From a virus: 28,364 bases of DNA. The notes beneath the pieces are model-generated. The model was not told where the DNA came from. It was given only the letters and a program-made list of their open reading frames with translations, and made no database searches. The DNA lies in IMG/VR virus record IMGVR_UViG_3300027734_000252, positions 1-28,364 of that record; one strand, written 5' to 3'. The position numbers and the translations under genes were made by a program. Of this stretch, positions 1-28,364 are shown in pieces (the stretch's first letter is position 1; each line of letters begins with the position of its first letter).

Positions 1-10
1 CCTAATATTT

Positions 11-832
11 ATGGCAATGAAACCAGAGGAGGCGATGGAATTAGTGAACTTCCTAAACCTAAGCGAAGCAGAAAGCCTCGAAGAAGCGAAGGATAAATTC
101 CAAGACCAATGGGTAAACTCAAAGGAACTCAATGATAAGATCGGCAAGATCAACGGCACGATCCATCAGGTTGCTAAGAGAGCATTCGAGCCTTTCGGAG
201 TTACACTCACTGAGGAAGATTTCAAGGATAAGAAAGCGCAGGATGTGATCCGCTTGGCAGCAGATCGGGCAAGGGAGAACTACGAGAAGCAGCAAGAGGA
301 GTGGCAGCAACGTGCATCTAAGGAAGGATCTGATGAGTTGGTGAAGGAATGGGAAAAGAAGCATAAGCTACTTGAAAAGAAATTGACCGATGTTGACAAT
401 GCCAGACAAGAGGCAATGTCGCAGTTTGAGCAATTCAAACTAAAGACGGCAGAGGATAACAAGCAGAGCAAGATCAATATGACTTTCGAGCGTGAGTTAT
501 CTGCCATTAAACTCGATCCTACTGTTAATGAATTTACGATCAAAGGATTCAAGGCAAGCATTGGCGAGAAGTATGCCATCGACTTGGAGGAGGATGGTAG
601 CTTCATCGTTAAAGACAAGGCAAGCGGTGAACGATTGAAAAGCAAGGATAAGGCAGGATCATTCCTTAACTTGTCTGATGTTTTAATTCAGGAGGCATCA
701 GCAGCAGGGATCGTTATGAAGAACCCAACAGCAGGGCAGCGAATGACAAAGCAAGGCGCATTCGTGCCAAGTTTGGAAAGTCCTGACAACAAGAAGATGA
801 AGGGCATCAACCCAAGATTCTTTACAAAATAA
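11..832 (+). CDS. Putative capsid scaffolding protein
   Basis: 273 aa, highly charged and predicted mostly alpha-helical, with a long Lys/Glu-rich coiled-coil-like stretch at about residues 85-150 and a basic C-terminus (KKMKGINPRF). This is the usual make-up of phage scaffolding proteins, which organise capsid subunits during prohead assembly and then leave. It lies two genes upstream of the major capsid protein, the normal scaffold position. The start is uncertain: ATG codons occur at 11 and 17, no ribosome site is visible, and the frame is open to the left edge, so the true start could lie outside the window. No protease motif is seen. The call rests on composition and position, not on a recognised domain. 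Confidence 0.6.
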   Translation: MAMKPEEAMELVNFLNLSEAESLEEAKDKFQDQWVNSKELNDKIGKINGTIHQVAKRAFEPFGVTLTEEDFKDKKAQDVIRLAADRARENYEKQQEEWQQRASKEGSDELVKEWEKKHKLLEKKLTDVDNARQEAMSQFEQFKLKTAEDNKQSKINMTFERELSAIKLDPTVNEFTIKGFKASIGEKYAIDLEEDGSFIVKDKASGERLKSKDKAGSFLNLSDVLIQEASAAGIVMKNPTAGQRMTKQGAFVPSLESPDNKKMKGINPRFFTK

Positions 833-834
833 CT

Positions 835-1107
835 ATGCCACTATACGAAGGTTTCAATGTTACTGCTTCAGACCGAGAGGGCAAGAAGTATAAGGCTGTT
901 GCCGAAGATGGTACAGAGGTTCACTTTGGGGCATCGGGCTATCGCATTAAGGTTGGCACTGATGCTGGCAATAATTACTGCGCTCGATCATCGGGCATTC
1001 CTTCGCCTCGTGGATCTGCTAATTGGTGGGCGAGGCAGCTATGGAGTTGTGAGGGCAAACGGTCAGTAAGCGATAAGCCATTTTTTGGCAAGATAGATTT
1101 ACCATAA
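835..1107 (+). CDS. Small phage protein with FGASGY motif
   Basis: 90 aa, starting 2 nt after the scaffold-like gene stop and therefore probably co-translated. It contains FGASGY at about residues 31-36, then a Cys/Arg-rich stretch (NNYCARSSGI) and WWARQLWSCEGK. The FGAxGY ... W-x-R-x-LW pattern resembles small viral proteins of unknown function that I associate with DUF5754, but I cannot confirm this. Its place between scaffold and capsid genes suggests a head-morphogenesis or minor virion role. A strong terminator hairpin follows 21 nt after the stop, so this is the last gene of the upstream head operon. Confidence 0.6.
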   Translation: MPLYEGFNVTASDREGKKYKAVAEDGTEVHFGASGYRIKVGTDAGNNYCARSSGIPSPRGSANWWARQLWSCEGKRSVSDKPFFGKIDLP

Positions 1108-1128
1108 TATAATCAACCAATAACTCAT

Positions 1129-1161
1129 AGCCTGCACTAATTGTGTGGGCTTTTTTGTTTT
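1129..1161 (+). terminator. Intrinsic terminator before the capsid gene
   Basis: AGCCTGCAC (1129-1137) and GTGTGGGCT (1143-1151) form a 9-bp stem with two G-U pairs around a 5-nt loop, followed by TTTTTTGTTTT. It closes the upstream head operon. Part of its T tract also serves as the -33 element of the next promoter. Confidence 0.8.
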
Positions 1162-1183
1162 GTAAAAGATTCACTATCTTTGC
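1154..1183 (+). promoter_or_regulatory. Bacteroidota-type promoter of the capsid gene
   Basis: TTTG at 1154-1157, a 17-nt spacer and TATCTTTGC at 1175-1183 match the Bacteroidota sigma-A consensus (TTTG, 17-21 nt, TAnnTTTG). Transcription should start near 1186-1190, giving a leader of roughly 90 nt before the capsid ATG at 1281. The -33 element lies inside the T tract of the preceding terminator. Confidence 0.75.
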
Positions 1184-1185
1184 GG

Positions 1186-1280
1186 TACTATGATGATGTA
1201 GTGTAGCCACAACTTAACGGGGCAAAGTAGGCGATGCTATCAGCCTGACAATCGATAGCGATTCTACAAACTACATCACT
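1186..1280 (+). promoter_or_regulatory. Structured 5' leader of the capsid mRNA
   Basis: No gene is seen here. TGATGTAG (1194-1201) pairs perfectly with CTACATCA (1271-1278), which ends two bases before the capsid ATG. GTAG (1203-1206) can pair with CTAC (1264-1267) across a bulge. Inside, GCTATC (1236-1241) pairs with GATAGC (1254-1259). The leader can therefore fold into a closed, branched structure abutting the start codon. A role in mRNA stability or control of capsid translation is inference. Confidence 0.5.
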
Positions 1281-2324
1281 ATGTCAATTTCACGTATTCT
1301 TTCGGAATGCCCTAATGTTCAGATGTCCTTATCTGAACTATTCATCGAGGTAGGTCAGCGTGAGCAACTTCCTTTTTTGGAGTTCTTGCTTTCACCTGAA
1401 AACTCAAAACTAATCCGTACAGAGGTTTCTTCTGGAAACGGTAAATTAAAAACAGTTCAAGCACGTTGGATTCAGCGTTTGCCTGAAACAGAAGTAGAGG
1501 AGGGTGCTGACATCCTTACTTGTACATCAACAAATGTGTACGGTGATTCAACAACTACTTACACAGTAGATGTTACTGACACCTACACTGCATCTCAACT
1601 TATCAATGCTGCTGACATCGCTCGCCATTGCCAAGAGAACAGCCGTTACGTTCTTGAGTCAATTATGCGTTTGATGGATGTTATTGATCGTAAGGTAGCT
1701 TCTGCTGCTGCTACGCAAGCGGTTGCTGAGATCGGTAACTGGGGAACTGAAGTAGAAGGTTTCTACACTGTAACTTCTGATTGCTTGGTGATTTCAACAA
1801 TGGCTGGCACTAACGAGCCTAATGCTTTCGCTATCGCTGACATTCAGCAAGCAACAAGAATGGCGAACTATCCTGCTGCTCCGATTGCTTTCGGTGGTGC
1901 TGCAATGCAGCGTTATGCTAATGCAATGGCTGCTGGCTGCTGCACTCAGTATGGCATTGACTTGTTGGCTATCACACAGCAAAACGGTTTCGGATTCGCT
2001 TACGATTCTCGTTTGGCTGCTGCACAAGGAAGCCAAAGCAAAGCATTGGTAACAACTGCTGGAGCGATCCAATGGTTGTCATTCAACTTGGCTGAGTGGA
2101 ATGCAGGCATCACTCCTGCTGCTGGTGCTAACTACACCAAGACTCAGGTATTCACTCCTGCTGGTGTGCCAGTTGACTTGACAATGAAGGATGACTGCGG
2201 AAACTTGTCGATTGTATTGACTACAACAGGCAAGATCGTAACGCTTCCAACTGACATCTACGAAGCATCTGACAAGTATGCTGGTGTGAACTACGTAAAC
2301 TGCGTGTCGATTGTAAACCCGTAA
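1281..2324 (+). CDS. Major capsid protein
   Basis: 347 aa. Evidence for the major capsid protein is its position after a scaffold-like gene, its length, a mixed alpha/beta sequence rich in Ala, Thr and Asn without catalytic motifs, and a private promoter, leader and terminator that imply very high expression. The N-terminus (about 1-60) is helical, a beta-rich stretch follows at about 75-105, and the helical region at about 110-150 could be a spine-helix equivalent, although the fold cannot be proven by eye. Codon use is more regular than in the neighbours (GCT, GGT, AAC, TTG), as expected for an abundant product. The stop TAA at 2322-2324 directly follows the slippery-type heptamer AAACCCG, so a longer form is likely (separate entry). 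Confidence 0.82.
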   Translation: MSISRILSECPNVQMSLSELFIEVGQREQLPFLEFLLSPENSKLIRTEVSSGNGKLKTVQARWIQRLPETEVEEGADILTCTSTNVYGDSTTTYTVDVTDTYTASQLINAADIARHCQENSRYVLESIMRLMDVIDRKVASAAATQAVAEIGNWGTEVEGFYTVTSDCLVISTMAGTNEPNAFAIADIQQATRMANYPAAPIAFGGAAMQRYANAMAAGCCTQYGIDLLAITQQNGFGFAYDSRLAAAQGSQSKALVTTAGAIQWLSFNLAEWNAGITPAAGANYTKTQVFTPAGVPVDLTMKDDCGNLSIVLTTTGKIVTLPTDIYEASDKYAGVNYVNCVSIVNP

Positions 2325-2372
2325 TCGGGTTAGCAGACTTGATCTCGCAAGATGATCGTGAACTGTTAACCC
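2315..2372 (+). promoter_or_regulatory. Candidate programmed -1 frameshift signal in capsid gene
   Basis: AAACCCG (2315-2321) is an X XXY YYZ heptamer in the capsid reading frame (A AAC CCG), followed at once by the stop TAA. After a 5-nt spacer, GGGTTAGCA (2327-2335) pairs with TGTTAACCC (2364-2372) in a 9-bp stem with one G-U. Slippery heptamer, short spacer and stem are the three classical parts of a -1 frameshift signal. CCC in the A-site half of the heptamer is less slippery than AAA or TTT, so efficiency could be low. Confidence 0.6.
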
Positions 2373-2404
2373 AAGACGGAATTGATAATCTGATAACTGA
2401 ATAA
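2321..2404 (+). other. Predicted frameshift extension of the capsid protein
   Basis: After a -1 slip at 2315-2321 the ribosome would read 27 further sense codons from GTA at 2321 to the stop TAA at 2402-2404, adding an acidic tail that ends in GIDNLITE. The product would be 374 aa instead of 347. The -1 frame has no ATG of its own here, and its stop lies directly against the terminator stem, so the extension fills what would otherwise be an 80-nt untranslated tail. T7 makes a minor capsid protein (10B) by the same kind of event. Translation here is inference. Confidence 0.5.
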
Positions 2405-2433
2405 GAGGGGGGGCTTAGTGCCTCCCTTTTTTT
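2405..2433 (+). terminator. Terminator of the capsid transcription unit
   Basis: GGGGGGC (2408-2414) pairs with GCCTCCC (2420-2426) around the loop TTAGT, with one G-U pair, and is followed by seven T (2427-2433). It ends the capsid mRNA. The last T is also the first base of the next promoter's TAnnTTTG element. Confidence 0.8.
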
Positions 2434-2440
2434 ATCTTTG
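2433..2440 (+). promoter_or_regulatory. Promoter -7 element of the next virion gene
   Basis: TATCTTTG (2433-2440) matches the Bacteroidota -7 consensus and lies 18 nt before the ATG at 2459. No good TTG is present 17-21 nt upstream, because that region is the G-rich terminator stem, so the promoter may be weak or may rely on its extended -7 region. An A-rich stretch before the ATG would suit translation initiation in this group. Confidence 0.55.
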
Positions 2441-2458
2441 TAAAAAAATAACCATCAA

Positions 2459-3505
2459 ATGTGCATTGAATCGCTACTTGGGTTAAGAGATTGCAATCAG
2501 GTTGAACCATCAACGGGGCTTTACATCGATGATCTCGGAATCAACACCACATTCTTAGGGCAGTTAATCACTGACCAATATCTTCAAGGATCAGAACTGT
2601 TTGTGGATAAACGAGCATTCGCTTGGCGCAAACTTTCATCAGATGTATTGTCAAGACTTTCGCCAATGATGAAGTCGGACACTGTCATTGAAGGCAAAAG
2701 AGTTGGGCAGTTGGTAAGTGATTATGCCAATGTGCAGGCAGCAGCAGGGGCAGGACGATATACGGGGATCAGATTAAAGATCGATCCACAGTCATTGTCT
2801 TTCTTTAATTTCTACTTGGCAGACATTAACTTGGCTATTGCTTCAAGCAATGTCAACGTGCCGATCCTAATCTTCGATATGTCAACCTTAAAGTTGATTG
2901 AAACCTTTACATATTCAACGGGATCGCTCGATCAATTTCTTGGTAAGACATTCAGCAGTGCGAGGCGTAAACTTGATATAGCCATAGTCTACGAATCGAC
3001 AATGGATTCAGCGAAGATGATCACTAAGAAAGGTCATTGCTTCGACTGTGGTGGTGGTTTAAGAGAGGCGCACATTTGCCCGTTTGTCGATGCCATTGGC
3101 ATTGATCTCACTACCGATGGCACTAATGTGCTTTCGACAATTACGAGCAAGTACACAGCAGGGATGAGCGTTAACTATTCAGTTAACTGTGATCGTCAAG
3201 GATGGCTGTGTTCAATCGGTGGGCTGATGGCTTTGCCTTTGGCTTATGCCACTGCTGTTGAGATTTACAACTACGCACTAACTACATCACCGAATCAGCG
3301 AGTTAATACAGTTGTATCGGTTAACAGAGGTCGAGGTGCTTCATCTTCTGCCGATGCCGTTGAAGGCATTGTGGCTGCGAGAGATATTGCAGCGACAAGA
3401 TACAACGATGAGTTAGGGGCGATGCTGCAAAATATGCGGATGCCTGACGATAGCCATTGTTGGGATTGCAAGCGGAATATGAAATACGTAACAGCACTAC
3501 CATAA
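2459..3505 (+). CDS. Virion structural protein, GLYIDDL family
   Basis: 348 aa. The N-terminus holds GLRDCNQVEPSTGLYIDDLG, a signature I know from uncharacterised structural proteins of Bacteroidota phages. The middle alternates predicted strands and helices with no enzyme motif. Two Cys pairs (CFDCGGG at about residue 194 and CWDCKR near the C-terminus) could bind a metal or cross-link the protein. It sits directly after the capsid gene and ends in TAATG, so the next gene is translationally coupled. A major tail, head-tail connector or other major virion protein role is possible, and sequence alone does not decide. It begins a new transcript 18 nt downstream of a TATCTTTG element. Confidence 0.65.
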   Translation: MCIESLLGLRDCNQVEPSTGLYIDDLGINTTFLGQLITDQYLQGSELFVDKRAFAWRKLSSDVLSRLSPMMKSDTVIEGKRVGQLVSDYANVQAAAGAGRYTGIRLKIDPQSLSFFNFYLADINLAIASSNVNVPILIFDMSTLKLIETFTYSTGSLDQFLGKTFSSARRKLDIAIVYESTMDSAKMITKKGHCFDCGGGLREAHICPFVDAIGIDLTTDGTNVLSTITSKYTAGMSVNYSVNCDRQGWLCSIGGLMALPLAYATAVEIYNYALTTSPNQRVNTVVSVNRGRGASSSADAVEGIVAARDIAATRYNDELGAMLQNMRMPDDSHCWDCKRNMKYVTALP

Positions 3506-4065
3506 TGGCATCAACTCCCGAACAAGTACAACAGAGCCTTAATGTTTTATTGGAGGGATGGACATCCAAGTTCACTGCTTTGTACGTTCCTGTTAGGGAG
3601 TTAAAGAGATTAATGTTTAAGCGGATCTTCGGCACAGGATCATCGGGTGGCACAAATAGCGAAGGGCAGAAATTGCCAACAAAGCCATACAGTACAACTC
3701 CGATATACGTAAGTCCAAGATCATTAAGAAACGCACCATCTAAATTTAAGAAAGGCAAGACGGGCAACCCGATTGAATCATTATACTTTCCTAATGGATA
3801 TGCTCAGATCAAGTCTGAAACATCAGCCAAGCTACCATTGGAATTAACAGGCAGGCTTAAAGGTGGATTCTTGAATGAGGAAGTTATTACCGAAGGATTG
3901 GAGGCTGCCATTGCTTTGCCTGCATCAGAATCGGGAAAGGTGGATGGGCTTGAAGCGAAGTATGGAATTATCTTTCAACCTACTGCATTTGAGCAAGAGG
4001 CAATGTTAGAAGAACACGCCATCTTAATTGCAGAAGAAATCACAAACGCACTAAACAAACAATGA
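3505..4065 (+). CDS. Neck or tail-completion protein, gpG-like
   Basis: 186 aa from the ATG at 3505, which overlaps the previous stop as TAATG; the frame is open further upstream but that part lies inside the previous gene. Recognisable stretches are SLYFPNGYAQIK (about 100-111), LTGRLKGGF (about 120-128) and KYGIIFQPTAFEQE (about 156-169). This order resembles 'virion morphogenesis' proteins such as Mu gpG and tail-completion proteins, which act at the head-tail junction. The protein is basic in its first half. Its start is coupled to the preceding virion gene, and its end overlaps the fibre gene by ATGA. The family assignment is by motif memory only. Confidence 0.55.
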   Translation: MASTPEQVQQSLNVLLEGWTSKFTALYVPVRELKRLMFKRIFGTGSSGGTNSEGQKLPTKPYSTTPIYVSPRSLRNAPSKFKKGKTGNPIESLYFPNGYAQIKSETSAKLPLELTGRLKGGFLNEEVITEGLEAAIALPASESGKVDGLEAKYGIIFQPTAFEQEAMLEEHAILIAEEITNALNKQ

Positions 4066-7037
4066 ATCTACTCTCCACAATTATCGAACGGCTTAACCAA
4101 CGAGTTGAGGCTGGCAATATCTTCGATCAGATCTACGGGCTTTGTGAATTGTCTGCTGATGGTAATGACAAAGCGTGGATTCACTACATCGGAAACGGTC
4201 AGGCTATTCCTGTTACCAACTTTGATGCGAAGCAAGGCACAATCTTCTGGGCGAAGCGTGGCAAAATAAGCGTTTCTAAGAACGAATCTCTAAAGTTAGC
4301 AGGGTGTAAGGCACTGTATGAAACTAAGTTGACCCTGAGTGCTTATGCTGTGGTTAGAAAGGATCATCTGCCTTGTGATTCTGCCGATGCTCAGGATTGG
4401 ATTGCATCAAGAGTTCTGCGATTGGTATCAGGATCAGATCCGCAATTCAAGACAGCCATCGGAGTGGTTGCTTATGAGGTTGTACCTAATGGCTACATTA
4501 ACGAGATCAAGAGTCTGACTGCAAATTATGAGTGGGCTTGCGTGAGTATTGATATTGATGTTAATGTGCTGACTTCTTCGGAGGATGGATGCTATGATAC
4601 TTGTGCAACGGGCGATATTCCGCTGCCTGACTTCTTGCCTTGCACTCCTTGCTTGACTGAGGTTGCTGTGGATGGCATTACGATAATCGGAAACGGTACG
4701 GCAGAAGATCCATTGATCGCCATTGGTGGCGGTGGAGGTGGTGGTGCTTTGATTGCCTTGCCATTTACCACAGATCACTTGGCTGCTACGGGCAATGCTT
4801 ATGCGGTTGGTAACATCGTTTGGTATCTTGGAAATGTCTATCGTTGCATCGCTGCCAATGATTCGATTCTTCCAACCAATGCAACCTATTGGGTTAATCT
4901 TGGCGCAGGCTTTCCAACAGTGCAACAACCATCAGATTGGAACTCATCAAGTGGGAACAATCAGATCCTAAACAAGCCAACCATTCCAGCAGCGCAAGTC
5001 AATTCTGATTGGAATGCTTCGAGTGGTGTTGCTGAGATATTGAATAAGCCAACGATCCCTGCTGCACAATCATTGCAGGAAGTTACTGATGTAGGCAATA
5101 CTACCGATAACGATATTCAATTCGATGCAGGGGTTGGCATTCTATTAAACAATACTTCAAGACTTCGGGAGGGTACGATTGATGCAGGGCTTGGAGGAAC
5201 AAAGGGAATCGCTCAGATCTGCGCTGTTGGCTACGAGTTAAAGTGGGAAGCAGGGCGGTTGTATGTGATGGATGGCAATGGCATTTTGATCAGATGGTCA
5301 TTGTACAATTTCAATGTTACACCAACGGTCAACGATGATAATACAAAAGGCTACATCATTGGCTCACGTTGGTCATTAGATGATGGCACTGTTTACCTTT
5401 GCTCGGATGGCACAGCAGGGGCAGCAGTGTGGGCATTGCAAACTGTTGGAAGTGTTACAGATGTTACAGCAACAGCACCATTATCTTCAACAAGTGGATC
5501 AACACCTGACATCAGCATCAGCCAAGCGGATGGATCAACAGATGGCTATCTATCAAGTGCCGATTGGAATACTTTTGATGGTAAGTTCGATGTGCCAACG
5601 GGAACAAATACAGACTATCTTGATGGAACAGGAACACCAACACCATTCCCGACAATTCCAACGGGTACTGTTACATCGGTAGATCTTACAATGCCTGCTG
5701 CATTCTCGGTTACTGGCAATCCAGTTACAACAAGCGGAACATTAGCAGTAGCAGCAGCAGGATTAAGCAGCCAATACATCAGAGGCGATGGGCAACTTGC
5801 CAACTTCCCAACATCGGGAGGTGGCGGATCAAGTCTTAACTACTACCTCAACGGCTCTGTAAGTCAAGGAACTTTGGGCGGTGTGGCGTTTAAGCAAATG
5901 AGCAGCACTCCCGTAATTGGTGGAGGTACAAATTTTAGTAGAGGCACAGATGGTTACATTGAATCATTCATAACAGATGCAAGTGTACCTAATCAACTTC
6001 TGATTCCTTCAGGGAATTGGCTTTTTGAAATGTATTTTCAAGCAAACAACAGCGGTGGATCTCCGAGATTTTATGTTGAACTTTGGAAGTTAAGTGCAGG
6101 AACTTTGAGTTTAATTTCTTCAAGTGTTGCAAATCCTGAGTTTATTACTAATGGAAATCAGATTGATTTATACACTACTGCTCTTGCAGTTCCAAGCACA
6201 GTCTTGCTTGCTGCCGATAGACTTGCAATAAGAGTTTATGTGATTACTACGGGAAAGACAATCACTTTACATACTGAAAATAGTAATCTTTGTGAAGTCA
6301 TTACTACATTCTCAACTGGCATCAATGCCCTTAACGGCTTAACAGCGCAAGTGCAGAACTTGGCAGTTGGAACTTCGGGATCTGATTTTGCTATAAGTTC
6401 AGCAAGCAGCACTCACACCTTTAACCTACCAACTGCATCGGCATCCAATAGAGGGGCTTTAAGTAGTACCGATTGGTCAACCTTTAACGGCAAATTTAAC
6501 ACGCCATCAGGCACGATTTCTCAGTATGTGCGAGGCGATGGATCGCTTGTTACCTTTCCAAGTTTGCCATTGCTTTACAAAGACCTTAACAATCAAGCAG
6601 CAGTAACGGGCAACACAAATAACAACAAGGTGGTGAGTGTTCTGATTCCTGCCAATACAATTCCAGTTGGATCAATCATAAACATCAAGGCTCGTGTGGG
6701 CAAGACGGGCGGTGCAGGGATCACGACATTGCGAGTATATGCCAACACTGCCGATTCTATTGTAACTCCTGCACCTACTTTGTTGTTGACATCCGCTACG
6801 GGTGCGATTGGTAACACTTACAATGGCTGTGATAGAAATGCTATTGTAAAGAGCGCAACTGTAACGCAAACGGCTCAGGCGAATGCTTCAATCCAAACGG
6901 ATGCAAGTGTAGGTAATGCAACTTTGACCAACTCAAATGTTGATTGGACGGTTGCACAATATCTTATCTTCGCTATTCAGAACGGGGCGAATGGCGATTC
7001 AACTGTCTTGTCTTACTACGAAATAACAGTCAAATGA
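4062..7037 (+). CDS. Long tail fibre / receptor-binding protein
   Basis: 991 aa, starting in an ATGA overlap. Residues 1-190 are a compact Cys-containing domain without fibre repeats, probably the virion anchor. A glycine run lies at about 222-229. Residues about 235-290 (NIVWYLGNVYRCIAAND...YW) look like a small carbohydrate-binding module of the chitin-binding 5/12 type. Two about 20-residue repeats (DWNxSSG...ILNKPTIPAAQ) follow at about 292-336. Fibre repeats LSSxDWxTFxGKF lie at about 500 and 803, and Y-(I/V)-RGDGxLxxFP at about 570 and 820. Residues about 590-790 form a conserved fibre module with YYLNGSVSQGTLGG and TLHTENSNL. The last 160 residues are beta-rich and may be the receptor-binding tip. 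The repeat architecture makes the fibre call solid; the anchor role is inferred. Confidence 0.8.
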   Translation: MNLLSTIIERLNQRVEAGNIFDQIYGLCELSADGNDKAWIHYIGNGQAIPVTNFDAKQGTIFWAKRGKISVSKNESLKLAGCKALYETKLTLSAYAVVRKDHLPCDSADAQDWIASRVLRLVSGSDPQFKTAIGVVAYEVVPNGYINEIKSLTANYEWACVSIDIDVNVLTSSEDGCYDTCATGDIPLPDFLPCTPCLTEVAVDGITIIGNGTAEDPLIAIGGGGGGGALIALPFTTDHLAATGNAYAVGNIVWYLGNVYRCIAANDSILPTNATYWVNLGAGFPTVQQPSDWNSSSGNNQILNKPTIPAAQVNSDWNASSGVAEILNKPTIPAAQSLQEVTDVGNTTDNDIQFDAGVGILLNNTSRLREGTIDAGLGGTKGIAQICAVGYELKWEAGRLYVMDGNGILIRWSLYNFNVTPTVNDDNTKGYIIGSRWSLDDGTVYLCSDGTAGAAVWALQTVGSVTDVTATAPLSSTSGSTPDISISQADGSTDGYLSSADWNTFDGKFDVPTGTNTDYLDGTGTPTPFPTIPTGTVTSVDLTMPAAFSVTGNPVTTSGTLAVAAAGLSSQYIRGDGQLANFPTSGGGGSSLNYYLNGSVSQGTLGGVAFKQMSSTPVIGGGTNFSRGTDGYIESFITDASVPNQLLIPSGNWLFEMYFQANNSGGSPRFYVELWKLSAGTLSLISSSVANPEFITNGNQIDLYTTALAVPSTVLLAADRLAIRVYVITTGKTITLHTENSNLCEVITTFSTGINALNGLTAQVQNLAVGTSGSDFAISSASSTHTFNLPTASASNRGALSSTDWSTFNGKFNTPSGTISQYVRGDGSLVTFPSLPLLYKDLNNQAAVTGNTNNNKVVSVLIPANTIPVGSIINIKARVGKTGGAGITTLRVYANTADSIVTPAPTLLLTSATGAIGNTYNGCDRNAIVKSATVTQTAQANASIQTDASVGNATLTNSNVDWTVAQYLIFAIQNGANGDSTVLSYYEITVK

Positions 7038-7258
7038 TAGACATCACAATTAACCCAACACAACTAAGTTACTCATCATCGGTTATCGGTTTATTTTCTG
7101 CCGAATATCAGAGAGATGATATTGATATTGTCGATGATAATTCGATCCATATTCCAACCGATCAGGGTGTTATCTTGGTCAATGTTGGGCAGTTCACTTT
7201 TAATGGCTTGGCGTTTAGCAATTCAGTTGATGCGCTTGCCTTGATTATTTCTTTGTAA
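7034..7258 (+). CDS. Small fibre-associated protein, unknown
   Basis: 74 aa from the ATG at 7034, which overlaps the fibre stop as ATGA; longer readings upstream lie inside the fibre gene. The sequence is hydrophobic and beta-like (ITINPTQLSYSSSVIGLF...VILVNVGQFTFNGLAF), with no signal peptide or clear membrane helix. Its position right behind the fibre gene suggests a fibre accessory or tip component. I do not recognise a family. A promoter-like element covers its last codons. Confidence 0.5.
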   Translation: MIDITINPTQLSYSSSVIGLFSAEYQRDDIDIVDDNSIHIPTDQGVILVNVGQFTFNGLAFSNSVDALALIISL

Positions 7259-7263
7259 TTTTG
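7236..7263 (+). promoter_or_regulatory. Possible promoter for the 7281 gene
   Basis: TTG at 7236-7238, a 17-nt spacer and TAATTTTG at 7256-7263 fit the Bacteroidota consensus. The expected start leaves a leader of about 10-13 nt before the ATG at 7281. The -33 half lies within the end of the previous gene. Confidence 0.5.
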
Positions 7264-7280
7264 TAAAAAACTAAAGCACT

Positions 7281-7781
7281 ATGGCAGGCATTAAAGTTAC
7301 CGATCTTCCCGTATTAGGAGCAGCAGCACCTGACGATGTATTTTATATCGTTGATACCTCAACCAATACATCTAAACAGATTGCTGTTGAGGATATTGTG
7401 GGCGGTATTCCAGACATCGAAAGTGGTTCTTGGAATCCAACTACGACAAATGTAATAGGCAGTCCAACTGTTAATGTTATATCGGGTAATTATTCTCGTG
7501 TTGGGAGTGTTGTGACTTGCTCATTGTTTTTAGATGTTACATTAGGTACTGCTGAAGATGCTTGTTTATTTAGCTTAGATCTTCCTGTTGCATCAAATTT
7601 TGCAGCAGAGAAAAATGCCTTTGGTATAATTGCATTCAACGGTTCACCTTCTACTGAACTTGAACTTTGGAATATCAAAGCGAGTGTAGCAAATAACAAT
7701 ATTGAAATTGAATTAGATGCACAAACTGATGAGTTTAATTTTCAATATCTCTACGCCATCCTTCAATACGTAATCATTTAA
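7281..7781 (+). CDS. Tail/fibre-associated virion protein
   Basis: 166 aa. The N-terminus (GIKVTDLPVLGAAAPDDVFYIVDTSTNTSKQI) is the 'KVTDLP...DD...VDTS..TSKQI' lead often found at the virion-attachment end of phage fibre and appendage proteins. The rest (about 50-166) is beta-rich with repeated N-I-x-I strands, like a small jelly-roll or fibre head. It stands between the fibre and lysis genes and ends in a TAATG overlap with the lysozyme. A second, short appendage or fibre-tip protein is the likeliest role. The name is inferred from the N-terminal pattern and position. Confidence 0.6.
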   Translation: MAGIKVTDLPVLGAAAPDDVFYIVDTSTNTSKQIAVEDIVGGIPDIESGSWNPTTTNVIGSPTVNVISGNYSRVGSVVTCSLFLDVTLGTAEDACLFSLDLPVASNFAAEKNAFGIIAFNGSPSTELELWNIKASVANNNIEIELDAQTDEFNFQYLYAILQYVII

Positions 7782-8239
7782 TGCGCTCAACATCCATCAA
7801 CGGCTTGAAGATCATCAAGTCTTATGAGGGTTTAAGGCTATCGGCTTATCTCTGCCCTGCAAAGGTGGCAACGATTGGCTATGGCAGCACTCGCTATCCT
7901 GATGGGCGCAAGGTGTTGATGGGTGAGAAGTTGGTGAATGAGGCAATGGCAACTCAACTGCTTCTTGCTACTTTAGAGCCGTATGAGTCGGCAGTAAACA
8001 AGAACCTTCCAAACCTCAACCAATATCAATTCGATGCGTTGGTGAGCCTCTGTTACAATATTGGAGGATCTTCATTTGCCAAGTCTACATTGGTCAAGAA
8101 AGCAAAGGTCAACCCGAATGATCCAAGCATTATGGATGAGTTTATGCGGTGGAATAAAGCAGGGGGCAAAGTTCTGCAAGGTCTGAACACAAGACGGGCA
8201 GCAGAGGCGAAGTTATACTTCACACCTTGTAAAGTTTAA
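7781..8239 (+). CDS. Endolysin, GH24 lysozyme (muramidase)
   Basis: 152 aa, the normal size for a phage T4/P21-type lysozyme that cleaves the MurNAc-GlcNAc bond of peptidoglycan. The catalytic triad pattern E-x8-(D/C)-x5-T is visible as Glu16, Cys25 and Thr31 in YEGLRLSAYLCPAKVATIGYGST. FDALVSLCYNIG and FMRWNKAGGKVLQGLNTRR are standard family blocks. There is no N-terminal signal or SAR anchor, so export should depend on the holin-like gene downstream. The start ATG overlaps the previous stop as TAATG. Confidence 0.93.
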   Translation: MRSTSINGLKIIKSYEGLRLSAYLCPAKVATIGYGSTRYPDGRKVLMGEKLVNEAMATQLLLATLEPYESAVNKNLPNLNQYQFDALVSLCYNIGGSSFAKSTLVKKAKVNPNDPSIMDEFMRWNKAGGKVLQGLNTRRAAEAKLYFTPCKV

Positions 8240-8285
8240 TGAGTTATTAGCGGAACTTCATCTGCTGCATTTCGTAAATTGAACT

Positions 8286-8495
8286 ATGGCAGCAAGGATT
8301 ACTAAGACTAAAAAGATATTCAACATCATCATCAAGCACTGGCGTTCAACCATCGGCTCGCTGATGATTTTGGTGTCGATTTACTTACTGATCTTTAAGG
8401 TCATATCAACCGAAACAATGGCAGCGATAGTGGCTGCATTGATTGCAGCAGGGTACATTCCAAAAGCTAAGAGCGATGAATCAGCAGACAGTTAG
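8286..8495 (+). CDS. Putative holin
   Basis: 69 aa with a basic N-terminus (KTKKIFNIIIKHWR), two predicted membrane helices (about 22-40, SLMILVSIYLLIFKVI, and 44-57, MAAIVAALIAAGYI) joined by a short turn, and a charged C-terminal tail. Size, topology and position 46 nt after the lysozyme fit a class II-like holin that opens the inner membrane for the endolysin. No specific holin family is recognised. Its 3' end overlaps the next gene by 20 nt. Confidence 0.65.
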   Translation: MAARITKTKKIFNIIIKHWRSTIGSLMILVSIYLLIFKVISTETMAAIVAALIAAGYIPKAKSDESADS

Positions 8496-8877
8496 AGATA
8501 CAGTGTATAAGGTAACACACAGATCAATTAGCTTTGATACTTCGGTAACTACTGGATCAGTTGTTGATTCGGCTGTTGAGGTTGTTGCTGTTGTTGAAGT
8601 GCCAAAGATTGACTTGCCAATAATTGACAAGCCACAGCTAACTGCATTCGATACGATCCAACCTTGTGATCAGGCTTTGCTTAGTGGTGCTGATTATGTA
8701 CCTTTGAAAATACAGGGTGTAAGAATTAACGAAGAAAAAGAATTGCCGATGAACTACGATATACCTATCAGCGGAGTGGTGCTGGCTTTCACGATGTATG
8801 TTACCGTTGTTTACTTGGTGAACTGTGGTGCTGCTTGGAAGTCTTTGGTGGATAATATCCGCAAGGAGATGGCATAA
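8476..8877 (+). CDS. Membrane protein of the lysis module
   Basis: 133 aa from the ATG at 8476, inside the end of the holin-like gene; a longer in-frame reading exists but would overlap more. Residues 1-95 are soluble, Val- and Asp-rich, and contain one Cys (QPCDQALL). A single membrane helix (GVVLAFTMYVTVVYLVNCG) lies at about 98-118, followed by a short basic tail. Its place after the lysozyme and holin suggests a role in lysis, for example in envelope disruption or holin control, but no spanin or antiholin motif is visible. Function unknown. Confidence 0.55.
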   Translation: MNQQTVRDTVYKVTHRSISFDTSVTTGSVVDSAVEVVAVVEVPKIDLPIIDKPQLTAFDTIQPCDQALLSGADYVPLKIQGVRINEEKELPMNYDIPISGVVLAFTMYVTVVYLVNCGAAWKSLVDNIRKEMA

Positions 8878-8892
8878 TTAATCGATATGCCG

Positions 8893-8901
8893 TAAATTTG
8901 C
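8893..8901 (+). promoter_or_regulatory. -7 element directly before the HisKA gene
   Basis: TAAATTTGC (8893-8901) matches TAnnTTTG. It ends only 3 nt before the ATG at 8905, so transcription would start at or within a few bases of the start codon. No clear TTG lies 17-21 nt upstream, which lowers confidence. Confidence 0.5.
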
Positions 8902-8904
8902 AGT

Positions 8905-9471
8905 ATGGCATCTCTGCATATTCTTGAATCTTCAATAGATTTATTCTACTTAATTGCCGATTCTGAAGGGTTAATACTTACGAGTAATGACCTTTTCAAA
9001 GAGTACAGCAGCCACATCAAGCCTAAGAACATCCTTGACATCGCATCGAATGACAGCGATAGGGATGATTTCTTGGCAACTATTAACAGATCCAAACAAA
9101 AGCCACCTGATCCTCAACGGGTTTATGTGCGTTCCAAGCAGAAGATCGGCTCGGAGCGTTACAATATGTGGAACGTATACTACATCTTAGATTCACTTCA
9201 CTTCATCGGCATACCTTGTGTAGATGTTACGAGCATAACTGCACACGAACACGAAAGGCAGAAGGTGCTGATTGAGGAATTTCGCTTTATGATCTCGCAC
9301 GAACTACGCCAGCCATTGACTTCCATCGGTGGCTTAGTTGATATGTTAATGGAGCATAAGGAGGCAACTGAATCAGAACGCTCTGCCATAATGGAGATGA
9401 TTGCCGACAGCGTTAAGAGGCTTGATGAATCAATAAGGTTGCTTGTCAAGAAGTTGACTCGTCAAATTTAA
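8905..9471 (+). CDS. PAS-like/HisKA phosphoacceptor protein lacking ATPase domain
   Basis: 188 aa. Residues about 1-110 look like a PAS-type sensor domain (FYLIADSEGLILTSNDLF ... WNVYYILDSLHFIGIPCVDVT). Residues about 122-186 form a HisKA dimerisation and phosphotransfer domain with the H-box FRFMISHELRQPLTSIGG; His132 is the phosphoacceptor, followed by the usual Glu and Pro. The protein stops just after the second helix of HisKA, and the HATPase_c domain (N, G1, G2 boxes) is absent from it and from the next gene. It cannot phosphorylate itself alone, but could accept phosphate from, dimerise with or titrate host two-component proteins. The lack of a frameshifted remnant downstream argues for a genuine short form. 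No membrane segment, so probably cytoplasmic. Confidence 0.8.
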   Translation: MASLHILESSIDLFYLIADSEGLILTSNDLFKEYSSHIKPKNILDIASNDSDRDDFLATINRSKQKPPDPQRVYVRSKQKIGSERYNMWNVYYILDSLHFIGIPCVDVTSITAHEHERQKVLIEEFRFMISHELRQPLTSIGGLVDMLMEHKEATESERSAIMEMIADSVKRLDESIRLLVKKLTRQI

Positions 9472-9480
9472 CTACATTTG
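9454..9480 (+). promoter_or_regulatory. Promoter touching the start of the 9484 gene
   Basis: TTG at 9454-9456, a 16-nt spacer and TACATTTG at 9473-9480 fit the consensus. Only GGG separates the -7 element from the ATG at 9484, so a leaderless mRNA is expected. The -33 half lies inside the end of the HisKA gene. Confidence 0.6.
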
Positions 9481-9483
9481 GGG

Positions 9484-9687
9484 ATGCTTGACTCAGTTAA
9501 TACTTTGCCTCTAAGTGATCAGGAATGTGATGATAGACTTGTTAAGGTGTTAGCCAGTTATGTAAGGGAGAAAGAGATGCCATTCTATGTTGTTGTCAAT
9601 ATTCTAAATGACAATCTTCGGGATAAGTCAAATAGTTTTATGCGATTAAATCAAATCATTCAACTCCTGCACAATGAAGCCATCTAA
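9484..9687 (+). CDS. Small acidic protein downstream of HisKA protein
   Basis: 67 aa from the ATG at 9484; an in-frame TTG at 9478 lies inside the promoter element and is unlikely. Predicted helical, with blocks DDRLVKVLASYVREKEMPFY and DKSNSFMRLNQIIQLLHNE. No signal peptide or membrane helix. No family is recognised. It begins 12 nt after the HisKA gene but has its own promoter, so it may be expressed separately. It overlaps the next gene by 14 nt. Confidence 0.55.
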   Translation: MLDSVNTLPLSDQECDDRLVKVLASYVREKEMPFYVVVNILNDNLRDKSNSFMRLNQIIQLLHNEAI

Positions 9688-10342
9688 CACTCACCTGATC
9701 GTATCGCTTTCAATCATCACTATTCTGGTCATGATGTTGGGGCGCAGTTGTAGCACCATCAAAGAACTAAAGGGCGATAAGCAATATCTAATTGAGGAGA
9801 ATCAAATCTTTAGCAAAAGGATCACCGATGATTCGCTGATCATCTTCACTCAGGCATTGCAGATCAATCAATCTGAGAGAGCCATTGATGCGCTGAAGGA
9901 AAAGATGGAGATGGCAGAAGTCAACCAAGCCATTGAATACAAAACCAAGACAGTGTACAAAACAGAGTTTAAGGTGGGCGATGTGGTGTATGTCGATAGC
10001 TTTCCGCATCTTAAGATTCCAAGAACATTCCATAAGATAGAAAGATGGTTAGAGATAGGAGGGCGAATAAACCGATTAGGCTTCCTTCAGATCGATTCTT
10101 TAATCATTCCTGCATCTTATACTGTCGCAATAGGAGATACGCTGCGAGAGGGCTTTATTTCAAAGATTCTAAAAAGAACAGATCCCGTAGTTCGGATTGG
10201 GGTAGATAACCCAAACATCAACTTAACGGGAATGCGTAACGTAGTTGTTAGGCAAGATAAAAAGTGGTATCAAACCACAGCAGCCAAGATCGGATTCGGA
10301 GCATTGCTCGGAATTACGGCAGTTAAATTGGCAACCCCATAA
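9674..10342 (+). CDS. Membrane-anchored coiled-coil protein, spanin-like candidate
   Basis: 222 aa. A membrane helix or signal anchor lies at about 7-23 (HLIVSLSIITILVMMLG), followed by a coiled coil at about 28-90, a beta-rich segment (about 90-185) and a second hydrophobic segment at the C-terminus (about 203-219, AKIGFGALLGITAVKLA) after KKWYQTT. I have seen this shape in uncharacterised Bacteroidota phage proteins next to lysis genes. It might bridge envelope layers like a spanin, although no lipobox is present (the Cys in RSCSTIK follows the anchor but the preceding residues do not fit well). The start is inside the previous gene. Function is inference. Confidence 0.5.
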   Translation: MKPSNTHLIVSLSIITILVMMLGRSCSTIKELKGDKQYLIEENQIFSKRITDDSLIIFTQALQINQSERAIDALKEKMEMAEVNQAIEYKTKTVYKTEFKVGDVVYVDSFPHLKIPRTFHKIERWLEIGGRINRLGFLQIDSLIIPASYTVAIGDTLREGFISKILKRTDPVVRIGVDNPNINLTGMRNVVVRQDKKWYQTTAAKIGFGALLGITAVKLATP

Positions 10343-10372
10343 AAATAGATTGAAATTAATTGAATTGATTAT

Positions 10373-10418
10373 CAGCGAGTTATACTTTTTAACGCTGGTA
10401 GTTTGTTATTTTCTTTGT
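10373..10418 (+). terminator. Weak terminator after the membrane-protein gene
   Basis: CAGC-GA-GTTA (10373-10382) pairs with TAAC-GCTG (10390-10397) with a 2-nt bulge, followed by a T-rich, interrupted run to about 10418. It lies between the late genes and the next promoter. The T tract is poor, so the call is tentative. Confidence 0.35.
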
Positions 10419-10420
10419 TT

Positions 10421-10491
10421 GTGTATTGCAGAATCAAAATAAGGTTCTACATTTGTCAAACCAAAACGAACAATTCACACCTATTCAAACC
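10421..10491 (+). repeat. Promoter-leader cassette, copy 1
   Basis: This stretch is repeated at 17263-17333. Both copies hold the promoter with a 19-nt spacer, a leader of exactly 36 nt between the -7 element and ATG, and the conserved leader end ACAATTCA-N-ACCTATTCAA-N3-ATG. The genes behind the two copies are unrelated, so the cassette itself was duplicated or conserved. Confidence 0.75.
10426..10455 (+). promoter_or_regulatory. Strong early-type promoter, copy 1
   Basis: TTG at 10426-10428, a 19-nt spacer and TACATTTG at 10448-10455 are an optimal Bacteroidota promoter. The spacer is nearly the same as in the promoter at 17268-17297 (15 of 19 bases). It should drive the small genes from 10492 and possibly the DNA-metabolism operon by read-through. 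Confidence 0.8.
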
Positions 10492-10716
10492 ATGAGCAAC
10501 TCAACAATTAAATCAGGATCAGTAATTACAGCGGTAAGTGTTTGTGATTCTAACTGCATTTTTAAGGCAGAAGTATTAAGCCGTAAAGGTGATTTTGTAA
10601 CTCTTAAAATTGAAGGCTACAAAGACATTGTACGCAAAAAAGTAAAAGTAGGCTACAACGGTAATGAGTACGTTATGGCTTTAGGATCTTACTCAATGGC
10701 TCCAATATTTTCATAA
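10492..10716 (+). CDS. Small early protein, unknown
   Basis: 74 aa from the ATG at 10492; the frame is open upstream, but that part is the promoter and leader. Predicted beta-rich (SGSVITAVSVCDSNCIFKAEVLSRKGDFVTLKIEG), ending in KKVKVGYNGNEYVMALGSYSMAPIFS, which looks like a small SH3-like or OB-like fold. Two Cys occur near the middle. It is the first gene of a transcript starting at about 10460 and is followed by a GGGCGG/CCGCCC hairpin. Being first behind a strong promoter suggests early expression and possibly host takeover, which is inference. Confidence 0.6.
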   Translation: MSNSTIKSGSVITAVSVCDSNCIFKAEVLSRKGDFVTLKIEGYKDIVRKKVKVGYNGNEYVMALGSYSMAPIFS

Positions 10717-10722
10717 TCAATC

Positions 10723-10747
10723 GGGCGGCTAACTACCGCCCATATTT
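10723..10747 (+). terminator. GC hairpin, possible terminator
   Basis: GGGCGG (10723-10728) and CCGCCC (10736-10741) form a perfect 6-bp stem with a 7-nt loop, followed by ATATTTT. The T tract is short, so partial read-through into the gene at 10772 is expected. Confidence 0.6.
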
Positions 10748-10759
10748 TCTCACCATTCA

Positions 10760-10768
10760 CCTATTCAA
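10760..10768 (+). promoter_or_regulatory. CCTATTCAA pre-start motif
   Basis: CCTATTCAA ends exactly 3 nt before the ATG at 10772. The same nonamer with the same spacing precedes the ATGs at 10492 (10480-10488) and 17334 (17322-17330). It is not a Shine-Dalgarno sequence; a role in translation initiation or as a binding site is inferred. Confidence 0.6.
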
Positions 10769-10771
10769 GCC

Positions 10772-10954
10772 ATGATCACAGCAATTCAACAAAACACCTA
10801 CAATGTAATTTATAGTAACGGCAAACCGTCTAAAATTTACATTACTGCAAGCAATATCAAAGATGCCTGCAAGATAGCCAAACAGATGCAGAAAGAAATT
10901 GGCTCTGCATATTACAAAGTAGTAAGATGCTATAACGGAGGCGTTAGAGGCTAA
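10772..10954 (+). CDS. Small early protein, unknown
   Basis: 60 aa, basic (QQNTYNVIYSNGKPSKIYIT ... KIAKQMQKEIGSAYYKVVRC). Predicted beta-beta-alpha-beta, a layout common in small phage proteins that bind nucleic acid or host proteins. No family is recognised. It lies behind the CCTATTCAA motif and before a clear terminator, in the second cistron of the 10460 transcript. Confidence 0.55.
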   Translation: MITAIQQNTYNVIYSNGKPSKIYITASNIKDACKIAKQMQKEIGSAYYKVVRCYNGGVRG

Positions 10955-10990
10955 AGATAAAAATCCCACAGTATTCGTACAGGGTTGACA

Positions 10991-11013
10991 GGCTGGAAAG
11001 ACAGCCATTTTTT
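10991..11013 (+). terminator. Intrinsic terminator
   Basis: GGCTG (10991-10995) and CAGCC (11002-11006) form a stem around GAAAGA, followed by A and six T (11008-11013). It ends the small early transcript before the gene at 11036. Confidence 0.7.
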
Positions 11014-11035
11014 CCCACCTTAACAACTTAAAACA

Positions 11036-11326
11036 ATGACAGCAAAAACACTATTTCGCAACATCGAATCAACCGAGTTCTTCCACTACGATCACTTAGC
11101 AGGGATGCTCACAATCGTAATCAATGACGGATGCAGAAAAGGTCTTATGACCAGATGCGACAGCAACGCATCAGCACTGCCAAGACAATTCCACAAGGAG
11201 TTAACCTATGGCGTGCCTGCCGATCTAAGGCTCTTTGAATCTTGCTCGATTGAGGAGTATCATCAAGCCTACTGTGCAGCAGTTGACACTATGCACGAAT
11301 CGGTAATTGAATCTTTACAAGCGTAA
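11036..11326 (+). CDS. Hypothetical protein at head of DNA-metabolism operon
   Basis: 96 aa, mixed alpha/beta. Readable stretches are FFHYDHLAGMLTIVINDGCRKGLMTRC (first half) and IEEYHQAYCAAVDTMHESV (C-terminal helix). The N-terminal strand-turn-strand pattern resembles small KTSC-like domains (FxYD...G.L.I.F..G), but the match is weak. It precedes the SSB-like gene by 25 nt and lies after a terminator. No promoter consensus is visible directly upstream, so read-through may supply transcription. Confidence 0.5.
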   Translation: MTAKTLFRNIESTEFFHYDHLAGMLTIVINDGCRKGLMTRCDSNASALPRQFHKELTYGVPADLRLFESCSIEEYHQAYCAAVDTMHESVIESLQA

Positions 11327-11351
11327 CTTTTAACCCTTTAATATTTCAGAA

Positions 11352-12014
11352 ATGAAAGCACCAATTAACAGCGGATCATCCGCACAGAAACAACTTGCAC
11401 CCGAAGGCACTCACATCGGGAGATGCTATCAGATTATCGACAAAGGCACGACCTTCGATGAGAAGTGGCAGAACCGCAAGCGCAAGATTCAATTTATGTT
11501 TGAACTGCCGATGGAGTTGGCAGTGTTCAACGAGGAGAAAGGCGAGCAGCCATTCTATGTAAAGACAGTGTTTAACCTAACTATGGGTGAGAAGTCATCG
11601 CTTAGAAAGTTCATTGAGTCGTGGTTCGGCAAGAAGATGACAGACAAGCAAGCAGCCGACTTCGACATCTTCAATCTTATCTCTATGCCTTGTATGCTCA
11701 ACATCGTTCACAATGGCAAAGAAGATCGCACCTATGCAAACATTATGAGCATCGCACCGATGCCGAAAGGAATGCAATGCCCTCCAGCGATCAATACTGC
11801 AATGTGTTACGACACTACCGAGCATGATGAGATGGTGTTTTCATTGCTGCCTGACTTTATGCAAGAGGACATCAAAAAATCAGATGAGTGGTTGCAGAGG
11901 ATCAGTCAGGAATCAACCAAGTGGACAAAGCCACAGCAGGCTTCACCGTTTGATGATGGCGCAGATGATCTTGATGATCTATTCAACACCTCTAAAGAGA
12001 AATTCCCTTTTTAA
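11352..12014 (+). CDS. Single-stranded DNA-binding-like protein (DUF669-type)
   Basis: 220 aa. The N-terminal half (EGTHIGRCYQIIDKGT ... KRKIQFMFELP ... FYVKTVFNLTMGEKSSLRKFIESWFGK) resembles phage replication/SSB proteins of the DUF669 kind, with an OB-like strand pattern. The C-terminus is strongly acidic (DDGADDLDDLF) and ends in Pro-Phe, the SSB-type tip that recruits partner proteins. Its operon carries a RecB/Cas4-type exonuclease and a VRR-NUC nuclease, which fits protection of ssDNA during phage replication and recombination. The specific family is inferred; the acidic tail is directly visible. Confidence 0.65.
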   Translation: MKAPINSGSSAQKQLAPEGTHIGRCYQIIDKGTTFDEKWQNRKRKIQFMFELPMELAVFNEEKGEQPFYVKTVFNLTMGEKSSLRKFIESWFGKKMTDKQAADFDIFNLISMPCMLNIVHNGKEDRTYANIMSIAPMPKGMQCPPAINTAMCYDTTEHDEMVFSLLPDFMQEDIKKSDEWLQRISQESTKWTKPQQASPFDDGADDLDDLFNTSKEKFPF

Positions 12015-12024
12015 TTAAACAACA

Positions 12025-12056
12025 AATCGGCAGGGTGAACGAACTCCCTGCCGATT
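12025..12056 (+). repeat. Perfect 11-bp inverted repeat without T tract
   Basis: AATCGGCAGGG (12025-12035) and CCCTGCCGATT (12046-12056) are perfect complements separated by 10 nt. The hairpin would be very stable, but it is followed by CCTAACC and not by T, so it is not a standard terminator. It could stabilise the upstream mRNA end, be a processing site, or bind a dimeric protein as DNA. Confidence 0.75.
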
Positions 12057-12072
12057 CCTAACCTAAATAAAC

Positions 12073-12738
12073 ATGAACAGCATTGCAAAGATAAGCATTC
12101 CCGTTGAGAAGATATACCAATCGATAAACTCAACCGAGATATTAAACGCACAGGCACTCATTGAGCGCAACAGCGTGGCAGGAGAAGCCAACAGCGTTAA
12201 GAACGTGAGCGAGTACAACAGTATGGCAGCAGCCATCAAGCAAGTGAATGATGCCATCAAGATTGTGGAATCAGCACGCAAGGAAATCACTGCGCCCGTT
12301 GATCACTTCAAGAAGGAATTGATCAGCCTTGAAAAGCAAACCACAGATCCACTGAGCCAATTCATTGTATCGGCTAAAGCCAAGATGCTGGAGTACCACG
12401 AGCAAGTTGAGCAGGAGCATAAGCAAGCACAGGAAAAGATCATTCAGGAATCGATGTCATTAAAGAGCCACTTCAAGGAAATGGATGCTCTGGCGAATAT
12501 GGTGGATGATCTGTATGTATCATCAGTCGATATGCCCAAGACCAAGAATATCAGAACAGTCTACAAGGCAGAAGTCGATGGCGATGTTGATTGGCTAAAG
12601 ATCATCAATGTCTTGTTTGCCACAAACCACTTGCGCCAAGAGGATCTTCTCAGGCACTTGCCGAAGGCGATGGAGATCGTAGGATTGAAGCAGATCGCAG
12701 GAATCAATGTAGTAGCAATTAAAACTCAAACAGTTTAA
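12073..12738 (+). CDS. Gp157/DUF1351-like recombination-associated protein
   Basis: 221 aa, almost all helical, with a long coiled coil at about residues 50-150. Signature stretches are RKEITAPVDHFKKELISLEK (about 69-88) and KNIRTVYKAEVDGDVDWLKI (about 157-176). The layout of a coiled coil followed by 'R-x-x-Y/W-K-x-E-V' resembles the DUF1351 and siphovirus Gp157 proteins, which occur next to phage SSB and recombination genes. The neighbours here fit that context. The biochemical role is unknown and the family match is tentative. Confidence 0.5.
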   Translation: MNSIAKISIPVEKIYQSINSTEILNAQALIERNSVAGEANSVKNVSEYNSMAAAIKQVNDAIKIVESARKEITAPVDHFKKELISLEKQTTDPLSQFIVSAKAKMLEYHEQVEQEHKQAQEKIIQESMSLKSHFKEMDALANMVDDLYVSSVDMPKTKNIRTVYKAEVDGDVDWLKIINVLFATNHLRQEDLLRHLPKAMEIVGLKQIAGINVVAIKTQTV

Positions 12739-12751
12739 TATCTTAAAAAAA

Positions 12752-13153
12752 ATGACAGCAAATTCAAACAGCGAGTTCGATGATCGCTACGATTGGACAC
12801 CACTAAAGCACGATCAATTAGTGGAATTTATTGAAACAAGAAGATTAACAACGGGGCTTAGCAAAGAAAAACTATCAACTCAGGCGGGTTACAGTAATAG
12901 TTTGTTTAGCAATCTATCAAACAGGCTTCAAAGATTTAGCAAGGAATCATTCGCTGCATTAGCTAAAACCGTAATTTCTAAAATGGCACAACTTCAAATT
13001 GATCTTGATAAGCAACAGCCCGAAAAGATCGAAGCACCAACGAAGATCGAGAAGCCGATCTACGGAGTAATGAGCATCGAGCAGATGATCACCAAGATAA
13101 AAGCAGCAGGCTACAAGGTGATGAGAAGAACAGAAGGGTGGGAGGAGATCTGA
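12752..13153 (+). CDS. HTH DNA-binding protein
   Basis: 133 aa. Residues about 20-70 form an XRE-like helix-turn-helix region: LVEFIETRRLTTGLSKEKLSTQAGYSNSLFSNLSNR, with KEKLSTQAGYS as helix 2 to turn and NSLFSNLSNR as recognition helix. The C-terminal part (about 112-133) is a basic helix (YKVMRRTEGWEEI). It may regulate the operon or help replication. It ends with TGATG, so the exonuclease is translationally coupled; an AGGAG-like site within its last codons sits 9-13 nt before that ATG. Confidence 0.6.
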   Translation: MTANSNSEFDDRYDWTPLKHDQLVEFIETRRLTTGLSKEKLSTQAGYSNSLFSNLSNRLQRFSKESFAALAKTVISKMAQLQIDLDKQQPEKIEAPTKIEKPIYGVMSIEQMITKIKAAGYKVMRRTEGWEEI

Positions 13154-13746
13154 TGACACGAGAAGAATTTATCAAGTATCCTGCAATCTCAGCCAGCAGA
13201 ATCAAACGATTTTACACAGGCGATATTAGCTATGCAAAGAATGCCCTCGACAAGGGGGCAAACTTTCACTTCGATCTTTTAGAAACCGAAGTCGATCAGA
13301 TGAACGGGGCTGCAAAGAATGTGTATGATGCTTTCCAAGAAGTGCCACTTCTGGCAACGATGTTTGAGGAGTCCATTAAGGAACAAGTGGTGGTTGCTGA
13401 TGTGGTGATTGGAGGCAAGACCGTTCAAGGCAAGTGTGCAATCGATATGAATTGGGATCAGCAGAAGATTCTTGCTGACATCAAGACTACATCAGCCAAG
13501 AGCATTGAGGCATTTGCTGCCGATATGATCAAGCACGCTAATCATATTCAGGCGGTTTGGTATTCGCTTCTGATGGGAACAGATCCTAAATGCTTCTACT
13601 ACATTGGGGTTACTCCAAAGGTCAAGAAGTCTGGCAAGTTTGCTGATCTATTTCTTTACCGCCACAATCAAGACGAGATCGACAGTGCAAAGGAGTTGAT
13701 CATTAATTTCATCGAACAGTTCGATGGTGATTATTCCAGACGATGA
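13153..13746 (+). CDS. PD-(D/E)XK exonuclease, RecB/Cas4-like
   Basis: 197 aa from the ATG at 13153 (TGATG overlap); an ATG 15 nt upstream lies inside the previous gene. The nuclease motifs are visible in order: His39 (FHF), Asp98 (CAIDMNW), Asp109-x-Lys111 (ILADIKTT) and Gln133-x3-Tyr137 (HIQAVWYS). This D ... DxK ... QxxxY set is that of the RecB/Cas4/DUF3799 branch, found in phage RecE-type exonucleases that make 3' ends for recombination. No recombinase of the RecT, Erf or Sak type is recognisable next to it, although the SSB-like and Gp157-like genes are close. Confidence 0.82.
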   Translation: MTREEFIKYPAISASRIKRFYTGDISYAKNALDKGANFHFDLLETEVDQMNGAAKNVYDAFQEVPLLATMFEESIKEQVVVADVVIGGKTVQGKCAIDMNWDQQKILADIKTTSAKSIEAFAADMIKHANHIQAVWYSLLMGTDPKCFYYIGVTPKVKKSGKFADLFLYRHNQDEIDSAKELIINFIEQFDGDYSRR

Positions 13747-14000
13747 GAGCCAAGCACTGTGATGCTGTTGTTAGCTTTGTGTTGACTCACTATGCCAATA
13801 TGCCCACTAAGGAGATCGCTAACGCATTAGGATTGACTTGCTGTGCTGTTTATCAGATCGCAAATCTTAGAGGCGTTAAAAAGGATCTTAAGTACAAGCG
13901 AGATACTTACGGCAATCGACTGATGCAGGCAGGCATCCCGACAAGATTCAAGGCAGGGCAACGGGCTTGGAATAAAGGACTTAAAAAAGCAAGCAAATGA
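13743..14000 (+). CDS. HTH protein with FKxGxxxxNKG tail
   Basis: 85 aa, basic. Residues 18-46 (NMPTKEIANALGLTCCAVYQIANLRGVKK) are a clear helix-turn-helix. The C-terminal FKAGQRAWNKGLKK is the 'F-K-x-G-x-x-x-x-N-K-G' motif that often follows HTH domains in phage DNA-binding proteins and HNH homing endonucleases. The HNH nuclease itself is absent, so it is a stand-alone DNA binder or a shortened relative. It overlaps both neighbours by ATGA, pointing to coupled translation with the two nucleases. Confidence 0.65.
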   Translation: MRAKHCDAVVSFVLTHYANMPTKEIANALGLTCCAVYQIANLRGVKKDLKYKRDTYGNRLMQAGIPTRFKAGQRAWNKGLKKASK

Positions 14001-14395
14001 AAATTCGCAAAAGGCGAGAGTCCGACATCTACATCAGCATTTCTAAGTTGATGGCACTACAACATCCTAACATCGTTTATCGCTTCGACTTCGCAGCAGG
14101 GATGAAGATGACCATCGGGCAGGGCAGGCTGCACAAGTCGATGAATGGCTTTGTAGGCTATCCTGATTTATTCATCGCCTATCCAAACGGCAAGTATTCA
14201 GGGTTGTATTTAGAGATCAAGTTGGAAGGCAAGAAGGTGTTTAAGAAGGATGGCAGCCTGATGATGGATGAACACCTTGAACGGCAGCAGAAGATATTGA
14301 AGATGCTTTCCGCTGCTGGCTACTATGCGACCTTCGCAATCGGCATTCACGAGAGTTTAATGATCATTGACAAGTACATAAAAAAAGAACTTTAA
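13997..14395 (+). CDS. VRR-NUC domain nuclease
   Basis: 132 aa, the size of a stand-alone phage VRR-NUC protein. Motifs are Gly54-x-x-Asp57 (VGYPDLFI), Glu73-x-Lys75 (LYLEIKLEGKK) and Gln97 in HLERQQKILKMLSAAGY, the typical PD-(D/E)XK arrangement followed by the LxxxGY helix. VRR-NUC proteins are structure-specific nucleases and probable Holliday-junction resolvases, so it could resolve branched phage DNA before packaging. It is coupled to the previous gene by ATGA. Confidence 0.85.
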   Translation: MKIRKRRESDIYISISKLMALQHPNIVYRFDFAAGMKMTIGQGRLHKSMNGFVGYPDLFIAYPNGKYSGLYLEIKLEGKKVFKKDGSLMMDEHLERQQKILKMLSAAGYYATFAIGIHESLMIIDKYIKKEL

Positions 14396-14418
14396 TTCAA
14401 CCACTAAAAACGAACAGT

Positions 14419-14658
14419 ATGACACCCGTAAACAATAAATCACTATTGCATTTTATTTTTGATCAGATGGAAAAGTTGGACAAGAATGACATCTCAGTTG
14501 ATCAAGCAAAGGCACAGGCTAACTTAGCCAAGCAAGCAAACAACTCATTGAAGTATGAACTTGAGAGAGCAACGACATTAATGAAAATTGCAGAGCACAA
14601 AATGAACACTGGCAATGATGTTGAATTTAGAGAAGCAGAAGGTAAAAACTTTGACTAA
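14419..14658 (+). CDS. Small helical phage protein
   Basis: 79 aa, helical, pattern LLHFIFDQMEKLDKNDISVDQAKAQANLAKQ ... LKYELERATTLMKIAEHKM. I know this 'LxxxxFxQxEKLxxxxIxxxxAxAxAKxAxxxNNxLxYExxRA' layout from many uncharacterised phage proteins close to replication genes. It probably forms a coiled-coil dimer. It starts 23 nt after the VRR-NUC gene and ends in TAATG with the AT-rich gene that follows. Confidence 0.6.
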   Translation: MTPVNNKSLLHFIFDQMEKLDKNDISVDQAKAQANLAKQANNSLKYELERATTLMKIAEHKMNTGNDVEFREAEGKNFD

Positions 14659-15305
14659 TGGAAATTAAAAATCAGCAGATATTCACTTGCGGTGAAGGTG
14701 AACAGAGTTATCAAATGTATTTTACTATTGATTTAATTCCAATTTCAGTTGTGTTTAAATACGATTTTATTGAATCAAAAAGTTCTTGGTTTAATATATC
14801 AACTGGTAAAAATGAATTTATTTCTAATTCTAAACAACCCAGAATTATTGAAAATCTTTTTACTCGTGAAATATATCAGCAAATAATTGATTTAGTTTGT
14901 GATAGATTAAATCTTGAAAAAAGAAGTATTCTTTGCTTAAAAGAAACATCATTGAAAAATTCTTTTAATTTTTCTAAAGATGAATATTTTTATGAATTTC
15001 AATATTATGGGAATTTTGGAAGGTGTTATTGTGTTGAAACTAAATTACACAACGCCTTAAAATATTGGGATGAATTAAAAAAAGTCATTCATAGAAACTC
15101 TGATGATGAATTTTATTTTAATGAAATGGATGAGTTTGATCGTGGCTTTTATAGTCAGTTTATTGATTTAAGAAAAAACCTTAATTTACAAGGAGTATTT
15201 AAGTATAGAGATCATCACTATATCTCTGATAAAACAATGGATAATTTCATTGATAATTTGGCAAAAAAATCAAAGAGAATTAAAAAAGAAACTCAATCAA
15301 TATGA
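14658..15305 (+). CDS. AT-rich unknown gene, possible moron
   Basis: 215 aa, no family recognised. The DNA is visibly much richer in A and T than the neighbours, with AAA, GAA, TTT and ATT preferred where the phage elsewhere often uses AAG, GAG, TTC and ATC. The protein is rich in Phe, Tyr, Lys and Asn (DEYFYEFQYYGNFGRCYCVE), soluble, mixed alpha/beta with a basic C-terminal helix (KKSKRIKKE). It is embedded in the operon by TAATG and ATGA overlaps, so it is not a crude insertion. The composition break suggests recent acquisition. With the lipoprotein gene next to it, it could form a fitness or exclusion cassette, which is inference. Confidence 0.6.
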   Translation: MEIKNQQIFTCGEGEQSYQMYFTIDLIPISVVFKYDFIESKSSWFNISTGKNEFISNSKQPRIIENLFTREIYQQIIDLVCDRLNLEKRSILCLKETSLKNSFNFSKDEYFYEFQYYGNFGRCYCVETKLHNALKYWDELKKVIHRNSDDEFYFNEMDEFDRGFYSQFIDLRKNLNLQGVFKYRDHHYISDKTMDNFIDNLAKKSKRIKKETQSI

Positions 15306-15544
15306 AAACAACCCTATCAATTCTCATCCTGCTTGCCTCTCTATCAAGTTGTAGAAAGTGCTACGATTGCAGGGTAACAACAACGACCACTGGCTTTGAA
15401 TCGCAAACGCAAATGACCAGAATCGAAAAGTGCGGAATGACTAACCGAGATGTTAATGCATTTAAGGTAGGGATGGAAGGCACGACAAGTACAACATTAA
15501 ATGGCAAAAAAGTAACTGTGAAAACTACGGTTAACTGCTATTAA
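15302..15544 (+). CDS. Phage-encoded lipoprotein
   Basis: 80 aa. A type II signal peptide is clear: MKTTLSILILLASLSSC with lipobox LSSC and the lipidated Cys at residue 17. The mature part begins CRKCYDC and contains further Cys at about 44 and 79, so disulfides are likely after export. The remainder is Thr-rich and beta-like. In Gram-negative phages small lipoproteins are often moron products that block receptors or DNA entry of competing phages (for example T5 Llp); lysis lipoproteins (o-spanins) are the alternative. ATGA overlap couples it to the AT-rich gene. Confidence 0.75.
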   Translation: MKTTLSILILLASLSSCRKCYDCRVTTTTTGFESQTQMTRIEKCGMTNRDVNAFKVGMEGTTSTTLNGKKVTVKTTVNCY

Positions 15545-15549
15545 TTTTT

Positions 15550-15557
15550 TATCTTTG
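15550..15557 (+). promoter_or_regulatory. -7 element of the structured RNA
   Basis: TATCTTTG, 5 nt after the lipoprotein stop and preceded by a T-rich run. No TTG lies at the ideal distance, so the -33 half is weak. Expected transcript start about 15560-15564. Confidence 0.55.
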
Positions 15558-15678
15558 TGGTAGTTCAGAGGTCAGAGCCTGAATGAAAAGAAATTTATCG
15601 CCCTATACGGGCTGCGAGGAAAGGCAGTTGATTCTGTTGATCCGCTCTGACCGCAGCTTGTATGGGGCTTTTTGTTTT
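15558..15678 (+). ncRNA. Candidate structured RNA / attenuator leader
   Basis: GCCCTATACGGGCTGCG (15600-15616) can pair along its full 17 nt with CGCAGCTTGTATGGGGC (15652-15668), with three G-U pairs, and TTTTTGTTTT follows: a strong terminator-like hairpin. Its 35-nt loop contains GCTCTGACC (15644-15652), which is perfectly complementary to GGTCAGAGC (15570-15578) near the RNA's 5' end. The two helices cross, so they form a pseudoknot or alternative folds; a small GCCC/GGGC hairpin (15600-15612) would compete with the terminator stem. The initiator ATG follows at 15682, so premature termination could control replication genes. The region also reads through as an in-frame extension of that protein, which I consider less likely. 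Confidence 0.6.
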
Positions 15679-15681
15679 GGT

Positions 15682-16488
15682 ATGAGAAAATCTTTTATTC
15701 TTTACATTGATTCGTTTGAGGTGCTTCAGCATTTATCAGATGATCAACTTGGAAAACTTACCCGACTATTGTTTAATTATCAGATAGACGGATCAACACC
15801 AGAAGTTACCGATCCGCTATTTATTCCTTTCGGTTTTATTCGTTCTTCTATGGATCGAGATAATGAGAAATGGGAGCAACGTGCTGATAGAGCGAGAACT
15901 AATGGAACTAAAGGAGGCAGACCAAAAGAAAACCAAGATGGTTATCAAGAAACCCAAGAAACCCAGTCGGTTATTTCAAAACCCAAAGAACCTGTAAGTG
16001 TAAGTGTTAGTGTAAGTGGTAGTGTTAATGCAAGTGTAAGTGAAAATGTAAATGATAATGTTAGTTATAGATTTTCCGATTCTATCGAATCGAACCCTGT
16101 AACGATCCAACCTGATTCAATCCAACTATACACTCCTACCCTTGAAAAGAAAAAAGTTCCGCAAAAAAAGAAAGATCACCGCTTCGCAGATTCGATCTAT
16201 GCCGATGATCCCGATCTATTCATTGAGCATTGGAATCAAACCGAAACAGCAAGAACCTACCCAGACACCGATCCTCTAAAAGTTTACACAACCTTAAAAA
16301 CATCATCAGATGCCTCCTCAAAATATACCTACGCCAATTGGATCAGCGCAGCCCAAAATTGGGTTAAGCGAAATCCTGCCGAATACAAGCGAACTTTTAC
16401 CACAGCAACAGGTCATCAACTCCATCACAACGACCAAGCCATCCTCGACAGGGTTGAGCGGCTTACAAGAAATCATATTGGAGGCTAA
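15682..16488 (+). CDS. Replication initiator-like protein (DUF6291-type)
   Basis: 268 aa from the ATG at 15682; earlier in-frame ATG 15583 lies in the structured leader. Residues about 1-75 (KSFILYIDSFEVLQHLSDDQLGKLTRLLFNYQ ... FGFIRSSMDRDNEKWE) match my memory of DUF6291, which precedes DnaD-like replication proteins in Bacteroidota phages. After RADRARTNGTKGGRPKEN comes a low-complexity Ser/Val/Asn linker at about 105-128 encoded by hexamer repeats, then a C-terminal region (about 170-268; WISAAQNWVKRNP) like the DNA-binding end of phage initiators. It probably starts or helps start replication. No Walker motif is present. Confidence 0.65.
   Translation: MRKSFILYIDSFEVLQHLSDDQLGKLTRLLFNYQIDGSTPEVTDPLFIPFGFIRSSMDRDNEKWEQRADRARTNGTKGGRPKENQDGYQETQETQSVISKPKEPVSVSVSVSGSVNASVSENVNDNVSYRFSDSIESNPVTIQPDSIQLYTPTLEKKKVPQKKKDHRFADSIYADDPDLFIEHWNQTETARTYPDTDPLKVYTTLKTSSDASSKYTYANWISAAQNWVKRNPAEYKRTFTTATGHQLHHNDQAILDRVERLTRNHIGG
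15994..16065 (+). repeat. Hexamer direct repeats inside the initiator gene
   Basis: Twelve consecutive hexamers related to GTAAGT (GTAAGT, GTTAGT, GTAAAT and similar) encode the Ser/Val/Asn linker. A 14-nt palindrome GATTC-TATC-GAATC follows at 16078-16091. Lambda has its origin as repeats within the initiator gene O, so an origin role is possible; protein linker slippage is the simpler explanation. Confidence 0.55.
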
Positions 16489-16492
16489 CCGA

Positions 16493-17260
16493 ATGGGCAT
16501 CGAGGCACAGCCTCATCAGGTGGCAATGCTTCAGTATCATCGTAATTTTCCGATCAAGAAGATGGAGGCACAGTTAGCGAGGCGAAAGTTTTACGAGGTG
16601 CTTACCGTTATCATTCAAGTCTATTTTGGTGCTGACAAGAACACGCCCGATTCAGTTTTCAATGAGTGCTTTGATAGGATGATAAAAGACTGTGGCAGCA
16701 TCAGCATTGAAGAGGTCAGAGAAGCACACGCAGAATCATCTAAGAATGCCTTAAAAGCGTTCTATGGTATGTACACAGTCAATATGTTCAGCGAGATAAT
16801 GTATGCTTGGAAGCAGAAGCGCAGCAAGATCATCGCAGCCATCGACAACATCGACAAAATTAACGAGGTGGATGAGGCTGCGGAATTGGAAAGCAAGAAG
16901 CAGCAGTTCACTCAATACTGCAAAGATTGGCTCACCAATGAACTAAAGATCAAATCTGTTAGGCAATGGAGCGAGTTATCGCTGGGCATCTGCCAAGAGT
17001 TGATCGACTCTGGCACTGTGCAGGGCAATCGTCCTGATCTTTGGAAGCAGTCGGCAGATTTAACCTTGAAGCAGTATGAGCAAGATCGCAGCAAGGCATC
17101 AGCAGAGAAAGACTTTGCCACGCTGAAGAAGATGAACGCAGCAGTTGAGGCGATTATGGGTGGTATAGTGCCACAGGATGCGTTATCGAGGCGCAAAGCG
17201 ATCTATGCACGTTTACTTGTTTGGGATCACATCCAAAAAAATAAATCAAAAATAATTTGA
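16493..17260 (+). CDS. Protein downstream of the initiator, unknown
   Basis: 255 aa from the ATG at 16493, 4 nt after the initiator stop. The frame is open far upstream, and TTG at 16478 is an alternative start that would include protein-like residues EANR before the Met. Almost all helical, Lys/Glu-rich, with no P-loop, zinc finger or nuclease motif. Stretches such as KKMEAQLARRKFYEVLTVII and YGMYTVNMFSEIMYAWKQKR suggest helical bundles. Its position after the initiator gene is where phages often place a helicase loader or primosome part, but the missing Walker A motif speaks against an AAA+ loader. The transcript then meets a new promoter at 17268. Confidence 0.5.
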   Translation: MGIEAQPHQVAMLQYHRNFPIKKMEAQLARRKFYEVLTVIIQVYFGADKNTPDSVFNECFDRMIKDCGSISIEEVREAHAESSKNALKAFYGMYTVNMFSEIMYAWKQKRSKIIAAIDNIDKINEVDEAAELESKKQQFTQYCKDWLTNELKIKSVRQWSELSLGICQELIDSGTVQGNRPDLWKQSADLTLKQYEQDRSKASAEKDFATLKKMNAAVEAIMGGIVPQDALSRRKAIYARLLVWDHIQKNKSKII

Positions 17261-17262
17261 TT

Positions 17263-17333
17263 ATGTATTGCGGAATCAAAAAAGGTTTCTATATTTGCTG
17301 AACAATAATTCACAATTCAAACCTATTCAAGTT
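17263..17333 (+). repeat. Promoter-leader cassette, copy 2
   Basis: Second copy of the cassette at 10421-10491: identical TGTATTG box, 15 of 19 spacer bases, 7 of 8 bases of the -7 element, a 36-nt leader and the same end (ACAATTCA-N-ACCTATTCAA-N3-ATG). Confidence 0.75.
17268..17297 (+). promoter_or_regulatory. Strong early-type promoter, copy 2
   Basis: TTG at 17268-17270, a 19-nt spacer and TATATTTG at 17290-17297. It should drive the small genes from 17334 onward. The element sits right after the previous gene's stop at 17260. Confidence 0.8.
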
Positions 17334-17516
17334 ATGATCTCAATCACAATCACTCCAGAAATCGCAATCGAAATTCAATCTTCAATCGCTCAGTTTGAAA
17401 ATCTTATTGCAAGAGAAATGAATATCTCCGAAGATCTTAGATATACTCACAAGATCGAACTTTATAAGTCAAAGATTCAAGAATTAAAACAAGGTTTGTC
17501 TGATGGCTTTATTTAA
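17334..17516 (+). CDS. Small helical early protein, unknown
   Basis: 60 aa from the ATG at 17334; the upstream in-frame TTG at 17268 is the promoter -33 box. It has an N-terminal strand (ISITITPEIAIEIQ) and two amphipathic helices (SSIAQFENLIAREMN and THKIELYKSKIQELKQG), a likely coiled-coil hairpin. First gene behind promoter copy 2 and preceded by CCTATTCAA. No family recognised. Confidence 0.6.
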   Translation: MISITITPEIAIEIQSSIAQFENLIAREMNISEDLRYTHKIELYKSKIQELKQGLSDGFI

Positions 17517-17667
17517 TCTCTACAAGGTTGGTCGCTATGGGTTGATTCACGTAACGACTAACCGCTTTGAATCATTCAAAGAAGCCGAAAAGTATTATGC
17601 TAATGTATTCGGCTATAATAGATCAAAAGCTAATCAACTTTTTTCATATAAAATATCAGGACTTTAA
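17503..17667 (+). CDS. 54-aa small protein, unknown
   Basis: An ATG at 17503, inside the end of the previous gene, opens a 54-codon frame ending TAA at 17667. The product begins MALFNLYKVGRYGLIHVTTN and continues with FKEAEKYYANVFGYN and SKANQLFSYKISGL. The strand-helix-helix layout (V-G-R-Y-G-L ... F-K-E-A-E-x-Y) is protein-like, and the frame fills an otherwise empty 150-nt stretch up to the next promoter. No family recognised; it could be an early host-directed protein. Confidence 0.55.
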   Translation: MALFNLYKVGRYGLIHVTTNRFESFKEAEKYYANVFGYNRSKANQLFSYKISGL

Positions 17668-17672
17668 CCAAC

Positions 17673-17704
17673 TTGCAATACACAATCAATAATCACTATC
17701 TTTG
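17673..17704 (+). promoter_or_regulatory. Promoter touching the 17709 start codon
   Basis: TTG at 17673-17675, a 21-nt spacer and TATCTTTG at 17697-17704. Only TGAA separates it from the ATG at 17709, so the mRNA should be leaderless or nearly so. Confidence 0.7.
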
Positions 17705-17708
17705 TGAA

Positions 17709-17936
17709 ATGGAAGTCAGTAAAAAAGCAAGGGGTGGATACAGGGCGAATGCAGGCACGAAGTCGAAGTATGGAGAGCAGACCGAGAACATCACATTTAG
17801 AGTGCCTGCCAGCCATAAACAAGCCATCAGGGAGATAGTCAAGAAATACCTAATGAACGTAATACAGCAACAGCACAATGACAAAGTTAATGACCATACC
17901 TTGCGCCATCGAATCGGTGGCAACGAGGCGAGATAA
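17709..17936 (+). CDS. Small basic DNA-binding-like protein
   Basis: 75 aa from the ATG at 17709; an in-frame TTG at 17673 is the promoter box. The N-terminus (KKARGGYRANAGTKSKYGEQTENITFRVPASHKQAIREIVKKYL) has the 'GGxRxxAGxKxKYGExTxxxxFRVPxS' form seen in small phage proteins with a ribbon-helix-helix-like fold: one strand (ITFRVP) then helices. It is therefore a candidate transcription regulator, perhaps of its own promoter, which is inference. It overlaps the next gene by about 47 nt. Confidence 0.6.
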   Translation: MEVSKKARGGYRANAGTKSKYGEQTENITFRVPASHKQAIREIVKKYLMNVIQQQHNDKVNDHTLRHRIGGNEAR

Positions 17937-18261
17937 GACCATCAAGATCAGCATCGGCACTCAGGAACTTTCACCAGAGCAGATGACCGAACTTATGAAT
18001 CATTGGATGGGTGGTGTGGGAGTGATGGCATTCAAGGGCGAGCAGTTCAACTACAACGATGAGCAATTGCTTGAAGCAATGAAGATCGATGCAGCGGAGA
18101 TGGGCAGCAAGACACCGAGCCAAAGATTAAGAGCAGCATTGTACGTGCTGTTTGAGGCTAACAAGGAAGGGCATTCAGATTTTAATAGTTACTATTCGGC
18201 AATGATGGAGCGATTCATCGACACCGTTAAGAAGCGCATCGACACCTATTCACAATTCTAA
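17890..18261 (+). CDS. Conserved-type phage protein, unknown
   Basis: 123 aa using the ATG at 17890; ATG 17878 would add four residues. The N-terminus (IPCAIESVATRRDKTIKISIGTQELSPEQM) has the 'C-x-I-x-S-x-x-T-R-x-D-x-T-I-K-x-x-x-G-T-Q-E-L' strand pattern that I associate with uncharacterised Bacteroidota phage proteins near replication genes. The C-terminal part (TPSQRLRAALYVLFEANKEGHSDFNSYYSAMMERFIDTVKKRID) is helical. No catalytic motif. The early overlap with the upstream gene indicates coupled translation. Confidence 0.55.
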   Translation: MTIPCAIESVATRRDKTIKISIGTQELSPEQMTELMNHWMGGVGVMAFKGEQFNYNDEQLLEAMKIDAAEMGSKTPSQRLRAALYVLFEANKEGHSDFNSYYSAMMERFIDTVKKRIDTYSQF

Positions 18262-18265
18262 CAAA

Positions 18266-18463
18266 ATGAAAAAGCAAACAGCAGTTGAGTGGTTGGTAAA
18301 AATATACTTACAAACAGGTAAAATAGATTCTTTTGATATTAACCAAGCCAAAGCAATTGAAAAGGTAAACAGTGAGATTTCTTTCTTTGCTGGATATAAC
18401 TACGAAGGTGGGCATCCTATTGACGAACACGAAAAATACTACAACGAAACCTATGGAAAGTAA
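18266..18463 (+). CDS. TAVxWL small protein A
   Basis: 65 aa. KKQTAVEWLVKIYLQTG ... QAKAIEK ... matches the 'TAVEWL ... QAKxMEK' small proteins frequent in Bacteroidota phages, function unknown. It is a tandem relative of the next gene: both have TAV-(E/Q)-WL, then (N/E)QAKA-(I/M)-E. The C-terminus (FAGYNYEGGHPIDEHEKYYNETYGK) is acidic and Tyr-rich. Ends overlap the partner by 11 nt. Confidence 0.6.
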   Translation: MKKQTAVEWLVKIYLQTGKIDSFDINQAKAIEKVNSEISFFAGYNYEGGHPIDEHEKYYNETYGK

Positions 18464-18668
18464 ACTAACAGCCGTTCAATGGTTGCAAGAAGCCATCAGC
18501 AAAAAACTAAGCAGTGAAATTAGTCCATACTTTTTGGACTTGTTTGAACAAGCCAAAGCAATGGAACGGCAGCAGATAATAGAAACATTTAACGAAGGCG
18601 CAGTTGATGGACTTGAACTTGGAGAACAATACTACACTTATACATTCACCGATCAACCTAAACAATGA
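18453..18668 (+). CDS. TAVxWL small protein B
   Basis: 71 aa from the ATG at 18453; upstream in-frame codons lie inside protein A's gene. KLTAVQWLQEAISKKL ... LFEQAKAMERQQIIETFNEGAVDG is a standard member of the TAVxWL family, with the QAKxMExQQI helix intact. It is a paralogue of the previous gene, probably by tandem duplication. It ends in an ATGA overlap with the next gene. Function unknown. Confidence 0.65.
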   Translation: MESKLTAVQWLQEAISKKLSSEISPYFLDLFEQAKAMERQQIIETFNEGAVDGLELGEQYYTYTFTDQPKQ

Positions 18669-19021
18669 AACAGTTAAACAGCAACCAACTTAATCTACTG
18701 CTCACCGATGACGAGATGAGCAAACTTAAAGAGATCGGCTATAATGGCAAGGATTGCCTACGAGCATTCCTGCGTGAGGAGTTCGATCTTGAATTTACCA
18801 CAGAGCCATACTTAGGCAACAGCACTCTGCTCAATGGCATCTTCATCAGGGAAGGCGAAGTAGTATCAGATAACACTTGGCTGCCGAAGGATGAAGCCTA
18901 CGGTGCAGATACTCCAGAGGAGGCATTTATGATGAGCATAACGGCAGTGATTGAATACTGCATCGACCTTTACAATCAGAGCAATGTGATGGCATTCAGA
19001 TCAGTTAAATATCTTGTTTGA
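18665..19021 (+). CDS. Hypothetical protein
   Basis: 118 aa, acidic. Readable blocks are LLLTDDEMSKLKEIGYNGKDCLRAFLREEF (helices), TWLPKDEAYGADTPEEAFMMSITAVIEYCIDLYNQ (helix). The 'DTPEEAFM...IEYCIDLYNQ' tail resembles small phage proteins with a TPEEA helix start, but no family is recognised. Embedded by ATGA with the previous gene and 2 nt from the next. Confidence 0.5.
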   Translation: MKQLNSNQLNLLLTDDEMSKLKEIGYNGKDCLRAFLREEFDLEFTTEPYLGNSTLLNGIFIREGEVVSDNTWLPKDEAYGADTPEEAFMMSITAVIEYCIDLYNQSNVMAFRSVKYLV

Positions 19022-19023
19022 AG

Positions 19024-19395
19024 ATGACAATCAGAATCAGGGCAGGCATCTTCGTTGATGCAATGATGGAAGGTAACTACTTCTACTTCGGTTACCTCAG
19101 CCGAGCAAGTTGGGAGTATGATGTAGCGGTGGCGGTAACGCATAAGGATCTCAAAATGTTTATCAAGAACAATAAGATCATCCTACCAACAGATCAGCCT
19201 CAATATAACTTCGGCATCTTGATTAATGCAGAAGATCGTGATGGCAACGAAATCTACACGACAATGGCATACATCGAAGGTAAGTTAAGGAAGTTGGTGA
19301 TCTATCCATCGCAGTACAAGAAGATGGTTGACATAGGGCAGAACATCAACAAGCTAAGAGAATCAGAGTTTGTGGATTCTTTAATATCTTTGTAG
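19024..19395 (+). CDS. Hypothetical protein
   Basis: 123 aa from the ATG at 19024; a TTG at 19018 is an alternative. Predicted mainly beta (ITIRIRAG-like start, SWEYDVAVAVTHKDLKMFI, YNFGILINAEDRDGNEIYTTMAYIEGKLRKLVIYPSQYKKM) with a C-terminal helix. No motif recognised. Last gene of the cluster begun at promoter 17673; a new -7 element overlaps its last codons. Confidence 0.5.
   Translation: MTIRIRAGIFVDAMMEGNYFYFGYLSRASWEYDVAVAVTHKDLKMFIKNNKIILPTDQPQYNFGILINAEDRDGNEIYTTMAYIEGKLRKLVIYPSQYKKMVDIGQNINKLRESEFVDSLISL
19385..19392 (+). promoter_or_regulatory. -7 element before the ParB/terminase cluster
   Basis: TATCTTTG, 21 nt before the ATG at 19414. A TTTG at 19369-19372 is only 12 nt upstream, which is short, so the -33 half is doubtful. 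It would start a transcript covering ParB-like, glycosyltransferase and terminase genes. Confidence 0.55.
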
Positions 19396-19413
19396 GTCAA
19401 TAACAATAAAGCT

Positions 19414-19554
19414 ATGCCATTATTTCAGGGAGATACAGAGCAGATAATTCAGATGAACATCCGCAAGCTAATAAGCGAAGGCTACAATCAAGATCAAGCA
19501 GTTGCCATCGCCTATGCGGAAGCAGACAAGTATCGCAAAGCAAGAAGCAAATGA
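19414..19554 (+). CDS. 46-aa small phage protein
   Basis: ATG at 19414 to TGA at 19552-19554. The sequence MPLFQGDTEQIIQMNIRKL then SEGYNQDQAVAIAYAEADKYR contains the 'GYxxxQAVAIAYxEA' helix common in small phage proteins and at the ends of head-morphogenesis proteins. It lies 21 nt after a -7 element and overlaps the ParB-like start (ATGATG), so it is the first cistron of that transcript. Function unknown. Confidence 0.75.
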   Translation: MPLFQGDTEQIIQMNIRKLISEGYNQDQAVAIAYAEADKYRKARSK

Positions 19555-20147
19555 TGAAAACCAAAATTGTTAAGATAGGTGATGTCAAGATCAATCCAAA
19601 CAATCCGAGATTGATCAAGGATGATAAGTTTGCCAAGTTGGTGCAGTCGATTAAAGACTTGCCTCAGATGCTTGACATTCGCCCAATCGTGGTAAATAGT
19701 GATATGGTAGTGCTTGGTGGCAATATGCGACTAAGGGCTTGCAAGGAAGCAGGATTGAAGCAAGTGCCGATAATCATAGCAGACAATCTAACCGAAGATC
19801 AGCAGCGCGAGTTCCTGATTAAGGACAACGTAAGCGGTGGTGAATGGGATTGGGCTTTACTGCAGGATTGGGATTCTCAACAGTTAAGTGAATGGGGCTT
19901 AGATGTGCCTAATTATTTGGCAGGATTAGATGTTAACAATATGACTGATGATGATGTTGCCTTAGAAGATGAGTTTGATCCAATAGGAAGTTCTACAGAT
20001 CTTCACAAAGTAATTTTTATATTCGATAATGAATTAGAGGCAGGACAATATTTTGATCAAAGAATTAAAGGGTTAGACTATAAAAAGTTTGGTGGAGGTC
20101 AAGGCAAGCAATGGCAGGTTAATTTATCTAAAACTTATGGTAAATAG
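19551..20147 (+). CDS. ParB-like nuclease-domain protein
   Basis: 198 aa (ATG 19551 or the adjacent 19554). Residues about 1-95 are a ParB/Srx-type domain: VKIGDVKINPNNPRLIKDDKF, DIRPIVVNSDMVVLGGNMRLRACKEAG, with the GGNxRLxA nucleotide-binding box at 56-63, and KDNVSGGEWDW. Such stand-alone domains in phages often act with DNA methyltransferases or packaging genes and can bind NTPs or have nuclease activity. No ParB HTH domain follows; the C-terminus (about 145-198) is unrelated. Base composition becomes AT-richer from about 19980, continuing into the next gene. Confidence 0.8.
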   Translation: MMKTKIVKIGDVKINPNNPRLIKDDKFAKLVQSIKDLPQMLDIRPIVVNSDMVVLGGNMRLRACKEAGLKQVPIIIADNLTEDQQREFLIKDNVSGGEWDWALLQDWDSQQLSEWGLDVPNYLAGLDVNNMTDDDVALEDEFDPIGSSTDLHKVIFIFDNELEAGQYFDQRIKGLDYKKFGGGQGKQWQVNLSKTYGK

Positions 20148-20913
20148 ATTTCCAGTGTACATAATATCAAAAGGCAGATATGAGAAAACTCTAACAGCAG
20201 ATAGATTTGATTCATACGGGGTTCAATATCTTATAGCAGTTGAGCCACAAGAATATGATCTATATTGTAAAAAACTAGGAAAAGATAAAGTATTGAAATT
20301 GCCATTTTCAAATCTTGGTCTAGGTAGTTATCCAGCAAGAAATTTCTGTTGGGAGGATGCTAAATCAAAAGGATATAGTCATCATTGGATTTTTGATGAT
20401 AACATTACAGAATTTAGAAAATGGATTAATCAAAAAAGAGAAATAATAAAAGATTACAATACTGCATTGATCTACGTTGAAAATTATGCGTTAAGAAATA
20501 ATGTAGATGTTTCAGGATTTGAGGAGTACAACTTTTGTGTAACGCCACCTAAAAAGCCATTTAAGAATAATTGCCACGTTTATAGTGCTATGCTAATAAA
20601 AAATAACATTCCGTATCGTTGGAGGTTAAAGTATAACGAAGATGTGGATCTTTGCTTGCAGGTATTGCACAATGGAGGATCAACAGCGAGTTGTGTTTAT
20701 TATATGGCAAATAAGATAAGCACATCAGTAAAGATGAAGGGAGGCAATCAAACTGAACTTTATCAAGGAAATGCTCCAATTAAGAATTTACTAAAAGCAA
20801 AGATGCTCGAATCTGTATGGCCGCAATATGCTAAAACTGTTATAAGATTTAACAGGCATCACCATTTGGTTAATTGGAATGTGTTTAAGAAAACAGCCGT
20901 AAAACAGTCGTAA
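20137..20913 (+). CDS. Putative TET-associated-type (TAGT) glycosyltransferase
   Basis: 258 aa from the ATG at 20137, overlapping the ParB-like gene by 11 nt; an in-frame ATG at 20089 is deeper inside it. The start PVYIISKGRYEKTLTADRF, then IAVEPQEYDLYCK, VLKLPFSNLGLGSYPARNFCWEDA and WIFDDNITEF (Asp87-Asp88, the DxD-like metal/nucleotide-sugar site), and YNEDVDLCLQVL (Glu168, Asp169, Asp171) follow the GT-A layout of the TAGT family linked to TET/JBP-type base hydroxylation in phages. It may glycosylate a hydroxylated base in phage DNA. No hydroxylase or base-hydroxymethylating enzyme is visible in this window. The gene is AT-rich compared with the terminases. The family is recognised by eye. 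Confidence 0.65.
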   Translation: MVNRFPVYIISKGRYEKTLTADRFDSYGVQYLIAVEPQEYDLYCKKLGKDKVLKLPFSNLGLGSYPARNFCWEDAKSKGYSHHWIFDDNITEFRKWINQKREIIKDYNTALIYVENYALRNNVDVSGFEEYNFCVTPPKKPFKNNCHVYSAMLIKNNIPYRWRLKYNEDVDLCLQVLHNGGSTASCVYYMANKISTSVKMKGGNQTELYQGNAPIKNLLKAKMLESVWPQYAKTVIRFNRHHHLVNWNVFKKTAVKQS

Positions 20914-21218
20914 TGAGCAATCCTATACCTAACAGCAAACCATTCAAGAAAGGTCAGTCAGGCAACCCCAACGGCAGACCTCGTAAGCTACCCGAATTGG
21001 ATAAGCTACTTGCCGATGTATTAGGCGAGGAGAAGGACGGCATTACGGCAGGAGAGGCGATCTTGAAAGCACTTAGGGCAAAGGCTACTAAAGGCGATGT
21101 ACGTGCTGCTGAAGTTCTGCTTGATCGAGCATACGGCAAAGCCAAGCAAACCACAGAAACAAACATCACAACCACCGAGCCATTGGTGATCATCCGCACA
21201 GAGCGAAGCAGTGAATGA
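20913..21218 (+). CDS. terS: Putative small terminase subunit (DUF5681-like)
   Basis: 101 aa. The N-terminus KPFKKGQSGNPNGRPRKLPEL is the DUF5681 signature (FKKGQSGNPxGRPR), typical of phage proteins beside large terminases. Helices follow (LDKLLADVLGEEKDGITAGEAILKALRAKATKGDVRAAEVLLDRAYGKAKQ) that suit an oligomerising small subunit which recognises phage DNA for packaging. The TAATG and ATGA overlaps couple it between glycosyltransferase and large terminase. Confidence 0.75.
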   Translation: MSNPIPNSKPFKKGQSGNPNGRPRKLPELDKLLADVLGEEKDGITAGEAILKALRAKATKGDVRAAEVLLDRAYGKAKQTTETNITTTEPLVIIRTERSSE

Positions 21219-22492
21219 GTTACCGACTAACCGAAACGCAGACAGTAGCCTTTGATCAAGCCATCAATGGCGAGTACAGAGTTATTGTGTTCGGGGGCGG
21301 TATACGTGGTGGTAAAACAGTTTGGCTTCTTGTTTCACTTTCATTCCTTGCTCTTAATTATTCAGGCAGTCGGTGGGTAATCATCCGCAAAAGTTTGGCT
21401 GACTTAAAGCGAACTACCTTTGTAAGTTTTACAGCATTGATTAATGATGGATTAAATGCCTACATCAAAAGTTGGAATCGAGATACCAACGTAGTAACAT
21501 TTAACAACGGGAGCGAGTTGATCTTTATGGCTGAAAGCTATGATGATGACAAAGAACTCAATCGATTTAGGGGCTTGGAAGTTAATGGTGCAGGCTTGGA
21601 TGAGGTTAACGAACTGCAAGAACCAACATTCTACAAGGTGCAGGAACGAATCGGCAGTTGGAATAAGGCACAAGGCAAGCCACCAATCGTTTGCTTGGCT
21701 ACTTGCAATCCATCTAATAATTGGGTTAAGACAATCATCTACGAGAAGTATCGCAGCAACACCTTGCCAGACCGATGGAGTTACATTCCATCGAAGATCA
21801 CTGACAATCCATACATCCCTATCGAGTACCTTGAATCGCTTAAGGAACTACCTCCGATCCAATACCAAAGATTCGTTGAGGGCGATTGGGATATTGCTGA
21901 TGATGTTGCCAACCCGTTCTTGTATGAGTGGAACGATGATAGGCACATAGACGACAGCATTGCACTCAACCCTAACTTGCCAGTGTTCGTGTCAGTCGAC
22001 TTCAACATCAACCCTCTTTGTGCTTTAGTCATTCAGCAAGTTGGCAGGGGTGCGATAGTGGTGGATGAGATCAAGATCGACAAGGGCAGCGTGGATGCGT
22101 TCTGTGATGCAGTGGAAGCGTTAAGTATTCCGATGGGCTTGATCAGGATCACAGGCGATGCAATGGGCAAAGGTGGCACAGTGCAGCAGCGAGATAACTC
22201 ATCAGCCTACACTCAGATAAAACGTAGGTTGAGGTTATCAGATAGTCAGTTTATGATACCTGCCAACCCTACCCACTACAACAGCAGGATCGATTGCAAC
22301 GCAGCACTCAGAAGATTAGACATTCGTGCCAACTCCAAGCGGTGCAAGGGCTTTGTGTTCGATGCCAAGCAAGTGCAATGCGATGCCAATGGTGGCATCA
22401 TAAAAAGCAATCGTAAAAACATCGCAGAGCGAGCCGACTTTTTAGATTGTTTTCGTTACTTTGTAAACGCAATCTTAAAGAGATACTTATGA
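21215..22492 (+). CDS. terL: Terminase large subunit
   Basis: 425 aa, full length. ATPase: Walker A GGGIRGGKT (27-35), Walker B GAGLDEVNE (125-133, Asp129/Glu130), coupling motif ATCNPS (162-167). Nuclease (RNase H-like): Asp262 (VSVDFN), Asp315 (TGDAMG) and Asp408/Asp411 (ERADFLDCFRYF). It drives DNA into the prohead and cuts concatemers. Coupled to the small subunit by ATGA and to the next gene by ATGA. The packaging strategy cannot be read from the sequence alone. Confidence 0.95.
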   Translation: MSYRLTETQTVAFDQAINGEYRVIVFGGGIRGGKTVWLLVSLSFLALNYSGSRWVIIRKSLADLKRTTFVSFTALINDGLNAYIKSWNRDTNVVTFNNGSELIFMAESYDDDKELNRFRGLEVNGAGLDEVNELQEPTFYKVQERIGSWNKAQGKPPIVCLATCNPSNNWVKTIIYEKYRSNTLPDRWSYIPSKITDNPYIPIEYLESLKELPPIQYQRFVEGDWDIADDVANPFLYEWNDDRHIDDSIALNPNLPVFVSVDFNINPLCALVIQQVGRGAIVVDEIKIDKGSVDAFCDAVEALSIPMGLIRITGDAMGKGGTVQQRDNSSAYTQIKRRLRLSDSQFMIPANPTHYNSRIDCNAALRRLDIRANSKRCKGFVFDAKQVQCDANGGIIKSNRKNIAERADFLDCFRYFVNAILKRYL

Positions 22493-22839
22493 GCGTATGT
22501 TCAACTTGCTTTGATTCAGGCATCACAGTTGACTACTGTAACGAGGGCATCACCTTCGGAGTAGTTCCTGCTGGTTCTAACTATGTGGTCGACATTAAGC
22601 ATAACGCAACGGGCAAGATTCAGACCTTCTACGGCAGCGAATCAGATGCCGATGGAATGATAGTCATTGTCGGAGCGAAGATCGATCCACTGCAAGGTTA
22701 TACGATCAGCCTGAGAGGTTGTGATGTGTTTACTATCTGCGAGGTTGAATACACTTGCATTAGCTTCTCGGTAGTAAACAGCAATGCCGATGCTGAAGAT
22801 GTTGGAGTTATTAACCTATTAGACTGCATCGAATGTTAA
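22489..22839 (+). CDS. Small Cys-rich virion-type protein
   Basis: 116 aa from the ATG at 22489 (ATGA overlap with the terminase gene). Beta-rich with eight Cys: SVCSTCFDSGITVDYCNEGITFG at the start, GYTISLRGCDVFTICEVEYTC in the middle and NLLDCIEC at the end. The strand pattern resembles small structural proteins of Bacteroidota phages. No enzyme motif. A tail or neck role is suggested by position before the chaperone and tape-measure genes. Confidence 0.5.
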   Translation: MSVCSTCFDSGITVDYCNEGITFGVVPAGSNYVVDIKHNATGKIQTFYGSESDADGMIVIVGAKIDPLQGYTISLRGCDVFTICEVEYTCISFSVVNSNADAEDVGVINLLDCIEC

Positions 22840-23042
22840 AGAAGATCAAGATGATCCTTAACGGCTGGATGCTGTGGTGCTTCGATACTAAGGAAAGCAG
22901 AAAGCTATCAGAAAAGCGGATGAAGGAGTGCTTAGTTTGCCCATATCATCAGAAGCTAACCAATACTTGCAAAGAGTGCGGATGCTTCCTGCCTGCCAAG
23001 ACAAGAGTGCCTGATGCCGAATGTCCAGTGCTAAGATGGTAG
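22833..23042 (+). CDS. Small zinc-ribbon-like protein
   Basis: 69 aa. Five Cys in the second half: CLVCPYHQ, TCKECGCFLPAKTRVPDAECP, ending LRW. This C-x2-C ... C-x2-C-x-C ... K(T)R ... CP layout is a compact zinc-ribbon seen in small Bacteroidota phage proteins near tail genes. The first 33 residues are basic and helical (LKKIKMILNGWMLWCFDTKES). Zinc binding is inferred from the Cys spacing; function unknown. Confidence 0.65.
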   Translation: MLKKIKMILNGWMLWCFDTKESRKLSEKRMKECLVCPYHQKLTNTCKECGCFLPAKTRVPDAECPVLRW

Positions 23043-23296
23043 ATGAGATGACGGGCTTCATCATCGTTCAGGCTTATTTTCATAATAACGAGATCGATGA
23101 GGTTCTGCGTGTCAATGGCAAGTTAGCCGATACGATTGTCAATGTTGATTTTATCAGCCATTGCTTTCAGGAGGAGGATGATTCAGGAGCGATATTGATT
23201 CTAAAAGATAATTCAGAGATCAAAACAAATAATTCACTTGATGAGATTATTCAAAGGATTCGCAGGTCGACTGCAATCAATATTTTTGCACAGTAA
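23036..23296 (+). CDS. Hypothetical protein before the chaperone genes
   Basis: 86 aa from the ATG at 23036, overlapping the previous stop by 7 nt; ATG 23021 would add five residues. Beta-rich (GFIIVQAYFHNNEIDEVLRVNGKLADTIVNVDFI; SGAILILKDNSEIKTNNSLDEII) with a short C-terminal helix. It looks like a small virion or chaperone-type fold. No family recognised. It overlaps the next gene for 56 nt if that starts at 23241. Confidence 0.5.
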   Translation: MVDEMTGFIIVQAYFHNNEIDEVLRVNGKLADTIVNVDFISHCFQEEDDSGAILILKDNSEIKTNNSLDEIIQRIRRSTAINIFAQ

Positions 23297-23888
23297 CAAT
23301 AACAAGTCAACATACAACTTGGTTGAGGTATTTAAGAAAGGGCAGCACACCTACTACCGATTCCCAAAAGAAGTGAATATGCCATTAGAGAGGTTCGCAA
23401 TGTCGATGAGCCTAATGGAAAGGTTGAGCAGTGGGTTAAGTGGTGGCGAGATGGATAAGATCCTCAACGAAATGGAGAAGGCACTATCAGCAGGCTTGGC
23501 TAACCCTAAGACGGCAGCATTGATGGGAGCATACATTCACGTTATTAGAGAACGGCAGAACACTGTGATACATCGGGATCTGTTGTTAAACATCGCAGCG
23601 ACTTGGATCATTAGATCAGATGAGAATCCTGCCGAGATCAACCCCGACATCCATCAACAGAAACTAACCTTGTTTGAGGAATTGAGCAATGGAGGGGCGC
23701 ACGATTTTTTTTACAATCTGGGTATCGAGCCGCTGATGCCCTTATTCAATATTTCAGCGGACGAATTTCAAACGCTCTGGGAGTACAACACGCACGAAGT
23801 TCGCAAACTACAAGAGGCATTACGCCAACTGAGTTCTCACCGCAAAGCAGGGCTAAGAGAACAACCGACATCTTTAGGGAGCAAGTGA
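23241..23888 (+). CDS. Putative tail assembly chaperone (G-like)
   Basis: 215 aa with the ATG at 23241; TTG 23286 just before NNNKSTYNLVEVFKKG is a credible alternative that removes most of the overlap with the previous gene. The N-terminus (TYNLVEVFKKGQHTYYRFPKEVNMPLERFAMSMSLMERLSSG) is followed by long helices (EMDKILNEMEKALSAG) and a C-terminal half that is helical and acidic. It lies directly before a small -1-frame gene and the tape measure, the place of G/GT chaperones. A -1 frame is open for over 170 nt ahead of the stop, so a fused form is possible. Confidence 0.6.
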   Translation: MRLFKGFAGRLQSIFLHSNNNKSTYNLVEVFKKGQHTYYRFPKEVNMPLERFAMSMSLMERLSSGLSGGEMDKILNEMEKALSAGLANPKTAALMGAYIHVIRERQNTVIHRDLLLNIAATWIIRSDENPAEINPDIHQQKLTLFEELSNGGAHDFFYNLGIEPLMPLFNISADEFQTLWEYNTHEVRKLQEALRQLSSHRKAGLREQPTSLGSK

Positions 23889-24007
23889 TGGCATTGGCGG
23901 GCGGATCAATCTCCGAGTTCAATGAGTTAATGAGATCGGATGTGTTAACTTATTTGCTTAAATTTGAGGCTCAAATAAAGGCTCAAAACAATGGCAGCAA
24001 AGGTTGA
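23888..24007 (+). CDS. Small T-like chaperone partner (-1 frame)
   Basis: 39 aa: MALAGGSISEFNELMRSDVL then TYLLKFEAQIKAQNNGSKG, in the -1 frame relative to the chaperone gene, starting in TGATG and overlapping the tape-measure start by 17 nt. The -1 frame upstream also reads protein-like (AKRTTDIFREQV) into this sequence, so it may normally be made as a frameshift extension of the previous protein, as in the lambda G/GT pair. No clear slippery heptamer is present just upstream, so coupled re-initiation is equally possible. Confidence 0.55.
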   Translation: MALAGGSISEFNELMRSDVLTYLLKFEAQIKAQNNGSKG

Positions 24008-26522
24008 AATCATATACGAAGCTGAGGCAACGAGCCTGAAGGCAACAGTTAATGAAGTTAATAAAGCCAACGATGCTGTTGTTGCATCAGCGCAGGAGAG
24101 TTCAAAGAAGGTAGCCGATACCTACAAGAGTGCAGGCAAAAGTATTGCAGCAGCATTCTCAGGGAGCGAAGTTAAGAAAGCACTTGCCGACCAGAACAAA
24201 GCATTTGATGATCTAAATAAGAAAGGCGTACCACTAACAAGAGTATTGCGTGGATTGCGTAATGACCTCAACGCACTTGAAGCAGCGGGCAAGGGTGGCA
24301 CTGAAGAGTTTAAGAAGTTGATTCTCGAAGCAGCAAGGCTCGAAGATCAGATCGGAGATACCAGAGCGAGGGTGTCTAACCTTGCATCAGATACATTCAA
24401 GTTTGATGCAGCAGTTCAAGCCACGCAAGGTCTTGCTGCTGGCTTTGAGATAGCACAAGGGGCAGCAGCATTGTTCGGCAGTGAATCAGAGGAGTTACAA
24501 AAGAACTTACTTAAAGTTCAAGCAGCCACAGCCATCGCCAACGGTGTGCAGCAGATCTCTAACCTACTACTTGAAGAAAGTAAGATTAAGACTCTTGTAT
24601 TGACTAACGCACAGGCTGCCTATGGTTTAGTGGTTGGAACAACAACGGGTGCGTTAAAGGTCTTTAGATTGGCATTAGCAGCCACAGGGATCGGCTTGTT
24701 GGTTATCGGAGTGATAGCATTGATTCAGAACTTCGATAAAGTTAAGAAGGTACTGTCAAACGCAATCCCAGGATTTAAGCAAGTAAGCGATGCAATCGGC
24801 AGTGTGATCGATACCATCAAAGAATTTGTTGGAGCATCAGATGAAGCGGATAAGGCTGCTGCATCTTTTGAATCTGCTGCCAAGAGTCAAACAGCAGCAG
24901 CCGATGCAGTTGTTAAAAGAATTGAAAGGCAGATAGATATTGAGAAGGCAGCAGGACGTAACACCATTGCCTTAGAGATCCAAAAGGAGCAAGCAATTAT
25001 TGATTCAAACAGAAAAATAATTGCTGACTATGTGAAGAAGGCAGGAACAATAAGCACATTAAGCAAAGAAGAAGTTGATAATGCTAAAGCAGTAAATGCT
25101 GCTGCACTTGATGCCGTAAAAGATTCCAGCGCAAAGATCCAAGTTATTAGAAACAATGCACAACGTGAGTCAACTGAGAAAGCATTAGAGGCAACAAAGA
25201 AACAAGCAGAGGCTCAAAAGAAAGCAGCCGAAGATGTGGCAAAGGCACGTGAGAACTTAGCAAAGCAAGAACTTGAAATCTTCCAAGAGCAACTCGATGA
25301 GCGTGAGAAGGTTTTGAATGAAAGCAACAACAAGATCGCAGAACTTCAAAAGACATTTGATGATGCAAGGTTCGCTGGCAATCTGATCGAAGAACAGAAG
25401 CTATCGGATTCCATCGCCGCAATTAAAGAAAATGCAATTAAGCAGATTGCCGTTATAGATCAGAAGGCTCTTGATGATGCTGCTGCAAAGAAAAAGGAAG
25501 CAGAAGAAAAAGCCACGCAGGCTGCTGAGAAAGCAGCAGAAGAACGCAGCAAGCTAATCCTCGCTGGCTTAGACGATGAGATCAATATCATAAAGACCTT
25601 AGAGATTATTGAAGGAAGTTCACTTGAACGCAGAATCAAGTTGATTGAGTTAGAGGCTAAGAAAAGAGTTGAGGAAGCGCAAGGCAGTGCTACTGCCATT
25701 AAGTTGATCAATGCAGAAACCGAAGCAGCAATTAGAGAAGAACGCAGAAAGACAACTCAGCAGACTATTGATGATGCTCTTGAGATAGCCGATCAAACTG
25801 TTGCGGTGATTAACACTATTCTTGACTTACAGAAGCAAGCATCAGAGAACAGAATTAATGATATTACTGCAACCAAGAATGTAGAGATTGAGGCAATCAA
25901 TCAGACATTAGATACTGAAAGAGATAAGCAAAAGCAAAGAGAGGCAGCAGAACTAAGGGCAAGCAAAAGGATCAACGAAGAAAAGACTAAGCAAGCCAAG
26001 CGAGATAAGGCGCAGGCATTGTTTCAGGCTGGTATTGACTTGGCAGTGTCAATCTTAAAGACGGGGGCGCAACTTGGTTATCCTGCTGCGATTCCTTTTC
26101 AAGTGGTTGCTGGTATTGTCGGGGCAGTTCAAATTGCTGCCATCGCATCAAAGCCAATCCCTAAGTTCAAAAAGGGTGGTATAGTTGGAGGGCAAAGCCA
26201 CGAAGCAGGCGGCACAATGATCGAAGCAGAGAAGGGCGAGTTCGTAGTTAACCGATCATCAGTGGCTCGCCATCGAGATGCACTTGATGCAATGAACCGA
26301 TCATCAGCAGCATTCAAGAAGTATGTTGATGAAAGATATGTGCGCCCTGCATTGATGGACTTTGCTGCCAAGAACAGAGGCGCAAATGTAACTGTTAACG
26401 CATCGCTCAACAGCAAGTCGATGGAGCGTGAGATCAAAGGGCTACGGAAGGATTTGAAAGGCAAACCAACAGTGGTAAACATTAACTCATCAGATTCAAG
26501 ATACGAATGGCAAAGGAATTAA
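23991..26522 (+). CDS. Tape measure protein
   Basis: 843 aa, mostly helical with Ala/Lys/Glu-rich coiled coils (about 10-130 and 290-680), a hydrophobic membrane-like segment at about 225-250 (ALAATGIGLLVIGVIALI) and a second hydrophobic stretch at about 680-720. The C-terminus has KFKKGGIVGGQSHEAGGTMI followed by AEKGEFVVNRSSVARHRDAL (about 725-765), a block typical of Bacteroidota phage tape measures. It sets tail length and takes part in DNA entry; at the usual 1.5 angstrom per residue, 843 aa predicts a tail of about 125 nm. No lytic transglycosylase or peptidase domain is seen. It overlaps the next gene by 16 nt. Confidence 0.92.
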   Translation: MAAKVEIIYEAEATSLKATVNEVNKANDAVVASAQESSKKVADTYKSAGKSIAAAFSGSEVKKALADQNKAFDDLNKKGVPLTRVLRGLRNDLNALEAAGKGGTEEFKKLILEAARLEDQIGDTRARVSNLASDTFKFDAAVQATQGLAAGFEIAQGAAALFGSESEELQKNLLKVQAATAIANGVQQISNLLLEESKIKTLVLTNAQAAYGLVVGTTTGALKVFRLALAATGIGLLVIGVIALIQNFDKVKKVLSNAIPGFKQVSDAIGSVIDTIKEFVGASDEADKAAASFESAAKSQTAAADAVVKRIERQIDIEKAAGRNTIALEIQKEQAIIDSNRKIIADYVKKAGTISTLSKEEVDNAKAVNAAALDAVKDSSAKIQVIRNNAQRESTEKALEATKKQAEAQKKAAEDVAKARENLAKQELEIFQEQLDEREKVLNESNNKIAELQKTFDDARFAGNLIEEQKLSDSIAAIKENAIKQIAVIDQKALDDAAAKKKEAEEKATQAAEKAAEERSKLILAGLDDEINIIKTLEIIEGSSLERRIKLIELEAKKRVEEAQGSATAIKLINAETEAAIREERRKTTQQTIDDALEIADQTVAVINTILDLQKQASENRINDITATKNVEIEAINQTLDTERDKQKQREAAELRASKRINEEKTKQAKRDKAQALFQAGIDLAVSILKTGAQLGYPAAIPFQVVAGIVGAVQIAAIASKPIPKFKKGGIVGGQSHEAGGTMIEAEKGEFVVNRSSVARHRDALDAMNRSSAAFKKYVDERYVRPALMDFAAKNRGANVTVNASLNSKSMEREIKGLRKDLKGKPTVVNINSSDSRYEWQRN

Positions 26523-28364
26523 AGTTCTTACTTGATGGGCTTGATAGAGGTCAGCCATTGAATGCAGATGATTTCGGCTTCAAGATAAACGAGGACACCA
26601 ACCTTAACGCAAGGCTTGTGTCGTTTGACAATGACTTGAATTTTGATGGATCAGTTTATTCCTATCTGTTTGATCTATTTGTCGAAGGCACTTGCACGCT
26701 GGTTAAGGTCAAGGTTCTTTACACTTGCTCAACGGGATTGCAGCCGTTGGTTGATGGATGGTTTATATTATCTGAGTGCGTATTCGATCTTGACAAGTGC
26801 AGGGTAACAACCAAGTTGTATGATGAAACATTCAGCACCAAGATTAACAACAACAAATCAATCCCATTCAGCACAGCATCAGCCAAGACTAAAAACCTTT
26901 TCGACATTACACCTCCGACTCCCAAAGAGATTGAAATGTTTAATCCACCAACAGGAGTGTATGGGGTTGAGAATCCAAAGGGCATAACTGTATTTCAAGC
27001 CTTCCAGCATTTAGTTGGTTGTATGACTGACAACTTAGTTGATTTTGCTTCTGACTTTTATACAGTACCACCAGCACCATCGGAAACGGTAATGATTACA
27101 AACGGGCGTGCTATCTTTAATCGGGATGACACCGAAACGCTTTTAACATTTGAGCAGTTGTTTGTTGCACTTAGCAAAAAGACAAGGTTAGGCTTAGGAT
27201 TTGAAAAGCAAGCTAATGGCAGACCATTGCTTAGAATCGAAACAGCCGAATACTTTTTCCAATCGACTAATTCAGCAAGTCTTATTGATCAACCAAACAT
27301 TAAGATGTCAGTTGATACTACGACATTGTATTCATCAATCATATTTGGCAACGCTCCCTATCTTGAGCAGTTTGAATGCAATAGAGGCGAAACAGCCTGC
27401 ACGTTTTTACAAGTTCCATTCAGAGGCTTTAGAGATGAAACCTTTGGAATGTTAGGCACTTGCAATAATTCAACCCAATTAGATTTACAGAGCAATGAAG
27501 TGGTATTCGATACCAATGTAATTGAGGACATCTACCGATTTAATTCGGATCAGTTTATGATCAATCCTGTGGTGATTTATAGCAACGTGATTCCCACTAT
27601 TGGATCAGATAGGTATCAGGCAAAGCAAGGCGATCCGCTTTTAATAGGTCAGACAGTTTACAATGCAGAGTTTACCAACGAGCAAGTAAGTGCTAATTGG
27701 TTGGGTGGTTATCCTAACAGCCTTGTTGAATACATTGGGGGCTTTGATCCATTGGACACTGACTTTGATTATAAGATGGATGCTTCACCAACTCAATCTT
27801 GGGAGTATGATGAAGTGGCTGCAAGTTATTTTGATTGGACTGGTGATTACATTGTATTTGGAACTGCTGTAAATGCTAATACGGCTTTCGTAAATGGCAG
27901 ATCTTATGTTGCTCCTTATGCTGGAGTTTATAGCTTTTCATTTACCGCAGTGTTGGCTGATATATTAGCAACAGGCAGGCGAAGCATTGTTCCTGTATTG
28001 AGAGTGTTTAATGCACAAGGTGATTTATACCAAAGTTTTGAAGGTTCTGGCGTTAGTGATTTTAACATCAACCCTATTTACGTTTTTATGAATGCAACCT
28101 TTGCTTTGAATCAAGGCGATCAGGTAAGATGCGATTTAATTGGACGGCAGCAAACGGCAGGAGGATTATTGAATCAGGTAATACTTGACACGCTTAACAT
28201 CGATGGAGTGGATCGTTTTACTGAATTTGCAGGAATCGGTGTGCCTTTCGAGCCTTCAATATTGCAGCCTGTTGATACTGATACGATCAGGAATGTGCTT
28301 TACACTTTCGAGCGACCATTATCAATGAATGAGATCACATCGATCATCAACCAAACATCATCAC
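26507..28364 (+). CDS. Tail-tip/baseplate protein, cut by window end
   Basis: Open from the ATG at 26507 to the window edge (619 codons seen, no stop). The start is MAKELKFLLDGLDRGQPLNA, within the last codons of the tape measure. The first 190 residues (EDTNLNARLVSFDNDLNFDG ... YSYLFDLF ... CTLVKVKVLYTC ... WFILSECVFDLDKCRVTTKLYDE) look like a distal-tail/baseplate domain. A later part (about 440-560) is beta-rich and contains a TNF/C1q-like strand region (YVAPYAGVYSFSFTAVLA). Position after the tape measure supports a tail-tip hub. No protease or glycosidase motif is seen in the part present. Confidence 0.7.
   Translation, partial: MAKELKFLLDGLDRGQPLNADDFGFKINEDTNLNARLVSFDNDLNFDGSVYSYLFDLFVEGTCTLVKVKVLYTCSTGLQPLVDGWFILSECVFDLDKCRVTTKLYDETFSTKINNNKSIPFSTASAKTKNLFDITPPTPKEIEMFNPPTGVYGVENPKGITVFQAFQHLVGCMTDNLVDFASDFYTVPPAPSETVMITNGRAIFNRDDTETLLTFEQLFVALSKKTRLGLGFEKQANGRPLLRIETAEYFFQSTNSASLIDQPNIKMSVDTTTLYSSIIFGNAPYLEQFECNRGETACTFLQVPFRGFRDETFGMLGTCNNSTQLDLQSNEVVFDTNVIEDIYRFNSDQFMINPVVIYSNVIPTIGSDRYQAKQGDPLLIGQTVYNAEFTNEQVSANWLGGYPNSLVEYIGGFDPLDTDFDYKMDASPTQSWEYDEVAASYFDWTGDYIVFGTAVNANTAFVNGRSYVAPYAGVYSFSFTAVLADILATGRRSIVPVLRVFNAQGDLYQSFEGSGVSDFNINPIYVFMNATFALNQGDQVRCDLIGRQQTAGGLLNQVILDTLNIDGVDRFTEFAGIGVPFEPSILQPVDTDTIRNVLYTFERPLSMNEITSIINQTSS

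Follow-up and report, generated by a model that had tools for sequence, protein, structure and literature searches.

What is a structured RNA, equipped with a promoter and a terminator of its own, doing directly ahead of a phage replication gene? The question arises at positions 15550–15681 of the window, that is, the whole stretch of 28,364 nucleotides analyzed here (IMG/VR record IMGVR_UViG_3300027734_000252). The first-pass annotation had proposed either a small RNA or a transcription attenuator/riboswitch. The structured RNA, its promoter-to-terminator anatomy and its link to the replication gene hold across a family of phages. Of the two branches the attenuator is favored, because the terminator stem (P2) and a hairpin that competes with it (Palt) are both conserved and mutually exclusive, and because there is no room for another promoter between the RNA and the first gene. 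On these comparative grounds we consider it probable that the element is a cis-acting transcription attenuator, a leader RNA of the phage replication operon.

Anatomy and fold of the RNA

The element, its promoter and the gene that follows all lie on the plus strand. A −7 promoter element, TATCTTTG, can be read at 15550–15557, where it had been noted before, and is of the TAnnTTTG type that is the consensus in Bacteroidota (PMC7366714). The RNA itself measures 116 nt from its promoter-proximal end to the end of the T tract (15563–15678). The terminator stem P2 reads as originally described: its 5′ arm GCCCTATACGGGCTGCG (15600–15616) pairs across all 17 nt with the 3′ arm CGCAGCTTGTATGGGGC (15652–15668), with three G-U pairs. 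It is followed by the T tract TTTTTGTTTT (15669–15678) of an intrinsic terminator, the trinucleotide GGT and, as also noted before, the ATG (15682) of the first gene past the terminator. This gene (15682–16488) encodes a DUF6291 protein of replication initiator type (PF19808, E 1e-21). Thermodynamic folding gave a minimum free energy of −48.9 kcal/mol against −34.6 ± 3.4 for shuffled sequences (z −4.2), better than all 200 shuffles.

A first scan of IMG/VR with the downstream protein returned nine loci whose preceding ~120 nt could be aligned over their full length. Scans with DNA patterns, two further scans guided by protein and then a covariance model based on 23 members enlarged the set to 67 distinct members, all on IMG/VR contigs of Bacteroidota-type phages. 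The E-values of this model are rough owing to a short calibration; the RNA of the window matches model R1 over positions 1–114 of 114 with 107 bits. Each related phage record carries one copy. In several of these records the near-palindromic stem produced a second match at this place on the opposite strand, and such minus-strand matches (18–38 bits) were ignored.

The compensatory changes, whose absence from homologues had been named as a refutation, are present, the helices covarying in the 67 homologues. In the 67-row alignment the covariation score was 0.380, compared with 0.148 for shuffles and at most 0.063 for slid pairings (0/500), and 96.5% of alignment cells are paired. The 67 sequences are related, so that cell counts are not independent events, and the alignments were fitted to the nested structure of the model (P0, P2 and P3), which biases the counts for these helices toward it; those for P1 are free of this bias, since P1 is not part of the model. 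By covariation, the fold consisting of P0, P1, P2 and P3 is established.

P0 is a hairpin of 5 bp (15564–15568/15579–15583) with a 10-nt loop (15569–15578). It is missing from the first-pass annotation, its pairs are kept in 100% of cells, and three of the five show double changes. Its loop holds the 5′ strand of P1 (15571–15578), the 3′ strand of which (15644–15651) is flanked immediately by P3 and by the 3′ arm of P2. The 9-nt complementarity recorded earlier is real as an exact match, GGTCAGAGC (15570–15578) being the complement of GCTCTGACC (15644–15652), and is kept in the 67 homologues; in the window this 9-mer has no other exact copy and one further match with one mismatch. The pseudoknot of the family is 8 bp, however, and C15652, which had been claimed for both helices, belongs to the terminator stem. 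As the P0 loop is 10 nt in 67/67 sequences (2 + 8), two nucleotides cross P1. A hairpin loop that pairs downstream, a short crossing loop and covariation support are the marks of an H-type pseudoknot, and from the lengths P0 and P1 would be stacked in that geometry.

The P0 loop is invariant at 10 nt; P1 is hypervariable, occurring in 15 sequence versions. All 536 of 536 cells of P1 (67 sequences × 8 pairs) are nevertheless Watson-Crick, with no G-U pair, compared with G-U shares of about 9% in P2 and about 4% in P0. Two-sided changes affect six of its eight pairs and one-sided changes none, and throughout alignment A3 (56 sequences) the 3′ strand measures exactly 8 nt. The same P1 versions recur in different backbones: at least 24 changes of version are needed on a tree of the remaining RNA where 13 would suffice, from which it follows that identical versions arose more than once or were transferred by recombination. 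That tree is short and poorly resolved, making this result a lead only. A helix that is Watson-Crick only yet fast-changing is an unusual evolutionary signature, for which either strict geometry or self/non-self pairing could account.

P2 shows double changes in 9 of its 17 pairs. In P3 (15618–15620/15641–15643 plus 15623–15627/15634–15638) the inner 3 bp are kept in 100% of cells, the third with double changes, while the outer part and the loop vary. An A-A/G-A internal loop in P3 was considered as a binding motif and rejected, as it is lost in L270, L258, L275 and L305; around the junction only A15617 and the closing GG/CC pairs are invariant. Two further explanations of the sequence were set aside. 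The amino-acid reading from 15583 into the replication gene, raised in the first-pass annotation as the alternative to the helices, is not conserved, the frame 5′ of the start codon being stop-free in only 2 of 52 homologues. A DNA-level inverted repeat serving as a protein operator is contradicted by the G-U pairs in P2, P3 and P0, which are A-C mismatches on the other strand, and by the fixed positions that the repeats hold within covarying helices.

Genomic place and distribution

A TAnnTTT[GA] element sits 3–6 nt 5′ of the RNA in 53 of the 54 homologues tested; the L299 group reads TAnnTTAG. The genes upstream are of at least seven kinds, and homology begins about 10 nt before the −7 element. 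In the window, as in many relatives, a small probable lipoprotein with a signal peptide and Cys (15302–15544) is encoded directly 5′ of the RNA; a superinfection-exclusion function is possible. Downstream, the first start codon follows P2 by 8–25 nt (mode 12) on the same strand in 52/52 testable loci. The operon begins with a gene for DUF6291 or for an unrelated O-like/DnaD-like initiator, sometimes preceded by a small open reading frame, and in most loci read the initiator is followed by a DnaB helicase. The DUF6291 homologue of Flavobacterium phage elemo is annotated as a “replication protein” and lies beside primase/helicase genes. Neither the window nor L279 has a recognizable DnaB gene following DUF6291. 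In this position the window has an open reading frame (16310–17260) that shares 179 nt with the end of the DUF6291 gene and probably starts further downstream; its product, like that of L279, is a different, unrecognized protein.

The RNA is present in 29/31 loci with one initiator type and in 20/22 with the other. Two relatives without it, L280 and L281, carry the same nuclease-initiator (DUF6291) gene pair as L252, which has the RNA; in the former two the genes are 11–12 nt apart (about 2390–2500). The unit therefore behaves as an insertable promoter-RNA-terminator cassette.

The host phylum is probably Bacteroidota, judging from the promoter type and from distant relatives among Flavobacterium phages. 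A search for tyrosine integrases (fragments and serine recombinases fell outside it) found none in 20 related phage records, and the carriers are apparently lytic. Neither the window nor five divergent members matched any Rfam family at the gathering score, and at a relaxed threshold only chance hits appeared. Among GenBank phages, as far as searched, there was no credible DNA match, weak partial matches to a Vibrio phage and a Lactococcus phage being taken as chance; with the covariance model, Flavobacterium phages 11b and elemo and three others yielded no convincing hit. A scan of 84,980 bacterial and archaeal species genomes with one pattern, which divergent prophage copies could escape, gave 25 scattered hits and no true homologue; spread across unrelated phyla, these were read as chance and not as prophage copies. 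The family is absent from Rfam and is probably a previously undescribed switch.

Several other features of the window deserve mention. Two similar promoter-leader units (10427–10492 and 17265–17334) read TATTGC-GAATCAAAA..GGTT..TAnATTTG..GAACAATTCACACCTATTCAA followed by ATG, each ahead of a different small gene; the second also occurs in L023, making this a repeated phage leader. A HisKA phospho-acceptor domain (PF00512) with an N-terminal sensor-like part and no ATPase domain (8905–9471) represents a truncated histidine kinase in a phage. A TET-associated glycosyltransferase (20089–20913; PF20691, E 3e-34) adjoins a ParB_N protein (19551–20147), a pairing that suggests modified phage DNA.

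Termination, the competing hairpin and rival readings

P2 is weakest at its center. Non-Watson-Crick pairs occur at pairs 10, 9 and 11 in 98%, 72% and 25% of sequences, and in at most 24% elsewhere, and these three central pairs overlap the 3′ strand of Palt (15600–15603/15609–15612), which lies within the 5′ arm. This GCCC/GGGC hairpin, earlier said to break the terminator stem, exists and is conserved. It reaches at least 4 bp in 21 of the 22 distinct P2 5′ arms, and 20 of the 22 fold on themselves at p below 0.05 compared with shuffles, whereas the 3′ arm, a control with no second role, passes in 2/24. Column-wise counting on Palt alone reveals no covariation, since its changes are register shifts, and the evidence for it is this arm-by-arm test. 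Three versions fold in a shifted register, as seen in the L299 group, L174 and L136; in the L299 group AGCCC...GGGCU has become GUCACC...GGUGAC, which forms a perfect hairpin at the shifted position and retains its pairing to the 3′ arm. Past P2, 6–8 of 9 nt are T in 67/67 members, with a run of at least five T in 64/67. Between promoter and first codon there is, then, an intrinsic terminator (a G+C-rich stem plus T tract) together with a conserved alternative structure that excludes its stem. That a single strand has kept two folds which exclude each other speaks for a transcription attenuator.

Folded without pseudoknots before the 3′ arm exists, a procedure in which P0 is lost, the transcript forms P1 and P3 in 53/54 and Palt in about 48/54 sequences. 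We picture the following course of events. RNA polymerase would start at the TAnnTTTG promoter and make P0 first; the P0 loop would then pair with the emerging 3′ strand of P1, giving an H-type pseudoknot (8-bp P1, 2-nt crossing loop) beside P3, at a moment when Palt occupies the 5′ arm of P2. Should Palt persist, polymerase would cross the T tract and transcribe the initiator and helicase genes; should the 3′ arm invade Palt, the 17-bp P2 would form, ending transcription and releasing a free RNA of roughly 105–120 nt. Comparison among homologues establishes the conservation of P0, P1, P2, P3 and Palt, their fixed geometry and their location, and the conservation of Palt suggests that the outcome at P2 is adjustable. 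That P2 acts as a terminator, with read-through under regulation and the Palt state stabilized by some factor, is our inference. Whether begun at this promoter or farther upstream, a transcript can enter the replication genes only by passing P2; should P2 terminate, attenuation is a necessity.

Which factor might this be? Autoregulation by the initiator is disfavored because near-identical RNAs precede unrelated initiators; it is unlikely that the initiator itself stabilizes Palt, and better candidates are a host factor, the polymerase or some other phage product. Attenuation has points against it. The stability of P2 exceeds that of the nascent fold by about 20 kcal/mol, so that read-through would need kinetic or factor help; no binding pocket is evident, the outer part of P3 being variable; and two relatives do entirely without the RNA. 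The element would represent an undescribed RNA family and, provided that the switch is real, a control at the RNA level over entry into DNA replication by Bacteroidota phages that are apparently lytic; it probably decides whether the replication genes are turned on.

The promoter and terminator found in nearly all members are also those of a free small RNA, and could point to an abundant product of ~110 nt acting in trans on host or phage targets, its location reflecting early expression only. The single copy per phage and the fast-changing P1 with its recurring versions fit such an RNA. A small RNA of this kind should sit independently of the downstream gene, but this one always heads the replication operon on the same strand, 8–25 nt from the first start codon. 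Its Palt/P2 conflict is conserved, it has no single-stranded seed region besides an A-rich linker, and a third copy of the P1 sequence is found seven times in the fetched loci where six are expected, which is not above chance. We regard a purely trans-acting role as unlikely, while according it some weight.

The terminated RNA might instead act in trans on read-through at its own locus, as a dual element resembling IsrK of Salmonella prophage Gifsy-1, a small RNA with the same layout, in which transcription can pass the terminator and enter phage genes (PMC4825925). The P1 versions would then be self-recognition tags between copies or co-infecting phages; P1 varies only by paired Watson-Crick swaps, and intermolecular specificity could explain this and the recurrence of versions across backbones. 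Intramolecular geometry alone may, however, demand strict Watson-Crick pairing, and there is no evidence of dimerization; we think this dual role quite improbable. To a related proposal we give similarly little credence: P1 may be the identity tag of a phage RNA switch, letting the RNA of each phage recognize its own kind both in cis and in trans, the free RNA setting copy number or excluding related co-infecting phages via read-through into the replication operon. A parallel is found in plasmids, where loop sequences set incompatibility.

Antitermination of the put type (phage HK022), in which the nascent pseudoknot would bind RNA polymerase and make it resist this and later terminators, appears very unlikely. 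The RNA is structured, promoter-proximal and ahead of early genes, and putRNA by itself suppresses pausing and termination (PMC9378689), but putRNA is not known to end in a terminator of its own, and comparison with Rfam linked the present RNA to none of the known families. Within the DUF6291 gene, 0.3 kb downstream of the RNA, lies an array of short repeats of a 6-bp type (15993–16070; TGTAAG/TGTTAG...), at a place where homologues have other dipeptide-repeat linkers (VNVNEN, KDKDK, NDNDN); these may be origin iterons located, as in lambda O, inside an initiator gene. The transcript is directed toward them, but the terminator stops it short of the repeats, GC skew does not switch here and the RNA is kept with unrelated initiators, leaving a primer or activating transcript for an origin in the initiator gene hardly credible.

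Comparison with known systems

The favored reading, a cis-acting attenuator, places the RNA closest to terminator-type attenuators and riboswitch leaders, with which it shares exclusive hairpins on one strand, an intrinsic terminator just before the start codon and a position at the operon head. It differs in having no known ligand, an alternative hairpin of only 3–7 bp, a P0-P1 pseudoknot body compatible with both states, and a phage replication operon as its setting. In the immunity systems of phages P4 (CI RNA) and P1 (c4 RNA), replication or antirepressor operons are controlled through RNA pairing, at the level of premature termination or of translation; a processed antisense RNA acts in prophages, and specificity resides in short complementary stretches that differ between relatives. 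The last property is shared, whereas here both pairing strands belong to a single RNA, no antisense RNA came to light, and the carriers, by the integrase search above, do not appear temperate. T4 gene 32, also a phage replication gene, has an mRNA leader with an H-type pseudoknot, which serves as a translational operator for the gene product; in the present family the downstream protein type varies while the RNA is constant and has a terminator built in. IsrK has its own promoter and terminator, alternative structures and read-through into downstream phage genes (PMC4825925), a likeness of layout; it controls an antiterminator gene cascade in a prophage, whereas the present phages have no detectable tyrosine integrase. 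The put RNA of HK022 (PMC9378689) is also a structured nascent phage RNA near an early-gene promoter, but it suppresses termination, is not fused to a terminator and has a different structure.
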